Source of the DNA: Senegalimassilia anaerobia JC110
GTDB taxonomy: Bacteria; Actinomycetota; Coriobacteriia; Coriobacteriales; Eggerthellaceae
Assembly: GCF_000236865.1 (NCBI RefSeq)
Contig: NZ_HE611016.1
Coordinates: forward strand, 320,846 to 384,845
DNA: 64,000 nucleotides
Direction of reading: 5' to 3'
The notes beneath the pieces were generated by a model, which searched no databases, was not told the DNA's origin, and saw only the letters and a list, made by a program, of their open reading frames with translations. Below are positions 1 through 64,000 of this stretch, piece after piece. Each line of letters starts with the position of its first letter. Within the stretch, counting starts at the first letter, position 1. The translations under genes were made by a program, and so were the position numbers.

Positions 1-39
1 TCCCTGCATATCGCCGGAACAGCGGCGATGCCCTCTATT

Positions 40-1476
40 CTACCGTGGAACCACCGCTTCTAGGGTGAAAGGCTGGGTGGCCGTCACCTGGCAGGTGCCG
101 CCGACCGCGCCAACGGCCTCGCGCATGCTGGGAAGCCCCGTTCCCTCGTGGAAATCGCCGGGACCTGCCAAGCCATCGTTGGTTACACGCATCGTATACG
201 AACTGCTGCTTTCTTCAAAGGAGATGCGCACGTTGCGGGCCTGGCCATGCTTCACGGCGTTGGTGGCAGCCTCGCGGCAGATGGCGACGAACGCCTCGGC
301 CACGGCCGGCTTCCCAGGCAGGAGGCCGACCTGCTCGATGCGCACACCCACCAGCTCGAACGCGTGCATGATGGACGCCAGCTCGGTGGGCGATTGCTCG
401 CCGTTGGCGCGGGCCAGGTCTTCCATCATGCTGCGCACCAGGTCCGTGACCTGGTCGAGTGCCTCAGGGTTGCTACTGCCGTCCTCAAGGTAGCGATGCA
501 GGATGGAAAGGCGCTGGCCGATGGTGTCGTGCACGCGCGCCTTCATGTGCAGCATGGCCTCGTTGCGCGCGACCTCGCGGATGCCCGCAAGCGACTCCTC
601 CAACTCGCGATTCGCCTGGTCAAGCAGGTCGTTCGTGCGCGCGATGGTGATGTTGAGGCGCTCCTCCTCCGTGACATCGATGGCCGCAAGGCGACGATAC
701 GTCTTTCCGTTGACCTCGGCGGTGTCGCGCTTGAACAGGCGCACGTTGCCTTCCCCGACCTGGATGCGCACGCCTTCGGGCAGCACGTCGTTTATGGGCG
801 CCGCACCGCGTTTCGCTATCTCGCACAGGTTTTCCCACAGCATGCTGACATCGGACAGGTCGGTGGCGAAGCCGAGCTCCATGAGGCACCATCGCATGGC
901 ATCGTTCATGTACAGCACGCGCCCGCCCTTGTCGGCCATTGCCAGGCCCTCGGGCAGGCGGTCGACGGCCTCGATGGCGGAAAGCTGCGTGATGCTGTTG
1001 CGGAATCGCCGGATGTCCAAGATGAGCCCGGCGCTCACACGGAACGTCAGGAACGCGGCATCGGCTATGAACAGGTACGGCGCGAAGGCGCCGGCGGCGT
1101 CGATGACGGGCGGCGAGCATGCGGCGAACAGCGCGATCTCCCATGCCATCACCGGTTTGCGGTAGCGGATGGCAAGCGCCAGCCCCATGACGGCCAAGGC
1201 CAGGTTGAACCAAAGCAGCGCGCTCAAGGGCAGCGCCGTCACGCGCAGGTGCAGTAGCAGGACGCCATGGTTCGAGTACGCCGACAACATGGTGGCGGTC
1301 GCAAGGTACAGATGCACCACCAGCAGCGCCTCGTACACGGAGGCAGCCGATACCGGGCGCGCGTTTTTGCGCGCCGCCAGGAACAGCGCATGCAGCGTCT
1401 GCGCGGCGGTCAGCAGGAAGAACACGGCCGTGAGCGTCGCGACCACGGGGATCTTGGTGAACAGCAGCTCTTCCAT
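40..1476 (-). CDS. Sensor histidine kinase, NarL/LuxR-type (HisKA_3)
   Basis: 478 aa. The N-terminal ~155 residues hold about five hydrophobic segments, followed by a PAS-like region (~165-270), a short coiled coil (~270-310), the HisKA_3 H-box HDTIGQRL with phospho-acceptor His316, and an ATPase domain with N-box REAATNAVKHG and a C-terminal glycine turn (GTGLPSM). This is the kinase type that pairs with NarL/LuxR response regulators; none is in the window, so it may lie beyond the left edge. ATG at 1476 is chosen over GTG at 1479 because AGGGGG sits 7 nt upstream. The start overlaps the stop of the upstream sensor gene (TGATG), so the two are probably translationally coupled. The signal sensed is unknown. 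Confidence 0.88.
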   Translation of the reverse strand: MEELLFTKIPVVATLTAVFFLLTAAQTLHALFLAARKNARPVSAASVYEALLVVHLYLATATMLSAYSNHGVLLLHLRVTALPLSALLWFNLALAVMGLALAIRYRKPVMAWEIALFAACSPPVIDAAGAFAPYLFIADAAFLTFRVSAGLILDIRRFRNSITQLSAIEAVDRLPEGLAMADKGGRVLYMNDAMRWCLMELGFATDLSDVSMLWENLCEIAKRGAAPINDVLPEGVRIQVGEGNVRLFKRDTAEVNGKTYRRLAAIDVTEEERLNITIARTNDLLDQANRELEESLAGIREVARNEAMLHMKARVHDTIGQRLSILHRYLEDGSSNPEALDQVTDLVRSMMEDLARANGEQSPTELASIMHAFELVGVRIEQVGLLPGKPAVAEAFVAICREAATNAVKHGQARNVRISFEESSSSYTMRVTNDGLAGPGDFHEGTGLPSMREAVGAVGGTCQVTATQPFTLEAVVPR

Positions 1477-3263
1477 CACGCAACCCCCTCGTCTTCGCTC
1501 ACCTGCACCGCCAGCGTCGCGCCATCGGGCGCGATGTCAAGGGTGAAGCGGACGTTGCGGCGCTCGAGGACCCGGCGCAGCTCCTCGAGGGAGCGCGTGT
1601 AGCTCTCGGTCTGCACCGACTCCTCGGCCTCAAGGGCGGCGCGCATCTCCACGACGCGCCGGCGCCGCTGGGCGCCCGGGCCTTCGCCGGCTTCCGGGCC
1701 ATCGCTGACGAACAGCATGAGGATGGGATCGCTTGCCGCGAACGCGGCCGCCGCGAAATCGTAGAGGCAGTCGTAGAGCACGCTAACCGTGGAGGCCGGC
1801 AGCACGCGCTTGACGTCCACGAGCGCGGCGCAGTCGATGCCCAGGGTGCGCAGGTCGGCGGCCGTTTCGTTGAACACCAGCTGAAGGCGTTCGCGGTTGA
1901 ACGCTGGGTCGCTTTTCCCTGCCAGCACAAGCCCGCCCTTTCGCTTGCAGTACGCGATGAGCAGCTTGACCTCGGTGAGCCGCTCGCGCCGCTGCGCCAG
2001 GCTTTGCGGGTCGTTGTCGCGGGGGAGGTCGGAAAGCAGCTCGTCGATGCGCCGGGTCTTCGCCGCAAGCGTCTGCTCGATCTCGTCGATGAGCGCGCGT
2101 TCCTGTTGCGTGCGGTACAGCACGCCGTCGATGGCATGGCGGTGCTTCAGCAGGTCGTTGTGCGCCCGCAGGCTGTCCTGCTGCCGCTCGAGCGTCTCGC
2201 GCCGCTCGTCGATGGCGGCGACGTCCTCGGCCAGCAGCGCCGACCCGCCGGTGACGTGGTAGCCCCGGAACAGCGTATGGGGGACCGCCGTGGTGCGGAA
2301 GCTCGTGATGCTTCGCCGGGGAAGATTGGATTGCAGGAGCATGGAATGCAGCGCGTCGTCGTGAGCGCTTGGCTGGAACAGCGCGGTGTGCAGCGCCACC
2401 TCGCCGGTGCGCGAAAGGATGCGCAGGTTGAACGGCAGCGCGGAGAACATGGATTCGCGCCAGTAATACGAAGGAAGTATTCCCAGGTCAAGCGCTATCT
2501 CAAGGCAGGAGACCAGCAGAATGCTGTATACGAGCCCAAGGTTCGAGCCTATCAGGAACCGCAGGATGTAGAGCACCGTGTACGCCCCCAGCACGCCCGC
2601 GATAAGGGCCATGGGCACGAACGCGCTGCGCAGCTGCCTGCGCGCAGCGGCGAACGAGCAGGCGAAGAACAGCACGATCTGCGTGATGATCCAACCGAGC
2701 ACCACCCAATACCCCGGGCCGTACGTGTAGCTGCCCGACCATAGCGGGTCGTCGAACGAGAAGCGGAACACCATATGATGCAGGTTGTTCGTGAGCACGA
2801 GCGCGATAAGCGCGGCATCGATGGCCAATACGGCCCGTTTCGCGTAGCTTGTGACGGGCATGCGGTCGAGGGCCGAGGCGCGCATGGCGCTGAACAGGCT
2901 GAACGTGCTGGTCAGCAGCATGGGCACATAATAGAGGTACCACATGATGGAGGTCAGGTGGTCGTTGCCGGTAGGGTATTTCAGCGTGACGATGAGCAGC
3001 CAGGCGATGCATAGGGCGGCGTTGGCCTTCAGATAGCGCGCGATCTGCGCGTCCGAGCAGCGAAGGTGGATGGTGAACCCCCAGGCAGCCAACAAGGGGG
3101 CCATGGCAAGCATGAAGCCCGTCGACCTTGATGCGCCGGTGGGCATGCCGTGCAGGCTTGGCGTGGGGAAGGGGCCTGCGGCCTGCAGCACGGCGAGCAC
3201 CAGGCCCAGCACGGCGCCTGCGATGGCGCACGCGATCAGCACATGTTTGCGGTCGACATCCAT
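1476..3263 (-). CDS. Degenerate 7TM sensor protein paired with the histidine kinase
   Basis: 595 aa. About eight hydrophobic segments occupy residues 5-270 and include LTNNLHHMVF, which resembles the N-terminal 7TM domain of some histidine kinases. The rest is a cytoplasmic region with a coiled coil (~335-410) and a C-terminal part shaped like a histidine-kinase ATPase domain. I see no convincing H-box, N-box Asn or G-boxes. ATG at 3263 is preferred because AAAGGGGAAG precedes it; the open frame continues 55 codons further upstream without a good site. It overlaps the downstream kinase, so the likely role is the sensory half of a split sensor, with the neighbour supplying kinase activity. That role is inferred from context. 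Confidence 0.75.
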   Translation of the reverse strand: MDVDRKHVLIACAIAGAVLGLVLAVLQAAGPFPTPSLHGMPTGASRSTGFMLAMAPLLAAWGFTIHLRCSDAQIARYLKANAALCIAWLLIVTLKYPTGNDHLTSIMWYLYYVPMLLTSTFSLFSAMRASALDRMPVTSYAKRAVLAIDAALIALVLTNNLHHMVFRFSFDDPLWSGSYTYGPGYWVVLGWIITQIVLFFACSFAAARRQLRSAFVPMALIAGVLGAYTVLYILRFLIGSNLGLVYSILLVSCLEIALDLGILPSYYWRESMFSALPFNLRILSRTGEVALHTALFQPSAHDDALHSMLLQSNLPRRSITSFRTTAVPHTLFRGYHVTGGSALLAEDVAAIDERRETLERQQDSLRAHNDLLKHRHAIDGVLYRTQQERALIDEIEQTLAAKTRRIDELLSDLPRDNDPQSLAQRRERLTEVKLLIAYCKRKGGLVLAGKSDPAFNRERLQLVFNETAADLRTLGIDCAALVDVKRVLPASTVSVLYDCLYDFAAAAFAASDPILMLFVSDGPEAGEGPGAQRRRRVVEMRAALEAEESVQTESYTRSLEELRRVLERRNVRFTLDIAPDGATLAVQVSEDEGVA

Positions 3264-3623
3264 GGTCGGCTTCCCCTTTCCGTTTCCCTGATCCCCTGTT
3301 TGCCCCTGATGCGGAAGGGCCTGCCCTGGCGTGGCGACGCTTCCTGATGCGGAAGGGCCCGCGCTGACGCGGCGGCGCTCCCCGATGGCCGAAGCCGCTT
3401 CGCGCGGAGGCCCGCTTCGCTGCCGCATCCCCGCTTGGCCCTACGCTCGTTTCGGCTCATTGTACGCGCTCGATCGGCTATTGCTCCCCGAATCGCAAAG
3501 TCGGGCCGCGGGTTGCTGAAATGCGGCTGAAAATGGGACAGCATGGCGCTTCTGAAGCGCCCTGCTTTGGTAAGCTGTTACCAGAGGTTTTCTCCACATA
3601 CGCATTCGGGAAAGGGAAAAACC
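3264..3623. repeat. Intergenic region with a 38-bp tandem repeat
   Basis: This gap separates the divergent sensor and zinc-ribbon genes. Two 38-bp units, both beginning CCTGATGCGGAAGGGCC, lie in tandem at 3305-3342 and 3343-3380 and differ at several positions; a third, weaker unit may follow. The repeat sits in the 5' leader of the minus-strand sensor gene. No gene of its own is supported. Confidence 0.6.
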
Positions 3624-5075
3624 ATGGCCCAAGAATCGGTGAACTATCAATGTCCGAACTGCATGGGGCCGCTGCGCTACAAGGGCGATAGCGGCATGCT
3701 CGAGTGCGAATTCTGCGAATCGACGTTCACGCCGGCCCAGGTCGAGGAGGCGTATGCGGCCAAGCAGCGCGAGGCCGATGAGAAGGCGGAGGCTGCGGCG
3801 GCACGTGCCGAAGCCGGCGAGCAGTCAAGCTTCGAGCGCATGGCCGACGAGGCCGCCGGGGCGTCGTCGGTGGTCACCGAGGACGTCATCGACGCCGCCG
3901 TGGCGGTGGGCGCCCAAGCCGACAGCTCCATCGCATCGTATCTCTCGCGCGCCAGCTGGAACGAGGAGGAACGTGCCGGCATGCGCAGCTACCTGTGCTC
4001 GTCGTGCGGCGCGCAGCTGACGTCCGACGCCACCACCGCCATCCAGGAATGCCCCTATTGCGGCAACCAGGCCATGGCGCCCGGCTCGTTCGTGGACACC
4101 GCAAAGCCCGACTTGGTCATCCCGTTCAAATTGGACAAGGCCGCCGCCGAGCAGACTCTTACCGAGTACTACAAGGGCAAGAAGTTCCTTCCGAAGGAAT
4201 TCGCCGCGCAAAACCGCATCGCCCATGTGCAGGGCGTGTACGTGCCGTTCTGGCTTTACGACGGATCGGCCAGCGGCGAGGGCACCTTCGAGGCGCGCAA
4301 CATACGCACCTGGCGCGAGGGCAAATACGAGGTCACGGAAACCGATGTGTACAACGCGTGGCGCCAGGGCTCGTCGGAGTTCACGCGCATCCCCGCCGAC
4401 GGTTCGGCGAAGATGCCCGACGAGCACATGGACGCCATCGAGCCGTTCGACTACGACGAGCTGACCCCGTTCTCGGTGGCTTACTTGCCCGGCTTCTCCG
4501 CCGAGCGCTACGACCAGGACTCCGACGCATGCTGTCATCGCGCGGTGCGCCGCATGGAGAACACGCTTGCCGACCAGCTGCGCGACACCGTCACCGGCTA
4601 CGACGAGGTCGACCCGGCCGATGTGGACGCCGAGGTGTCGTTCTCCGAGGTCAAGCAGGCGCTGCTGCCGGTGTGGATGCTGCATACGCGCTGGAAGGAC
4701 AAGGACTTCCTGTTCGCCATGAACGGGCAGACGGGGCGCTTGGTGGGCGATCTGCCGGTGTCGCCGTTGAAGGTGGTGCTGTGGTTCTTGGGCATCTTCC
4801 TGGTGGTCGGCGCCGTCATGCTGGGCGTGGATTTCGGGTTCATCCAGTTCGACGATACCGTCACCCGCGTGGGCGTCGATGCGGGCGTGCCGCTGGTCGT
4901 GGCAGCCGGCACGTGCATCTATTTCTACTCGCAGATGAAAACGGCGGTGGAGCAGCGCAGCGCGCATGCGTACGTGGTCAACGGCAGCTTCGACTTAACA
5001 GGCAGCGATGACACGTTCGTCACCTCGTATCAGACGCGCACGCTTGTGGAAACGGATGACGACGACAAGCGGTAA
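3624..5075 (+). CDS. Zinc-ribbon membrane protein, YdjG-like
   Basis: 483 aa. There is a TFIIB-like zinc ribbon at the N-terminus (C10-x2-C13 and C28-x2-C31) and a second ribbon (CSSCG ~124, CPYCG ~143). Two hydrophobic segments near residues 375-440 should anchor it in the membrane. ATG at 3624 follows GGGAAAGGG and begins MAQESV just before the first ribbon; an upstream in-frame ATG at 3543 lacks a site. The next gene on the same strand encodes an SPFH protein. In Bacillus subtilis, zinc-ribbon YdjG and SPFH YdjI work with YdjH to recruit PspA to stressed membrane. No pspA lies beside this pair, so a membrane-stress role is inferred from architecture only. Confidence 0.72.
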   Translation: MAQESVNYQCPNCMGPLRYKGDSGMLECEFCESTFTPAQVEEAYAAKQREADEKAEAAAARAEAGEQSSFERMADEAAGASSVVTEDVIDAAVAVGAQADSSIASYLSRASWNEEERAGMRSYLCSSCGAQLTSDATTAIQECPYCGNQAMAPGSFVDTAKPDLVIPFKLDKAAAEQTLTEYYKGKKFLPKEFAAQNRIAHVQGVYVPFWLYDGSASGEGTFEARNIRTWREGKYEVTETDVYNAWRQGSSEFTRIPADGSAKMPDEHMDAIEPFDYDELTPFSVAYLPGFSAERYDQDSDACCHRAVRRMENTLADQLRDTVTGYDEVDPADVDAEVSFSEVKQALLPVWMLHTRWKDKDFLFAMNGQTGRLVGDLPVSPLKVVLWFLGIFLVVGAVMLGVDFGFIQFDDTVTRVGVDAGVPLVVAAGTCIYFYSQMKTAVEQRSAHAYVVNGSFDLTGSDDTFVTSYQTRTLVETDDDDKR

Positions 5076-5219
5076 CCGACTTCCACCGGTTGTGAACGGC
5101 GCCGATCGTCGCTTCCGTAACGGAACGGCCGCCGCCGCACGCGATCGGGTATAACCAGGCTCTATCTAATAGGTTTTGGAATAGCGAACGAACAGGCAGC
5201 ATCGGATAAGGAGGACATC

Positions 5220-6593
5220 ATGGGTTTGATCAAAGCGGGTATCGGGGCTGCGGGCGGCGTGCTGGCCGACTCTTGGCGCGAGTACTTCTACTGCGATTCG
5301 CTTGAGGCTGACGTGCTGTGCGCGAAGGGCCAGAAGCGCATCTCCGACAAGGGCCGCAGCTCGAACATCAAGGGCGAGAGCAACATCATCTCGGATGGGT
5401 CGATCATCGCGGTGAACGAGGGTCAGTTTATGATCATCGTGGAGCAAGGCGCCATCGTCGACGCCTGCGGCGAGGCGGGCGAGTTCGTGTTCGACAAGTC
5501 CACCGAGCCCAGCCTGTTCTTCGGCGAGTCCGGCACGCTGGGCGACCGCATCAAGAAGTCGTTCGAGCGCGTGGGAGCGCGTTTCTCCTTCGGCGGCGAC
5601 ACGGGCAAGGACCAGCGCGTGTACTTCTTCAACGCGAAGGAGATCGTGGGTAACAAGTACGGTACGGCCCAGCCGGTGCCGTTCCGCGTGGTGGACGCCA
5701 ACATCGGCCTTGACGTGGACATCTCCGTGCGCTGCAACGGCGAGTACTCCTACAAGATCGTCGACCCGCTCATGTTCTACAAGAACGTGTGCGGTAACGT
5801 CGAGGAGCCCTACACGCGCGACAAAATCGATTCGCAGCTGAAAAGCGAGCTTTTGACAGCGCTGCAGCCGGCGTTTGCGAAGATCAGCGCCATGGGCGTG
5901 CGTTACTCGGCCGTGCCGGCGCACACCACCGAGCTTGCCGACGCCCTGAACGAAGTGCTGTCGGAGAAGTGGGGCCAGCTGCGCGGTCTGCAGGTGGCAA
6001 GCTTCGGCGTGAACGCTATCGCGGCGTCCGAAGAGGACGAGCAGATGATCAAAGATCTGCAGAAGGCTGCGGTCATGCGCGATCCGAACATGGCGGCTGC
6101 GAACCTGGCGGCATCGCAGGCCGACGCCATGCGCACGGCAGCTGCGAACGAGAACGGCGCCATGATGGGCTTCATGGGCATGGGCATGGCCAACGCGGTG
6201 GGCGGCATGAACCCGCAGGGCCTGTACGGCCAGGGCGGCAGCGCCCCGCAAAGCCAGTATCCCGTGGCGGCAGGCGGCGGCTTCGCGGCGCCTGCCGCCG
6301 AGCCTGCGCCCGCTGCAGCGCCGGCGGCGGCACCTGCTGCAGGCGGCGACACGTGGACGTGCTCCTGCGGCGCCTCCAACACCGGCAAGTTCTGCAGCAA
6401 CTGCGGCAGCCCCAAGCCCGAGCCGCCAGCGGCTGCCGGTGAGTGGACCTGCTCGTGCGGCGCCTCCAACACTGGCAAGTTCTGCAGCAACTGCGGAAGT
6501 CCCAAGCCCGCAGGCGACGGCGGCTGGGATTGCCAGTGCGGCCAGCACAACACCGGCGCGTTCTGCAGCAACTGCGGCACGAAGCGCCCGTAA
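5220..6593 (+). CDS. SPFH-domain protein with three C-terminal zinc ribbons, YdjI-like
   Basis: 457 aa. Residues ~1-290 match the SPFH/virion-core-like family (B. subtilis YdjI type). An Ala/Pro-rich linker (~345-375) follows, then three tandem zinc ribbons: two near-identical copies of CSCGASNTGKFCSNCG and a third variant CQCGQHNTGAFCSNCG. The start has a strong AAGGAGG 6 nt upstream. It lies 144 bp after the zinc-ribbon membrane protein. SPFH proteins oligomerise at membranes; here it probably forms a scaffold with its neighbour. Three terminal ribbons are more than the minimal family architecture needs and may bind a protein or nucleic-acid partner. Confidence 0.78.
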   Translation: MGLIKAGIGAAGGVLADSWREYFYCDSLEADVLCAKGQKRISDKGRSSNIKGESNIISDGSIIAVNEGQFMIIVEQGAIVDACGEAGEFVFDKSTEPSLFFGESGTLGDRIKKSFERVGARFSFGGDTGKDQRVYFFNAKEIVGNKYGTAQPVPFRVVDANIGLDVDISVRCNGEYSYKIVDPLMFYKNVCGNVEEPYTRDKIDSQLKSELLTALQPAFAKISAMGVRYSAVPAHTTELADALNEVLSEKWGQLRGLQVASFGVNAIAASEEDEQMIKDLQKAAVMRDPNMAAANLAASQADAMRTAAANENGAMMGFMGMGMANAVGGMNPQGLYGQGGSAPQSQYPVAAGGGFAAPAAEPAPAAAPAAAPAAGGDTWTCSCGASNTGKFCSNCGSPKPEPPAAAGEWTCSCGASNTGKFCSNCGSPKPAGDGGWDCQCGQHNTGAFCSNCGTKRP

Positions 6594-6722
6594 GGCGGCT
6601 TTTGCGCGATGTGGGAGCGGGCTTTTCACGTGAGAGGCTCCCGTAAGGCGATGAGCTGGCCGCGGCGTGCGGCGCGGCTTGCACTCCCGCGATATCCCTC
6701 GCGCCGCGCGGCATCCGACCCC

Positions 6723-6803
6723 GACCCGCGCGGCGAAGCGCGATGCGCAAACTTGATGGCGGCGCCCGTATATCATGCGGGTGCCGCTTTTTGCGGGTAG
6801 GAT
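6723..6803. repeat. 81-bp dispersed intergenic repeat, copy 1
   Basis: This segment matches 10946-11026 at about 77 of 81 positions. Its 3' part is a GC hairpin, GCGGCGCCCG pairing with CGGGTGCCGC around the loop TATATCATG, followed by TTTTT. Its 5' ~45 bp is equally conserved although it is not part of the hairpin. It lies between convergent genes and could terminate the SPFH transcript. Confidence 0.8.
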
Positions 6804-6871
6804 CTTTTCGCCAACGATGCGCCGCTCATGGCGCATGGGCCGTGGTTGGGGCACGCTTAGAGTCCAATCGG

Positions 6872-8014
6872 CTACTTCGCAGCGCCTAGCTTAGGGAGGG
6901 TTGCGAGCATGACGGTGCCGTGGCTGGAGCTGTTCTCGACTTCGATCGTGCCGCCGTGAAGCGTCGCGATTTCCCATACCAGCGACAGGCCCAACCCTAC
7001 GCCCCCGTATTCCCTGCTGCGAGACTTGTCAACGCGGAAAAACGGCTGGAACACGCTGTCTCGGTGCTGTTCGGGGATTCCGAAGCCCTCGTCTTCGATG
7101 CGGATGAGAACGCGATCGTCTTCCTCGTCGACGGTCACGTCGATCGTCGAGGCGGGGCGGCTGTAGCGAATTGCGTTCTCGACAAGGTTGAACACCATCC
7201 GATACATCAATGGGTCGCTGCCGTTTATTAGGCTGTTCCCGCGGCAGGCGAGGGCGATGCTCTTTTGGTCGGCGAGCGGGGCGAGGTCTGCTAGCACCTC
7301 CTCGATCAGGGGCGCGAGTTCGATTTCGTCGTTGCAGGGGATGGCGCGCAGCTCGCTCATTTCGAGCAATGTGCTCGTCATGCTCGACATTCTCTCGGTT
7401 TGCTCGCGCAGCAGCGTAAGGAGGTCGTTGGTCGCTGGTGGTACGTCAGGGTGTTCTACTGCGAATAGCTCCATTTGGGCTTGCATGAGCGCCAGCGGCG
7501 TGCGCAACTCGTGCGCGGCGTTGCCGGAGAACTGGCGTTGCGCGGCGAAACCCGCGTCAAGGCGATTTATCATGCCGTTGAACGATTCGCTGAACCTTTT
7601 GAATTCCGGAAGCACGTCCTCGCTGATTTTCGAATCGGCAAGATTCCCTGGTTGCACGTATTCGATTTGCGCGGCGAAAGCCCGTAGGGGTCTGAGTGCG
7701 CGGCCGCTTGCGAAGTATGCGAGCACGCCTCCGATAAGCGTCACCACAGCGGTAATGCACCAGCTAGTAGTGCCGAACGACTTTTGCGCGTCGCTCACTA
7801 CAATCGTCAGCTCATTGCCGACGTCCTCGCTTCCTGGGTCGAATGACTTGGGAGCATCCTCGTTCACGTTGCTATAAGCTGATACCTCGCTGCCGATCTC
7901 ATCCATATATTGCATTCCGGAATAGCCGACAAGGAAATTCATCGATAGGCAGGCCGCGCAGACGAGGGCGGCCGTCATCAACGTGATGCGCCATTGCAGC
8001 GAAAGGTCCTTCAT
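6872..8014 (-). CDS. Sensor histidine kinase, OmpR-type partner
   Basis: 380 aa. Two transmembrane helices (~8-30 and ~83-104) flank a short extracytoplasmic loop; HAMP follows (~105-155), then the H-box AAHELRTPL with His168, the N-box NLVENAIRYS, and the G-boxes DEGFGI and GVGLGLSL. All catalytic signatures are present. Its start overlaps the response-regulator stop by ATGA, so the pair is co-translated. The divergently oriented redox operon next door is the obvious candidate target, but the signal is unknown. Confidence 0.9.
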   Translation of the reverse strand: MKDLSLQWRITLMTAALVCAACLSMNFLVGYSGMQYMDEIGSEVSAYSNVNEDAPKSFDPGSEDVGNELTIVVSDAQKSFGTTSWCITAVVTLIGGVLAYFASGRALRPLRAFAAQIEYVQPGNLADSKISEDVLPEFKRFSESFNGMINRLDAGFAAQRQFSGNAAHELRTPLALMQAQMELFAVEHPDVPPATNDLLTLLREQTERMSSMTSTLLEMSELRAIPCNDEIELAPLIEEVLADLAPLADQKSIALACRGNSLINGSDPLMYRMVFNLVENAIRYSRPASTIDVTVDEEDDRVLIRIEDEGFGIPEQHRDSVFQPFFRVDKSRSREYGGVGLGLSLVWEIATLHGGTIEVENSSSHGTVMLATLPKLGAAK

Positions 8015-8685
8015 TCGCGTTCCTCCATCACGTAGCCTTGCCCTATGCGGTTGCTGATAGGGTCGTGCCCGAGCGCTTCGCGCAGCTTCTTCCTAAGCGC
8101 CGACATATGGACCCTGGCTGAATTGCTGAAGCTGTTCGCGCTGCAGTCCCACACGTGCTCGAGGAGCTCCTCCTGGCTAACCGGTCGCCCTTGGTTGAGC
8201 ATCAGGTACTCCAATATGCCCGTTTCCTTTCGAGTCAGGGAAAGGGATCGATCGTTTGCGCAAGCCTTACGAGAGCTTGTGTCAAAAGAAAGGGTTCCGC
8301 AGGTCAGCACAGTGCTGTCTTGAATAAATCGCCTGCGGGTCAGGCTTCGTATCCTGGCTGCGAGCTCTTCTAAGTGAAACGGTTTTGTCAGGTAATCGTT
8401 GGCCCCAGCGTCCAAGCCGCCTACCTTATCGGCGATGTCGCTTCGTGCCGATAAGATCAGCACCTTCGTGTCGTGGTCGGTTTCCCGAAGCGTTTCAAGC
8501 ACCGTCATGCCGTCCGCTTCGGGAAGGTTCAGGTCGAGCACGACCAAGTCGAAGGTTTCGATGGCGAGCAGGTCGATAGCCGTTTGCCCATCATGGCAGC
8601 AATCGACGCTATAGGCAAGATGGCGAAGGCTGCGGGCGATTGCGTCGCACAGCGCCTTTTCGTCCTCGACAACCAAAATACGCAT
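8011..8685 (-). CDS. Response regulator, OmpR/PhoB family
   Basis: 224 aa. A receiver domain has acidic residues EDE near 7-9, phospho-acceptor Asp51 (VVLDLNLP) and Lys ~101 (YLTKPF), followed by a C-terminal winged helix (~125-220). ATG at 8685, giving MRILVVEDE, is chosen because GGAGG precedes it; the in-frame ATG 18 nt upstream has no such site. First gene of the two-component operon, divergent from the CXXC/polyferredoxin/TlpA operon, which it probably regulates. Confidence 0.92.
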   Translation of the reverse strand: MRILVVEDEKALCDAIARSLRHLAYSVDCCHDGQTAIDLLAIETFDLVVLDLNLPEADGMTVLETLRETDHDTKVLILSARSDIADKVGGLDAGANDYLTKPFHLEELAARIRSLTRRRFIQDSTVLTCGTLSFDTSSRKACANDRSLSLTRKETGILEYLMLNQGRPVSQEELLEHVWDCSANSFSNSARVHMSALRKKLREALGHDPISNRIGQGYVMEERE

Positions 8686-8775
8686 ATCGGGCCTCCGGCT
8701 CATACGTGTTGTTCCTTAACGCGGATTTTATAGCAGACATGATTACATATGCCCGAGAACGAAAGGAGCGTCAGA

Positions 8776-8922
8776 TTGTTCAAAACAAGGAAGGCGGTAT
8801 TCCAGGCGATCTTGCTGATCGTCGGGGCGGCCATGGTGGGCGTCGGCGCCCTTCGGGGTGAGGCCGACATCGTGCTCAGCAAGGCTATCAGGCTGTGTTT
8901 GGAGTGTGTTGGGATTGGGTAA
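8776..8922 (+). CDS. CD1871A-family CXXC-motif small membrane peptide
   Basis: 48 aa. One hydrophobic helix (~10-25) is followed by RGEADIVLSKAIRLCLEC and the end VGIG. The C-terminal KAI-x-LCLEC-x-GIG pattern is that of the CD1871A family of short CXXC proteins, usually found beside 4Fe-4S membrane proteins and TlpA-type redoxins, as here. TTG at 8776 is the start: AAAGGAG lies 7 nt upstream. The stop at 8920-8922 overlaps the inferred start of the next gene, suggesting coupling. Probably a membrane-bound dithiol; its exact partner is not established. Confidence 0.8.
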   Translation: MFKTRKAVFQAILLIVGAAMVGVGALRGEADIVLSKAIRLCLECVGIG

Positions 8923-9835
8923 GGGAAACTTCCATGCGTCGTGGCTTTTAAGCCGTTTCCGCGGGTTTGTCCAGGCGGGTGCCGCATTGCTTTCGAATAT
9001 CCACCTGCCGAACCTTATCAAGGGCGGTATTCATCAGGGCGATTCGAAAGCAGTGTGCGTTCCTGGTTTGAACTGCTATTCCTGTCCAGCCGCTGCGGGT
9101 GCTTGCCCTATCGGCGCCTTTCAAGCAGTGGTCGGATCGTCGAAGTTCAGCTTCTCGTATTACGTGACCGGGTTCTTGATTTTGACGGGCGTGCTGCTGG
9201 GACGTTTCGTGTGCGGATTTTTGTGCCCGTTCGGCTGGCTGCAGGAACTGCTGCACAAGATTCCGGGCAAAAAGCTGTCCACGGGTAAGCTCAAGCCGTT
9301 GAGATACGTGAAGTACGGGGTGTTGGCGTTGACCGTAGTGTTCCTGCCCGCGGTGCTCGTGAACGACGTCGGCATGGGCGACCCGCTGTTCTGCAAGTAC
9401 ATCTGTCCCCAAGGCGTTCTCGAGGGTGCGATCCCGCTTTCCCTCGTCGATAGCGGCATCCGATCGGCGTTGGGGGTGCTATTCACATGGAAGCTTGCGG
9501 CATTGATCGCAGTAGTTGTGCTGAGCGTGCTGTTCTATCGGCCGTTTTGCAAATGGGTTTGCCCCCTTGGCGCGTTCTACGCCCTGATGAACAAGGTTTC
9601 CTTGCTGGGGATGAAGGTCGATCAGGGCAAATGCATCTCCTGCGGTACGTGCGCGAGGACTTGCAAGATGGATGTCGACGTGACGGCTTCACCGGATCAC
9701 GCTGAATGCATACGCTGCGGGATGTGCGTGAACGCTTGCCCCGTTGACGCCATCAGCTATCGCTTTGGCACGTGCGTGTCATGCGGTCATCACGCCGCGG
9801 AGGCGGATAGGGTTCGAATGACGGATATCGATTGA
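8915..9835 (+). CDS. 4Fe-4S binding polytopic membrane protein (NapH/YccM-like)
   Basis: 306 aa from TTG 8915 (GGAG 10 nt upstream); GTG 8906 and TTG 8909 are alternatives. About four or five membrane helices alternate with cysteine motifs: a Cys cluster near residue 50 (CYSCPAAAGACP), FVCGFLCPFGW, CKYICPQGV and CKWVCPLGAF, then two ferredoxin motifs at the C-terminus (CISCGTCARTCKM, CIRCGMCVNACPVD). This is the NapH/RdxA-like polyferredoxin type that moves electrons across the membrane. Between the CXXC peptide and a TlpA redoxin it probably feeds reducing power to extracytoplasmic thiols, an inference from gene order. Confidence 0.85.
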   Translation: MGKGNFHASWLLSRFRGFVQAGAALLSNIHLPNLIKGGIHQGDSKAVCVPGLNCYSCPAAAGACPIGAFQAVVGSSKFSFSYYVTGFLILTGVLLGRFVCGFLCPFGWLQELLHKIPGKKLSTGKLKPLRYVKYGVLALTVVFLPAVLVNDVGMGDPLFCKYICPQGVLEGAIPLSLVDSGIRSALGVLFTWKLAALIAVVVLSVLFYRPFCKWVCPLGAFYALMNKVSLLGMKVDQGKCISCGTCARTCKMDVDVTASPDHAECIRCGMCVNACPVDAISYRFGTCVSCGHHAAEADRVRMTDID

Positions 9836-9852
9836 AAAACGGAGGAATGAAG

Positions 9853-10836
9853 ATGAGGAAGACTAAGAATATGAACACGAAGCTGTTGAAGATATCGGCT
9901 GTGCTGGCCGCATCCCTGCTGGCGATCGGTCTTGCCGCTTGCTCCGCCGGCACCGGCGGAGACGAGCGCCCGGCAGGCGCATCCGATGCGGCTGCGTTGA
10001 TCGAGGCGCAGCCGAGCAACGCCGATGAGGCGGCGAAGCTGTATGAGCAGCTTATGCAGAAGGAAAACGAAGTGCTTTCGGCCGATTCGCAGCTTTGGGA
10101 GAAGCTGTTCCTTTCGGCAAGCAAGGAAAGCCCGATGATCGAGGATGGCAGCAACTATGGCGACTTCCTTCTAGCTACGCTTGAAGGCGCCAAGGATAAG
10201 TTCACGGCACAGGAACTGGAAACGCTGAATACCGGGGCGGAACAGATCAAACGGATCGAGGACAAGCTTGCGGCCCTGGAGCAGGAATTCCCCGGATGCG
10301 GCAGCACGCCGAGCCAGGGCGAGAGCGTTGACGCCCAGAGCGCGGGCATGACGGCAAAAGCCGAGGGGACGGAGAAGTTCCCGAGCTTCAACGGAAAGGA
10401 CCTTGACGGTAACGACGTGAGCAGCGATGAGCTGTTCTCGAACAACACCGTTACGGTTGTCAACTTCTGGTTCACTACCTGCAAGCCGTGCGTGGGCGAG
10501 CTTGGGGAATTGGAAGCGCTTAACCAGAAGCTTGCGGACAAGGGCGGCGCGGTCGTAGGCGTCAATTCCTTTACCCTTGACGGCGACAAAGCTGCGATTT
10601 CCGAGGCGAAGAGCATCTTGGAGAAAAAGGGCGTGTCTTATAAGAACGTCTGGTTCGGCTCGGATAGCGAAGCCGGCAAGTTCACCTCCAAGCTGTACTC
10701 GTATCCGACCACCTACGTGGTCGACAGCAACGGCAACATCGTGGGACAGCCCATCGTGGGTGCGATCACGTCCGGCGAGCAAGCGAAGAAGCTTGACGCG
10801 CTGATCGACGAGGCGATTGCGAACAGCGGACGATAA
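9853..10836 (+). CDS. TlpA/ResA-family thiol-disulfide redoxin lipoprotein
   Basis: 327 aa. The lipoprotein signal ends in lipobox LAAC. A helical, acidic insert (~45-170) precedes a thioredoxin-like domain with active site WFTTCKPC and a cis-Pro region (SYPTTYVVD). ATG at 9853 is chosen because GGAGG lies 7 nt upstream; TTG 9832 and ATG 9847 are less well placed. Last gene of the three-gene redox operon; TlpA-family proteins reduce extracytoplasmic disulfides. The ~125-residue N-terminal helical region is not part of the usual redoxin fold. Confidence 0.88.
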   Translation: MRKTKNMNTKLLKISAVLAASLLAIGLAACSAGTGGDERPAGASDAAALIEAQPSNADEAAKLYEQLMQKENEVLSADSQLWEKLFLSASKESPMIEDGSNYGDFLLATLEGAKDKFTAQELETLNTGAEQIKRIEDKLAALEQEFPGCGSTPSQGESVDAQSAGMTAKAEGTEKFPSFNGKDLDGNDVSSDELFSNNTVTVVNFWFTTCKPCVGELGELEALNQKLADKGGAVVGVNSFTLDGDKAAISEAKSILEKKGVSYKNVWFGSDSEAGKFTSKLYSYPTTYVVDSNGNIVGQPIVGAITSGEQAKKLDALIDEAIANSGR

Positions 10837-10945
10837 AGCGGGGCGGTTACGCTGTGCTCGGCAAGGGTTTGCGGCATGCGGGCAACGCGGGACTTCGGGC
10901 TCGATAGCTTTCCATGCGGAACCGAGGGAGCAAGGCATCGGTCCT

Positions 10946-11026
10946 GACCCGCGTAACGAAGCGCGATGCGCAAACTTGATGGCGGCGCCCGTATATCATG
11001 CGGGCGCCGCTTTTTGCGGGTAGGAT
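10946..11026. repeat. 81-bp dispersed intergenic repeat, copy 2
   Basis: Near-identical to 6723-6803, differing mainly at a CGG/TAA triplet and one hairpin base. It carries a 10-bp perfect stem (GCGGCGCCCG/CGGGCGCCGC) followed by TTTTT, placed after the TlpA gene and just before the aldose epimerase. It can act as a rho-independent terminator for the redox operon. Confidence 0.8.
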
Positions 11027-11057
11027 AGCAAGCGGTATCGAAAGAAAGGACCCCATT

Positions 11058-11951
11058 ATGCCCGAACCCGTTTCCCTTCGCCATGGGCGCCTGAGCGCCG
11101 CCGTCGACCCCATGGGGGCGCAGCTGCTCAGCCTGCAGTTGGATGGCCACGAGTATCTGTGGCAGGGCGATCCGCGGTTTTGGGCCAGGCGGGCGCCGGT
11201 TTTGTTCCCCATCGTGGGGTCGTTGCGCGATGGGCGTGCGGAGTCGGCGCAGGGGCCGTGCGTGATGGGGCGCCATGGCATTGCGCGCAACTACGAGCAT
11301 GCGGTGGTTGACCGCGCCGCCGATGGGTCGTCGGTCACCTTCGAGCTGCGCGATTCGGCCGAGACGCGCGCCGCGTATCCGTATAGCTTCAAGCTGAACA
11401 TGACCTACGTCATCACGGGCGAGGCCACGCTTTCCCAGACGTTTCGCGTGACGAACACCGGCGATGCAACGCTGCCGTTTTGCGTGGGCGGGCATCCGGC
11501 GTTCAATGTGCCCGTGGGCGATGCGGCCGACGAAACCTTCGAGGATTATGTGCTCAAGTTCGCCCGTCCTTGGACCTGCACACTGCCGGTGATCGGCGAA
11601 GATGGTCTTATGAGTTGGGATAACGCATTTGAATGCCCGCAGGGGTCCGACACCGTGGCGCTCACGCATGCGTCGTTCGCCCATGATGCGCTCATGTTCA
11701 CGGACGTTCCCGACGGCATGCTCACGCTGCTGGGCACGAAAAGCGGGCACGGCGTGCGCGTCGAGTTCCCGGGCTTTCCCTATATCGGCGTATGGTCCGC
11801 GGCCAACGATGCGCCGTTCGTGGCGCTTGAGCCGTGGTCCGGGCACACCACCGCCCACGACGAGGACGATGTGTTCGAGCGCAAAGCCGGCATGACGCAG
11901 CTAGCCCCAGGCGAAACCAACGAGCGCACGTTTCACCTCACGCTGTTCTAG
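11058..11951 (+). CDS. Aldose 1-epimerase family protein (LacX-like)
   Basis: 297 aa, the usual length for the LacX-like branch of galactose mutarotases. Recognisable features are the N-terminal strand motif MGAQLLSLQLDGHEYLWQGDP, RHGIARNYEH with the catalytic-region His, GGHPAFNVP, and a late acidic segment ALEPWSGHTT. It should interconvert anomers of an aldose or phospho-sugar in the cytoplasm. ATG at 11058 follows AAAGGA. It stands alone between a terminator-bearing repeat and a surface-protein gene, so the substrate cannot be inferred from context. Confidence 0.88.
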   Translation: MPEPVSLRHGRLSAAVDPMGAQLLSLQLDGHEYLWQGDPRFWARRAPVLFPIVGSLRDGRAESAQGPCVMGRHGIARNYEHAVVDRAADGSSVTFELRDSAETRAAYPYSFKLNMTYVITGEATLSQTFRVTNTGDATLPFCVGGHPAFNVPVGDAADETFEDYVLKFARPWTCTLPVIGEDGLMSWDNAFECPQGSDTVALTHASFAHDALMFTDVPDGMLTLLGTKSGHGVRVEFPGFPYIGVWSAANDAPFVALEPWSGHTTAHDEDDVFERKAGMTQLAPGETNERTFHLTLF

Positions 11952-11988
11952 CTGATTCCCGCTTCAAGTTTCGATCCGCTGCTTATTT

Positions 11989-12023
11989 AAGATGCTTATG
12001 AGTATCATACTCATAAGCATCTT
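11989..12023. promoter_or_regulatory. 35-bp perfect palindrome, possible Fur-family-like operator
   Basis: Two 17-nt arms surround a central C at 12006; the core TGAGTAT-C-ATACTCA has the 7-1-7 layout recognised by Fur-family repressors. It is AT-rich in a GC-rich background and lies about 130 bp before the surface-protein gene. No T-run follows, so it is less likely to be an ordinary terminator. Which regulator binds, if any, is unknown. Confidence 0.5.
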
Positions 12024-12153
12024 ATGCACAAGGAAGCGATTTCGCGCAAAACCCCAGGTGGGCGAGAGGATTCGCATATGCGAACCTAGGCAATAAGAAG
12101 AATGCGGCGCAATGTGTCTCCATGGAAACCGGCTTTTGACCAAGGAGGCAGCT

Positions 12154-14175
12154 ATGCGCAAACGACACCCTGAACAACGAGCACGACACGCGAAGGATTG
12201 CTCGCCAATGAACGGGGCGGAGCGCCGCACGGGCGCCAAAATCGCCTGCGTCGGAGTGAGTGCTCTCATTGCGGGGCAGTTGTTTATGCCCGCCGCATCG
12301 CTCGCCGCCGAGACGGCGGACAAAGACACCGCAACGAACGACGCTGCCGCAGTTGCGGCCCCGGCAGCCCAGGCAACGCCCGCGGCGGAAACCGCCCCTG
12401 CGGCAAGCGCGGCGCCTGCGCCAGCGGCGCCGGCCGCTTCCGCGCCTGCAAGCAATAGCGCCTCAGCAGACCAGCAGGCTGCTTCCCAGCAGGCCCAGCC
12501 CGCCGCACCGGCAGCGATGGCGAACGACGCTGCCGCGGCAGATCAAAATGCTGCTACAGGGCAAAACGGCAACGCCGATAACGCTGCAGCTTCGGCAAAC
12601 GGCGCTATCCAGACCCGCGGTGTGACCGACGTCGTCGGCGAAGGCGGCGTGAAGATCAACACGACCGTGGTCGACCATTACACGGACTGCGCGCTTCCGG
12701 GCAATATCACGCTCGCAAAGGGTCAGTCGTACACCTTCGATTTTCCCGATGTGGAAGGCGGTATACCGGAAACGCCGCTCAGCGGAATCGTCGAGACCAA
12801 GTATTACCGGGCAGATGCCGCTTCAGGCGCCCTTGTCGAAGTTCTGGACGCATCCATGTCTGACGTGTCGGCTCATTTCGAGCCTATCGGCAATCACATG
12901 AGGCTGACGCTCACCTTTACGGGCGGCACGGCAAGCGGCCAATACCAGCTTACGCGCAATGACGACCTTCTGGTCGCCTCGACGCTCACGTTTACCGGCG
13001 CCGATTATGAGGGTGACAACATCATCGCCGGCGACCCCGATGACATCTTCAACGCCTACAAGCCGGGCGGTTCCGTGGTGATCAACGAAACCAGGGACAA
13101 CTATTATCTCCGCTACAACATCAACAGCGAGATCACGCTCGTCTCGGCGGAAAAGAAAGCCCTTGAGAGCCTGAACGTCGACAACGTGAAGACCGACTAC
13201 GCGCCCGGCGAGGCACCGCGTGCGACCGCGACCATCCCTGCCGTCGATGCCGACAAGTACGAAATCGCCTACGAGTGCTGGGAGGAAATGGACGGCAGCG
13301 ACCCCAGGGAGCTTACGCCCGTCGCCTTCTGGTATTCCGATCCCGGCAAGTACGCGCCGGGCATGAAGAAGATCACCCAGTTCGAAGAGGGCAAGTTCTA
13401 CATGTACTCCGTTGAGCTACGGCTTAAGGACGGCAATACCCTGGCCGATGACTGCAACGTGAACGTCAACGGCCAATGGGCGAGCAACACCATCAAGACC
13501 GTTGAAGGCGTATTTGTGCCGAATGCGGCGAATATGCTGTGCGAGCAGCCGATCGTCGAATGGCAGGCTATCGACCTTATCGAGATCAACGGCGTCACGA
13601 CCACTTTCAAGGCAGGCGACAAGCCGGTGTTCACGGCAAGCACCCCCGAAGGCTCGAACGCTATCTTCCAGTGCGAGTACTGGACGGGCAGCGACGGCAG
13701 CGAGGTGAACTCCGTCGAGTTCTGGGACCAGAACATCACGAACCACATCGACGCCTTCAAGCCCGGCGTGACGTATCGCTACGGCGTGTACCTCAAGCCG
13801 GCGCGCGGTTTCTACTTCGCGCCCGACGCTAAGCTGATGATCAACGGCGCGGCATGCGGCTACAAGGTGGGTGAAGCAAGCGAAATCGATCCCGAGAGCG
13901 GTATGATTCAAACCCTGTGGCTGAGCACCGATCTGGCCTTCACGCCGGAAGGGGCAGCACCTGGCCCGCAGCCGCAGCCTAGCGACAACAACAGCGGCGC
14001 GACTAAGGCCGAAGATCCCGCCAAGCCCGCAACGGCCAAGGCTGCGGCAAACAAACCCGCCACGGGCAACCTTGCCGCAACGGGCGATGACGCAGCCTTG
14101 ATGGCGGCCGCCCTGGGCATCGCCGGGGCAACCGCCGCCACAGCCGTCGCCGCAGCAAGGCGCCGCAACCACTAA
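12154..14175 (+). CDS. LAXTG-anchored surface protein with tandem beta-type domains
   Basis: 673 aa. A long signal peptide precedes a low-complexity Ala/Pro/Gln segment (~60-150), a beta-rich domain (~155-330), and two related ~110-residue repeats (~345-450 and ~470-590) sharing YECW/CEYW, (P/S)V-x-FW and YSVELR/YGVYLK signatures. A Pro/Ala/Lys spacer leads to sorting signal LAATG, a hydrophobic stretch and the tail RRRNH. LAXTG, rather than LPXTG, is the motif described for actinobacterial class E sortases. ATG 12154 follows AAGGAGG. The ligand is unknown; a wall-exposed adhesin or binding protein is most likely. Confidence 0.78.
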   Translation: MRKRHPEQRARHAKDCSPMNGAERRTGAKIACVGVSALIAGQLFMPAASLAAETADKDTATNDAAAVAAPAAQATPAAETAPAASAAPAPAAPAASAPASNSASADQQAASQQAQPAAPAAMANDAAAADQNAATGQNGNADNAAASANGAIQTRGVTDVVGEGGVKINTTVVDHYTDCALPGNITLAKGQSYTFDFPDVEGGIPETPLSGIVETKYYRADAASGALVEVLDASMSDVSAHFEPIGNHMRLTLTFTGGTASGQYQLTRNDDLLVASTLTFTGADYEGDNIIAGDPDDIFNAYKPGGSVVINETRDNYYLRYNINSEITLVSAEKKALESLNVDNVKTDYAPGEAPRATATIPAVDADKYEIAYECWEEMDGSDPRELTPVAFWYSDPGKYAPGMKKITQFEEGKFYMYSVELRLKDGNTLADDCNVNVNGQWASNTIKTVEGVFVPNAANMLCEQPIVEWQAIDLIEINGVTTTFKAGDKPVFTASTPEGSNAIFQCEYWTGSDGSEVNSVEFWDQNITNHIDAFKPGVTYRYGVYLKPARGFYFAPDAKLMINGAACGYKVGEASEIDPESGMIQTLWLSTDLAFTPEGAAPGPQPQPSDNNSGATKAEDPAKPATAKAAANKPATGNLAATGDDAALMAAALGIAGATAATAVAAARRRNH

Positions 14176-14426
14176 AGAGTTGAGGCAGGATTCCCCCGTC
14201 CCCCAAATACCGCTGATTGTAACAATTTGTTGCGTGCTAGGTTTCGCGAATTAGTTCATAACCCCATATAAAACGGTTATAACGGCTCAAAACTAATCGA
14301 AATCAAGCAGATGAATAGGGGGTGACACATCACGCTTGACGCATGCGATAGCGTTGCGCTAAAGTACCCCAGAGCTAGATTTTAAGCGGCGGCTTCCGCC
14401 GATTATGGAAAAGTGAGGGGATTGCT
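14176..14426 (+). promoter_or_regulatory. AT-rich leader with candidate promoter for the winged-helix gene
   Basis: A candidate sigma-70 promoter has TTGACG at 14336-14341 and TAAAGT at 14360-14365 with an 18-nt spacer. A small hairpin GGCGG-CTT-CCGCC follows before the GTG start. The upstream ~100 bp is AT-rich. No other gene was recognised here. Confidence 0.45.
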
Positions 14427-14705
14427 GTGAGTCACGCCGGAGCGGAGCCAGCTCGGCGGCAACAAAGCGTGGGGTTGACCAATTCTCAACTGAGGATTCT
14501 CGGTTATATCGCCTCGTGCGGTGCGCAGGGTTGCTCCGACACCAAAAACGCCATCGCGGAAAAGCTCGGCGTGTGCCCGAAGACGGTCGATCGCGCCGTG
14601 CGCCGCATGCGCGACGATGGGCTTATCGTCTCGACGGCGCGTTTCGATGAACACGGTTCCCAGCTCGGCAACGTGTACTTCATCGGAGCCGGTTCAAAGC
14701 AATAG
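14427..14705 (+). CDS. Small winged-helix DNA-binding protein, paralogue 1
   Basis: 92 aa, almost entirely a winged-helix domain: LTNSQLRILGYIASCGAQGCSD, then a recognition-helix region KLGVCPKTVDRAVRRMRDDGLI and a wing (TARFDEHGSQLGNVYF). It is clearly related to the protein at 24996-25328, with roughly half the domain identical. GTG at 14427 has AGGGG 7 nt upstream. A terminator follows before the hybrid sensor kinase, so it is probably transcribed alone. No ligand-binding domain is present. Confidence 0.78.
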   Translation: MSHAGAEPARRQQSVGLTNSQLRILGYIASCGAQGCSDTKNAIAEKLGVCPKTVDRAVRRMRDDGLIVSTARFDEHGSQLGNVYFIGAGSKQ

Positions 14706-14722
14706 ATTGCAGTTGTTCTCAA

Positions 14723-14754
14723 GCCGCCGACGGCTCAGCGCGTCGGCGGCTTTT
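14723..14754 (+). terminator. Rho-independent terminator after winged-helix gene
   Basis: GCCGCCGACG pairs perfectly with CGTCGGCGGC around an 8-nt loop, followed by TTTTCGTT. Confidence 0.85.
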
Positions 14755-14805
14755 CGTTAGGGTCATACGGAAGCGGGATGTATCGGCCGATGATGGGGGG
14801 CGAAC

Positions 14806-16581
14806 ATGAACGACAATCTGAAAGCCGGATCGGAGCAGGGGGATGCTTCGTCTTCCTTTGACTTCGCCGGCGTCGCGGATCGCGAGGAGCGCGAACGGCT
14901 GCTCATGGAGGAGCTGCGTCGGACGCAGCGCGCGCTCGCCGAGGCGGAAATGGAAATAAAGCAGAAGCAGCGCGCCCTTGCCGAGCACGCCTTCGAGCAG
15001 GAAGCCGCCGATGTGCGCGCTCTTATGCACGCCGCCTGCTGGACGGCCGATTTCGACGAGCAGGGCAACCCCACGGGATTCTGGTTCTCAGACGAGTGTC
15101 GCCGCGTCCTTGGTTTCGAAAGCGGGGACGACTTCCCTGAAAACGGCGAGAACATGGACAGGTTCATAGCCACCGACGACCTGGCCCGCATCAACAGCGA
15201 GTTCCGCATCGCCGCAACGGAGGGCGGTCCGTACGACGTTAACTATTGCGTACGGCGCAAGGACGGCAGGCGCATGTGGGTCCGCGCCGCCGCGAAGTTC
15301 CGCCGCGACGAGCGGGGGATCGCGCGCTCGTGCATGGGCGTGTTCGTGGACATCGACGACGCGGTCAAGAACCAGGCGCGCCAGCAGCAGGCCCTTGAGC
15401 AGGCTCTCGAGCGCGCGGACCACGCAAGCAAGGTGAAGACCGACTTCCTCCACCGAATGAGCCATGACATGAGGACCCCCTTGAACTGCATCCTGGGGCT
15501 TTTGGAGCTCTGCGAACGCAACCGTGACGACGAGGCACTGCTGTGGGAGAGCCACGACAAGATGAGGACGGCCGCCAGACACCTGCTTTCCCTTATCGAC
15601 GACACGCTCCAGGCCAGCAAACTCGGTGAGGGCGAGCTTGCCCTTATGCGCGAGCCTATCGATCTGGCGCGTTTGCAGGCAGAAGTCGATGACATCATGC
15701 AGCTGCTCGCCGCCGAAGCAGACGTGAGCATGGAGGGTCATCAGGAGAAGGACGGCCTCGCGTATCGGTATGTCCTTGGCAGCGAGTTGTACCTGCGCCA
15801 GATCTTCCTGAACATCTACAGCAACTGCATCAAGTATAACCGCCCCGGCGGCAAAGTGATAACGCATGTGACCTCAAGCGAGCAGCTCGATGGCAAGATT
15901 TTGCTTCGCTGGGAGATCACCGATACCGGCATCGGTATGAGCCCGGAGTTCTTGAAGCGCGTGTTCGAGCCTTTTGCGCGCGAGTCGAGTGTGGCGGGCA
16001 CCGTCGGCGGCACGGGCTTGGGCATGCCCATCGTCAAACAGCTCATAGAGCTGATGGGCGGCTCCATCGATATCTCCAGCGAGCTGGGCGAAGGGTCCAC
16101 GTTCGTGATCTCCATCCCGTTCGATCCGGCTCCCGCCCCGCGTGAAACCGAGCAGGTGGCGAATGAATCTGTCTTGAAAGGCCGTCGATTGCTGCTGGTT
16201 GAGGATAACGACCTTAATGCCGAGATCGCTGCGACGATTCTGGAGGGCGATGGCGCGTACGTGTCGATCGCCGGCGACGGCGTGCAAGCGGTGGAGGCGT
16301 TCGCTGCAAACCCAGTCGGGACCTTCGATGTCATCCTCATGGACGTGGTGATGCCGAAAATGGACGGCCTGGCTGCTACCAGGGCAATACGTGCCCTCGA
16401 CCGCTCCGATGCGGCAAGCATCCCCATCATCGCGATGACGGGCAACGCCTTCCAAGAGGACGTGCAAGAATGCCTGGAAGCCGGCATGAACGCCCACATG
16501 GCCAAGCCGATCGATACGGCGAAGGCGGAGCGCGTCATCGCTGCGGCGATGAATGGGGGTCTAGATGGCGTCCGGCAATAG
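14806..16581 (+). CDS. Hybrid sensor histidine kinase with PAS and receiver domains
   Basis: 591 aa. Domains in order: coiled coil (~25-68), PAS (~75-185), HisKA with H-box HRMSHDMRTPLN (His220), ATPase domain (N-box LNIYSNCIKYN, DTGIGMS, GTGLGMPI), and a C-terminal receiver (EDND, phospho-acceptor Asp513 in LMDVVMPK, Lys in AKPID). No transmembrane helix is visible, so it should sense a cytoplasmic signal. ATG 14806 follows a G-rich site. No output domain or dedicated phosphotransfer protein is adjacent. It lies just after the winged-helix paralogue but beyond its terminator. Confidence 0.9.
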   Translation: MNDNLKAGSEQGDASSSFDFAGVADREERERLLMEELRRTQRALAEAEMEIKQKQRALAEHAFEQEAADVRALMHAACWTADFDEQGNPTGFWFSDECRRVLGFESGDDFPENGENMDRFIATDDLARINSEFRIAATEGGPYDVNYCVRRKDGRRMWVRAAAKFRRDERGIARSCMGVFVDIDDAVKNQARQQQALEQALERADHASKVKTDFLHRMSHDMRTPLNCILGLLELCERNRDDEALLWESHDKMRTAARHLLSLIDDTLQASKLGEGELALMREPIDLARLQAEVDDIMQLLAAEADVSMEGHQEKDGLAYRYVLGSELYLRQIFLNIYSNCIKYNRPGGKVITHVTSSEQLDGKILLRWEITDTGIGMSPEFLKRVFEPFARESSVAGTVGGTGLGMPIVKQLIELMGGSIDISSELGEGSTFVISIPFDPAPAPRETEQVANESVLKGRRLLLVEDNDLNAEIAATILEGDGAYVSIAGDGVQAVEAFAANPVGTFDVILMDVVMPKMDGLAATRAIRALDRSDAASIPIIAMTGNAFQEDVQECLEAGMNAHMAKPIDTAKAERVIAAAMNGGLDGVRQ

Positions 16582-16616
16582 CCGCCAGACGGTAGCGCTG
16601 ACCTTCCCCAAACCCA

Positions 16617-16665
16617 AAAAGGCCCGCGAGCTGCTCGGTTTTCCGAGCGCTCGCGGGCCTTCGTG
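16617..16665. terminator. Bidirectional terminator
   Basis: AAGGCCCGCGAGC (16619-16631) pairs with GCTCGCGGGCCTT (16649-16661); an inner CTCGG/CCGAG stem caps it. It lies between the convergent hybrid kinase and PFOR genes, with an A-run on the left side. Confidence 0.85.
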
Positions 16666-16692
16666 CATTATGGCGCTTTCTCCGCTCGCTTA

Positions 16693-20286
<3,594 letters not shown>

Positions 20287-20325
20287 TGTGAAGCCCCTCT
20301 CCGCAACGATGGTTTGAAAACGCGA

Positions 20326-20351
20326 GCGGGGGCGCGCAAAACGGCCCCCGC
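20326..20351 (-). terminator. Hairpin between the fusion gene and PFOR
   Basis: GCGGGGGC (20326-20333) pairs with GCCCCCGC (20344-20351); read on the minus strand it is followed by TCGCGTTTTC. It could be a partial terminator or an attenuator between fusion gene and PFOR. Confidence 0.5.
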
Positions 20352-20374
20352 GAAATGTCGGTGTATGGAAGCTG

Positions 20375-22867
20375 CTACTTCTTCACCAGGTTCTGAAGGC
20401 CCAGCTCCTCGACGGCGGCTTCCCTCATCTTGTACTTGAGGATCTTGCCGGCGGCGTTCATGGGGTAGGACTCCACGAACTTGATGTAGCGGGGCACCTT
20501 GTGGCGCGCGATGTTGCTCATCATGAACTCGCGGATCTCGGGCTCGGTCATGGTCTCGCCGTCCTGGAGAATGATGCAGGCCAGGGCTTCTTCGCCGTAC
20601 TTCGCGTCGGGCACGCCCACCACCTGGCAGTCGCTGACCTTGGGGTGCGTGATGACGAAGTCCTCGATTTCCTTGGGGTAGATGTTCTCGCCGCCGCGGA
20701 TGATCATGTCCTTCAGGCGGCCAGTGGCTACGAAGCAACCGCGCTCGTCGCGCATGAGCAGGTCGCCGGAGTGCAGCCAGCCGTCCTCGTCCACCGTCTT
20801 GAAGGTGGCATCGGGCATCTTGTAGTAGCCCTTCATGATGTTGTAGCCGCGCGAGCAGAACTCGCCGATCTGGCCGTCGGGCATCTCCTCGCCGGTTTCA
20901 GGATCGATGATCTTGCACTGCACGTGCGGGAACGCGTAGCCGACGGTCTCGGTGCGCAGGTCGAGCGGGTCGGTCCAGGCGCTCATGGTGGAGCCCGGGG
21001 CCGATTCGGTCTGGCCGTACACCGACACGATGCCGGTCATGTTCATCTCATCGGGCTGCGCGGCGCGCTTCATGAGCTCGGGCGGGCAGCCGGCGCCGGC
21101 CATGATGCCGGTGCGCATGTGGCTGAAGTCGGTCTTGCGGTAGTCGGCGTGGTTGAACATGGCGATGAACATGGTGGGCACGCCGTTGAACGCGGTCACC
21201 TTCTCCTGCGTGATGCAGTGCAGCGACGCCTTCGCGCTGAAGTAGGGCATGGGGCACATGGTGGCGCCGTGGGTCATGGACGACGTCATGGACAGCGTCA
21301 TGCCGAAGCAGTGGAACATGGGCACGTGGATCATGAAGCGGTCCGCGGTGGAAAGGCCCATGCGGTCGCCGATGCACTTGCCGTCGTTGACCACGTTGCG
21401 GTGCGTGAGCATGACGCCCTTGGGGAAGCCCGTGGTGCCGGAGGTGTACTGCATGTTGCACACGTCGTCGGGGCGCACCTCGGCGGCCATGCGCTGGATC
21501 TTCTCAAGCGGCACCAGCTCGGAGCGCTCCATGGCCTGCTCGAAGTTCAGGCAGCCGGGCATGTCGAAACCGACGGTGATGACGTTGCGCAGGAAGGGAA
21601 GGCGCTTGCAGTGCAACTGGTCGCCGGGCTTGGTGTCGGCGATCTCGGGGCACAGGTCGTTGATGATCTGGCGGTAGTTGGAGTCCAGCGCGCTGTCGAT
21701 CATAACCAGCGTGTGCGTGTCGGACTGGCGCAGCAGGTACTCGGCCTCGTGGATCTTGTAGGCGGTGTTCACCGTGACCAGCACGGCGCCGATCTTCGTG
21801 GCGGCCCAAAACGTGATGTACCAGGCAGGTACGTTGGTGGCCCAGATGGCAACCTTGCTGCCGGGCTTGACGCCCATCGACACGAGCGCGCGGGCGAACG
21901 TGTCAACATCGTCGCGGAACTCCTCGTAGGTGCGCGTGTAGTCCAGCGTGGTGTACTTGAAGCAGTACTGGTCGGGGAAGCACTCGACCATCTTGTCGAG
22001 CACCTGCGGGAAGGTCAGGTCGATGAGCTCGTCCTTCTTCCACACGTACTCGCCGGTGCCGTCGTGGTTGAGGTAGAGCGTGCGGCGCTTGCCGCGGGTG
22101 TCCTCGAACTGCTCCATGTAGTTGACGTAATGGGGGAAGATGACCTCCATGTCGGTGAGGTCGGCCATCCACGCAGGGTCCCACTCAAGCGACACGAAGC
22201 CGTCGTAGTCGATGGAGGACAGTGCGCGTACCACCTCGTCGATAGGCAGGGTGCCTTCGCCCACCAGATTGAAGGAGCCGTCGTCGTCGGAGTCGCGCAT
22301 GTGCACGTGCTTGACGTAGGCGCCCAGGTTCTTGATGGTGGTCGCCGGGCTTTCGCCGCCCACGCGGTAGACGTTGTGGACGTCCCACAGGGCGCCCAGG
22401 TAGTCGCTGGCGTAGCGGTCCATGATGCCGGTCAGGCGCGAGGTGCTGGAGAAGATGCCGCTGGATTCGATCAGCAGCACCACGCCGTGCTCCTCGGCGT
22501 AGGGGACCAGCTGGGAGAGCGCGGCGTGGATGGCATCCTCGTCGTCATGCTGGACGACCACGCACACCATGCCCACGCTTGCGGCCTGAGCCAGGTCGAT
22601 AAGGTCCTTGGCGTCCTGAACCTGCTGCTCGCCCGCCGAGATGTCGACCGAGGAGTCGAACGCGGGGATGGAAAGGCCCTTGTCGCGCAGGGCGCGGGCC
22701 GTCGCCTGCGTGTTGTAGCGGTCAAGCGGGCCGCCCTTGCCGGTGAACGCCGCGTTGGTGATGGGGTTGTGGATCTCGATGCCCGAGAAATCCATTTCAA
22801 GGGCGGTGCTTACGAGCTCGTCCCAGGAGTGGTCAGCCCAGCCGCGGGTGGAAAAGGAAAGCTTCAT
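20375..22867 (-). CDS. Fusion of sugar-phosphate isomerase/epimerase-like and acyl-CoA synthetase domains
   Basis: 830 aa. Residues ~1-275 form an AP-endonuclease-2-like TIM barrel (MKLSFSTRGW, LLIESSGIF, LWDVHNVYR, HVHMRDSDDDG, VSLEWDP). Residues ~285-830 are a complete AMP-dependent acyl-CoA synthetase with YTSGTTGFPKGV (~472), YGQTESAP, HSGDL, GRLKDMIIRGGENIYP (~725) and the late catalytic Lys in NAAGKILKYKM. Such domains are normally separate proteins. The start overlaps the stop of the upstream LeuA-like gene by one base (TAATG), and GAGGAG lies upstream, so the pair is coupled. The ligase probably activates a carboxylate made or handled by the barrel; the substrate is unknown. Confidence 0.85.
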   Translation of the reverse strand: MKLSFSTRGWADHSWDELVSTALEMDFSGIEIHNPITNAAFTGKGGPLDRYNTQATARALRDKGLSIPAFDSSVDISAGEQQVQDAKDLIDLAQAASVGMVCVVVQHDDEDAIHAALSQLVPYAEEHGVVLLIESSGIFSSTSRLTGIMDRYASDYLGALWDVHNVYRVGGESPATTIKNLGAYVKHVHMRDSDDDGSFNLVGEGTLPIDEVVRALSSIDYDGFVSLEWDPAWMADLTDMEVIFPHYVNYMEQFEDTRGKRRTLYLNHDGTGEYVWKKDELIDLTFPQVLDKMVECFPDQYCFKYTTLDYTRTYEEFRDDVDTFARALVSMGVKPGSKVAIWATNVPAWYITFWAATKIGAVLVTVNTAYKIHEAEYLLRQSDTHTLVMIDSALDSNYRQIINDLCPEIADTKPGDQLHCKRLPFLRNVITVGFDMPGCLNFEQAMERSELVPLEKIQRMAAEVRPDDVCNMQYTSGTTGFPKGVMLTHRNVVNDGKCIGDRMGLSTADRFMIHVPMFHCFGMTLSMTSSMTHGATMCPMPYFSAKASLHCITQEKVTAFNGVPTMFIAMFNHADYRKTDFSHMRTGIMAGAGCPPELMKRAAQPDEMNMTGIVSVYGQTESAPGSTMSAWTDPLDLRTETVGYAFPHVQCKIIDPETGEEMPDGQIGEFCSRGYNIMKGYYKMPDATFKTVDEDGWLHSGDLLMRDERGCFVATGRLKDMIIRGGENIYPKEIEDFVITHPKVSDCQVVGVPDAKYGEEALACIILQDGETMTEPEIREFMMSNIARHKVPRYIKFVESYPMNAAGKILKYKMREAAVEELGLQNLVKK

Positions 22868-24282
22868 TAGTTCTGCTCCTCGTAGGCGATCTTGTTGAGC
22901 GCGTTGATGTACGCGCGGATGCTGGACTCGACGATGTCGGTGGAGATGCCGCGGCCGGAATACACCTTGCCGTCAGCGATCAGCTTCACGACCGACTCGC
23001 CCATGGCCTCGCGGCCCTCGGTGACGGCCTGGATGCTGAAGTCGTCAAGCTCGTAGTGCTTGCCCACGACCGATTCGATGGACTTGAACGAGGAGTCGAT
23101 GGGGCCGTCGCCCAAGGACACGGCCTCGATGAGCTCGCCGTTCTTACGCAACGAGATGTGCGAGGTGGCCTTGAAGCTCAGGCCGGAGTTGATGACGTAG
23201 CCGTCCAGGGTGTAGGTGGGCGGCACCTGCAGCGCGGCGGAGGCCACGATGGCGTCCAGCTCGGTGGCGCTCACGCGCTCCTTGCTGGCGGCGATCTTCT
23301 TGAAAGCCTCGAACACCGCATCGGCGTCCTCGTCGGAGAGGCTATAGCCCAGACGCTCGACGTACTGCATGACGGTGGCTTGGTCGTCGCCGGCGGTGAG
23401 CACCACGCCTTCGACGGCCTCGGAGACGGTGCCGGTGAACAGGGACGCCTTGGAGCGGTCGTCGCAGCACAGGCGGGAGATCTGGTTCATGGCGCGCTTG
23501 AGCTCGGTCACGCGCACCTTGCTCTGAGCGCCCAGGGCGTCGGCCTTAGCGGCAAGGATGCGGGCGACGTTGTCCAGCGCGACGACGCCCATGGGGTAGG
23601 ACGTGGCCTTGACGATGGAGGCGCCGGCCATGACGCCGGCCACGGCGCAGGCGTCGGCCATATTAAGGTTGTTGCAGCACGAGATGCCCAGGTCGATGTC
23701 CTTGAGCTGGGGCGCGGCCTGGTACAGGTCGGCGATGAACTGGGCGAACTCCTCGGGGAGCATGGAACCGGCCGCATCGCAGACGGTGACCGTCTTGGCG
23801 CCGGCGGCGACCACGGCGTCGATGACGCGGGCCAGGTAGGCCACGTCGGTGCGGGTGGCGTCGATGGCCACGAACTCGACGTCGTCGGTGAGCTGGGCGC
23901 ACTTCGCCACCGCCTCGGCGGCGTCGGCGATCAGCGTGTCGGCCTTCTTGCGCTGGATGTACTCCATGCAGGAGGGGCTGACGGCCGCTTCCACCTGCAG
24001 ACGGACGTGCTTCGCGCCCTTCGCGGCGTTCCAGACGGCCTGGATGCTGTCCTCGTCCATTTTCACCGGCACGGCAAGCGTGCTGTTCTTCACCAGGGAG
24101 GCGATGGACTTGATTCGCAAGCTGTCAACCTTGGAGGATTCGATACCCTCGACCTCGATGGAGCCCACGCCGATACGGTCTAGGATCTTCACGATTTCTA
24201 GCTTTTCCTTGAAGGATAGGGAAAGCGCCTTGGAGGCGATTGCCTCCCTCATCGTGATGTCGCTGACACGTATGTCTCTCAT
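22867..24282 (-). CDS. 2-isopropylmalate-synthase-like protein lacking the metal-binding HxH
   Basis: 471 aa. An HMGL-like TIM barrel (~1-300) precedes a LeuA-type C-terminal dimerisation/allosteric domain (~355-471, YTLDGYVINSG to IRAYINALNKI). The fold signatures are traceable, but key residues differ: the usual LRDGEQ is MREAIA (Arg12 retained), DTVG is DAAG (169-172), and the metal-binding HCHND is SCCNN (201-205), so both His ligands are gone; the glycine-rich GERxGN segment is also replaced. Normal isopropylmalate synthase chemistry is therefore doubtful. AGGAG lies upstream of ATG 24282. It leads a minus-strand run with the CoA-ligase fusion and PFOR. Confidence 0.78.
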   Translation of the reverse strand: MRDIRVSDITMREAIASKALSLSFKEKLEIVKILDRIGVGSIEVEGIESSKVDSLRIKSIASLVKNSTLAVPVKMDEDSIQAVWNAAKGAKHVRLQVEAAVSPSCMEYIQRKKADTLIADAAEAVAKCAQLTDDVEFVAIDATRTDVAYLARVIDAVVAAGAKTVTVCDAAGSMLPEEFAQFIADLYQAAPQLKDIDLGISCCNNLNMADACAVAGVMAGASIVKATSYPMGVVALDNVARILAAKADALGAQSKVRVTELKRAMNQISRLCCDDRSKASLFTGTVSEAVEGVVLTAGDDQATVMQYVERLGYSLSDEDADAVFEAFKKIAASKERVSATELDAIVASAALQVPPTYTLDGYVINSGLSFKATSHISLRKNGELIEAVSLGDGPIDSSFKSIESVVGKHYELDDFSIQAVTEGREAMGESVVKLIADGKVYSGRGISTDIVESSIRAYINALNKIAYEEQN

Positions 24283-24764
24283 GTGTGACTCCTGACCTAC
24301 TATGCGAACGTGTTCTTCTTTGAAGATGCTGCTCAGCGGTTGATTGCAGCACCCGCAGGTGGCCGAACGCCTGCCAAATGCTAAGAAGATAGATTATCGC
24401 AACTTATAACGTATCAAGCTGCATAACTACGGCATTGTCGTAAATTAATGAAGAGTTAATACAGAATCGCAAGCGTATGCGGAACGGGTATCCACAGATT
24501 GCGAAAAGTGTGGGTGCGTACGGCCGGAAGGGGCCGAAGACGAGGGGTGCGAGGGCTCGACACCGGGGAGTTGTAGGGATGCCGGAATGTCGGGTTTGAG
24601 TTGGGAATCGTCCTCTGGCGTGTCCTGCTCATTTGCTGTAGAAAGGCATGTTGACATGGCGTTTCTTGATTATCTGGAGGTTCGTCCCACGTGTCCGTTC
24701 TGCCTTTTGGGGAGTTGATGCAACCCGTGGTAGGGGGCCTGCCATGGGGAGGGGCGGACACCCC
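24283..24764. other. Gene-free divergent region
   Basis: This ~480-bp stretch lies between the divergent LeuA-like operon and the riboswitch promoter. It contains an AT-rich segment (~24375-24470) that could hold the minus-strand promoter, with TTGATA and TAATCT elements about 15 nt apart, a weak fit. No convincing gene or structured RNA was recognised. Confidence 0.5.
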
Positions 24765-24793
24765 TTGACAATTGGTTTGCCGCGTGCTATTTT
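24765..24793 (+). promoter_or_regulatory. Strong sigma-70-type promoter
   Basis: TTGACA at 24765-24770, a 17-nt spacer, then TATTTT at 24788-24793 preceded by TGC (extended -10). Transcription should begin near 24800, at the 5' edge of the riboswitch. Confidence 0.75.
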
Positions 24794-24797
24794 TCGA

Positions 24798-24870
24798 ATC
24801 GGCAAAATCATCGAAAGGTGATGACGCAAAGCTATAGGGCCTGAAATGGCAGCCAGTTGCACAGTTCCCC
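24798..24870 (+). ncRNA. GEMM-I-like (c-di-GMP-I) riboswitch aptamer
   Basis: The conserved GEMM-I core is visible in order: GGCAAA (24801-24806), a 6-bp stem AUCAUC/GGUGAU capped by a GAAA tetraloop, GACGCAAAGC (24823-24832), UAUAGGGCCU, then AUGGCAGCCAGUUGC. GACGCAAAGC plus the GNRA-capped stem is diagnostic of the class. P3 appears very short, and the 5' strand of P1 would lie at the predicted transcription start, so this is an atypical member or my boundaries are off. It precedes a terminator and the small winged-helix gene, so it probably controls that gene. Confidence 0.75.
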
Positions 24871-24904
24871 TTTCGGGGAGCCACTGCAGCTGGCTGCTTT
24901 TTTA
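24849..24904 (+). terminator. Riboswitch expression-platform terminator
   Basis: GCAGCCAGTTGCA (24850-24862) pairs with TGCAGCTGGCTGC (24885-24897) with one G-U, enclosing an inner TCCCC-TTTC-GGGGA hairpin, and is followed by TTTTTTATT. The 5' arm includes the aptamer's 3' end GCCAGUUGC, so aptamer and terminator compete. Confidence 0.8.
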
Positions 24905-24995
24905 TTCTCCGGTTCAGCTTGCAGGTTTTGCTCGCCTTGCGTTGTTGGCGAGCGGGGGTCATAAGCATTGGAACGCGAACCTATGGAGAAGGACT

Positions 24996-25328
24996 ATGAC
25001 GACTGAGATGACCGCTGAGACCACAACCGAAATCGATGACGACATCACGCTTGCGGACGGCAAGCGCACGCTGACGAACTCGCAGCTGCTCATCCTGGGC
25101 TTCATCGCCTCGTACGGCGCAGCGGGCTGCTCCGAGTCCAAGCGCGACATCGCAGAAGCGCTGCAGGTCAGCCTGAAGACCGTCGACCGCGCCATCCTGC
25201 GCCTGCGCAAGGAGGGCTTCATCATCTCGGTGGCCCGCTATGCGGAAAACGGCATGCGTCTGAGCAACACCTACCACGTGCCCACGCCGGAGGCGAAAGA
25301 CGAGCAGCTGCACGCGATTGCCGGGTAA
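24996..25328 (+). CDS. Small winged-helix DNA-binding protein, paralogue 2 (riboswitch-controlled)
   Basis: 110 aa. A short acidic Thr/Glu-rich N-terminus (~1-27) precedes a winged helix: LTNSQLLILGFIASYGAAGCSE, recognition region ALQVSLKTVDRAILRLRKEGFI, wing VARYAENGMRLSNTYHV. It matches the protein at 14427-14705 along the whole domain. ATG 24996 follows GGAGAAGG; the longer upstream frame runs into the terminator hairpin and is rejected. It lies 90 nt downstream of a riboswitch terminator, so a second messenger, probably c-di-GMP, should set its level. Targets are unknown. Confidence 0.8.
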   Translation: MTTEMTAETTTEIDDDITLADGKRTLTNSQLLILGFIASYGAAGCSESKRDIAEALQVSLKTVDRAILRLRKEGFIISVARYAENGMRLSNTYHVPTPEAKDEQLHAIAG

Positions 25329-25410
25329 GATGATCCCTGGCGGACGGGGCGCATTGCGACGTAGCTACAAATATAGCGGGGGTTTGCGGACGGTTCCTCG
25401 TCCCTGAAAG

Positions 25411-25453
25411 CGAAGAGCCTGATTCCCATCTGGAATCAGGCTCTTCGTGTTTT
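25411..25453 (+). terminator. Terminator after riboswitch-controlled gene
   Basis: CGAAGAGCCTGATTCC (25411-25426) pairs perfectly with GGAATCAGGCTCTTCG (25432-25447) and is followed by TGTTTTA. Confidence 0.85.
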
Positions 25454-25476
25454 ACGATTCGGTTCCCCGAATACGG

Positions 25477-25574
25477 AAAGACCCGCGGGTTTGCTCGGTT
25501 TCCCGAACGCCCGCCGGCCTTTCTGTTGCCGGTCCCGCGAAGCGCTTGGGCTTTGCGGGACCGCGCGTTTTAAG
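25477..25574. terminator. Two further hairpins between convergent genes
   Basis: An imperfect stem around 25481-25524 resembles the terminator at 16617 and has an A-rich left flank suiting the minus-strand DDAH transcript. A second stem, GGTCCCGCGAAGC (25531-25543) with GCTTTGCGGGACC (25550-25562), is followed by GCGCGTTTTA. Confidence 0.6.
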
Positions 25575-25580
25575 CGTGTG

Positions 25581-26357
25581 CTAGAAGCGCAGGCTGAGGC
25601 AGGACAGGCCGCCGTCGATCTTGCGGTACTCGGAGGTGTCCACCACCAGCGTCTTGTAGCCCAGGTCCTGGACGGCTTTCAGCACGGTGGGGTAGCCCTC
25701 CGCCACGATGACGGTGCCGTTGACCCAGATGCAGTTCGCGCCGTAAGCCTCGTCCTCGGGCACGATGACCTTGTTGTACTTGGCGAAGTCGGGCTTGTCG
25801 ATGAACTCGCCGGACACCAGCATGTTGTTGTCCTCGATGTAGTTCACGCCGGTCTTGAGGTGCAGGACCTCCTCCAGCGGGACCTCGGAGCCCTCCAGGC
25901 CCCAACCGGCCAGGATCTCGCAGAACTGGCGGATGCCCTCTTCGTTGGTGCGGGCGGAGCGGCCCACGTAGAAGTGGTCGCCCACCATCATGACGTCGCC
26001 GCCATCAAGGGTGCCGGGGGCGACGATGTGCTTGACGTGCTCGTCGTCGAAGAAGCGACGGACCACGGGCTCGATCTCGTCCTTCTCACCGTTGCGGCTG
26101 GCAGCGCCGGGGTTGGTGATGATGGCGCCGCAGCGGGTGATGACGGCCGGGTCCTCAACGAAGCAGCTGTCCGGGAACTGCTCGAGGGCAGGCAGGACGG
26201 TGACGTCGACGCCGCACTGCTCGAGGGCATGCTCGTAGTCGTAGTGCTCCTCGATGGCGCGCTCGTAGATGGGCTGGCCCAGCTCGGGTGCGCTGGTGAT
26301 GCCGTCGCACAGCGACTTACCAGGGCGGCGGATGATGACATGGTTGAACTTCGTCAT
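25581..26357 (-). CDS. Dimethylarginine dimethylaminohydrolase (DDAH) family
   Basis: 258 aa, close to the ~254 aa of bacterial DDAH. The family hydrolyses N-omega-methylated arginines to citrulline plus methylamine or dimethylamine. Visible: the substrate-loop acidic motif SCFVEDPAV, LDGGDVM, the catalytic-His region LHLKTGVNY (His166) and the C-terminal nucleophile GLSCLSLRF (Cys253). ATG 26357 follows AAGGAG at 8-nt spacing; the longer frame upstream has no site. A minus-strand TATAAT at 26454-26459 may be its -10. The relatives arginine deiminase and amidinotransferase are less likely given the short length and C-terminal Cys context. Confidence 0.85.
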   Translation of the reverse strand: MTKFNHVIIRRPGKSLCDGITSAPELGQPIYERAIEEHYDYEHALEQCGVDVTVLPALEQFPDSCFVEDPAVITRCGAIITNPGAASRNGEKDEIEPVVRRFFDDEHVKHIVAPGTLDGGDVMMVGDHFYVGRSARTNEEGIRQFCEILAGWGLEGSEVPLEEVLHLKTGVNYIEDNNMLVSGEFIDKPDFAKYNKVIVPEDEAYGANCIWVNGTVIVAEGYPTVLKAVQDLGYKTLVVDTSEYRKIDGGLSCLSLRF

Positions 26358-26670
26358 GCTTCTCTCTCCTTGGGCGCATGGTTGCCGGCGCGCATTGCAG
26401 CTGCTTGTCGCGCGGCACGTTCGTAGGGATAAAAGATAGCTGCTTCCTTGGGCATTATAGCCCCGAAGCCGCCGAAACAAGCCGGAAACAAAGTGTTGCC
26501 CACGGCGGACTTACTGTCGGGGGTATGGGGCAGGCGCGTTTGGTGGCGACGGGCCCGTCGAAACGGGGCCGAAATGCCATCGGTTGAGTAAGGGTGGACA
26601 TGGCATCGCGGGCCCGAATCTGTCGCGTCTAGTTAGGGAAATCGGTTGAACCCGCTGCGATACTCGCAGG

Positions 26671-27657
26671 TCAGCGGGCGATTCGGCCGCGGTTTCGCTT
26701 GGCGGGCTTTCCCGATGCGGGGCTTTCGCAACCTGCAGATCCGTGGGCACCGGAGTCGGCCACAGCCGCTTCGCCGCCCTTGTCACCGAGCTGGGTTGCC
26801 ACGATGGCGGCGAAGATGAACGCGAAGCCCACCGCCATGCGAGCTGTGAGCACCTCGCCGAAGAACACCACGCTGAACAGGGCGCAGAACACGCTTTCAA
26901 GCGAGCAGAGCAGCCCCGCCTCGGAGGGCGATAAGTGGGCCTGGGCCGTGTTCTGAGCCACGGCGCCGAAGGCCGCCGAGAGCATGGCAACGTAGGTCAT
27001 GGCGCCGATGAACTCGGGCGTGGCAACCTGCGTCATGGTGGGCATGGGCTGCGTGGTAAAGGCGAGCAGCAGGGCCAGGATTCCGGCGGTGAACTGTTGG
27101 ATAACGGTGATGGTCAGGACGTCGTTGTCGCGCATGACCAGGCCGATGATCACGATTTCGGCGCCGTAGAGGAACGCCGAGGCGATGCTGACGCCGTCGC
27201 CCAAGCTGATGGAAAAGCCCTCGGTGAGCGACACCAGCCCGATGCCGACGGTGCAGATGGCCGCGGCGATAAGGGTTTTTGCGGGCGGACGGCGACGCGA
27301 GACCACCCACCAGATGAACGGCACGGTCAGGCAATAGCACGCGCTCAAAAAGGCGTTCTTCGAGGGCGTGGTCAGGCCCAGACCTAGGAATTGCGTCCAG
27401 AAGCCCATGAACGTGGCAACGCCGATGATCAGGCCCGCCTTCAGCGTTTTACGGCAGAAATTGCGCTTGAGGTGGGGAAACAAGAGGATGACAAGCACGA
27501 TGCCTGCCCCAAGGAAGCGGATAGCGGTGAACCACGTGGCGCCCACGGTGGCGATGGCGCTTTTGCCGATCACGAAGCCCAGGCCCCAAACCGCGGCCGC
27601 CGTCATAAGGATGAGGCGATATACGGTCATTGGGTACTGCTTGTCGGGGACGCCCAT
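26671..27657 (-). CDS. DMT-superfamily EamA transporter
   Basis: 328 aa with ten predicted hydrophobic helices in two EamA repeats (~10-145 and ~155-295) and a basic cytoplasmic tail rich in Lys and Arg. Such proteins export or import small metabolites such as amino acids; the substrate cannot be read from sequence. AGGAG lies 12 nt before ATG 27657, a long spacing; ATG at 27630 is the alternative but has no site. It precedes the DDAH gene on the same strand across a 313-bp gap, so shared transcription is uncertain. No separate gene was recognised in that gap. Confidence 0.85.
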   Translation of the reverse strand: MGVPDKQYPMTVYRLILMTAAAVWGLGFVIGKSAIATVGATWFTAIRFLGAGIVLVILLFPHLKRNFCRKTLKAGLIIGVATFMGFWTQFLGLGLTTPSKNAFLSACYCLTVPFIWWVVSRRRPPAKTLIAAAICTVGIGLVSLTEGFSISLGDGVSIASAFLYGAEIVIIGLVMRDNDVLTITVIQQFTAGILALLLAFTTQPMPTMTQVATPEFIGAMTYVAMLSAAFGAVAQNTAQAHLSPSEAGLLCSLESVFCALFSVVFFGEVLTARMAVGFAFIFAAIVATQLGDKGGEAAVADSGAHGSAGCESPASGKPAKRNRGRIAR

Positions 27658-27696
27658 GATTGCTCACGCTCCTGGCAACTCGGAGAAACGATACGG

Positions 27697-27936
27697 TTAG
27701 TGCAACGGAGCTAGGATGTCGGCCACCTCTTCAAGCGAATCTGCGAAATGCATGCCCCGCTGCCTGCGCGGCGAGGACAGCCCCATATCGCTCATTCGAT
27801 TGAGAAGCGCGCGCAGATCATCGTAGAAACCGTTCAAGTTGAACAGTATGCACGGCGCGTCCAACTGCGCAAGGGCTATGAGGGAAATGACTTCCGAAAC
27901 ATCCTCCAATGTCCGCGTGCCCCCAGGCGTGGGGAC
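27697..27936 (-). pseudogene. Truncated LOG-family (cytokinin riboside phosphoribohydrolase-like) remnant
   Basis: The frame encodes only the last ~80 residues of a LOG/lysine-decarboxylase-like protein, normally ~180-190 aa. It begins at the active-site motif, here PGGTRTLED instead of PGGxGTxEE, followed by ISLIALAQLDAPCILFNLNGFYDDL and a typical C-terminal helix. The Rossmann N-terminal half is absent, and the sequence upstream (27940-28002) does not resemble it. Loss of the motif glycine supports decay. Confidence 0.7.
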
Positions 27937-27965
27937 CGGACATCGTGCGGCGAAACCGGCTGAGA

Positions 27966-28024
27966 CAAAAGGGCCGAGGGCTTTGCGCGCCTGCTTTCGC
28001 AAACGCCGTCGCCCTCGGCTTTAT
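27966..28024. terminator. Bidirectional terminator downstream of prfC
   Basis: GCCGAGGGC (27973-27981) pairs with GCCCTCGGC (28011-28019) over an inner TTTGCG/CGCAAA stem. AAAA on the left gives a T-run on the minus strand; TTTA lies on the right. Confidence 0.75.
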
Positions 28025-28085
28025 GTTTCGGTTATCGTATCTTCGCCGTTATCGCCTGCTGCTTGACCTGCGGCTTTCGACCTGT

Positions 28086-29696
<1,611 letters not shown>

Positions 29697-29949
29697 GGGG
29701 TTCCTTTCCGCAAAAACCGGCTTTGCGCGGGCGCGCATGCGCGGCGGCAAGGCCGGTGGGTTGTTTCGTGCGTAACTTATTTAGTATAGCGGGATGTCCC
29801 AATCGGCGGAAGGGGAGCTTGCGAGCGTATAGGGAAAGAACAGGAAATACCGGTTGCAAGCGGTGACCGGCTATGAGGGAAGGGGTACCAAGGGCGATTG
29901 GTTGGTAGTGGGCCTCGGATACGTAGGCGATGGCCGGATGGCGCAGGCG

Positions 29950-30774
29950 TTAGCGGAACGGGGAATCGTCGTCTGGGCCCTTTCGTTCCGCAGAGGCCGA
30001 AGGCCGACCGAAGGAGGCTTCGACGTCGGCACGCCAAAGGTCGCCAAGGGCGTTTTCGGGGCCGGGGCCTGCCGCACAGCCGCCCTGGCATGCGCCGAAG
30101 GCTTCGCCGGGCTGCTGGTTTCCACGCATTCGACGTGCGAAATCAAGGTAGCCCTTGATGCTGTAGTGGTTGGCCCCGTCGGAGGCGAGGGTGTGCTCGT
30201 TGTCGCCGTCGACGGTGCCTAAGTAGCCCTCTTCGACCTGTCGCCCGTGCTTGTCGACGATCACGGCGTACCAGTGGCCGGCCTCGCTTGCGGGCTTGCG
30301 CAGCTGGCAGGAAAGCGTCAGCTTCGCCTCGCCGGGCTGCTGGAAAAAAGCGCCCGCGCGGCGGATGTTCTCGATGCGTGTGCCGTCGAGCCAGAAATAC
30401 AGGAAGGGCGCTTCGGTAGCGTCGGCGAGCGCGTCGTTGTCGTTGCTGTAGACGTAACACACAAGCGCACGGTCGGAACTTTTGCCCAACAGGTCGACCT
30501 CGGATTCCTTTAGCTTGAATTGCACGGTGGTCAATGCACGAAGCCCGTTGCTCATGGAGGCGTCGTTGATGGGCGTTGAGGCGGTTTTCACCTGGAAGAA
30601 GAAGGTTTCGGGGGCTGCTTGCGGGTTCTCGAGCTGCGCCTTCAGGTTGAGCGAGACGACGTCCACTCCCATGTCCGCAGGCGGCCGCACGGCGTCGAGC
30701 CCGTTGCGATACAAGGAGCTGACCAGCTGATATTCGCCGGTGTATCCGTGGTAGAGCAGGTTATAGAAGTCCAT
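29950..30774 (-). CDS. PD-(D/E)XK-like protein, DUF4365-like
   Basis: 274 aa. The N-terminal ~150 residues have the layout of a restriction-endonuclease-like fold: Glu14 in a first helix (GYTGEYQLVSSL), Asp38 in GVDVVSLNL, and QVK at 61-63 (FFFQVKT), as in DUF4365 and related nuclease-like families. The middle is beta-rich (LYFWLDGTRIENIRR). The C-terminal ~60 residues are Gly/Pro-rich and low in complexity. It lies 99 bp after an orphan VirD4-like ATPase on the same strand, with a strong hairpin in the gap. Nuclease activity is inferred from the motif layout only. Confidence 0.6.
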   Translation of the reverse strand: MDFYNLLYHGYTGEYQLVSSLYRNGLDAVRPPADMGVDVVSLNLKAQLENPQAAPETFFFQVKTASTPINDASMSNGLRALTTVQFKLKESEVDLLGKSSDRALVCYVYSNDNDALADATEAPFLYFWLDGTRIENIRRAGAFFQQPGEAKLTLSCQLRKPASEAGHWYAVIVDKHGRQVEEGYLGTVDGDNEHTLASDGANHYSIKGYLDFARRMRGNQQPGEAFGACQGGCAAGPGPENALGDLWRADVEASFGRPSASAERKGPDDDSPFR

Positions 30775-30798
30775 GAGGTTCCTTTCGGATGCGGGAAG

Positions 30799-30828
30799 GA
30801 CGCGAGGCGCCGCCGGTGCGGCGCCTCG
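30799..30828. terminator. Strong 13-bp hairpin without T-run
   Basis: CGCGAGGCGCCGC pairs perfectly with GCGGCGCCTCGCG around CGGT. On the minus strand the following bases are TCCTTCC, so it lacks a true U-run. It lies between the VirD4-like gene and the nuclease-like gene and may be an attenuator, mRNA stabiliser or processing site. Confidence 0.6.
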
Positions 30829-30873
30829 CGTGCGGTTTGCCTGCAGGTTATTGTACCTTGCGGCGGCATTACG

Positions 30874-32289
30874 CTAGGCGGCGTTCGCATCCCCGAAAAG
30901 CTCGAGGTCCTCGGGCCCTAGCTCCTCGAAGTCGAAAAACTCCTGGTCGATGTCGTCCAGCCACATCTCCGTAAGGTCTGCACCCGGCTCGGCCTGCCCG
31001 CAGGCCGCAAGGTCGGCGTAACGCGGATGCTGCTCCAGCTGGTAGGCTTTGTCGCACACGGCCGCATGCCCGCGCTGGAACAGCCACCAGCGATCGGTCG
31101 GCGTGGCAAGCAAACTTGCGGCGGGTTTGTTCGCGCGCAAGCTGAAATAGCGCGCCGTCGCCTCGTCCTGAAACCCCAGGACCAGCTGATGGTCGCAGTT
31201 GCCGATGATCGAGTTCGCCGCCGGCTTGCCGTAGCGCGCTTCCAGCTGGCTGACGGTTTGGCAGACGATGGTGCAGCTGATCTCGCGGCTGCGCGTGACG
31301 GACAGGATGTTGTCGAAGTTCGCCACGTTGAGGTTGGCGAAGTCGTCGAGCATCAGCCGAACCGGCACGGCCAGGCGCCCGTCGGGGGAGCCGTGGTCGG
31401 CGGCATCGCACAGGGACGAAAACGCTTGGCGGATGAAAAGGCTGGTCAGGGGGCGCAAGCTGGTGTCCATGTCGTCGATGGTGACGAACAGCGCGCAGTG
31501 CTTGCGGCCAAACTCGTGGAAGTCCACGCGCCGCGGGCATTGGTAGGCGGCCATGGCGCCGGTGAAGCCCAGCGGCAGCAGGCTCGCCGCGATGATGCCG
31601 ACGATACTTGCGTGCATGCGCTCGGCCCTGATCGTCGTTTGGGCCCGCCGGCGCAGCTTCACGGCGTAGCTGCCGGGATTTTTGCGCTCCAGCTCGTCGA
31701 ACAGACGCTCGGCATGCCCGGAGCAGGCTTCATCGAACACGCGGATGACCTCGGCCATGGTCCGGTCCTGCTCGGGCATCGCCTCAAGGACGTAGGCGAT
31801 GTAGCTGGTCAGATAGTTCGCGGCGGCAAGCGCCCAGAACGGGTCGCTCTCGTGGTCTTCGCGCGGGCAGAGCGCGGAGGCGATGGCGATGATGTCCTGC
31901 TCGGCAGGATGCCCGTCTTGACATCGGATGTGGTCGAGCGGGTTGTACCCCAGCGTGCCGTTCATGCCCACAAAGTCGAGCTGGTCCACTTGGTAACCTT
32001 GTTTGCGCAGGTACGGGGCCATTTCGCGATACAAGATGCCCTTGGAGTCGAGCACGATGTAGGAGCCTTGGGCCTGCAACAGGTTCGGCTTCAGGTGGTT
32101 GCGCGTCTTACCGCAGCCCGAGCTGCCAAGCACGAGCACGTTGTTGCTCAGGCCGCTTCGCCACGTGTCGGTGTCGGCCGTGCGGTTGGCCGTGAGCAGC
32201 ATGCTGCCCTGGTAGGCGCTGCGTTCTGCGGCGCCTGCGGGGTCGGTCGGGGCGTTGGCGGCAAAAGCGGGGGTGTTGTTCTTGAGCAT
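30874..32289 (-). CDS. Orphan VirD4/TraG-like ATPase (type IV coupling protein family)
   Basis: 471 aa. Walker A is GSSGCGKT (55-62) and Walker B is LMLDDFANL (~308-316), with the TraG-typical LVLDSKGILYREM and GFQDEATARYFS. The N-terminal transmembrane helices of conjugative coupling proteins are missing, so it should be soluble or peripheral. An acidic tail ends the protein. No relaxase, VirB4 or other secretion gene is in the window. It starts 12 bp after a ClpP-like gene and precedes a PD-(D/E)XK-like gene. Either a remnant of a mobile element or part of a stand-alone system. Confidence 0.8.
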   Translation of the reverse strand: MLKNNTPAFAANAPTDPAGAAERSAYQGSMLLTANRTADTDTWRSGLSNNVLVLGSSGCGKTRNHLKPNLLQAQGSYIVLDSKGILYREMAPYLRKQGYQVDQLDFVGMNGTLGYNPLDHIRCQDGHPAEQDIIAIASALCPREDHESDPFWALAAANYLTSYIAYVLEAMPEQDRTMAEVIRVFDEACSGHAERLFDELERKNPGSYAVKLRRRAQTTIRAERMHASIVGIIAASLLPLGFTGAMAAYQCPRRVDFHEFGRKHCALFVTIDDMDTSLRPLTSLFIRQAFSSLCDAADHGSPDGRLAVPVRLMLDDFANLNVANFDNILSVTRSREISCTIVCQTVSQLEARYGKPAANSIIGNCDHQLVLGFQDEATARYFSLRANKPAASLLATPTDRWWLFQRGHAAVCDKAYQLEQHPRYADLAACGQAEPGADLTEMWLDDIDQEFFDFEELGPEDLELFGDANAA

Positions 32290-32301
32290 GGTTGCCTCTC
32301 C

Positions 32302-32889
32302 TTACAGCTCGTGGATCACGCGGTCGGCCAGACCGGCTTCGACGGCGGCTTCGGCTTCGAAGTAGGTGTCTTGCGCGGTTAGCTGGAACACCTGGTCAAG
32401 CGTCATGCCGGTGTGCTCGGCGATCACGGCGGCCGTGATGTCGCGGATGCGCATGAGGTCGTCGGCGCGCGCCTTCACGGATAGCGCGCTGCCGCCCATG
32501 GAGCCGATGAGCGGGTCGTGGATCATGACGCGGCTGTGGGGCAGCATGTCACGTCGGTCTCCTGCGACGAACAGCAACGCCGCCATACTGGCCGCCGTGC
32601 CGATGCACACGGTGTGCACCGGGCAGGAGATGGCGCGCATGACGTCGTAGAGCGCAAGCCCCGACTGCACCTCGCCGCCGGGGCTGTTGATAAACAGCGT
32701 GACGGGTGCTTGCGGGTCGCATTTCTGCAGGTGAAGCAGGCAGCGCGCGGCGCAGGCGACCGAGCTCGCGTCGATGGGGCCGGCCAGCTCGATCTGGCGG
32801 TCGGCCAGCATCTGGTCGCGCACGTCGAAGCGCTGGATGCCTTCGCAGGTTTCATGCAGGATGAGTGGGGAATAGGTGGAAACGCACAT
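32302..32889 (-). CDS. Accessory ClpP-like serine protease
   Basis: 195 aa with the ClpP fold and an intact triad by alignment to family motifs: Ser101 in GTAASMAAL, His124 in MIHDPLIG, and Asp174 in AQDTYFEAEAA. The oxyanion region is INSPGGEVQSG. The N-terminal ~25 residues differ from housekeeping ClpP, which forms the gate and AAA+ docking site. No clpX or tig is adjacent; instead the next gene, 12 bp away, is a VirD4-like ATPase. AAAGGA precedes ATG 32889. Related ClpP-like proteins occur on mobile elements and as phage head-maturation proteases; this context fits neither exactly. Confidence 0.85.
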   Translation of the reverse strand: MCVSTYSPLILHETCEGIQRFDVRDQMLADRQIELAGPIDASSVACAARCLLHLQKCDPQAPVTLFINSPGGEVQSGLALYDVMRAISCPVHTVCIGTAASMAALLFVAGDRRDMLPHSRVMIHDPLIGSMGGSALSVKARADDLMRIRDITAAVIAEHTGMTLDQVFQLTAQDTYFEAEAAVEAGLADRVIHEL

Positions 32890-33042
32890 GTTCGATCCTT
32901 TCGAGGGCGCAGGTTACCGAAGACCGCGTGACGAGGCATGGGTGCGCGCTGCCGCCGTGCCGCATTGCGTCGCGCTATCCTGGAAGCGGCGCAGCAGCGT
33001 TGCCGGCCGACGGGGATGCGCAACGCAAAGCTGCGGCTTTCG

Positions 33043-33183
33043 TCATGCAGTAAGCAGCGCGAAGACGCGCTGAGCAAGACGACAGGGCGCAACAAGCCAC
33101 GCTTGCGGTCGCATATCGGCTTCTTCTTCAGTTGTGGTGGTGAAACTTGATGGGCCGATCAGCCTGACGCCGACGTGCGTCAT
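33043..33183 (-). CDS. Candidate 46-aa leader ORF upstream of the ClpP-like gene
   Basis: The ORF starts MTHVGVRLIGPSSF and has AAGGA 8 nt before its ATG, just downstream of a good minus-strand promoter. It contains a Thr/Glu-rich stretch (TTTTEEEAD) and a C-terminal hydrophobic segment. I recognise no family. It may be a leader peptide, a small protein of the cluster, or chance. The remaining ~150 bp to the ClpP start appears non-coding. Confidence 0.35.
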   Translation of the reverse strand: MTHVGVRLIGPSSFTTTTEEEADMRPQAWLVAPCRLAQRVFALLTA

Positions 33184-33230
33184 TTCATCGGTCCTTGAAG
33201 AATAGGGCTTTCGCCCTCGGGTGCATCCCA

Positions 33231-33261
33231 ACTATAGCACAAGCGTTCGGGGTACTGTCAA
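33231..33261 (-). promoter_or_regulatory. Promoter for the ClpP/VirD4-like cluster
   Basis: On the minus strand TTGACA (33261-33256) and GCTATA (33238-33233) are 17 nt apart; TATAGT overlapping it gives a 19-nt spacer. A GGGC-GAAA-GCCC hairpin follows early in the transcript. Confidence 0.6.
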
Positions 33262-33395
33262 TCCCCTGATTCTTGTTTTTCCGATGCGTCCGATAACCGG
33301 TGATAATCGGTCACCGGCTGGGGATGGGATTTGGCCGCCGTGTGGCGGGTTGAGGGACAGCGGCCGGCGTGCAACCCGCGGGTTCGGTGTGGCAG

Positions 33396-34277
33396 CTATC
33401 GATGGGTTTCGGCCAGGTAGCGTAGGCGTTCGGCTTCGCGGTTGCGGGCCTCGGATGCGCAGGCGCCGGCGAAGGGGGCGTTTTCCGGGTCGAGACATTG
33501 CTCGATCGGCACGCTGACCGGGTGGAACAGCACCTGGACGTTCTTGCCGCGGTCGGCTGCCAGGCTTTCGAACGCATCCAGGAGCGGCCAATCGACCGTG
33601 TCCATGGCGCCCGAGAGCACCACGCCGCAGAACAGCGGGACCTCGCATGCGGCGGGCATCTTGCCGCGGTTCTTGCGCCACAACCACGTGATGAGCGCAT
33701 CCTTCGCCAGGTTGACAGGAGGCATGTTGCTGCCGGCAGCACGGTGCGGCGCCAAAGGCTCGATGGGGCAGCGCAGATGCGTGACCGTGACCCCCAGCTC
33801 CGCAACTGCCTGGGAAAGCGCGTCGAACACGGCCGGCACCGCATGCGTGTGCTGGTGGCTATCCACGCGCATCGTACGTTTCATCTGGGGAAATGCGGTC
33901 AGATAACGCTGAATCTGCGCAACGCATTCGCGCTGGAGCTGTTGACGGAACGCCCAGCGCTGCGCACCCATCGACAGTTTCAGAAGGCCGACGAAATCGT
34001 TGGCGAACGTGCCGCGCTGGTTGACCAACAGGGGAACCTCCGCAACCGGCGCGCACGGACGGCCCTCGACCAGGTTGAGGTGCAACGCCATGGCAAGCTT
34101 GCCGGATTCCACGTAGGGCCGCGCCATCTCGGCGGCCGCCTCGAAGGCGGGGCTGTTCGCGAAGATGCTGACCGACGACAACGCGCCCTGGCCGCCGCAA
34201 ACCTGCGACAGCTTAAGGATGTCGGCGGCCTGCTGTTCGGTAATGCCGTAGTCGTCCGCATGGAACGTGACGCTCAT
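33396..34277 (-). CDS. ChbG/HpnK (YdjC-like) carbohydrate deacetylase
   Basis: 293 aa. Signatures of the family are HADDYG at the N-terminus (metal-binding Asp), ALHLNLVEG, and DSHQHTHAVP (metal-binding His). Members remove acetyl groups from N-acetylated sugars or hopanoid-linked GlcNAc. GAGGGG precedes ATG 34277. It is divergent from a GT39-like glycosyltransferase across 143 bp, so both may act on cell-surface glycans, though the substrate is unknown. Confidence 0.88.
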   Translation of the reverse strand: MSVTFHADDYGITEQQAADILKLSQVCGGQGALSSVSIFANSPAFEAAAEMARPYVESGKLAMALHLNLVEGRPCAPVAEVPLLVNQRGTFANDFVGLLKLSMGAQRWAFRQQLQRECVAQIQRYLTAFPQMKRTMRVDSHQHTHAVPAVFDALSQAVAELGVTVTHLRCPIEPLAPHRAAGSNMPPVNLAKDALITWLWRKNRGKMPAACEVPLFCGVVLSGAMDTVDWPLLDAFESLAADRGKNVQVLFHPVSVPIEQCLDPENAPFAGACASEARNREAERLRYLAETHR

Positions 34278-34420
34278 AATGCCCCTCTTACCTTATCTAC
34301 CTGCGGTTGTGAAAACCCTAGGGTAGCCCCCGGGTTTTTCTACGCAGGTTATTCCCGCTTGTGCATGCAATGTTAGACTAGCAGCGCATTATGACAGGTT
34401 TCTAGGCGAAGGCAAACAAC

Positions 34421-36247
34421 ATGAAGCTCTCACGCGGCGCGCACGTACGTTTATCATCAAGCGCGTTCCATATCCTCCTGCTTGTTGCAGGTGCCGCCTT
34501 CTTGCTCGCCGACGCGTTCCACGGCAACGTGTGGTTCGACGAAAGCTACTCGGTGGGAATCGCAAACCACAGCTTCGCCGACATCTGGTACTACAGTTCC
34601 GGAGACGTGCACCCCGTGTTGATCTACTGGGCGCTGCACGTGCTGAACCTGGTGTTCGGGCAGAACATCACCATATATCGCCTGTTCACCGTGGCGGGCG
34701 CCATCGCTATGGCGGTGCTGGGATATACCCATGTTCGTCGCGACCATGGCTGGGCGACCGGCGTGCTGTTCAGCTTCTTCGCCCTGTTCACGCCTTACAT
34801 TTCGCTGATGGCCGTTGAGATCCGCATGTACTCATGGGCCACGTTCGCCGTGATGCTGTGCTTTATCTACGCCATACGCATCATCGGCACGCAGTTGGCC
34901 ACGCCGCCGGCACGCATCGCGGAGGCAGCTCGGGGGCTTAAATGCTGGGCGGGCACGCCGCGGCGCTGGTGGATCACGTGCTTCGCGTCCAGCTTGGCGT
35001 GCGCGTACCTGCATTATTTCGGCGCCATGTCGGCGTTCATGATCAATGTCGTGCTGCTATTCGCACTTGGGGCGCGTGCTTGGCGGCATCGCAAGAGCGG
35101 CTCCAATCCGCTGCCTGAGCAGGCCGTTTGCGCGGGCGCACCGCTGCGCGTGCTGATCATCGGCTGCGTTGCCCAGGTAGCGCTGTACCTGCCGTGGATC
35201 GTCACCGCCGTGACCAGCCAGATGGGCGTGGTAGGTGGCACCTACTGGGCGAAGATCGTGTTCCCGACCACCTATATCGAGCTGGCCACGTACGCGTTTT
35301 TGACGAGCCCCTTGTCGTTTGCGGCGCGCGGCAGCTACGGTGTGGTGCCGCAGGTGCTCGTGCAGGGCATCGGTTATGCCGCCGCGGTGGTGCTGGCGTT
35401 CTTGATCGCGTGGGCAGCGCGTTGGGCCGCATGGCGCATCGGGCTGCATCGCGCAGCGCGCAAGCAGCAGATCGCGGCGGCGAAGGCGCAGCGCACGGAC
35501 GGAGCCGCGAGCGCGAGCGCGAGCGCGGCCGCCTACCCCGTGAAGCATCTGCGCTTGAAGCGCTTTTACGCGTGGCTCGTCTCCGATCCTATTGCGCCGG
35601 TAGCTGCTGCGCTGGTGGTGTACTTCGGCGTGTTCGCCATTTCCTGGACGGCGTCCATGGTCATGAACTCGATGATCTTGTATTACCGCTACTTGTTCGT
35701 GGCCATCGGCCCGCTGCTGTTCGCCATTGCGGCGGTGCTGTCGCATGTGCGTACGAAACCGCTGGTGGCAGGCGTGGTGGCAGTCACGCTGGCGGCTTCC
35801 GTGGTGAACCAGGCGCTGCTTGTGCGCGATGACTACGACCCGGCCAACAACGTTCCCGTGCAGCAGTTCCGCGAAACGGTCGACCGCGTTGCCGACCAGA
35901 ACGGCGGCCAGTCGCCCCTGGTTGTGTCCACCGATATCGGCTACATGGGCGTCACATCGGTCATGTGCCCCGACATCCCGCAAACCTATATGGATTGGCA
36001 GAAGGGCAACTGGGACCGTGCGTACATGGCGTATTCGCCCACGCTTGTCAGCAAGATGAGCTGGGAAATCATCTTCAACAACTTCCATGGCACCTTCATC
36101 TGCCTGGGCCAGGCGCAAAACGACAGCCTGCCGCGCGACATTTCCGACCTCAGCCAAAAGGACGGCTTCAACCTGGTGGAATACCACACTTACTACCGCC
36201 CCTACGAACGCACCTGGATGACCGTCGCCGTGATGACCAAGTCGTAG
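34421..36247 (+). CDS. GT-C membrane glycosyltransferase (GT39-like)
   Basis: 608 aa with roughly eleven hydrophobic helices. The first extracytoplasmic loop has FDESYSVG (Asp40-Glu41), the acidic pair that serves as catalytic base in GT-C enzymes, followed by DVHPVLIYW, also typical of GT39 proteins. A cytoplasmic insert (~345-385) is Ala/Ser- and Lys-rich. It should transfer a sugar from a polyprenyl-phosphate donor to a surface acceptor. Last residues form an extracytoplasmic domain. It is divergent from the deacetylase gene. Confidence 0.85.
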   Translation: MKLSRGAHVRLSSSAFHILLLVAGAAFLLADAFHGNVWFDESYSVGIANHSFADIWYYSSGDVHPVLIYWALHVLNLVFGQNITIYRLFTVAGAIAMAVLGYTHVRRDHGWATGVLFSFFALFTPYISLMAVEIRMYSWATFAVMLCFIYAIRIIGTQLATPPARIAEAARGLKCWAGTPRRWWITCFASSLACAYLHYFGAMSAFMINVVLLFALGARAWRHRKSGSNPLPEQAVCAGAPLRVLIIGCVAQVALYLPWIVTAVTSQMGVVGGTYWAKIVFPTTYIELATYAFLTSPLSFAARGSYGVVPQVLVQGIGYAAAVVLAFLIAWAARWAAWRIGLHRAARKQQIAAAKAQRTDGAASASASAAAYPVKHLRLKRFYAWLVSDPIAPVAAALVVYFGVFAISWTASMVMNSMILYYRYLFVAIGPLLFAIAAVLSHVRTKPLVAGVVAVTLAASVVNQALLVRDDYDPANNVPVQQFRETVDRVADQNGGQSPLVVSTDIGYMGVTSVMCPDIPQTYMDWQKGNWDRAYMAYSPTLVSKMSWEIIFNNFHGTFICLGQAQNDSLPRDISDLSQKDGFNLVEYHTYYRPYERTWMTVAVMTKS

Positions 36248-36392
36248 GCGGGCAGCATTGCGAGGCTCGGGCGATAGTTGGCTGGGCATTTGATATCATG
36301 GTGCGTTGGAATCGATGCAGGTCCTTGGTCGCGTTCGCGCTTTTGGCGCGGTTGCGGCCAAGGCGCTTATATATGCAAGGAAGTTGGTACCT

Positions 36393-38216
36393 ATGGCGTT
36401 TATGCTGGGCTGCGAGAAAGTGCGCGTGGATTTCCCCACGAAAACGGTGTTCGAAAGCGTGTCGCTGGGCGTTGACGAGGGCGATCGCATCGGCATCGTG
36501 GGCCGCAACGGCGACGGCAAGTCCACGCTGCTGTCGGTGATGGCGGGCATGCTCGAGCCCGACGAGGGCCGCGTGCTGCGCAACGGTGCCGTGCGCGTGG
36601 GCGTGCTAGGGCAGTTCGACAAGCTGAGCGACGACGACACCGTCGAGCGCGCCGTGGTGGGCGATATCCCCGAATACGAATGGGCCGGCGACGCGCGCAT
36701 CCGCGACATCATCGCAGGCCTTGCCAGCGACATCCCTTGGGATGCGAAGGTGGGCACGCTTTCCGGCGGCCAGCGCCGCCGCGTCGACCTGGTGCGCCTG
36801 CTCATCGGCGACTGGGACATTCTGGCACTTGACGAGCCTACCAACCATCTGGACGTTCGCGCCATTACCTGGCTGGCGAACCATCTGAAGAACCGCTGGC
36901 GCGCCGGTCAGGGCGCATTGCTGGTGGTCACGCACGACCGCTGGTTTTTGGACGAGGTGTGCACGCGCATGTGGGAGGTGCACGACCGCGTGGTCGAGCC
37001 GTTCGAAGGCGGCTTCTCCGCGTACATCCTGCAGCGCGTCGAGCGCGACCGTTTGGCTGCTCTGGCAGAGGAGAAGCGGCAGAACGCCCTGCGCCGCGAG
37101 CTTGCCTGGCTGGCGCGCGGCCCGAAGGCTCGCGGAACGAAGCCGAAGTTCCGCGTGGACGCCGCGCACGAGCTGATCGCCGACGTGCCGCCGTTGCGCA
37201 ACGAGCTGGAGCTCAAGCGCATGGCCATGGCGCGCCTGGGCAAGCAGGTGGTGGAGCTGAAGAACGTCACGGTGCGCTTCGACGGCAAGCCCGCGCCTGT
37301 GCTCGACGGCGTGGACTGGATCATCGGGCCTGGCGATCGTTACGGCATCGTCGGCGCCAACGGCGTGGGCAAAACCACGCTTTTGAAGGTGATCCAGGGC
37401 GTGCAGGCGCCCACATCGGGCTTCGTGAAGATCGGCAAAACGGTGAAGTTCGCGGTGCTGTCGCAGCATCTGGACAACCTCACCCGCTTCGGTGACGACC
37501 GCGTTCGTCAGGTGATTAGCAACTACACGCGCCGCATGATGCTCGACGGCAAGGAGATGACACCTGCGCAGCTGTTGGAGAAGCTGGGCTTCTCGCGTGC
37601 CGACCTTAACGAGCCGGTGTGCGACCTGTCCGGCGGTCAAAAGCGCCGTCTGGCCCTTATGCTCATCTTGCTCGACGAGCCAAACGTGCTCATCCTGGAC
37701 GAGCCGGGCAACGACATGGACACCGACATGCTGGCCGCCATCGAGGAGCTGTTGGACGCATGGCCGGGCACGCTGCTTTTGGTCACGCACGACCGCTTCC
37801 TGATGGAACGCGTCACCGATCATCAATTCGCCCTGGTAGATGGGCATATCCGCCACTTGCCGCGCGGCGTTGACGAGTACCTGGAGATGTCGGCACGCGC
37901 GCCGAAGCCGGTTGCGCACGCAAAGGCGCCGCAGGGCACAGCGGCAAGCGAGAGCGCGAAGGACGCTGCTGCCGGCGACGGCCCGCAGCTTTCCGGCGGC
38001 GAGATCCGCGAGCTGAAGAAGCGCATGCGCAGCTGCGAGAACAAGACGAACACGCTGCGCGGCAAGATCGAGCAGGCACAGGCCGACATGGCAGCCGCTG
38101 ACCCGTCCGATTTCGAGGCGCTTGGCAAGTTCCAGCAGCAGATCGACGACTTCCAAGCCCAAATCGACGAGCTTGATGAGCAGTGGCTCGAAGCCGCTGA
38201 GGCGCTAGGGGAGTAG
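36393..38216 (+). CDS. ABC-F family ATPase
   Basis: 607 aa with two ABC cassettes and no membrane domain. Walker A motifs are GRNGDGKST and GANGVGKTT; signature motifs are LSGGQRRR and LSGGQKRR; Walker B segments are LALDEPTNHLD and LILDEPGNDMD. A charged linker and C-terminal coiled coil (~550-607) resemble Uup-type ABC-F proteins. The family acts on ribosomes or, for some, confers antibiotic protection; specificity is not readable here. ATG 36393 (MAFMLGCEKV) follows AAGGAAG; the upstream ATG at 36306 would add a non-family extension. Confidence 0.92.
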   Translation: MAFMLGCEKVRVDFPTKTVFESVSLGVDEGDRIGIVGRNGDGKSTLLSVMAGMLEPDEGRVLRNGAVRVGVLGQFDKLSDDDTVERAVVGDIPEYEWAGDARIRDIIAGLASDIPWDAKVGTLSGGQRRRVDLVRLLIGDWDILALDEPTNHLDVRAITWLANHLKNRWRAGQGALLVVTHDRWFLDEVCTRMWEVHDRVVEPFEGGFSAYILQRVERDRLAALAEEKRQNALRRELAWLARGPKARGTKPKFRVDAAHELIADVPPLRNELELKRMAMARLGKQVVELKNVTVRFDGKPAPVLDGVDWIIGPGDRYGIVGANGVGKTTLLKVIQGVQAPTSGFVKIGKTVKFAVLSQHLDNLTRFGDDRVRQVISNYTRRMMLDGKEMTPAQLLEKLGFSRADLNEPVCDLSGGQKRRLALMLILLDEPNVLILDEPGNDMDTDMLAAIEELLDAWPGTLLLVTHDRFLMERVTDHQFALVDGHIRHLPRGVDEYLEMSARAPKPVAHAKAPQGTAASESAKDAAAGDGPQLSGGEIRELKKRMRSCENKTNTLRGKIEQAQADMAAADPSDFEALGKFQQQIDDFQAQIDELDEQWLEAAEALGE

Positions 38217-38221
38217 GGCAC

Positions 38222-38262
38222 GCAAAAGCGCCTCGGACCGCAGATGCCCGAGGCGCTTTTGA
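38222..38262. terminator. Bidirectional terminator
   Basis: AAAAGCGCCTCGG (38224-38236) pairs with CCGAGGCGCTTTT (38248-38260), between convergent ABC-F and SDR genes, with A- and T-runs on both sides. Confidence 0.9.
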
Positions 38263-38300
38263 TATTCCACCGGAGGGATCCGGGTAGAATCGGAAATAGG

Positions 38301-39101
38301 TTACGGGCGCAGACCCATGCCGCCTTCCAGCGTGATGGTCTCGCCGCTCATGAACTTGAAGTCGGGACCGCACAGCTGCACGACGGCGCGACCGATCTCG
38401 GTCTCGACGTTGCCGTAGTGGCCCATCGGAGGCATGTGCACGTTGGCCTCGTAGGCCTCGGGGTACTGTTCCTTGAAGTTCTCGAGCGCAGCGGTCCAGG
38501 CGAGCGGGCAAACCACGTTGGCGTTGATGCCGTCGGGGCCCCACTCGGTGGCGGCGACGCGCGTCAGGCCGCGGATGCCTTCCTTAGCTGCGGCGTAAGC
38601 GCACTGGCCGTAGTTGCCGAACAGACCGGCGCCGCTGGCGAAGTTCACCACGGAGCCCTTCGTCTCCTTCAGGTGCGGGTAGCACGCCTGCATGTAATAG
38701 AAGGCCGCGTACAGGCCGGAATACAGCGCCAGGTCGAACTGGGCGGTGGTGTGGTCGGCGATGGTGACGCCGGAAGCGGAGGCCTGGGCGTTGTTCACCA
38801 GCGCGTCGATGCGCCCGAACTCGGCCATAACCTGGTCGACGGCGGACTGAACGACAGCCTGGTTGTCAGCTTGAGCATTTACGTCTGCCTGAACAGGCAG
38901 CACGCGGATGCCGAACTCGCCCTCAAGACGCTCCTTGGCGGTTTCGAGCTTCTTCACATTTCGGCCGGTGATGGCAAGGTTTGCGCCCTCTTTGGCGAAG
39001 GCGGTGGCGATGCCGAACCCGATGGAGCCCGCGGAACCGTCCTTCAGCGCTGCAAAGCCCGCGCCGGTGATGATGATGGTTTTGCCGGTGAAGTAACCCA
39101 T
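38301..39101 (-). CDS. Short-chain dehydrogenase/reductase
   Basis: 266 aa, classical SDR. The cofactor motif is ITGAGFAALKDGSAGSIGFG, longer than the usual TGxxxGxG because of an insertion; the structural motif is NNAQ instead of NNAG; the catalytic residues are Ser in FASGAG and Tyr-x3-Lys in YAAAK. It ends GGMGLRP. GGGAG precedes ATG 39101. It is transcribed divergently from a MocR-type regulator, which commonly controls its divergent neighbour. The substrate is unknown; fatty-acid, steroid or sugar alcohols are all possible. Confidence 0.9.
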   Translation of the reverse strand: MGYFTGKTIIITGAGFAALKDGSAGSIGFGIATAFAKEGANLAITGRNVKKLETAKERLEGEFGIRVLPVQADVNAQADNQAVVQSAVDQVMAEFGRIDALVNNAQASASGVTIADHTTAQFDLALYSGLYAAFYYMQACYPHLKETKGSVVNFASGAGLFGNYGQCAYAAAKEGIRGLTRVAATEWGPDGINANVVCPLAWTAALENFKEQYPEAYEANVHMPPMGHYGNVETEIGRAVVQLCGPDFKFMSGETITLEGGMGLRP

Positions 39102-39200
39102 GTTCGTCTCCCGTCTTCGTGTGCCCTTGGCATACATGCAAATGGCCGCAACAGCCAAGGAATCGTTGCGGCCGGATTCAATGAGCAACAAAAGTGTAAT

Positions 39201-39270
39201 CGGTATTTGGTTTGGTCAAAAGAACCAAAACAGTGATAGTTTTACGTACCAGATAGACCAGTTACACCAG
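39201..39270. promoter_or_regulatory. Repeat-rich operator region between SDR and MocR genes
   Basis: An inverted repeat TTTGGT...ACCAAAA spans 39206-39230. Downstream, three ACCAG copies start at 39248, 39257 and 39266, a 9-nt period. Direct and inverted repeats of this kind are usual for MocR/GabR binding, so this is the probable site of the divergent regulator. Confidence 0.55.
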
Positions 39271-39355
39271 TTCGTTCAACCGCTCAAACCGGCCGTTCCC
39301 GCTGCAAGCGCACCGAAAAACGCGCTTTTGCGGCCGTACGCGAAAGGATCAGCCC

Positions 39356-41026
39356 ATGTCGGCATCTCAGCAGGCAGGTATGCTTACGTACGATTTGCGC
39401 TCGCGCGGCACCAGCTCGCTTTACGAATTCCTATACCAGTCCATTCGCGAGGACATCGCGCGCGGCCGAATCCCCTGCGGGACGAAGCTGCCGTCCAAAC
39501 GCAACCTTGCCCAGCATCTCGATATCGGCGTTGCAACGGTCACAGCGGCATACGACCAGCTGATCACGGAAGGGTTCGTACGCACCGAGCAACGCCGCGG
39601 TTATTTTGTGGAAGACGTCTCGGAGTTCCGGTGTAAGCCGGTTACATCCCAGGTCAAAGATTTGAATAGCGAAGATGGAAAGAGCGTCGGCGCCGAATGC
39701 GGTGCGCAGAATGCGGCAGCGGGAGGCGTTTTTGCTGCGCACGACGCTCAGGATGCGAGATTCGGTGACGCTTCGGCAGGACGCAGCAGCAGACATCGCA
39801 GAACCGCCAGGAGCTCCGCCGATACCGCTAGCGACGCCCCCGCCGCCGAAACCCCGCACGCTATCGAGCGCGCCCGCGACCCGGAGTACTTCGTGGACTT
39901 GAAGGCTAATCGCACCAGCGTGTCGTTATTCCCGGCTACGGTGTGGGGGCGCTACATGCGCGAGGCGCTTTCGCTTCCCAGCGACAACCTGCTGCGTTCG
40001 ATCCCGTTCAACGGCCTGCCCGAGCTGCGCCGCGCCATCGCGTCGTATCTGCGGCGCACGCGCGGCATGGACGTTTCGCCCGGCTGCATCATCATCGGCG
40101 CGGGCAGCGAGTACTTGTACGGTCGACTGCTGCAGATGCTCGGGCCCACCACCACGTTCGCCATGGAAAACCCCGGCTATCGCAAGTTCGCCGCCATCTC
40201 CAAGGCGTTCGGCAACCCTTGGCGGCCGGTTCCCATCGACGAATCGGGCCTGCTGGTGGACGAGCTCGAAGAATCGGGCGCCGACGTGGTGCACGTTTCG
40301 CCGGCAAACCATTTCCCCACGGGCATCGTCATGCCCATCAAACGGCGCCTGGAGCTGTTCGAGTGGGCGAACAGCGCGCGCAAACGCTATATCATCGAGG
40401 ACGATTACGACAGCGAGTTCCGCTACAGCGGCCGCCTGATCATGCCGCTGTTCGCCGACGACGCGTCCGACAAGGTGATTTACCTGAACGCCTTCTCGAA
40501 AACCATGGTGCCCAGCCTGCGCATCAGCTACATGGTGCTGCCGCCGAAGCTGCTGGCGCGCTACGTTGACACCATGAGCTTCTACTCGTGCACGGTTTCC
40601 AGCTTCGAGCAGTACGCGCTCGCGCGCTTCATCGACGAGGGCCACTTGGAGCGGCACATCAACCGCACGCGAAACTTCTATCGCCGCCAACGCGAGGCGG
40701 TTTTGCGCGAGATCGCGCAATCGCCGCTGGCGGAGATCTCGCATGTTGAGGAGCGCAACGCGGGCACGCACTTCTTGCTGTACGTGCGCACGAGGCTTAC
40801 GCACGACCAGGTCAGACAGCGCGGCGCGGAGCAGGGGCTCAACATCTCGTTGTTCAACGACTATCTGCTGCGCGATGGCGACGGGTTAAGCGAGCGCACA
40901 ACGAAGCGTTTTGAGCAGTATTCGAACGGCGAAACCGCACTGGTGCTGAACTACGCCGGCATCGAGCCGGAACGCCTGTCGGAAACGGTGCGTCGTCTGG
41001 CATGCGTGTTCCCAGAGTGCGAATAG
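39356..41026 (+). CDS. MocR-family regulator (GntR wHTH + aminotransferase-like domain)
   Basis: 556 aa. A GntR-type winged helix (~8-85: LYEFLYQSIREDIARG, GTKLPSKRNLAQHL) is joined by a long ~100-residue linker of low complexity to a fold-type I aminotransferase domain (~190-556), with PLP-Lys in YLNAFSKTMVPSLR and the aspartate/Tyr region IIEDDYDSEFRY. Such proteins sense PLP with an amine ligand. The linker is longer than in many family members. It probably regulates the divergent SDR gene and itself. Confidence 0.92.
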   Translation: MSASQQAGMLTYDLRSRGTSSLYEFLYQSIREDIARGRIPCGTKLPSKRNLAQHLDIGVATVTAAYDQLITEGFVRTEQRRGYFVEDVSEFRCKPVTSQVKDLNSEDGKSVGAECGAQNAAAGGVFAAHDAQDARFGDASAGRSSRHRRTARSSADTASDAPAAETPHAIERARDPEYFVDLKANRTSVSLFPATVWGRYMREALSLPSDNLLRSIPFNGLPELRRAIASYLRRTRGMDVSPGCIIIGAGSEYLYGRLLQMLGPTTTFAMENPGYRKFAAISKAFGNPWRPVPIDESGLLVDELEESGADVVHVSPANHFPTGIVMPIKRRLELFEWANSARKRYIIEDDYDSEFRYSGRLIMPLFADDASDKVIYLNAFSKTMVPSLRISYMVLPPKLLARYVDTMSFYSCTVSSFEQYALARFIDEGHLERHINRTRNFYRRQREAVLREIAQSPLAEISHVEERNAGTHFLLYVRTRLTHDQVRQRGAEQGLNISLFNDYLLRDGDGLSERTTKRFEQYSNGETALVLNYAGIEPERLSETVRRLACVFPECE

Positions 41027-41224
41027 GGTCGAGAAGGAAGTCTGCAGATACGGATGACGCGTTTCCGTTAACAGCCCCTCAACGTCCCGTTAACGGCCGG
41101 TAAGCATCCTGCGCAGGTTTCATGTCCGGCGTTTTCGCTTGCGAAAAGCACCGTACAATGGCGGCGAAGCGAAGGATACGGAACAAACGCGCAGCGCATG
41201 GGGCGTTGCGGCAAAGGAGGTAAC

Positions 41225-42019
41225 ATGATCAAGCTCATCGCATCGGATATGGACGGCACGCTTCTGGACGGCGAAGGCAATGTGCCGCCTGAGACGTTCA
41301 ACCTTATCAAGCGGCTGAGGACTGCGGGCATCGGTTTTGTGGCGTCCTCCGGTAGGCGCTTCGATACACTGCAGGAGCTGTTCGCCCCCGTGAGCGACCA
41401 GATGGATTTCGTAGCCTCCAACGGTGCGCAGGTGGTGGTTGCGGGCCGGCTTGTCGACCGCGAGGTGTTCAGCCATGCCGCGCTGCGCAGGCTCAAGGAC
41501 GTGGTCGACCTGTTCGACGGCTTGCACCTGGTGGTGTTCGACCGCAAGATCTCCTACCTGCTGGACGACGAGGAACGCTTCGAGCGCGAGCTGGACAAGA
41601 ACCTGCCGAACCCGCTGCGTGTGCGCGACCTGCCGCGCCCCGACACCAGCATCATCAAAGCCTCGATCTACGTGGATGACGCCGTCATGGATATGGCATA
41701 CATCCTGGAGCGCGAGATGGGCGAGGACTTCGTGTTCGCACCGTCCGGCCGCAAATGGATCGACGTCATGCAGCGCGGCGTGAGCAAGGCCACGGGCATC
41801 AAGCAGGTGATGGCCGCACGTCATGCCCGCGCCGAGGAAGTGGTGGCGTTCGGCGACTCCATGAACGATTACGAGATTCTGCGCATGGTGGGCACGAGCA
41901 TTGCCATGGGCAACGGCCGCTCCGCCATCAAGGAGATCTCCACTAAGGTGATCGGGCCCAACACCGAGCATGCCGTGCAGCGCGAGCTGGAAGCCCTGCT
42001 CAGCATGATGGGGAAGTAG
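41225..42019 (+). CDS. HAD-IIB (Cof-type) phosphatase
   Basis: 264 aa. Motif I is DMDGTLLD (nucleophile and general-acid Asp), motif II is VASSGRR, Lys lies in the type IIB cap region, and motif IV is VVAFGDSMNDYEIL. The family dephosphorylates sugar phosphates or cofactors such as PLP and FMN; the substrate is unknown. ATG 41225 has a strong AAAGGAGG 6 nt upstream. Single gene with a bidirectional terminator after it. Confidence 0.92.
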   Translation: MIKLIASDMDGTLLDGEGNVPPETFNLIKRLRTAGIGFVASSGRRFDTLQELFAPVSDQMDFVASNGAQVVVAGRLVDREVFSHAALRRLKDVVDLFDGLHLVVFDRKISYLLDDEERFERELDKNLPNPLRVRDLPRPDTSIIKASIYVDDAVMDMAYILEREMGEDFVFAPSGRKWIDVMQRGVSKATGIKQVMAARHARAEEVVAFGDSMNDYEILRMVGTSIAMGNGRSAIKEISTKVIGPNTEHAVQRELEALLSMMGK

Positions 42020-42076
42020 CGTCAATCAAACTTACGATTTCGTAACGAACGCTTGTTCGATGATACAATAAAAGAA

Positions 42077-42113
42077 ATGGGATGGCAGCGGATTTTTTCT
42101 GCAGCCATCCCAT
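42077..42113. terminator. Bidirectional terminator
   Basis: ATGGGATGGC (42077-42086) pairs with GCCATCCCAT (42104-42113) around a loop rich in T. It lies between convergent HAD and symporter genes with an A-rich left flank. Confidence 0.85.
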
Positions 42114-42142
42114 AAAGACCAACGTTTGTCGCGGCGCGCAGT

Positions 42143-43462
42143 TTACGCGGCTTTGGCGGCCTGGCGGGCCTCCTTGCGCTTCTCCAGGGAGTCCACGCAC
42201 ACGGCGGCGGACTGGTCGCCGGTGATGTTGACGACGGTGCGCATCATGTCGAGCACGCGGTCGACGCCCGCAACCAGCGCAATGCCCTCGACAGGCAGGC
42301 CGACGGACTGCAGCACCATGGCCAGCATGATCATGCCGGAGCCGGGGACGCCGGCGGTGCCGATGGAGGACAGCACGGCAGTCATGACGATGACGCACTG
42401 CTGGCCGATGGTCAGGTCGATGCCGAACACCTGGGCGATGAAGATGGCGCAAACGCCTTGGTAGATCGCGGTACCGTCCATGTTGATGGTGGCGCCCAGC
42501 GGCAGCACGAAGCTGGAGACCTCACGGCGCACGCCAAGCTTCTCGGAGCACTCCATGTTGATGGGCAGCGTGCCCACGGAGGATGCGGATGCGAAGGCGA
42601 ACGTCATGGCGCGGACCTGACCTTTGAAGAACGTCAGCGGGCCCATCTTCGCGATGGCCTTCACCATGCCGGAGTAGACCACCACCATGTGCAGGATCAT
42701 GGCCAGGTAGGCCACCAGGATGAGCTTGAGCAGCGGCAGCAAGATGTCGGGGCCGTTGGTGGCAACCACGGGGGTGATCAGGCCGAACACACCGAACGGC
42801 GCGATGGTGATGATCATGTGCATGATCTTGATGCACACCTCGGACATGCCGTTGACGAAGTCGGCAACGGGCTGCGCCTTCTTGCCGGCGGCCAGGATGC
42901 CGAAACCGAAGAACAGCGCAATCACGATGATCTGCAGCATGCTGGCGTCGGACATGGGCTGCACGAAGTTGCTGGGGAAGATGTTGACGATGGTCTCGAT
43001 GAAAGAAGGCGCGGCCTTGGCCTCATACGAAAGCTCGTCGGCGGTAAGGGTGTAGCCGCCGCCAACGTTGAACACGTTCGCGATGATCAGGCCGATGACG
43101 ATGGCGCATGCGGTGGTGCACAGGTAGTACGCGATGGTCTTGCCGCCGATGGCGCCGACCTTCTTGATATCGGATAGGCTGATGACGCCGGCGATCATGG
43201 AGAAGATGACCAGCGGCACCACGATCATCTTGATGAGGTTCAGGAAGATGGTGCCCAGGGGCTTGATGTAGGTGGTGGCGATATCAGGGGTGCCCTGCAG
43301 GGCAAGGCCGGCCACGACGCCCAAGGCCAACGCAATGAAAATCCACGTGGTAAGGGAAAGACGTTTGAACCACGGCTTGTCGGCGTTTTCGGCGGAAACC
43401 GCTTCCGTAGCCTCCTTAACGTCTGCTTTGACCTCTCGCTCGAGGTCGTTGATCTTGGACAT
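42143..43462 (-). CDS. Dicarboxylate/amino-acid:cation symporter (DAACS family)
   Basis: 439 aa with eight hydrophobic helices and the two re-entrant loops of the Glt/DctA family. The serine-rich motif is SASSVGTLPINME, the sodium/substrate motif is NMDGTAIYQ, then GVPGSGM, and the substrate-selective helix carries DRVLDMMRTVVNITGD. The Asp-Arg pattern fits acidic amino acids or C4-dicarboxylates. ATG 43462 follows AGAGGG. The N-terminal ~35 residues are hydrophilic and charged. Uptake of fumarate/aspartate-like substrates would suit an anaerobic respirer. Confidence 0.93.
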   Translation of the reverse strand: MSKINDLEREVKADVKEATEAVSAENADKPWFKRLSLTTWIFIALALGVVAGLALQGTPDIATTYIKPLGTIFLNLIKMIVVPLVIFSMIAGVISLSDIKKVGAIGGKTIAYYLCTTACAIVIGLIIANVFNVGGGYTLTADELSYEAKAAPSFIETIVNIFPSNFVQPMSDASMLQIIVIALFFGFGILAAGKKAQPVADFVNGMSEVCIKIMHMIITIAPFGVFGLITPVVATNGPDILLPLLKLILVAYLAMILHMVVVYSGMVKAIAKMGPLTFFKGQVRAMTFAFASASSVGTLPINMECSEKLGVRREVSSFVLPLGATINMDGTAIYQGVCAIFIAQVFGIDLTIGQQCVIVMTAVLSSIGTAGVPGSGMIMLAMVLQSVGLPVEGIALVAGVDRVLDMMRTVVNITGDQSAAVCVDSLEKRKEARQAAKAA

Positions 43463-43886
43463 GTGAACCCTCTCTAACTCAAAAACCCTTCCTGTGCAGC
43501 AGGTGCGTGCGCATGTTGCTGCAATTGAGGCGCCATAAGGCACAATCGCGCATTGTACCCGAAACTCTACGAAAACATCCCAAAGTTGCCATCGTTTTCG
43601 GTCGCCGAAGGAAATCGACGGCGAAGGAACCTCAGTAGTACGTTTTACGTCATCGAGTTGTCGGGTTTCGCGGCGACATGGGTTCGGGTCAACCCAGAGC
43701 TTGCATTAAGCGTTGCGCAAGCGGATCAGGAAGGCTCAAGGTTTTGCGCAGGGCCATACGAGCAAACCCGTCGAGGTCGGCGAAGAACTTTCCGGCGCAA
43801 TGAGCGACAAGCGCATGGAACAACGTTGGCGCTGTTGCAAGCGCTATGACAGCGAGGCCCAAACAATATCGATAATATATCTTATG
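43463..43886. other. Gene-free stretch upstream of symporter
   Basis: About 420 bp between the symporter start and the end of the DMT gene, both on the minus strand. It has an AT-rich end (43860-43895) and short ORFs on the plus strand that match nothing I know. No RNA structure was recognised. Confidence 0.4.
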
Positions 43887-44912
43887 TTATCTTGGCTTCC
43901 CGCCCAACGTCACCAGCGCCAGCATGATCAGCATGAGCACCAATCCCACCCAATCGAAGCCGGAGAACGCCGTGCCCAGGAACACGCAGGCGCACACGCT
44001 GGCGCTGATCGGCTCGATGGCGCCCAGCAAGCTTCCGGTGACCGAACCCACGAACGCCACGCCGCGCAAGTACAGCCCGAACGACACGAACGTCCCCAGA
44101 AACGCCAGGCCTCCAATGAGCACCAGCCAACCGAATGCATCCATGCCCGCAACCGCCTCGGGAGCGCCCGCGCCCATGGCAAGCTGCACGGCGTACGTGA
44201 TGCCCGAGCAGACGCACGTCACCAGCATGCCGACGCTCGTGGCCGCAAAGCTGCCGAAACGGTCGAACAAGCCTGCGACGCGCGGGGTCAGCACGTAGAC
44301 AGCAACGCATACGGCGTTCAAAAGGCCCCAGAACAGACCGGCTGCCGGCAGCACCAGCGTGCCCAGGTCGCCCTGCGTGGCAATAAGCACCGTCGCCACG
44401 AAGGCGCAGATCAGGCCCGCAAATTCGTTCCCTTTCGGCAAATGACGCCCCATCACGCACGTGAACAGCATGACGAACACCGTGCTGAGCATCTGCAGTA
44501 CGGTGGCGGTGCCGGCGTTGGTGAACGCGATGGTCATGGCGTACGCGAACTGGTCGACGAACAGCGCGCCGCCGAACACCAGGAAGAACAGCTTCACGCG
44601 CGGCTCGCTCTTCCATATCAGCTCGAGCATATAGCGGCGTCGTAGCACCAGCACGCCGAAGAAGAACAGCGTGGCCACGAGCGAGCGCACGGCCGTGGCG
44701 AACATGGGCGTGATGCCGTAATGCGAGAACAAATGCTGGGCGCATGCGCCCGACACGCCCCACAGCCCGGCGCCAGCAAGCGCGCAGGCGATGCCGATCC
44801 AGAAGACGCGGCGCCGTGCGCCTACTGGCTGCTCAGCAAGCGGCTGTCCACCCGTTGGCTGGCTGGCATCTGCTGTTTGCTTGTTGGGCTGCTTCGCTTT
44901 CGTTTTCGCCAT
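43887..44912 (-). CDS. DMT-superfamily EamA transporter
   Basis: 341 aa with a hydrophilic, Lys/Gln-rich N-terminus (~1-35) and ten helices in two EamA repeats. GLWGVSGACAQHLF and LLGAIEPISASVCACVFLG are typical first- and second-repeat motifs. The substrate is unknown. ATG 44912 is chosen because MAKTKAK begins the hydrophilic tail; GGGGAAGG lies about 12 nt upstream, longer than ideal. It is divergent from the deformylase-like gene. Confidence 0.88.
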   Translation of the reverse strand: MAKTKAKQPNKQTADASQPTGGQPLAEQPVGARRRVFWIGIACALAGAGLWGVSGACAQHLFSHYGITPMFATAVRSLVATLFFFGVLVLRRRYMLELIWKSEPRVKLFFLVFGGALFVDQFAYAMTIAFTNAGTATVLQMLSTVFVMLFTCVMGRHLPKGNEFAGLICAFVATVLIATQGDLGTLVLPAAGLFWGLLNAVCVAVYVLTPRVAGLFDRFGSFAATSVGMLVTCVCSGITYAVQLAMGAGAPEAVAGMDAFGWLVLIGGLAFLGTFVSFGLYLRGVAFVGSVTGSLLGAIEPISASVCACVFLGTAFSGFDWVGLVLMLIMLALVTLGGKPR

Positions 44913-44991
44913 GTAAATTAAACCTTCCCCGATGTGTGGCGGCGTATACGATAGAATATCGAAAGCGATTGTAGAGCAATACGTCGGCAGG

Positions 44992-45027
44992 TGCATGCGA
45001 GCGTGCATGCGGAAATGCATGCGCACA
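44992..45027. repeat. Three tandem TGCATGCG units at 12-nt period
   Basis: TGCATGCG starts at 44992, 45004 and 45016, each followed by a variable 4 nt. The units sit about 35-70 bp before the deformylase-like gene and may be an operator; each unit contains the palindrome GCATGC. Confidence 0.5.
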
Positions 45028-45060
45028 CGTTTGCGCCGGCGTCGAAGCGAAGGAAGTCTT

Positions 45061-45483
45061 ATGGCTATCAAGGAACTGGTCCACGACGAAGCAGTGCTGT
45101 CCACTCCCTGCGAGAAGGCAACGGCCGAGGATGCCCAGGTGGCGCAGGATTTGCTGGACACCATGGCGTCGCTCGACGAAGCCGCCTGTCTGCACGCAAA
45201 CCAGATCGGCGTGACGCACAACCTGTTCGCCTATGTTGACGAGAAGGACAAGCAGCACGTCATGTTCAACCCCGTCATCAAGCTGGGCCTGGCTGCAAGC
45301 AAGCAGGTCGAAGGTTGCTTCACCCACGAAGAGCCCGTCACGGTCACCCGCTACGACCGCATCAAGGTCTCCTACGAGGAGCTGGTAGATGGCAAGCTGG
45401 TCCCCCGCAAGGGCGACTTCCGCGGCTGGGTCGCGCAGCTGATCCAGCACATGGCCGACCACGGCAAGGGCAAGTTCATCTAA
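45061..45483 (+). CDS. Peptide-deformylase-like protein lacking catalytic Glu
   Basis: 140 aa. The fold is recognisable: the first motif is CLHANQIGV (Gln48) instead of GxGLAAxQ, the second is EGCFT (metal Cys86), and the third is QHMADH (130-134) instead of HExDH. Both metal-binding His are kept but the general-acid/base Glu is Met131. True deformylase activity therefore looks lost or altered. ATG 45061 follows AAGGAAG. It may be a regulator, a metal-binding protein or an enzyme with different chemistry; a functional def would have to lie elsewhere. Confidence 0.8.
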   Translation: MAIKELVHDEAVLSTPCEKATAEDAQVAQDLLDTMASLDEAACLHANQIGVTHNLFAYVDEKDKQHVMFNPVIKLGLAASKQVEGCFTHEEPVTVTRYDRIKVSYEELVDGKLVPRKGDFRGWVAQLIQHMADHGKGKFI

Positions 45484-45490
45484 GCGCTTA

Positions 45491-45528
45491 CGAGCCGAAG
45501 GGCACTCCCCTTCGGCTCGTTTTCTTTT
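45491..45528 (+). terminator. Rho-independent terminator
   Basis: CGAGCCGAAGGG (45491-45502) pairs with CCCTTCGGCTCG (45508-45519), followed by TTTTCTTTT. Confidence 0.9.
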
Positions 45529-45596
45529 GCGTGGTTTGCGCTGCATCCCCTATTGCGGCGCCCCGCCCGACTCCTTTTGCAGATTGGAACATTCTT

Positions 45597-47588
45597 ATGA
45601 GCAACGAGCTTTCCCGTCGCCAGTTCCTTGCCGGTGCAACCGCCTTCGCTCTTGGCAGCGCTGTGTTCGGGTTGCCGCGTCGCGCGTTCGCCGACGATGC
45701 GCAGGCGGGCAGCGCCATCGTCATCCTGCACACCAACGACGTCCACTGCGCCGTTGGCGAAGCCGATAAAACGGGAGCGACACCGCTGGGGTATTCGGCT
45801 CTGGCAAGTTACGTTGCTGATCGCAAAGGCGTTTTCGGCAGCGGGAACGTCACGCTTGTGGATGCCGGCGACGCCGTGCAGGGCAACGTCATGGGCACGC
45901 TGACGCAGGGCCAAGCGCTCGTCGACATCATGAACGCAACGGGCTACGACTACGTGATTCCCGGAAACCACGAGTTCGACTACGGGATGCCACAGTTCAA
46001 CCATCTGGTGGGAAGCGCGAACGCCACGTACCTGAGCTGCAACTTCACCGACAAGCGTCCCGAAGTGCCCACGCTTATGTTCGCTCCGTACGCCATCCAG
46101 GACTATCCGCTTGCCGACGGCGGCACTGCGCGCGTGGCGTTCGTAGGGGTTACCACGCCGGCGACGCTGACGGCGTCGTCGCCGAAATCGTTCTGGCGAA
46201 GCGACGACGACCATACGTGCGTGTACGGCTTTTGCGAGGACGACACCGGCGCGGCGCTTGCTGCGGCAGTGCAAAACGCCGTGGATCAGGCACGCGCGGC
46301 GGGCGCCGATTACGTTGTGCTGCTGGCGCACCTTGGCCAGGACGGGTCGCCCGACATCTGGCGCTCCGACGCGTTGGCGAAGCGCTGCCGCGGTATCGAC
46401 GTGATCATCGACGGCCATTCGCACCAGGAATATGTGCAGGTCAAGCAAGACGCCGAGGGCAAAAACGTCATCATCACGCAAACGGGCACGCAGTTCTCCA
46501 GCGTGGGCCAGGTCGTTATCAACCCGGACAGCGGCACCATCTCCGCCAGCACGCCCGCCTTCGAGGCCACGCTTTTGCGCGAGGCTCGCAAAAGCGGCGA
46601 TCCCGCATACGTGCAGGAGGCGACGTTCGGGCGCGATGCCAGCGTGCAGGATGCCATCAACAAAAAGGTTGCGGATGTCGAGGCTCAAACGGGAACCGTG
46701 ATCGGCAAATCCGAGGTGAACCTGTACGCGTTTGAGGACGATAACTACACCTGGGCCGTGCGAGCGCACGAAACGAACCTTGGCGACTTCGTGTGCGACG
46801 CATACCTTTATTATGCGACGAACGCGGGCGTCATGGCCGACATCGCGTTCGTCAACGGCGGCGGCGTTCGCGCGAACCTAAACAGCGGCAACGTGACAAA
46901 GGGCAACCTCATCAACGTGAACCCCTTCAACAACCAGCTTTGCTACACTAGCGTTTCGGGGCAGGACCTGCTCGATGCGCTCGAGCTCTCGGCAAGCAGC
47001 TTGCCCGAGTCCAACGGCGACTTTCTCCAGATTTCGGAGGGGCTGGAGTTCGTTATCCGCACCGACATCGACTCGCCTGTTTTGCGCTCGGGCGGCACGT
47101 TCGTCGGCATAGACGACGCGAAGGAGCGCCGCGTGCGCAGAGCGAAGCTGCACGGCAAGGCCATCGACCCGCAAGCGGCATACACGCTGGTATGCCACTC
47201 GTACTACCTGGTGGAAGGCGGCGGTTCGTACAGCATGCTGTGCAAGAACCCGGTCACGCTGCTGGGCTTGGACAACGATGCCCTTATGGAATACGTGCAG
47301 CTGAACCTGCGCGGCATTATCGGGCAGCAATATGCAGGCGCCGCAGGTCAGGGGCGTATTGCGACGCAAGTTGGGCCCGATCCAGGCACCGACCCCAAGC
47401 CAAAGCCCGAGCCCGAGCAGCCCGAACCGCAGCCGCCGGCGAACGACGTCAGCGACCCCAAACCCCTTGCCCCGACCGGCGATGATGGCACCTTGAAGGC
47501 AGCCTCCGCAGCCGTTGCCGCTACAGCGGCAGTCGGAGCAGCCGCTTTCGCCACCACCCACGCGGAAACCAAGGATGAACGCGCATAG
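45597..47588 (+). CDS. Wall-anchored 5'-nucleotidase/UDP-sugar hydrolase
   Basis: 663 aa. A Tat-type signal (SRRQFLAGATAFALG) precedes a calcineurin-like phosphoesterase domain with HTNDVH, DAGDAVQGN, GNHEFDYG, LAHLG and DGHSHQEY, then the 5'-nucleotidase C-terminal substrate domain (NGGGVRANLNSG). A Pro/Lys/Glu spacer leads to sorting motif LAPTG, a hydrophobic stretch and a charged tail. It should hydrolyse nucleotides or UDP-sugars at the cell surface for salvage. ATG 45597 gives the Tat signal at the extreme N-terminus; the frame upstream is open but not plausible. Confidence 0.9.
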   Translation: MSNELSRRQFLAGATAFALGSAVFGLPRRAFADDAQAGSAIVILHTNDVHCAVGEADKTGATPLGYSALASYVADRKGVFGSGNVTLVDAGDAVQGNVMGTLTQGQALVDIMNATGYDYVIPGNHEFDYGMPQFNHLVGSANATYLSCNFTDKRPEVPTLMFAPYAIQDYPLADGGTARVAFVGVTTPATLTASSPKSFWRSDDDHTCVYGFCEDDTGAALAAAVQNAVDQARAAGADYVVLLAHLGQDGSPDIWRSDALAKRCRGIDVIIDGHSHQEYVQVKQDAEGKNVIITQTGTQFSSVGQVVINPDSGTISASTPAFEATLLREARKSGDPAYVQEATFGRDASVQDAINKKVADVEAQTGTVIGKSEVNLYAFEDDNYTWAVRAHETNLGDFVCDAYLYYATNAGVMADIAFVNGGGVRANLNSGNVTKGNLINVNPFNNQLCYTSVSGQDLLDALELSASSLPESNGDFLQISEGLEFVIRTDIDSPVLRSGGTFVGIDDAKERRVRRAKLHGKAIDPQAAYTLVCHSYYLVEGGGSYSMLCKNPVTLLGLDNDALMEYVQLNLRGIIGQQYAGAAGQGRIATQVGPDPGTDPKPKPEPEQPEPQPPANDVSDPKPLAPTGDDGTLKAASAAVAATAAVGAAAFATTHAETKDERA

Positions 47589-47699
47589 TCACAAGCTCGT
47601 CTAAATGCTCGCGGGTTGAGGGGCGCTCTCCCTTCGGCCCGCTTTCGTTTTCGCGCTTTTGCGCTCCGTCCCCTATCGCGGCGCTTGCAATGCCGTAGT

Positions 47700-47802
47700 G
47701 AAGCTATAGAAATGGAATACATTCCATAAAATGTCGGACTCTCAGACAAAAATGGATTGAAATCCATTTTCACGGGAAATGTCGCATTTTACGGACTATA
47801 AT
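47700..47802 (+). promoter_or_regulatory. Twin palindromic operators and -10 box upstream of the AAA_14 gene
   Basis: ATGGAATACATTCCAT (47712-47727) and ATGGATTGAAATCCAT (47752-47767) are related 16-bp inverted repeats whose centres are exactly 40 bp apart. AAATGTCG occurs at 47729 and again at 47777, and TATAAT lies at 47797-47802. A repressor dimer pair is the likely user. Confidence 0.6.
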
Positions 47803-47865
47803 CCATATATAAACTATCACCGAATGCGGAATATGACGCGAATCGGCAACAAGGGGGCGTGAGGC

Positions 47866-49071
47866 ATGCAGCTTATTGCTAGGAATCGATATCTTGAGTG
47901 GTTGCTTTCCTGGAAAGACAAGCATGTCATCAAGGTCGTGTCGGGCGTGCGCCGCTGCGGCAAGTCGAAGCTCTTCGAGATCTACCGCGATTACCTTATG
48001 CAGCACGGCGTTACGGCGGACCAAATCATCGCCATCAACTTCGAAGAGCTTGAATACGAGGACCTGACGTCTTATCGGGAACTCTACGATTATGTAAACG
48101 CAAGGCTGGCGCCCGACAAAACAACCTACGTGTTCCTTGACGAAATCCAGCACGTCGATCACTACGAGAAAGCGGTCGACGGGCTGTTCATAAAGGACAA
48201 CGTTGACGTCTATATCACGGGGTCAAACGCCTATTTCATGTCGGGCGAGCTTGCCACGCTTCTTTCCGGCCGTTATATCGAGCTCAAGATGTTGCCGCTG
48301 TCGTTCAAGGAGTTTTGCTCGGCGGAGGGCAATGCCGAAAAGAGCCGCGATATGCTGTTCAACGAGTACATCACCTCGGGCTCGTTTCCGTTTATCGCCG
48401 AAACGCAGATCGATGAGCAAAAGGCGAAGGAATATGTGCGCAGCCTTTACGACACCATCATCGTGCGCGACGTGGTGGACAGGCTGCGCGTTTCCGACGT
48501 GTCGACGCTTCTCAATATCACGAAGTTTTTGCTGCATAACATAGGCAGCAAGGTGTCGCACAAGAAGATCGCCGATACGTTGACGTCTTCGGGTAACAAG
48601 GTCGATCAGAAAACCGTGTCGAAGTACATCAAAGGGCTCACCGACAGCCTGACGCTGTACGCGGCACCTCGTTACAACGTCAAAGGAAGGCAGCTTCTTT
48701 CCACGAATTGCAAATACTATGCGGTTGACCTGGGGTTACGCAATGCGTTGGTGAAAACAAGCGACAGCGATATCGGGCACATCCTGGAAAACGTCGTGTA
48801 TTTGGAGCTGCTCCGTCGAGGATATGACGTGTACGTCGGCGATATCGAAAACGGCGAGATCGACTTCGTTGCCATCAAACCCGATGATACGCAGTACTTC
48901 CAGGTTTCGGCGACGACGCTTGAGGAGTCCACGCTGAAGCGGGAGCTTGCGCCGTTCGCGGCGGTGCGCGACAACTACCCCAAAATCCTGCTCACTCTTG
49001 ACACGATCTTCGGAACCGCCGATTACGACGGCGTGAAGAAGCACAACGTGATCGACTGGCTGCTTGAGTAG
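47866..49071 (+). CDS. AAA_14/DUF4143 ATPase
   Basis: 401 aa. Walker A is GVRRCGKSKL (~27-36), Walker B is YVFLDEIQHVD (~85-95), a sensor-like TGSNAYFMSGELATLLSGRY follows, and the C-terminal half is the DUF4143 domain (IVRDVVDRLRV, LLNITKFLLHNIG, EIDFVAIKPD). This is a widespread bacterial family, variable in distribution, whose function is not known. The upstream region has two related palindromes, suggesting tight repression. It is more AT-rich than its neighbours, which fits horizontal acquisition. Confidence 0.88.
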   Translation: MQLIARNRYLEWLLSWKDKHVIKVVSGVRRCGKSKLFEIYRDYLMQHGVTADQIIAINFEELEYEDLTSYRELYDYVNARLAPDKTTYVFLDEIQHVDHYEKAVDGLFIKDNVDVYITGSNAYFMSGELATLLSGRYIELKMLPLSFKEFCSAEGNAEKSRDMLFNEYITSGSFPFIAETQIDEQKAKEYVRSLYDTIIVRDVVDRLRVSDVSTLLNITKFLLHNIGSKVSHKKIADTLTSSGNKVDQKTVSKYIKGLTDSLTLYAAPRYNVKGRQLLSTNCKYYAVDLGLRNALVKTSDSDIGHILENVVYLELLRRGYDVYVGDIENGEIDFVAIKPDDTQYFQVSATTLEESTLKRELAPFAAVRDNYPKILLTLDTIFGTADYDGVKKHNVIDWLLE

Positions 49072-49217
49072 AGCCCGACCTCCCGCCGAAGCCGCCGTCC
49101 CGCGGCGACCACACACTATAGGATACCGGTTGCCCTGCTGCTAAAAGCATCTTGTTTCACCTCCTGCGCCGTGCGTCGCGGGCTGCCGGCCACCCTGCCG
49201 CAAGCACACCTCGTCCC

Positions 49218-49505
49218 CTAGCAGCTAGGCTTAGTCGGGGTGTTGTCGATGGCGTTGACCCACCAGCGGTCGACGTCGGGGGTGCCGAGCGCCGGCGAAC
49301 CTTGGCGGCGCTCCAGGTACAGATTGGTTTCCTTCCGCCCGAAACGGATGCGGAAGCGCGACGTTTTCGCCCCCTTCTGCATTTGCCCCGGCTCTCCGCG
49401 GTAGAGCACCTCGTCGATGCGAAACGTGCGCCCATCAGGCCATATGACCGCCAGCGGGTCGATACGCCCCTCATCGTTCACGTGCAGCACGACGTTGACG
49501 TACAT
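49218..49505 (-). CDS. Conserved protein divergent from the SOS polymerase
   Basis: 95 aa from ATG 49505 (MYVNVVLHVNDEGRIDPLAVIWPDGRTF), followed by IDEVLYRGEPGQ, RIRFGRKETNLYLE and RWWVNA. Proteins with this pattern (a short beta-rich domain with xGRxxPxxIxWxDGRxFxIDxVL and a closing RWxV) are often encoded beside Y-family polymerases in Firmicutes, and here it shares a LexA-box region with one. The function is unknown; SOS association is inferred from position. A start at 49550 is possible but would overlap the operator region more closely. Confidence 0.65.
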   Translation of the reverse strand: MYVNVVLHVNDEGRIDPLAVIWPDGRTFRIDEVLYRGEPGQMQKGAKTSRFRIRFGRKETNLYLERRQGSPALGTPDVDRWWVNAIDNTPTKPSC

Positions 49506-49563
49506 TTTGTGCACGCCTCGCCTTTCGCCGTCTTTCGTCATAAAATCCATCGCTATGGTATTA

Positions 49564-49579
49564 TCGAACGCGCGTTCGA
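49564..49579. promoter_or_regulatory. LexA (SOS) box
   Basis: TCGAACGCGCGTTCGA is a perfect match to the mycobacterial/actinobacterial consensus TCGAAC-N4-GTTCGA. It lies 45 bp before the Y-family polymerase start and 58 bp before the divergent 95-aa gene, so it can control both. Confidence 0.85.
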
Positions 49580-49624
49580 AAATTGCTAGCGAACAAACGA
49601 TGGAGAAACGGAAAGGATTGGCGG

Positions 49625-50941
49625 GTGACGGATTTGCGCAAAACCTCGGGTTGCGTTATATGCATCGATTTGAAGTCGTTCTACGCCAGCGTGGAATGCG
49701 CCGATCGCGGTCTTGACCCGTTCACCACCAACCTGGTGGTGGCCGATCCCGACCGTTCCGCAAACACCATCTGCCTTGCCATCACGCCGGCCATGAAGGC
49801 CGCCGGCGTGCGCAACCGCTGCCGCGTGCGCGACATCCCGCCGGGTATCGAGTACCTGACCGCCATCCCTCGCATGAAACGATACATGCAGGTCAGCGGC
49901 GAAATCGTGGGCAGCTACCTTGAGCTTGTCAGCCCACAGGACCTGCAGGTGTATTCCATCGACGAGTGCTTCATCGACGCCGCGCCCTACCTGCGCCTCT
50001 ACCGCACCGACGCGCGCACGTTCGCAAAACGCCTGATGCGGCGCGCCTTCGAGGTTTCCAGCGTCACCGCCACGGCCGGCATCGGGCCGAACATGTTCCA
50101 GGCCAAGGTGGCGCTCGACATTTGCGCGAAGCACGCCAGCGACGGCATCGGCCAGCTTGACGACGAATCGTTCAAGCGCGAGATCTGGTTCCACCGCCCG
50201 ATCACCGACATCTGGGGCATCGGGCCGGGCATCGCCCGCCGCCTGGCCAAGCACGGCGCGTACGACCTTGCGGGGGTTTGCGCCGTCAACCCCAAGGTGC
50301 TGCGCCACGAGTTCGGCAAAAACGCCGAATACCTTATCGACCACGCGTGGGGCCTGGAGGCGTGCACCGTCGAACAGGCGCGCAGCTACCGCCCGCGCGG
50401 CCATTCGCTGACCAACGGGCAGGTGCTCATGCGCGACTACAGCTGCCGCGAGGTGGAAACGCTGCTGCGCGAGATGGTGCTGGGCAGCGCGCTGGAGCTG
50501 GTGGAGAAGGGGCTATGTGCCCAGGTGGCAAGCGTGTACGTGGGGTATTCGGCCAGCAACTTCCCCCACCAATCGTGGGAGAAGTGCGGGCCGCTCGGCG
50601 CCGCGGCCGCCGGCGCGGGCGGGTCGGCGAAGTTGCCCAAGCCCACCAACGCCGTGGACGCGCTAACCGACGCCGTGTTGGAAATCTACCGCGCCCGCGT
50701 GACGCCGGGGCTTTTCATCCGTCGCGTGAACATAGCGCTGGCGGACCTGATGCCCGCTGATAAGGTGCAGCCCACGCTGTTCGACGACGCCGCGAACGAG
50801 CGCAAGCAAGCCGCCCTGTCGCGGGCCATGGTAGATGTGCGCAAGCGCTTCGGCGCGAACGCGCTGCTGAAAGCCACAAGCTTGAAGGAGGAGGCGAACG
50901 CCATGGAGCGCAACAACCAGGTAGGCGGGCATCGTGCTTAG
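49625..50941 (+). CDS. Y-family DNA polymerase (UmuC/DinB-like)
   Basis: 438 aa. Catalytic motifs are CIDLKSFYASVE (Asp15 and the steric-gate Tyr region) and YSIDECFID (~115), followed by the thumb HhH motif IWGIGPGIARRLAKHG and a little-finger domain. It carries out error-prone translesion synthesis. GTG at 49625 is chosen because AAAGGA lies 7 nt upstream; the longer frame starting at 49583 lacks a site and abuts the LexA box. The stop overlaps the YolD-like start by 8 nt, so the two are coupled and SOS-induced. Confidence 0.92.
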   Translation: MTDLRKTSGCVICIDLKSFYASVECADRGLDPFTTNLVVADPDRSANTICLAITPAMKAAGVRNRCRVRDIPPGIEYLTAIPRMKRYMQVSGEIVGSYLELVSPQDLQVYSIDECFIDAAPYLRLYRTDARTFAKRLMRRAFEVSSVTATAGIGPNMFQAKVALDICAKHASDGIGQLDDESFKREIWFHRPITDIWGIGPGIARRLAKHGAYDLAGVCAVNPKVLRHEFGKNAEYLIDHAWGLEACTVEQARSYRPRGHSLTNGQVLMRDYSCREVETLLREMVLGSALELVEKGLCAQVASVYVGYSASNFPHQSWEKCGPLGAAAAGAGGSAKLPKPTNAVDALTDAVLEIYRARVTPGLFIRRVNIALADLMPADKVQPTLFDDAANERKQAALSRAMVDVRKRFGANALLKATSLKEEANAMERNNQVGGHRA

Positions 50942-51287
50942 CCCTGATCAGGCACGCGTAGCCGCCGGCCTGCCCACGCCGGACGTGTGGCCGGGACTGT
51001 CGGCCGACGAGCGCGAATACCGCGCGCAGGTGCTCGACCGCATAGCGCAACGCGTAGCGGCCGACGGCGTGCGCGTATCGGTCCCCTCGCCCGATCGTGG
51101 CAGCCAGTTCATGCCCTTCGCAGCGCTTAAAGGCTACGAAGAGGTGATCGCCGAAGTAGAAAACGGCAACGCCGAGGAAGCACTTGATGCCGCCGACACG
51201 CAAGCCGAGGAAACATCCCTGAGATACCAGCACAATGAAGTGTTCGAATCAATCAGAGAAGGGCTACGACACGAACGAAACGCCTAG
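50934..51287 (+). CDS. YolD-like protein
   Basis: 117 aa. The core DRGSQFMPFAALKGYEEVIAEVE matches the YolD-like family signature (R-G-x-M-x-PFAALxGxEE), whose members sit next to Y-family polymerases in many bacteria. GTG 50934 overlaps the polymerase stop. The C-terminus is charged and helical. Presumed accessory factor in SOS mutagenesis; the mechanism is not established for this family. Confidence 0.8.
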   Translation: MLSPDQARVAAGLPTPDVWPGLSADEREYRAQVLDRIAQRVAADGVRVSVPSPDRGSQFMPFAALKGYEEVIAEVENGNAEEALDAADTQAEETSLRYQHNEVFESIREGLRHERNA

Positions 51288-51415
51288 GGCTTACAAGCTA
51301 CGTTGCCCTCCATGATTGGATGCGGCACTCGTGAATCTTCGAAACAACCTAGACAAGAGCATGGCTGGCGTGGTAAAAAGATATCGGAGACATCGCTTGA
51401 TGTTTCCTCCAAGTA

Positions 51416-51443
51416 GCGGGGGGGTGTCCTCCCGCATTTTTTT
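51416..51443 (+). terminator. Possible attenuator immediately upstream of DUF3800
   Basis: GCGGGGGGG (51416-51424) pairs with CCTCCCGC (51428-51435), followed by eight Ts. The next gene's AGGAGGGGG Shine-Dalgarno lies only ~8 nt past the T-run and could also pair with CCTCCC. No gene ends just upstream other than the YolD-like gene 130 bp away. Confidence 0.65.
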
Positions 51444-51461
51444 TATATTTAGGAGGGGGCA

Positions 51462-52136
51462 TTGCGCGAAATCAGTATCTTTGTCGATGAATCTGGCGGG
51501 CAAGACGGCCATTCGAAATACTACGTACTCACGCTTGTCTTTCATGACCAGTCATTTAACCTAAAAGAGCATTTGACCAGGCATCGTAAAGGCCTTGCTG
51601 ATCGCGGCCTTGATGAAGTGCCTTTTCACGCTGGTCCTATTATGACTGGGCACGACGATTTCGAGTACATGGATTTCGAAACAAGGAAGTCGTACCTTAC
51701 CTTGTTCTTCATCAGCGTCCAAAAACTCCCCATCACATATCAGACGTTCTTGTATAAGCGTAAAGAAGTTGGCGGCAGCACTCAGCTTGCCACGAAAATG
51801 AAGCGCGACGTCATTACGCTGTTCTTCGACAACCTGGAGTTTTTCCAGTCGTACGACAAGGTGAAAATCTACTACGACAACGGGCAGGAAATCGTTGCGC
51901 ACGCGCTGCGCGGCGCCGTCGAATACGCGCTCTCAAAGGAAAGCGTTTTATTCCGCAAAACCAATGCTGCTGATTTCATGCTCGCGCAAGCCGCTGACAT
52001 GCTGTGCACACTTGAGCTAACGGCGGAAAAATACCGCAACAAGGAAGCAACGCGTACCGATATAAAAATGTTCGGCAACGCCCATGCGTTTAAGAACAAC
52101 TACATGAAAGCGATCAAACGTAAACGGCTTAGCTAA
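51462..52136 (+). CDS. DUF3800 domain protein
   Basis: 224 aa. It begins ISIFVDESGG, the acidic motif typical of DUF3800, and continues with a conserved-looking KIYYDNGQEIV and NAADFMLAQAADMLCTLELT, where a second Asp is expected; the fold is RNase-H-like. TTG at 51462 follows AGGAGG. The gene is clearly lower in GC than its neighbours, suggesting transfer. DUF3800 proteins occur in mobile and defence-rich regions, but the activity is unproven. A terminator-like hairpin directly before the gene suggests conditional expression. Confidence 0.8.
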   Translation: MREISIFVDESGGQDGHSKYYVLTLVFHDQSFNLKEHLTRHRKGLADRGLDEVPFHAGPIMTGHDDFEYMDFETRKSYLTLFFISVQKLPITYQTFLYKRKEVGGSTQLATKMKRDVITLFFDNLEFFQSYDKVKIYYDNGQEIVAHALRGAVEYALSKESVLFRKTNAADFMLAQAADMLCTLELTAEKYRNKEATRTDIKMFGNAHAFKNNYMKAIKRKRLS

Positions 52137-52220
52137 TGCTCTGCGCCTTTGGTGGATTATAGAAGTATCGCCGAAGTCGAGAACGGCAATGGATAGACGG
52201 CCCAACAAAGAGGCGGATCA

Positions 52221-52526
52221 TCATATAAGCTTTGCGTAGTCTTGCGTCTGATGAAAGAATGCGATTACTGAAACTTCTCTATTGTTTCGAACATAAAGTG
52301 CAACATATCCCCTGATGAGGGCTTTGCGAATCCCCATACCGGCAAGTCGCTGCTCGTTGCAAAGCGGATATAGATCAGGAAGCTGCGATACCGCATCCAC
52401 AAACTCGTCGAATGCATCGAGCAGCGTGACGACCGCCGATGGTTCTTTCAGAACTCCGGCTATATAGCCGCAAGCTTCCGCGAGTCCGGCTTGTGCGGAC
52501 TCGGAAATCACCACATTAAGCACCAT
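52221..52526 (-). CDS. RelE/ParE-type toxin
   Basis: 101 aa. The C-terminal beta strands RGYVALYVRNNREVSVIAFFHQTQDY are typical of the RelE/ParE fold (R...Y...V.I..F.H..QDY). ATG 52526 overlaps the antitoxin stop by 11 nt; the longer frame upstream is a shadow of the antitoxin. Either an mRNA interferase (RelE) or gyrase poison (ParE); the HQTQDY ending leans to ParE/RelE without a clear choice. Confidence 0.8.
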   Translation of the reverse strand: MVLNVVISESAQAGLAEACGYIAGVLKEPSAVVTLLDAFDEFVDAVSQLPDLYPLCNEQRLAGMGIRKALIRGYVALYVRNNREVSVIAFFHQTQDYAKLI

Positions 52527-52785
52527 ATGCAGCCCGCAGGTTTGCAGTAACGCATTTTGCATCGGAAACACGACCGGCGCGCACATCATCCAATCCTCGC
52601 TCGACGATATCATACAAGCGAGCACGAGCCGCTTCCCTAAGCAAGCCTTCGTATACCTCCGGCGACATCGACACAATTGCCTCGCGACCGTTTTTTGTGA
52701 CGAAAACGGGCTCTTGAGCTTCCATGACCGTTTCGGTGAACGATGCCGTGTTCTTCATTTCTTTAATAGGAACGCAAACTGGCAT
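52516..52785 (-). CDS. Phd/YefM-type antitoxin
   Basis: 89 aa. The N-terminal DNA-binding fold is visible as VPIKEMKNTASFTETVMEAQEPVFVTKNGREAIVSMSPEVYEGL; the C-terminal helix binds the toxin. AAGGAGG lies 6 nt upstream of ATG 52785. It should repress its own operon through the inverted repeat at 52822-52843. Confidence 0.85.
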   Translation of the reverse strand: MPVCVPIKEMKNTASFTETVMEAQEPVFVTKNGREAIVSMSPEVYEGLLREAARARLYDIVERGLDDVRAGRVSDAKCVTANLRAAYGA

Positions 52786-52821
52786 GAGAAGCCTCCTTGC
52801 ATATATACCATGATATCGGCA

Positions 52822-52843
52822 CTATACCATAATCGTGGTATAG
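52822..52843. promoter_or_regulatory. Autoregulatory operator of the Phd/RelE-type operon
   Basis: CTATACCA (52822-52829) and TGGTATAG (52836-52843) form a perfect 8-bp inverted repeat with a 6-nt spacer. A related ATATACCA half-site lies at 52803. The minus-strand -10 overlaps it. Confidence 0.7.
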
Positions 52844-52862
52844 TTTGCTACCTCCCCCTAGT

Positions 52863-52899
52863 ACAAGGGCCCAGTTCGAGCATTCGAATCGGGCCCTTA
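52863..52899. terminator. Hairpin between the two toxin-antitoxin operons
   Basis: AAGGGCCC (52865-52872) pairs with GGGCCCTT (52891-52898), extended by an inner TTCGA stem. It lies just downstream of mazF. A homologous hairpin occurs at 60866-60899. Confidence 0.65.
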
Positions 52900-52904
52900 C
52901 GCAA

Positions 52905-53249
52905 TTAGATGCCGAACATTGCGCCGATGCCGTCGAGCACCCGCGTCATGGTTTCCGCATCCATTGATAGCCCTGTTTTCTTGGCGCGACGTTTGGGGCT
53001 GTTCAAGTCGATGGCGCGTATTTGCTCCAAGCATATACATCCATGTACGGCATTATCGCTTGCTATCTTCACATGTAGGGGATGCCCGTTAACCGTTGAT
53101 GTAATGGGGCACACTACGGTAAGGCTTGAGAGAACATTGTTGAAATATCCAACAGATACCACTAAAGCGGGCCGCATTTTCTTCGGCTCGTGTCCAAGGG
53201 TGGGGTCGAAATCAACTTCGATGATGTCGCCTTGTTCGTATAAGGTCAT
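52905..53249 (-). CDS. mazF: MazF/PemK-type endoribonuclease toxin
   Basis: 114 aa from ATG 53249. Family motifs: QGDIIEVDFDPTLGHEPKKMRPALVVS with the conserved Arg, VCPITSTVNGHPLHV, and ICLEQIRAIDLNSPKR. It cleaves mRNA at short sequences when free of antitoxin. The start overlaps the antitoxin stop by ATGA. Confidence 0.92.
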   Translation of the reverse strand: MTLYEQGDIIEVDFDPTLGHEPKKMRPALVVSVGYFNNVLSSLTVVCPITSTVNGHPLHVKIASDNAVHGCICLEQIRAIDLNSPKRRAKKTGLSMDAETMTRVLDGIGAMFGI

Positions 53250-53515
53250 TCGACCACCTCGGCTCCGACATCGCTGCCGCCCCATTCTTTACCGACTCTA
53301 GGGCCTTCCCAGCCTGCGGCAAACTCTTCCATAGTCATTCGTTTGCTCCGTGAGTAAGCTTGTTGCGGTGCTTCAAACGAAAATGTGAGAGATCGAGAAG
53401 ATTCGTTGACGGTTACCTTCGCAACGCTGCCGACGTCGATTCCAAGCTGATTGCACAGTTCGCTTGGAACCCGCAAGGCCTTGCTGTTCCCCCATTTGCC
53501 GAGCACTGCGTCCAT
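53246..53515 (-). CDS. mazE: MazE-type antitoxin (AbrB-like)
   Basis: 89 aa. The SpoVT/AbrB swapped-hairpin domain is visible as GKWGNSKALRVPSELCNQLGIDVGSVAKVTV; the C-terminal acidic region should wrap MazF. GGGAGG precedes ATG 53515 at 7 nt. Confidence 0.9.
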   Translation of the reverse strand: MDAVLGKWGNSKALRVPSELCNQLGIDVGSVAKVTVNESSRSLTFSFEAPQQAYSRSKRMTMEEFAAGWEGPRVGKEWGGSDVGAEVVE

Positions 53516-53532
53516 AGGGCTACCTCCCAAGA

Positions 53533-53558
53533 ATGGATATCTGTGTATATCCATTATA
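53533..53558 (-). promoter_or_regulatory. mazEF operator and -10 box
   Basis: ATGGATAT (53533-53540) and ATATCCAT (53547-53554) form an inverted repeat, and a minus-strand TATAAT (53558-53553) overlaps it, fitting autorepression by MazE. Confidence 0.65.
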
Positions 53559-53776
53559 GAAACCAGCTGCATCGGTTACAACCTCGCTTCCTTGTCCTAT
53601 GCAAACGGATAGAGTCCCAGAAACTAGACGAAAAAAGAATGCAAAGGAAACTCCGTGATTGCGAGGATCTTACGGGCTTTAGGTACGTTCCGGAGACAAA
53701 CGTAGCAATGGGCATCGGCTTATACTGAATCGATGCGCCCGTACTGGCTCGGTGGATACAGCTAGTATACTATACT

Positions 53777-53790
53777 GGAACGTATGTTCG
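53777..53790 (-). promoter_or_regulatory. Orphan SOS-like box
   Basis: Read on the minus strand, CGAACATACGTTCC fits the Bacillus-type consensus CGAACRNRYGTTYC. Candidate -10 sequences (TATACT) lie next to it, but no gene starts within reach on either strand. Confidence 0.35.
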
Positions 53791-53824
53791 CTAGTAGCAA
53801 TACAGATTATTTTAGCTATGTCCG

Positions 53825-54757
53825 TTATCCTACATGCAGTTGCGCACCTTCACCTTGCAAGCCGGTGGTTTTTAGCAGGCGGGCGTTGGTGGTTAGGAGG
53901 ACGGCTTCTATGCCGGGGGTTTGCTCGGCGAAGGTTAGGGCTTCGTCGGCGCCCATGATGATGAGCGCGGTGGTGTAGCCATCGGCGTCGAGCGATTTGT
54001 CGGCTATGACGGTTGCGGACAGCACGTCCGTTTCCGCCGGTTTGCCTGTTCGGGGGTCCAAAATGTGGTGGAGCACGCGACCGTTGCGCACGAAGGACCG
54101 CTCGTAGACGCCGCTGGTCACTACTGACTTCCCGCGTACGGAAACGCTGGCGAACGATGCGGCCTGCAAGCTGCCGCCCGAAGGCACGGGCGCGCGCAAG
54201 CCCACGTTCCATGCGCTGCCGTCGGGTTTGCCGCCCAAGCACGCCACGTTGCCGCCCAGGTTGATCACGCCGCTGGTTGCGCCATGGCGTTTCAGCAGGT
54301 CAATCACCCTATCTGCGATATATCCTTTCGCCATGCCGCCAAGATCGATCGTTGCCTGCGGGTCGATGATGCGCGCCCGTACCCCCTCAACCTGCACGTT
54401 GCGCCAATCGACGTGCGCGAGCGCTTCGGCAATGGCGGCACCGCCGGGCACAACCCCGCGCTTGAAATCCCATAGGCGGCACACGCTTCCCATGGTGATA
54501 TCGAACAGCCCGCCCGTGCGCTCGCAATATCCCAGCGCAGCACGCAAAACGCTGGCAAGCTCGTCGCCCGCATCGATCCACTTGCCCTCCGCAGCGTTAA
54601 GCGCGAACAGCCGGCTTTCCGGGTTGAAGCGGCTCAGCAGCAGCTCGTATCGCGCGCAAAGCGCTTCGACCTCGCGCAACGCTGCCGCATCGACATCGGC
54701 CGACACGGCGCACACAGTATCGAACGCCCGAAACGTCACGGAACCAAGCTCGCGCAT
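53825..54757 (-). CDS. apbE: FAD:protein FMN transferase
   Basis: 310 aa. Family landmarks are SRFNPESRLFALN, GLFDITMGSVCRLW, IDLGGMAKGYIADRV, GVINLGGNVACLG, and the late acidic motif DKSLDADGYTTALIIMG that binds metal. It attaches FMN covalently to Thr in the D-x-x-(S/T)GAT motif of FMN-binding domains, and such a domain (DTVSGAT) is encoded at 57673-58164. No signal peptide or lipobox is visible, so this version seems cytoplasmic or exported by another route. GGAGGAGG precedes ATG 54757. Confidence 0.93.
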   Translation of the reverse strand: MRELGSVTFRAFDTVCAVSADVDAAALREVEALCARYELLLSRFNPESRLFALNAAEGKWIDAGDELASVLRAALGYCERTGGLFDITMGSVCRLWDFKRGVVPGGAAIAEALAHVDWRNVQVEGVRARIIDPQATIDLGGMAKGYIADRVIDLLKRHGATSGVINLGGNVACLGGKPDGSAWNVGLRAPVPSGGSLQAASFASVSVRGKSVVTSGVYERSFVRNGRVLHHILDPRTGKPAETDVLSATVIADKSLDADGYTTALIIMGADEALTFAEQTPGIEAVLLTTNARLLKTTGLQGEGAQLHVG

Positions 54758-55084
54758 GCCGCGCCTCCTCCCAAAACCACGATTCGCAAACCAGCAATCA
54801 CCACGCGCAAAGCTGGGGACCAGCTAAGCAAGCATCCACAATGGTACTGGGCGATGAAGCTTACGCAGGTAGAGAATCCCCACACGCCGTTCAGGCAGAG
54901 AGGTTTGCACGAACGGAAAACCATCGCCACTGAGAGCTTGCGGTATCACCCATGCACCAGCAACGCAGACCTCGCCCTCGAACGGGGCTGGCGGCACCAT
55001 CGCGAACCCCGCCATCCGCAAGCAACCCCCTCGCACAACGCCGAACAGGGGCTTTTGCGCTTCCGCAAAAGCCCCCGCACTTCC
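54758..55084. terminator. Gap containing a perfect hairpin
   Basis: GGGGCTTTTGCG pairs with CGCAAAAGCCCC (about 55047-55074) around CTTC, just past the stop of the 235-aa membrane protein, and probably ends the reductase transcript. The remaining ~280 bp contains no gene I can support. Confidence 0.65.
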
Positions 55085-55792
55085 CTACTTCGTGAACCTG
55101 CCCGGCGCCAGCAGCAGCGCCACGTTCACCACGCAGTCGACCGCCAGGAGGCCGCCCACAGCCGCCACATTCGGGCTTGCCGTGTTGATGGCTGCGAACG
55201 TGAGCACCGTCAGCACCATGACCACCGCGCCGCACGCAGCCGCCGCGCCCACCAGGTTCCAACTCGCACGTCCGCCCGCACGCGAGATGCACGCGCACAT
55301 GACCTGCGAAGCCGCGCCCAGAAGCGTACCCAAAAACGCCGTGAAGCACACCGCCGCCAGCACGAGCGCGCCCGCGCCCGGCAGCTTGCTGCTCATGGAG
55401 CCCACCTGCACGTCGCTCAAAATGCCGCTGGCTACCACCAGCAGGCACACCAGCGACATCGCCGCCGCGGCCCAGCCCCACAGAAACGCCGCCGCCGGCT
55501 TGCCGGCGCCCTGGACGCCCTTCGCGAACAGCGCCGCCTGCAGCACCGCGCCGGCCGCGGACACCATCAGCGTGAGCGCCGCCGCGAACAGGAACGCCAC
55601 GAACGCCGAGCCGGTCAAGATCGAGCAGATCACGTCGAGCATGGGCGCGCTCGACGCCGAGATGTAGTCGTACGCCAGCCATCCGGCGGCGTCCATCGCC
55701 GCAAGCCCGATGCGGGCAAGCAGCGCCACCACCAGCGCGATGGCGAACAAGATGGCGTACGGTCGCGCCATCGTGCGCATGGAATCCTTCAT
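55085..55792 (-). CDS. Six-helix membrane protein of the reductase cluster
   Basis: 235 aa, with about six hydrophobic helices and no recognisable cofactor motif. It follows the flavoprotein gene by 18 bp and so belongs to the operon. ATG 55792 is chosen because AAGGGG lies ~10 nt upstream; GTG 55801 would be too close to that site. I do not recognise a named family. A quinone-interacting or maturation role is possible, but nothing in the sequence shows it. Confidence 0.7.
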   Translation of the reverse strand: MKDSMRTMARPYAILFAIALVVALLARIGLAAMDAAGWLAYDYISASSAPMLDVICSILTGSAFVAFLFAAALTLMVSAAGAVLQAALFAKGVQGAGKPAAAFLWGWAAAAMSLVCLLVVASGILSDVQVGSMSSKLPGAGALVLAAVCFTAFLGTLLGAASQVMCACISRAGGRASWNLVGAAAACGAVVMVLTVLTFAAINTASPNVAAVGGLLAVDCVVNVALLLAPGRFTK

Positions 55793-55810
55793 TTCCGTCA
55801 CGCCCCTTCC

Positions 55811-57658
55811 CTACTTCGCGCCTTGCAATTCGTGCTCCACGGCCGAGGTGCCGCACAGGTACCCGCCGCAAAACGCCAGTCCCACGTCGCCCATGAGCGA
55901 GCCCAGGATCGGGTCACCGATGTAGCTGTTCTCGCCGCACGCGCCGCCGGCGGTGTGCCAGCCGGCGTACAAACCGGGGATGACCAGGCCGTTCGTGCCC
56001 ACAACCTGCATCTGGTCGTTGATCAGCAGGCCGGCCTTCGTGCCGTACAGGTTGCCGCCGATGCGGCAGCCGTAGAACGGCGGCTTTACGATGGCGTGCA
56101 GCCACTCGGGCGGCATGGGGTACATGAAGTCGTCCTCGCCGCGCTCGCAGCACTCGTTCCACTTCGCCACCGCGCTTGTGAGCACGCCGGGCGCGAAGCC
56201 CAGGTCGGCCTCCAGCTCCTCAAGCGTGTCGCGGCGCTTGAGCACGTCGGCGTCGATGGCGTCCTGCACGCCGTGATGCCAGTCGCGGTAATGCTCGGGA
56301 ACCTTGTCGATCTGCTCCAGATCGGGCGTGATGAGCTTGCGGCAATGCTCCTGCGCGAACCCCGCCAGGTGATCTTCGTAATCGGCGTCGAAGATGATGT
56401 AGCTGCGATGCCCCGGAGGCGTCATCTGGATGGTGGCCAGGTCGCCCAGGGCGTAGATGGCGTTCGCGCCGTCCTCGGCCACGCGGCTGTCCATATAGCG
56501 AAGACGGTTGCCGCAACGGTCGATGGTCAGCCACGGCTGGCGCGAAAGCTGCGTCATGCCGTCGTACAGGAAACGCGCCCACTGGCCGCCTTCTGCCTGC
56601 CAGTCAACGCCGCCGTCGAAGCTGGCCGAGCTGTTGAACCCCGACACGTCGGCGCCCGCGCCCAGGCCCATGCGGAAGCACTCGCCCGTTTCGCCGCCCA
56701 CCAGGTAGCTTGACGCGCAGCCCATGGCCGCCGTGGGGATGTATTTCTCCAGCAGCGCCTTGTTGTTGCAGAAGCCGCCGGCCGTCAGGATGACGGCGCC
56801 CTTGGCGTGGATGTACACCTCGCGGCCGAAATCCTCGCGCGCCACCAGGCCCACGATGCGCCCCGAATCGTCGCGCACCAGCGCCGTTGCCGGGCACTGG
56901 AACTTGTAGCGCACGCCGTTTCTCTGTCCGAACGCGAACATGGCGTCGGTGGCGTCCTTCATCTTCAGCACGTGGTGGTCGAGCGTGGCGTTCTTCGGCG
57001 CCACGTACACCGGCACCTCGCCCAAACGCCAGCGCACGCCGCAGTCGGCCATCCAGTCCAGGCTTTTGCCGCCTTCGCTGGCGATCTTGTAGATGAGTTT
57101 CGGGTCGGCCGCGTAATGGTACTCGTCCATGGCCCAATCGGTCAGCGCCTGCGCGTCGAAGGGGTAGCTGGGGAAGGCGAAGTGCTTCTTGTTCTGGCCG
57201 GAATACCCGCCCAGGATGCCGCACATGCCCGCGGACTGCGCGTTGCCGCCGTGCAGGCCCAGCGCCTCCACGCAGATGACGTCGGCGCCCAGCTCGGCCG
57301 CGCGCGCGGCCGCGTTCAGCCCGCCGCCGCCCGCGCCCACCACGCACACGTCGCACTCGTAGTCCCACGTCTCGGGGACCGCGCGCGGGGCGATGGGCGT
57401 GGCGTCGTTTGCCGGGAACGCCGCGGCGTTGTGCTCGCGGTACGTGCCGTCCAAGCCGCTGGCGTTGGTGGCGGCGCTGTCGGGCACGGCGACGTTCTTT
57501 GATCCGTCGGCCGTCCAATCGCCGATAACGCCCTGCTCCACAGCCAGCGCCGCCGCGGGCATGGCCGCCGTCGCCGCCGTGGTGCCCACTACGGCGCAGG
57601 CGGCGCTGAGAAAGCCGCGGCGCGTGATGCCGCGCGCTTCGCTATCGTGCTTGCTCAT
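55811..57658 (-). CDS. Tat-exported FAD-dependent reductase (fumarate reductase/flavocytochrome c family)
   Basis: 615 aa. The twin-arginine signal is ITRRGFLSAA with an AxA-like cleavage region. The FAD motif is CVVGAGGGGLNAAARAAELGAD, followed by NAQSAGMCGILGG, the substrate/cap domain, and GGNLYGTKAGLLINDQMQVVGTNGLVIPGLYAGWHTAGGACG with the closing FAD-binding GDPILGSLMGDVGLAFCGGYL. Members reduce fumarate, urocanate and many other acceptors; Eggerthella has numerous paralogues including the cardiac-glycoside reductase Cgr2. The acceptor here is unknown. GGGGAGG lies upstream of ATG 57658. Confidence 0.9.
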   Translation of the reverse strand: MSKHDSEARGITRRGFLSAACAVVGTTAATAAMPAAALAVEQGVIGDWTADGSKNVAVPDSAATNASGLDGTYREHNAAAFPANDATPIAPRAVPETWDYECDVCVVGAGGGGLNAAARAAELGADVICVEALGLHGGNAQSAGMCGILGGYSGQNKKHFAFPSYPFDAQALTDWAMDEYHYAADPKLIYKIASEGGKSLDWMADCGVRWRLGEVPVYVAPKNATLDHHVLKMKDATDAMFAFGQRNGVRYKFQCPATALVRDDSGRIVGLVAREDFGREVYIHAKGAVILTAGGFCNNKALLEKYIPTAAMGCASSYLVGGETGECFRMGLGAGADVSGFNSSASFDGGVDWQAEGGQWARFLYDGMTQLSRQPWLTIDRCGNRLRYMDSRVAEDGANAIYALGDLATIQMTPPGHRSYIIFDADYEDHLAGFAQEHCRKLITPDLEQIDKVPEHYRDWHHGVQDAIDADVLKRRDTLEELEADLGFAPGVLTSAVAKWNECCERGEDDFMYPMPPEWLHAIVKPPFYGCRIGGNLYGTKAGLLINDQMQVVGTNGLVIPGLYAGWHTAGGACGENSYIGDPILGSLMGDVGLAFCGGYLCGTSAVEHELQGAK

Positions 57659-57672
57659 GTCCTCCCCTTTCG

Positions 57673-58164
57673 CTAGTTGCCCGATTTCGCCTGGTCGGCG
57701 GGCACATCCGCCGCCTGCTCCAAGGCGTCGTCGACCGCCTGCTTCACGCCCGCGGTGGTGATGGTGGCCCCGCTGACGGTGTCGATGTCCGAGCCCTGCG
57801 CGGCCTCGATCATCTTGGCGAAGGTGCCGTCGCGCACCGCCTCGAAGCCGCCGACGCTTTGCGTCTCGCCGTCCTGAGCGGTTTCCAGGCACGTAATGCG
57901 GTTGTCGTCGACCAGGAGCGTGACGGTCACGTTGCCGGCCATGGCCTTGCCCGTGCCCGTGTACACCCCGTCGCGCAACGGCGTGTCGCACTTCTTGACG
58001 GGATCGATCTGCACCACCGCATCCCATGGATCGTCGGCATGCATGGCAAGCTGCTCGGCGCTTGCGGCGTCTTTGGACCCCGAACCTTCGAACGATGCGC
58101 CGCAACCCGAAAGCCCCAGCACAAGCGCCGTCGCGCTACAGGCCGCTGCTGTCGTCTTCCTCAT
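57673..58164 (-). CDS. FMN-binding domain lipoprotein
   Basis: 163 aa. The signal peptide ends in lipobox LSGC. The FMN-binding domain has DGVYTGTGKAMAGNVTVTLLVDDNRIT and DTVSGATITTAGVKQAV, where Thr in SGAT is the flavinylation site used by ApbE. It lies 14 bp before the flavoprotein reductase and should pass electrons from the cytochrome to it. Confidence 0.92.
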   Translation of the reverse strand: MRKTTAAACSATALVLGLSGCGASFEGSGSKDAASAEQLAMHADDPWDAVVQIDPVKKCDTPLRDGVYTGTGKAMAGNVTVTLLVDDNRITCLETAQDGETQSVGGFEAVRDGTFAKMIEAAQGSDIDTVSGATITTAGVKQAVDDALEQAADVPADQAKSGN

Positions 58165-58218
58165 GTCGGTCCTTCCTTTCCGAAACCGGCTTGCCCGAAT
58201 GCGGCAAGCGGATCTGCG

Positions 58219-58800
58219 CTACTTGGCCGGGCTGCTCCAGCCTTCCGGCACCTCCCAGCTATGGCACGTGTTGCAGTACATGACGGACTGGCCGTGCACG
58301 CTATGGCAGTTGCTGCAATCGATGGCCTCGCCCTGGTGCGACCTGTGCGGGTTCACGCCCGCCTGACCGCCCCAGTTCTCCGTGGCGGCCACCACGTCGT
58401 TCCAGTCGTGGCACCCGGCGGTCGCGCACTGCTGCTTGTCCGCGGTGATCAGCTGCGGCGCCAAGCTGCCGTCGGCGTTCGTCTCAAACGATCCGGAAAC
58501 CCACGCCATTCCCTCATTGACCTGGGCTTCAAGCGTTGCCTCGTGGCACTGCAAGCACGTGACGCCCTCCTGCTGATGCGCCACGGCAAGCTGCGCGTGG
58601 GCCGCATCGCCCTCGCCGTAGTAGCCGTTCACGTAGTAGTCCATGGGCTCGTGGCAGATCGCGTTGCAGAAACTGGGCTGGTTATGCCACACATAGAACC
58701 CGCCGCCGGCGCACGCGAGCACCACGGCCACCACCGCGCATACGATGGGAGCCCGGCGGCGCTTGCCACCCTTCGCCTTCGCCTGTTCGTTCGTCTCCAT
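58219..58800 (-). CDS. NrfH/NapC-like membrane-anchored multiheme cytochrome c
   Basis: 193 aa. One N-terminal helix (~18-38) anchors the protein. Heme sites: CNAICH (C-x3-CH), CLQCH, CATAGCH (C-x4-CH), CSNCH and CNTCH, so five, two with non-canonical spacing. NrfH-like proteins take electrons from menaquinol for extracytoplasmic reductases. First gene of the reductase operon (cytochrome, FMN protein, flavoprotein, membrane protein), the same combination as Cgr1/Cgr2-type systems of Eggerthella. ATG 58800 has AAAGGAGG at suitable distance. Confidence 0.88.
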   Translation of the reverse strand: METNEQAKAKGGKRRRAPIVCAVVAVVLACAGGGFYVWHNQPSFCNAICHEPMDYYVNGYYGEGDAAHAQLAVAHQQEGVTCLQCHEATLEAQVNEGMAWVSGSFETNADGSLAPQLITADKQQCATAGCHDWNDVVAATENWGGQAGVNPHRSHQGEAIDCSNCHSVHGQSVMYCNTCHSWEVPEGWSSPAK

Positions 58801-58885
58801 CACGCCCTCCTTTCACACTTGCATGATTTTCGTTGCATCTGTGAACGTGATGGCCGCATAATAGCAAGATTTCTCCATCAAATGT

Positions 58886-58924
58886 TTGACGTTTCTGCAA
58901 ATGTGTTCATTGACGCCACGTCAA
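58886..58924. promoter_or_regulatory. Inverted-repeat operator between cytochrome and TetR genes
   Basis: TTGACG-CCA-CGTCAA (58910-58924) is a perfect inverted repeat, and a further TTGACG half-site lies at 58886-58891. It is placed between the divergent reductase operon and the tetR gene, the expected TetR site. Confidence 0.5.
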
Positions 58925-59105
58925 CGCGCCCCGTATGCTATGGCCATCGCAAGTACCCGAGGGGAACGGGAAACGCGATGCGCGCCAAGGGGAAAACAAA
59001 GCGCACAACTGGGGAAACGCCCGCACGCCGCGGACGCGCACCCAGGAACGCAACGCGCACGGCGCGCAACACGCAGCAAACGCGCACCAAGGGGAGGTGA
59101 CACGG

Positions 59106-59693
59106 ATGAGCGACAAAAGGCGGCAGCAGATCGTCGATGCGGCGCGGCAGCTCTACGAGGAGCAGGGCCTGTCCGCCACGACGGTGAAGGACATCAGCGA
59201 GCGCTGCGGCGTGGCGCGGTCGCTGTTCTACCACTACTTCCGCAACAAGCAGGAGGTCACCTCCGCCGTCATCGACGACTTCGTGAACGACTACATCGAG
59301 TCGCTGCAGTTCTGGAACGAGCACCGCACCCCCGGTGATATCGAGGGCAGCCTGGCGGGCGTGGTCACCGTCATGCGCGTGGGCGTCTTCGAGCACTCCA
59401 GCTTCCGCCGCGCGCTCGACACGCACGAGAACGCGTCGCTGTACCTGGAGTTCATAAACCGCGTGGCCGACCGCATGGCCGCCTACTTCGTGGAAACCAC
59501 CGTGCAGGACTACGCGCAGAGCCACCAGATCGACATCGACCACGTCTACGAGACGTTCTACATACTGATCATGGGCATCTGCGGCTACGTGCGAACACAC
59601 CGCGACGCGCCCGACGAGGTGCTGCGCGACATTATCGCGCAAACGCTTCACATGGAGCGCGAAACCAAGCGAAAACCGGTGCAAACCGGTTAA
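59106..59693 (+). CDS. TetR/AcrR-family regulator
   Basis: 195 aa. The N-terminal HTH is IVDAARQLYEEQGLSATTVKDISERCGVARSLFYHYFRNKQEV; the C-terminal ligand domain is helical. ATG 59106 has GGGGAGGTG 7 nt upstream. It is divergent from the reductase operon and upstream of the DUF5692 membrane gene, so it probably controls one or both in response to the acceptor. Confidence 0.92.
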   Translation: MSDKRRQQIVDAARQLYEEQGLSATTVKDISERCGVARSLFYHYFRNKQEVTSAVIDDFVNDYIESLQFWNEHRTPGDIEGSLAGVVTVMRVGVFEHSSFRRALDTHENASLYLEFINRVADRMAAYFVETTVQDYAQSHQIDIDHVYETFYILIMGICGYVRTHRDAPDEVLRDIIAQTLHMERETKRKPVQTG

Positions 59694-59819
59694 CGGTCAC
59701 CAGCAAACATAGGGAACAACCAGGCAAAACGCCTGGTGAAAAGGGCATCGCAAGCGGCTCCGGGCATTGTGCGCTCGAAACGCCGGATGCGAGAGCGTAT
59801 CGACTCAAGGGAGGTCATC

Positions 59820-60806
59820 ATGTTGTTCCAAGTCTACGGCGACACCGCCGTCTACCAGTGGATCGGATGGGTGGTGGTGTTTCTGGCCCTCATCGGGTTC
59901 AACGAGGTCGCACGCCGCACGAAGGCCGGCGGCATCACCTGCTTTTTGGTGATTCCCGCCATCCTGACCGCTTACTTCATCGCCATCTACGCCGGCGCGG
60001 CCGCCGGTGCCGACTGGGCGCTGAACAACCCGACGTACCTGTACATGAACAGCTGGTTCCACTACGCGAAGCTCTACGCGGCAACCGCCGGATGCATCGG
60101 CTTCATGATCTTGAAGTATCACTGGGGCAAGCTGGGCAACGCCGACTGGTTCAAGTGCTTCCCGTTCGTGATCGTGGCCATCAACATCCTAATCGCCGTG
60201 GTCAGCGACTTCGAAAGCGCCGTGCGCGCGTTCGGCACCACGTGGGTGTCCTCGGAAGGCGTCACCCTGTACGGCGGCTGGCATAACGTGTTCAACGGCA
60301 TTGCCGGCCTCCTGAACATCTTCGTCATGACCGGCTGGTGGGGCATCTACACGTCCAAGAAGAAGCAGGACATGTTGTGGCCCGACATGACGTGGGTGTT
60401 CATCATCTCCTACGACATCTGGAACTTCTGCTACACCTACAACTGCCTGCCCACGCACTCCTGGTACTGCGGCCTGGCGCTGCTTCTGGCCCCCACCGTT
60501 GCTGGCATGCTGTGGAACAAGGGCGGCTGGATCCAGAACCGCGCCTACACGCTGAGCCTGTGGTGCATGTTCTGCCAGGTGGTGCCCATGTTTGCCAACG
60601 ACTCCATCTTCGCCGTGCAGTCGGTGAACAACCCCGACGTGAACCTGGTCGTCAGCGTGCTGGCGCTGGCCGCGAACGTGGCCGCCGTGGGCTACGTGGC
60701 CTACCGCGCCAAGAAGCTGGGAGTGAACCCCTACAAGCACGAGGTGTTCGTAGGCACGAAGGACTACGAGAAGGCCATGGCACGTCGCGAGGACGTGGCT
60801 GCGTAG
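59820..60806 (+). CDS. DUF5692-like polytopic membrane protein
   Basis: 328 aa with about nine hydrophobic segments and an unusually high content of Trp and Tyr (for example WVSSEGVTLYGGWHNVFNG and DIWNFCYTYNCLPTHSW). It resembles the DUF5692 family common in Eggerthellaceae near exported flavin reductases. ATG 59820 has GGGAGG 6 nt upstream. It may import the acceptor or export its product; this is inferred from position behind the TetR gene only. Confidence 0.75.
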   Translation: MLFQVYGDTAVYQWIGWVVVFLALIGFNEVARRTKAGGITCFLVIPAILTAYFIAIYAGAAAGADWALNNPTYLYMNSWFHYAKLYAATAGCIGFMILKYHWGKLGNADWFKCFPFVIVAINILIAVVSDFESAVRAFGTTWVSSEGVTLYGGWHNVFNGIAGLLNIFVMTGWWGIYTSKKKQDMLWPDMTWVFIISYDIWNFCYTYNCLPTHSWYCGLALLLAPTVAGMLWNKGGWIQNRAYTLSLWCMFCQVVPMFANDSIFAVQSVNNPDVNLVVSVLALAANVAAVGYVAYRAKKLGVNPYKHEVFVGTKDYEKAMARREDVAA

Positions 60807-60854
60807 GCACTCTGCTGCGAGCAACGCGCGAATCGAATATCCCCCAAGTATATT

Positions 60855-61095
60855 CCCCCTAACGTAAGGGCCCGGTTCATTCGAACCGGGCCCTTACCGC
60901 AATTAGATGCAAAACATTGCGCCGATGCCGTTGAGCACTCTTTGCGTCGGAAACACGACCGGCGCGCACGTCGTCCAACCCGCGCTCGACGACATCGTAC
61001 AAGCATATCGGCACTATACCATGATTGTGGTATTACCCACTGCCCCATCGCGCTCTTGTGTTCAAAGTAGCGTGTACGGCATTATCGCTTGCCTG
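60855..61095. pseudogene. Scrambled remnant of the toxin-antitoxin locus
   Basis: Four blocks match separate parts of 52555-53063: the hairpin and mazF 3' end (60866-60936 to 52865-52938), the antitoxin/toxin overlap (60946-61004 to 52560-52614), the operator (61006-61035 to 52813-52843) and a mazF interior piece (TGTACGGCATTATCGCTTGC, 61072-61091 to 53044-53063). Their order differs from the source, so it is a rearranged, non-coding remnant. Confidence 0.8.
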
Positions 61096-61154
61096 TGTGC
61101 TTGAGGGAAGAATGACGGAAGTGCGCCGCTTCCTGTTTGGAAGTCGCGATGTAG

Positions 61155-61407
61155 CCAAAATGCCCTTGTAGCGATTTACAGGATGGCTACAAGGGCATTT
61201 TGGCGAAGAGAATCACCTTCGGGCGAACCTTCGCAGGTGAGAAAGATCGGTCCGTCACCCGAATGGCGTTCCAGCTGTTCGGGTGACGGACGTTGACGGT
61301 AACGAAGCAGGTTGACGGCTAGAGCCGTATGCAAGTTTGGCTATTGCAACCGATTAGACGCAAAGCCTTGCCGGTGCGGTGGCGCCTGGAGACTCAGGCG
61401 CCACCGC
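61155..61407. terminator. Cluster of three perfect hairpins
   Basis: Arms: 61155-61172 with 61186-61203 (18 bp, CCAAAATGCCCTTGTAGC); 61250-61263 with 61278-61291 (14 bp, GTCCGTCACCCGAA); and 61376-61388 with 61395-61407 (13 bp, GCGGTGGCGCCTG). They lie between the DUF5692 gene and the BspA-like gene. Only the first has terminator-like flanks; no gene lies between them. Confidence 0.7.
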
Positions 61408-61432
61408 TACCTTACTTCATATGAGCCGAAGA

Positions 61433-64000
61433 TCATGACTTGTCCGAGGACAAGTTTCCATCAGAATCAGGCTGACAATTGTCTGCCTTTTCGGCAGATG
61501 GCTCTTTAGATTCGCTACCTCCAGATTGGCCTGGCGAATCGGCTTCAGTTTTACCAGCATTACTGACATTTGGCGATGGAGCAATGGTGGCAGCGGCAGC
61601 TGCGGAGCCAGATAAAGGCTCGGCTTCTACGGGCTTAAAATTGCGGTTTTCCACACCTTCCTCGCACTGATGCGATTCCATGTTGTCTGAAGCGCTAAGC
61701 GCGTTTGCATCCTCGTCGCTTCCGAGAGTTATTCCGCAATCACCCAATGCTTTTTGGAGATTTGCTTTGGAATTTGCATCATTGGGGAATGTAACGTTCT
61801 TGAGGCCGCTGCATTCTAAGAACATATTATGCATGTTCTTGACGCTGCTCGTGTCGAAGCTCGAGAGGTCGAGCGACGTGAGGCCGCTGCAGCTTAGGAA
61901 CATGTAACCCATATTAAAGACATTGGTCGTGTCGAACTTCGAGACGTCGAGCGACGTGAGGCCGCTGCATCCCCAGAACATGCTGCCCATGTTCGTGACG
62001 CTGCTCGTGTCGAACTTCGAGACGTCGAGCGACGTGAGGCCTCTGCAGTCCCAGAACATGAAGCCCATGTCCGTGACATTGGTCGTGTTGAAGCTCGAGA
62101 GCTGGAGCGACGTGAGGCCGCTGCATCCATTGAACATGTAGCCCATGTTCGTGACGCTGCTCGTGTCGAAGCCCGAGAGCTGGAGCGACGTGAGGCCGCT
62201 GCATCCATTGAACATGTAGCCCATGTTCGTGACGCTGCTCGTGTCGAAGCCCGAGAGCTGGAGCGACGTGAGGCGCCAGCAACTGGAGAACATGTAGCCC
62301 ATGTTCGTGACCTTGGAGGTGTCCAGCTTGCTCAGGCCCTCAACGCCGGCGAGCTTGCGGCATCCGCTGAACCATCCCTTGGTGGTCGTGGGCTGGATGC
62401 CGTCGTCCACGACCTTGACCTGCGTAAGGTTCTTGCCTCCGCTCTTGTCCTGAAAGGCGCCGGGCATGTTCTCGATGCCGGTGATCACCTCGGTCACCGT
62501 ATCGCCCTCGAACACGCTGCCTACGGCGGGCACGTTTGCTCGTTTGTACAGCTTCGCGGCGCGGCCGCCGTTTTCGTCATCGTAGACGACGGCGAAGGCC
62601 TGCTTGATTCCATTTTCCGTGTAGTACGTGTCCGTCTTCGTGGTGGGGAAACCGCCTGTATACTCCGCAAACGAACCGTTGCCGTCTTTCACGTACATCG
62701 TTGCCGGGAGGCCGCAATCGGCAAATGGAAACTTCCACCTTTCTCTGAGGGTAACTTGTTTGAGGCCGCTGCATCCGTCGAACATCCTATCCGCGTGCTC
62801 GACGTTGGCCGTGTTGAAGCCCGAGAGGTCGAGCGACGTGAGGCTGCTGCAACGGTTGAACATGGAGCCCATGTCTATGACGTTGCCCGTTTTGAAGCCC
62901 GAGAGGTCGAGCGACGTGAGGCTGCTGCAACGGTTGAACATGGAGCTCATGAATATGACGTTGCCCGTTTTGAAGCCCGAGAGGTCGAGCGACGTGAGGC
63001 TGCTGCAACGGTTGAACATGAAGCTCATGTCCGTGACGTTGGAGGTGTCCAGCTTGCCGAGATCCGCGCTGGCGAGCTTGCTGCATCCATCGAACCATCC
63101 CTCGGTGGTCAACGGCTGGATGCCGTCGTCCATGACCGCGACCGCCGTGAGCGTCGTGCCTCCGTTGTCCTTGAAGGCGCCGGGCTTGTTCTCGATGCCG
63201 GTGATCACCTCGGTAACCTTATCGCGCTCGAACACGTCGCCTGCGGCGGGCACTTTTGCCCGATTGTACAGCTTCGCGGCGCGGCCGCCGTTTCCGTCAT
63301 CGTAGACGACGGCGAAGGCCTGCTTGATTCCATTTTCCGTGTAGTACGTGTCCGTCTTCGTGGTGGGGAAACCGCCCGTATACTCCGCAAACGAACCGTT
63401 GCCGTCTTTCACGTACATCGTTGCCGGGAGGCTGCAATCGGCAAATGAAAAGCGCCACCCTTTACTGAGGGTAACTTGCTTGAGGCCGTTGCATCCGTCG
63501 AACATCCAGCGCATGTCCGTGTCTTTGGCCGTGTCGAACTTCGAGAGGTCGAGCGACGTGAGGCCGCTGCAATTCCAGAACATCGAGCGCATGTCCGTGA
63601 CCTTGCCCGTATTGAAGCCCGAGACGTCGAGCGACGCGAGCTTGCTGCATCCGTAGAACATTTGGAACATGGTCTCGACGTTGCCCGTATTGAAGCCCGA
63701 GACGTCGAGCGACGTGAGGCCGCTGCATCCGTTGAACATTTGGTACATGGTCTTGACCTTGCTCGTGTCGAAGCCCGAGACGTCGAGCGCGGTGAGGCCG
63801 CTGCATCCGTTGAACATTTGGTTCATTATCGTGACGTTGCCCGTTTTGAACTTCGAGAGGTCGAGCGAGGTGAGCTTGCTGCAGTTCCAGAACATGATGC
63901 CCATATTCGTAACTTTGGCCGTGTCGAACTTCGAGAGGTCGAGCGACGTGAGGCCGCTGCAGCTCTGGAACATCGAGTTCATGTCCGTGACGTTGCTCGT
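61433..64000 (-). CDS. BspA-like leucine-rich-repeat surface protein (5' part outside window)
   Basis: At least 855 codons; the frame is open to the right edge, so signal peptide and start are missing. It consists of ~25-residue BspA/DUF285 repeats (LTSLDLSxFDTSxVTNMxxMFxxCSG) in three blocks, separated by two copies of a ~140-residue non-LRR module (KQVTL...ATMYVKDGNGSFAEYTGG...TYYTENGIKQAFAVVYDD...VFERDKVTEVITGIENK). The C-terminal ~100 residues are Ser/Pro/Glu-rich and end without sorting signal or helix. DNA-level repeats of 78 and 720 bp make length variation likely. Such proteins bind host or bacterial surfaces. Confidence 0.88.
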   Translation of the reverse strand, partial: TSNVTDMNSMFQSCSGLTSLDLSKFDTAKVTNMGIMFWNCSKLTSLDLSKFKTGNVTIMNQMFNGCSGLTALDVSGFDTSKVKTMYQMFNGCSGLTSLDVSGFNTGNVETMFQMFYGCSKLASLDVSGFNTGKVTDMRSMFWNCSGLTSLDLSKFDTAKDTDMRWMFDGCNGLKQVTLSKGWRFSFADCSLPATMYVKDGNGSFAEYTGGFPTTKTDTYYTENGIKQAFAVVYDDGNGGRAAKLYNRAKVPAAGDVFERDKVTEVITGIENKPGAFKDNGGTTLTAVAVMDDGIQPLTTEGWFDGCSKLASADLGKLDTSNVTDMSFMFNRCSSLTSLDLSGFKTGNVIFMSSMFNRCSSLTSLDLSGFKTGNVIDMGSMFNRCSSLTSLDLSGFNTANVEHADRMFDGCSGLKQVTLRERWKFPFADCGLPATMYVKDGNGSFAEYTGGFPTTKTDTYYTENGIKQAFAVVYDDENGGRAAKLYKRANVPAVGSVFEGDTVTEVITGIENMPGAFQDKSGGKNLTQVKVVDDGIQPTTTKGWFSGCRKLAGVEGLSKLDTSKVTNMGYMFSSCWRLTSLQLSGFDTSSVTNMGYMFNGCSGLTSLQLSGFDTSSVTNMGYMFNGCSGLTSLQLSSFNTTNVTDMGFMFWDCRGLTSLDVSKFDTSSVTNMGSMFWGCSGLTSLDVSKFDTTNVFNMGYMFLSCSGLTSLDLSSFDTSSVKNMHNMFLECSGLKNVTFPNDANSKANLQKALGDCGITLGSDEDANALSASDNMESHQCEEGVENRNFKPVEAEPLSGSAAAAATIAPSPNVSNAGKTEADSPGQSGGSESKEPSAEKADNCQPDSDGNLSSDKS

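Follow-up and report, generated by a model that had tools for sequence, protein, structure and literature searches.

A clpP-virD4 gene pair that recurs in Coriobacteriia away from conjugation genes, and its possible role as an ATP-dependent protease powered by a VirD4-type motor

ClpP peptidases work together with AAA+ unfoldases, as in ClpXP, ClpAP and ClpCP. The locus analysed here, which lies in a stretch of 64,000 nucleotides from Senegalimassilia anaerobia JC110 (the window), shares with these proteases the ClpP fold, an intact catalytic triad and an ATPase gene directly after clpP, but its ATPase is VirD4-like rather than AAA+ and the docking pocket of its ClpP appears polar or acidic. 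The ATPase belongs to the same family as the conjugative VirD4/TraG proteins (CD1115), from which it differs in lacking a membrane helix, in a Walker B motif with DD in place of DE, in its separate clade and in having ClpP as partner with no type IV secretion system (T4SS) genes. ClpP-like phage head maturation proteases resemble the window ClpP in fold and in its PHROGs matches, whereas its score against the NCBIfam phage head maturation protease (101.6 bits) falls below the cut-off of 120 and no capsid genes were seen. The HerA/FtsK capture systems (PMC10853773) also combine a motor of the FtsK/HerA superfamily with adjacent nucleases in patchily distributed loci; here, in contrast, the motor is VirD4-like, a protease is the constant partner and the predicted nuclease occurs in one clade only, and the text of that paper contains none of the terms ClpP, Clp, VirD4 or protease. 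The SPARDA effector nuclease DREN, also named DUF4365 (PMC12205087), is the nearest structural counterpart, albeit a weak one, of the third protein in the window, which differs in having no Argonaute or APAZ partner and no DUF4365 match in a sequence search. ClpP with VirD4/TraG was not found as a system in the open-access literature, nor were the TOTE and PDC-M16 names, and a clpP-virD4 machine is apparently undescribed so far.

Three open and intact genes lie in tandem on the minus strand of the window, as a preliminary description had placed them. The clpP-like gene (32302..32889) encodes 195 aa with Ser101, His124 and Asp174 (Pfam CLP_protease, E 9.5e-49), and is followed after a gap of 12 bp by the VirD4/TraG-like ATPase gene (30874..32289; 471 aa; T4SS-DNA_transf, E 7e-37; conju_CD1115, 268 bits) and then by the gene for the predicted PD-(D/E)XK nuclease (29950..30774; 274 aa, with a conserved core of about 215 aa). 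The triad-complete protease and the VirD4-family ATPase free of membrane helices that had been claimed for this locus were both borne out. The proposed promoter fared less evenly: the promoter-like TTGACA-19-TATAGT read directly from the minus strand (33231..33261) lies in a region with 75% identity to the sister genome over 65 bases, where TTGACA and the spacing are retained, but its 19 bp spacer is long and a promoter scan with 16–18 bp spacers did not pick it up. A possible 46-aa ORF was not conserved and is probably due to chance. The reported absence of a relaxase from the window agrees with the location of the genome's sole Pfam relaxase match on a different contig (C2, near a conjugative VirD4; the window sits on C3), and a profile search for VirB4 (AAA_10) returned nothing over the cut-off. 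A second copy of the module was found in the same genome (locus L021, G000:C3:116658-120457), with a VirD4 63% identical to that of the window.

The distinctive ClpP, scored at E <= 1e-50, was patchily distributed and present in 28 of 400 Coriobacteriia genomes. Gene maps of 31 clpP loci, drawn with a home-made gene caller, showed clpP together with a co-oriented VirD4-like gene in 29, from three families; at the remaining two (L083 and L087) virD4 was not found. The two genes were less than 230 bp apart in most loci and often separated by 0–100 bp, while in three loci virD4 lay 0.9–2.1 kb from clpP with other genes intervening, and the order clpP-virD4 was kept everywhere except at L090–L092. 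Copies at L028, L029 and L084 were damaged or at contig ends. Around the approximately 30 mapped loci no T4SS genes, including relaxase and VirB4, and no capsid genes were recognised, and prfC and cysS-rlmB were recurrent housekeeping neighbours. Twelve rows from three families (clade A) grouped as the same members in the ClpP tree and the VirD4 tree, and the distance matrices of the two proteins were correlated (r 0.64, reached in 0 of 2000 permutations), a raw value that includes species history. Gene maps and trees together show that, at the level of sequence, clpP and virD4 form a real two-gene module, kept as a pair with a shared history and away from conjugation genes. The earlier view that neither conjugation nor a phage head module explains the locus thus holds, as does that of a stand-alone system, now with recurrence added; the homologues do not always sit inside full integrative conjugative elements. 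Gut bacteria are among the carriers, and cultured species with module copies include Slackia isoflavoniconvertens and Ellagibacter isourolithinifaciens.

The window ATPase cleared the NCBIfam threshold for the conjugative CD1115 family by a narrow margin (268 bits against 250), and in the VirD4 tree the stand-alone proteins formed a clade separate from three conjugative VirD4s with support of 100/100. Its Walker A motif (GSSGCGKT, residues 55–62; 32104..32127, minus strand) was conserved in every aligned VirD4-like copy that reached the region. At Walker B (LMLDDF, residues 312–317; 31339..31356, minus strand) all 27 stand-alone copies covering the site carried LDDF, in comparison to DEF in three of three conjugative VirD4s. 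The window protein has 59 residues ahead of GKT and no hydrophobic N-terminal segment, and among the stand-alone copies this region measured 40–76 residues in most and about 180 in two, none of them hydrophobic enough. These alignments show a stand-alone VirD4-like ATPase with no membrane anchor, in which Walker A is retained together with the ATPase domain for DNA transfer. As this domain is that of DNA-transfer motors, the substrate of the motor may be DNA. No conserved docking motif was found on the motor side among the aligned copies; an IGF-type loop was considered and rejected, as only some copies have an xGF (the window protein reads LPLGF) and it is not conserved.

The catalytic triad was intact in 29 of 29 stand-alone ClpP homologues (Ser97-His122-Asp171, E. 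coli numbering). These proteins always carried HDP where eight housekeeping ClpPs carried HQP, and the ClpP tree separated the two groups with support of 100/100. For the AAA+-docking pocket we used what we take to be the E. coli ClpP sequence and its list of pocket positions, with the numbering verified on the triad. In the stand-alone ClpPs, V28 was replaced by E in 25/29, F30 by E in 17/29, F82 by A, S or T in 29/29 and F112 by E or D in 22/29 (E. coli numbering), and five of the 11 hydrophobic positions lost fell in the pocket, which makes up 10 of the 53 positions tested, a proportion above chance (p 0.02). As aligned, the stand-alone ClpPs show that the hydrophobic AAA+-docking pocket is gone and would now be polar or acidic. 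An ordinary ClpP was additionally present in each of the eight genomes examined, and use of the cell's ClpX or ClpC in trans by the distinctive ClpP is possible.

The third protein of the window had no family match in Pfam, PADLOC, NCBIfam or PHROGs. Residues E14, D38, Q61 and K63 were invariant across 12 homologues, so that the nuclease layout described previously stands as a motif, but the support from fold is weak: the AlphaFold model was of only moderate quality (mean pLDDT 64) and its PDB matches, with SPARDA DREN among the best and then DpnI and EcoRV, were weak, with E-values from 3e-3 up. We refer to it as a predicted PD-(D/E)XK nuclease. Its gene occurred in 10 of the 400 Coriobacteriia genomes, nine of which also have the distinctive ClpP (Fisher p 1e-10, a raw value that ignores kinship), and on plasmids only a remote match in Nostoc was found, with neither clpP nor virD4 close by. 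The genes grouped in the preliminary description as motor, protease and nuclease do co-occur elsewhere, and its unit survives as a clpP-virD4 core, but the nuclease gene is a linked, exchangeable part that joins this core in one clade only.

At many loci of clade A the nuclease gene is present, or a gene for a helical third protein of approximately 190 aa (F4), or both. The model of F4 was better (pLDDT 85) and had no fold match in the PDB. F4 is absent from the window, though present at sister loci; L021 and L080 both encode it, and L021, the second copy in the genome, could supply it in trans to the window module. More divergent loci encode F4-related proteins, an SF1 helicase that matches DUF2726 weakly and scores in PADLOC like Mokosh proteins, or a protein that has a TOTE-type S1 domain and is scored by PADLOC as PDC-M16B; the window itself has neither a helicase-nuclease nor a PDC-M16B-like protein. 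AbiD-like, HipA and PDC-S01 genes lie near the second copy in the same genome. A SLDERI-like short motif was present in 16 of 27 accessory proteins in comparison to 44 of 444 others, a count inflated by the post hoc derivation of the pattern. Searches of the core genes against known defence families gave nothing beyond a weak mad8 match, and most accessory proteins had no defence match. The associated nucleases, helicases and candidate-defence genes make a defence role plausible. The loci were frequently situated amid housekeeping genes and not in clear defence islands.

The sister genome (G097, locus L027) has the same prfC site, and there the promoter region is fused straight to virD4 near codon 136, a junction that indicates deletion of clpP and the P-loop. 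The module is dispensable, and the decayed copy is that of the sister genome while the window copy is intact. When 397 genomes from across the phylum were scanned, virD4 matched strongly only in the S. anaerobia genome itself and in two others from its order. Plasmid-borne ClpPs were rejected as module copies: among four whose surroundings were inspected, three came from clpP-clpX genes and the fourth, from Arcobacter, had another context. Viral contigs gave 50 ClpP matches, and the phage copies among the matches listed were at most 38% identical; one true module was found, adjoining a prophage in an Oscillospirales-like contig of the viral collection (L116/L169), with ClpP 53% and VirD4 43% identical. 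TOPRIM/DUF3991 genes, whose nearest plasmid relatives are in Subdoligranulum, stand beside this copy. The module thus appears to extend past Coriobacteriia, and this copy may be on a mobile element.

The reading that we favour, tentatively and at somewhat short of an even chance, is an ATP-dependent protease whose motor is of the VirD4 type and which is wired to nucleases, probably for defence. The VirD4-like gene occupies the position of clpX in clpP-clpX operons, and a soluble VirD4-like ring would take the place of ClpX and thread substrates into the ClpP chamber, so that a motor outside the AAA+ class would drive ATP-dependent proteolysis. The choice of substrate would fall to fast-evolving accessory proteins, and the linked nuclease (PD-(D/E)XK here, a helicase-nuclease elsewhere) would be an effector controlled by, or partnered with, the protease-motor, most likely directed against invading DNA. 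We infer the contact between motor and protease, the ATP-dependent proteolysis, the roles of the nuclease and the third protein, and the defence function itself. The broader proposal, of a new class of self-compartmentalised ATP-dependent protease in which a VirD4/FtsK-superfamily ring feeds ClpP in place of an AAA+ Clp ATPase and the two form the heart of a modular defence system whose recognition proteins and nucleases can be exchanged, is possible at best and rather doubtful.

The main rival is a motor that moves DNA in the HerA/FtsK style of capture, which we consider unlikely without being negligible. The VirD4-like motor would grip invading DNA and hand it to a nuclease, perhaps recognising relaxases like its conjugative ancestor, and ClpP would destroy DNA-bound proteins, so that the motor acts on DNA and not on ClpP substrates. 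The match of the ATPase to the DNA-transfer domains of coupling proteins and the linkage of nuclease and helicase-nuclease genes are in its favour, as is the proposed defence theme of HerA/FtsK motors with nucleases (PMC10853773), but it leaves unexplained why the constant partner is ClpP rather than the nuclease and why the docking pocket of ClpP is altered. Regulated proteolysis serving the host's own physiology, such as keeping a stress regulator, or the nuclease acting as a toxin, under control, in place of defence, seems improbable to us. It would suit the chromosomal sites adjoining housekeeping genes, the intact protease and the missing defence matches of most accessory proteins, and is at odds with the patchy occurrence (28/400 genomes), the deletion in the sister species, a single clade spanning three families and the exchangeable nuclease and helicase genes. 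That the locus is a remnant of a mobilisable or conjugative element, as the preliminary description had allowed, is very improbable: the motor is related to the conjugative CD1115 family and the Oscillospirales-like copy lies beside genes typical of such elements, but the genes are intact and conserved over three families, no relaxase or VirB4 was seen around the loci and each of the two proteins has sequence changes shared among its copies, a conservation pattern by which this explanation is largely refuted. Chance sharing of an insertion hot-spot by unrelated genes, suggested by several loci near prfC or cysS-rlmB and equally improbable as a whole, is refuted for clpP and virD4 by a pair and strand constant in 29/31 loci at differing sites and by the agreement of their trees, and is possible for some accessory genes.

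The pair is small, intact and available in cultured species, which makes both the contact between motor and protease and an anti-phage or anti-plasmid role accessible to direct test. If the protease-motor reading is true, a ring of the FtsK/HerA/VirD4 type can power a proteolytic chamber, and proteolysis would be tied to nuclease-based defence.

The genome that carries the window holds a second copy of the clpP–virD4 module (locus L021; G000:C3:109000–128900), in which both the nuclease gene and the gene for the helical accessory protein F4 are present. Genes flanking this locus include AbiD-like (Abi_2), HipA and PDC-S01-like genes. The predicted nuclease of the window copy possesses about 60 additional C-terminal residues of low complexity (window 29950–30140); most of its relatives end after about 215 residues and lack this extension. 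Elsewhere in the window, a c-di-GMP-I riboswitch (24791–24864, plus strand; 60.9 bits) is followed downstream by a gene encoding a 110-aa helix-turn-helix protein (HTH_36; 24996–25328, plus strand).

An Oscillospirales-like module copy was located on the viral-collection contig L169 (5962–9667; IMG/VR 2889778758), with a PDDEXK_2 nuclease gene on its upstream side and TOPRIM/DUF3991 genes on its downstream side. In a sister genome, a deletion remnant of the module (L027:9748–10831) consists of the C-terminal part of virD4 fused to the promoter and is adjoined by prfC.

Downstream of the ClpP–VirD4 pair, L085, L089, L092 and L094 encode an SF1 helicase that matches DUF2726 weakly. A PDC-M16B-like protein bearing a TOTE-type S1 domain is also encoded in L089 and L093. 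Accessory proteins from L021, L029, L030, L077, L080, L081, L084, L089, L093, L094 and L169 share, close to one end, a short motif resembling [SPV]L[DES][ED]R[ILV], a pattern drawn post hoc, and are otherwise dissimilar to one another. The motif may serve as a docking signal.
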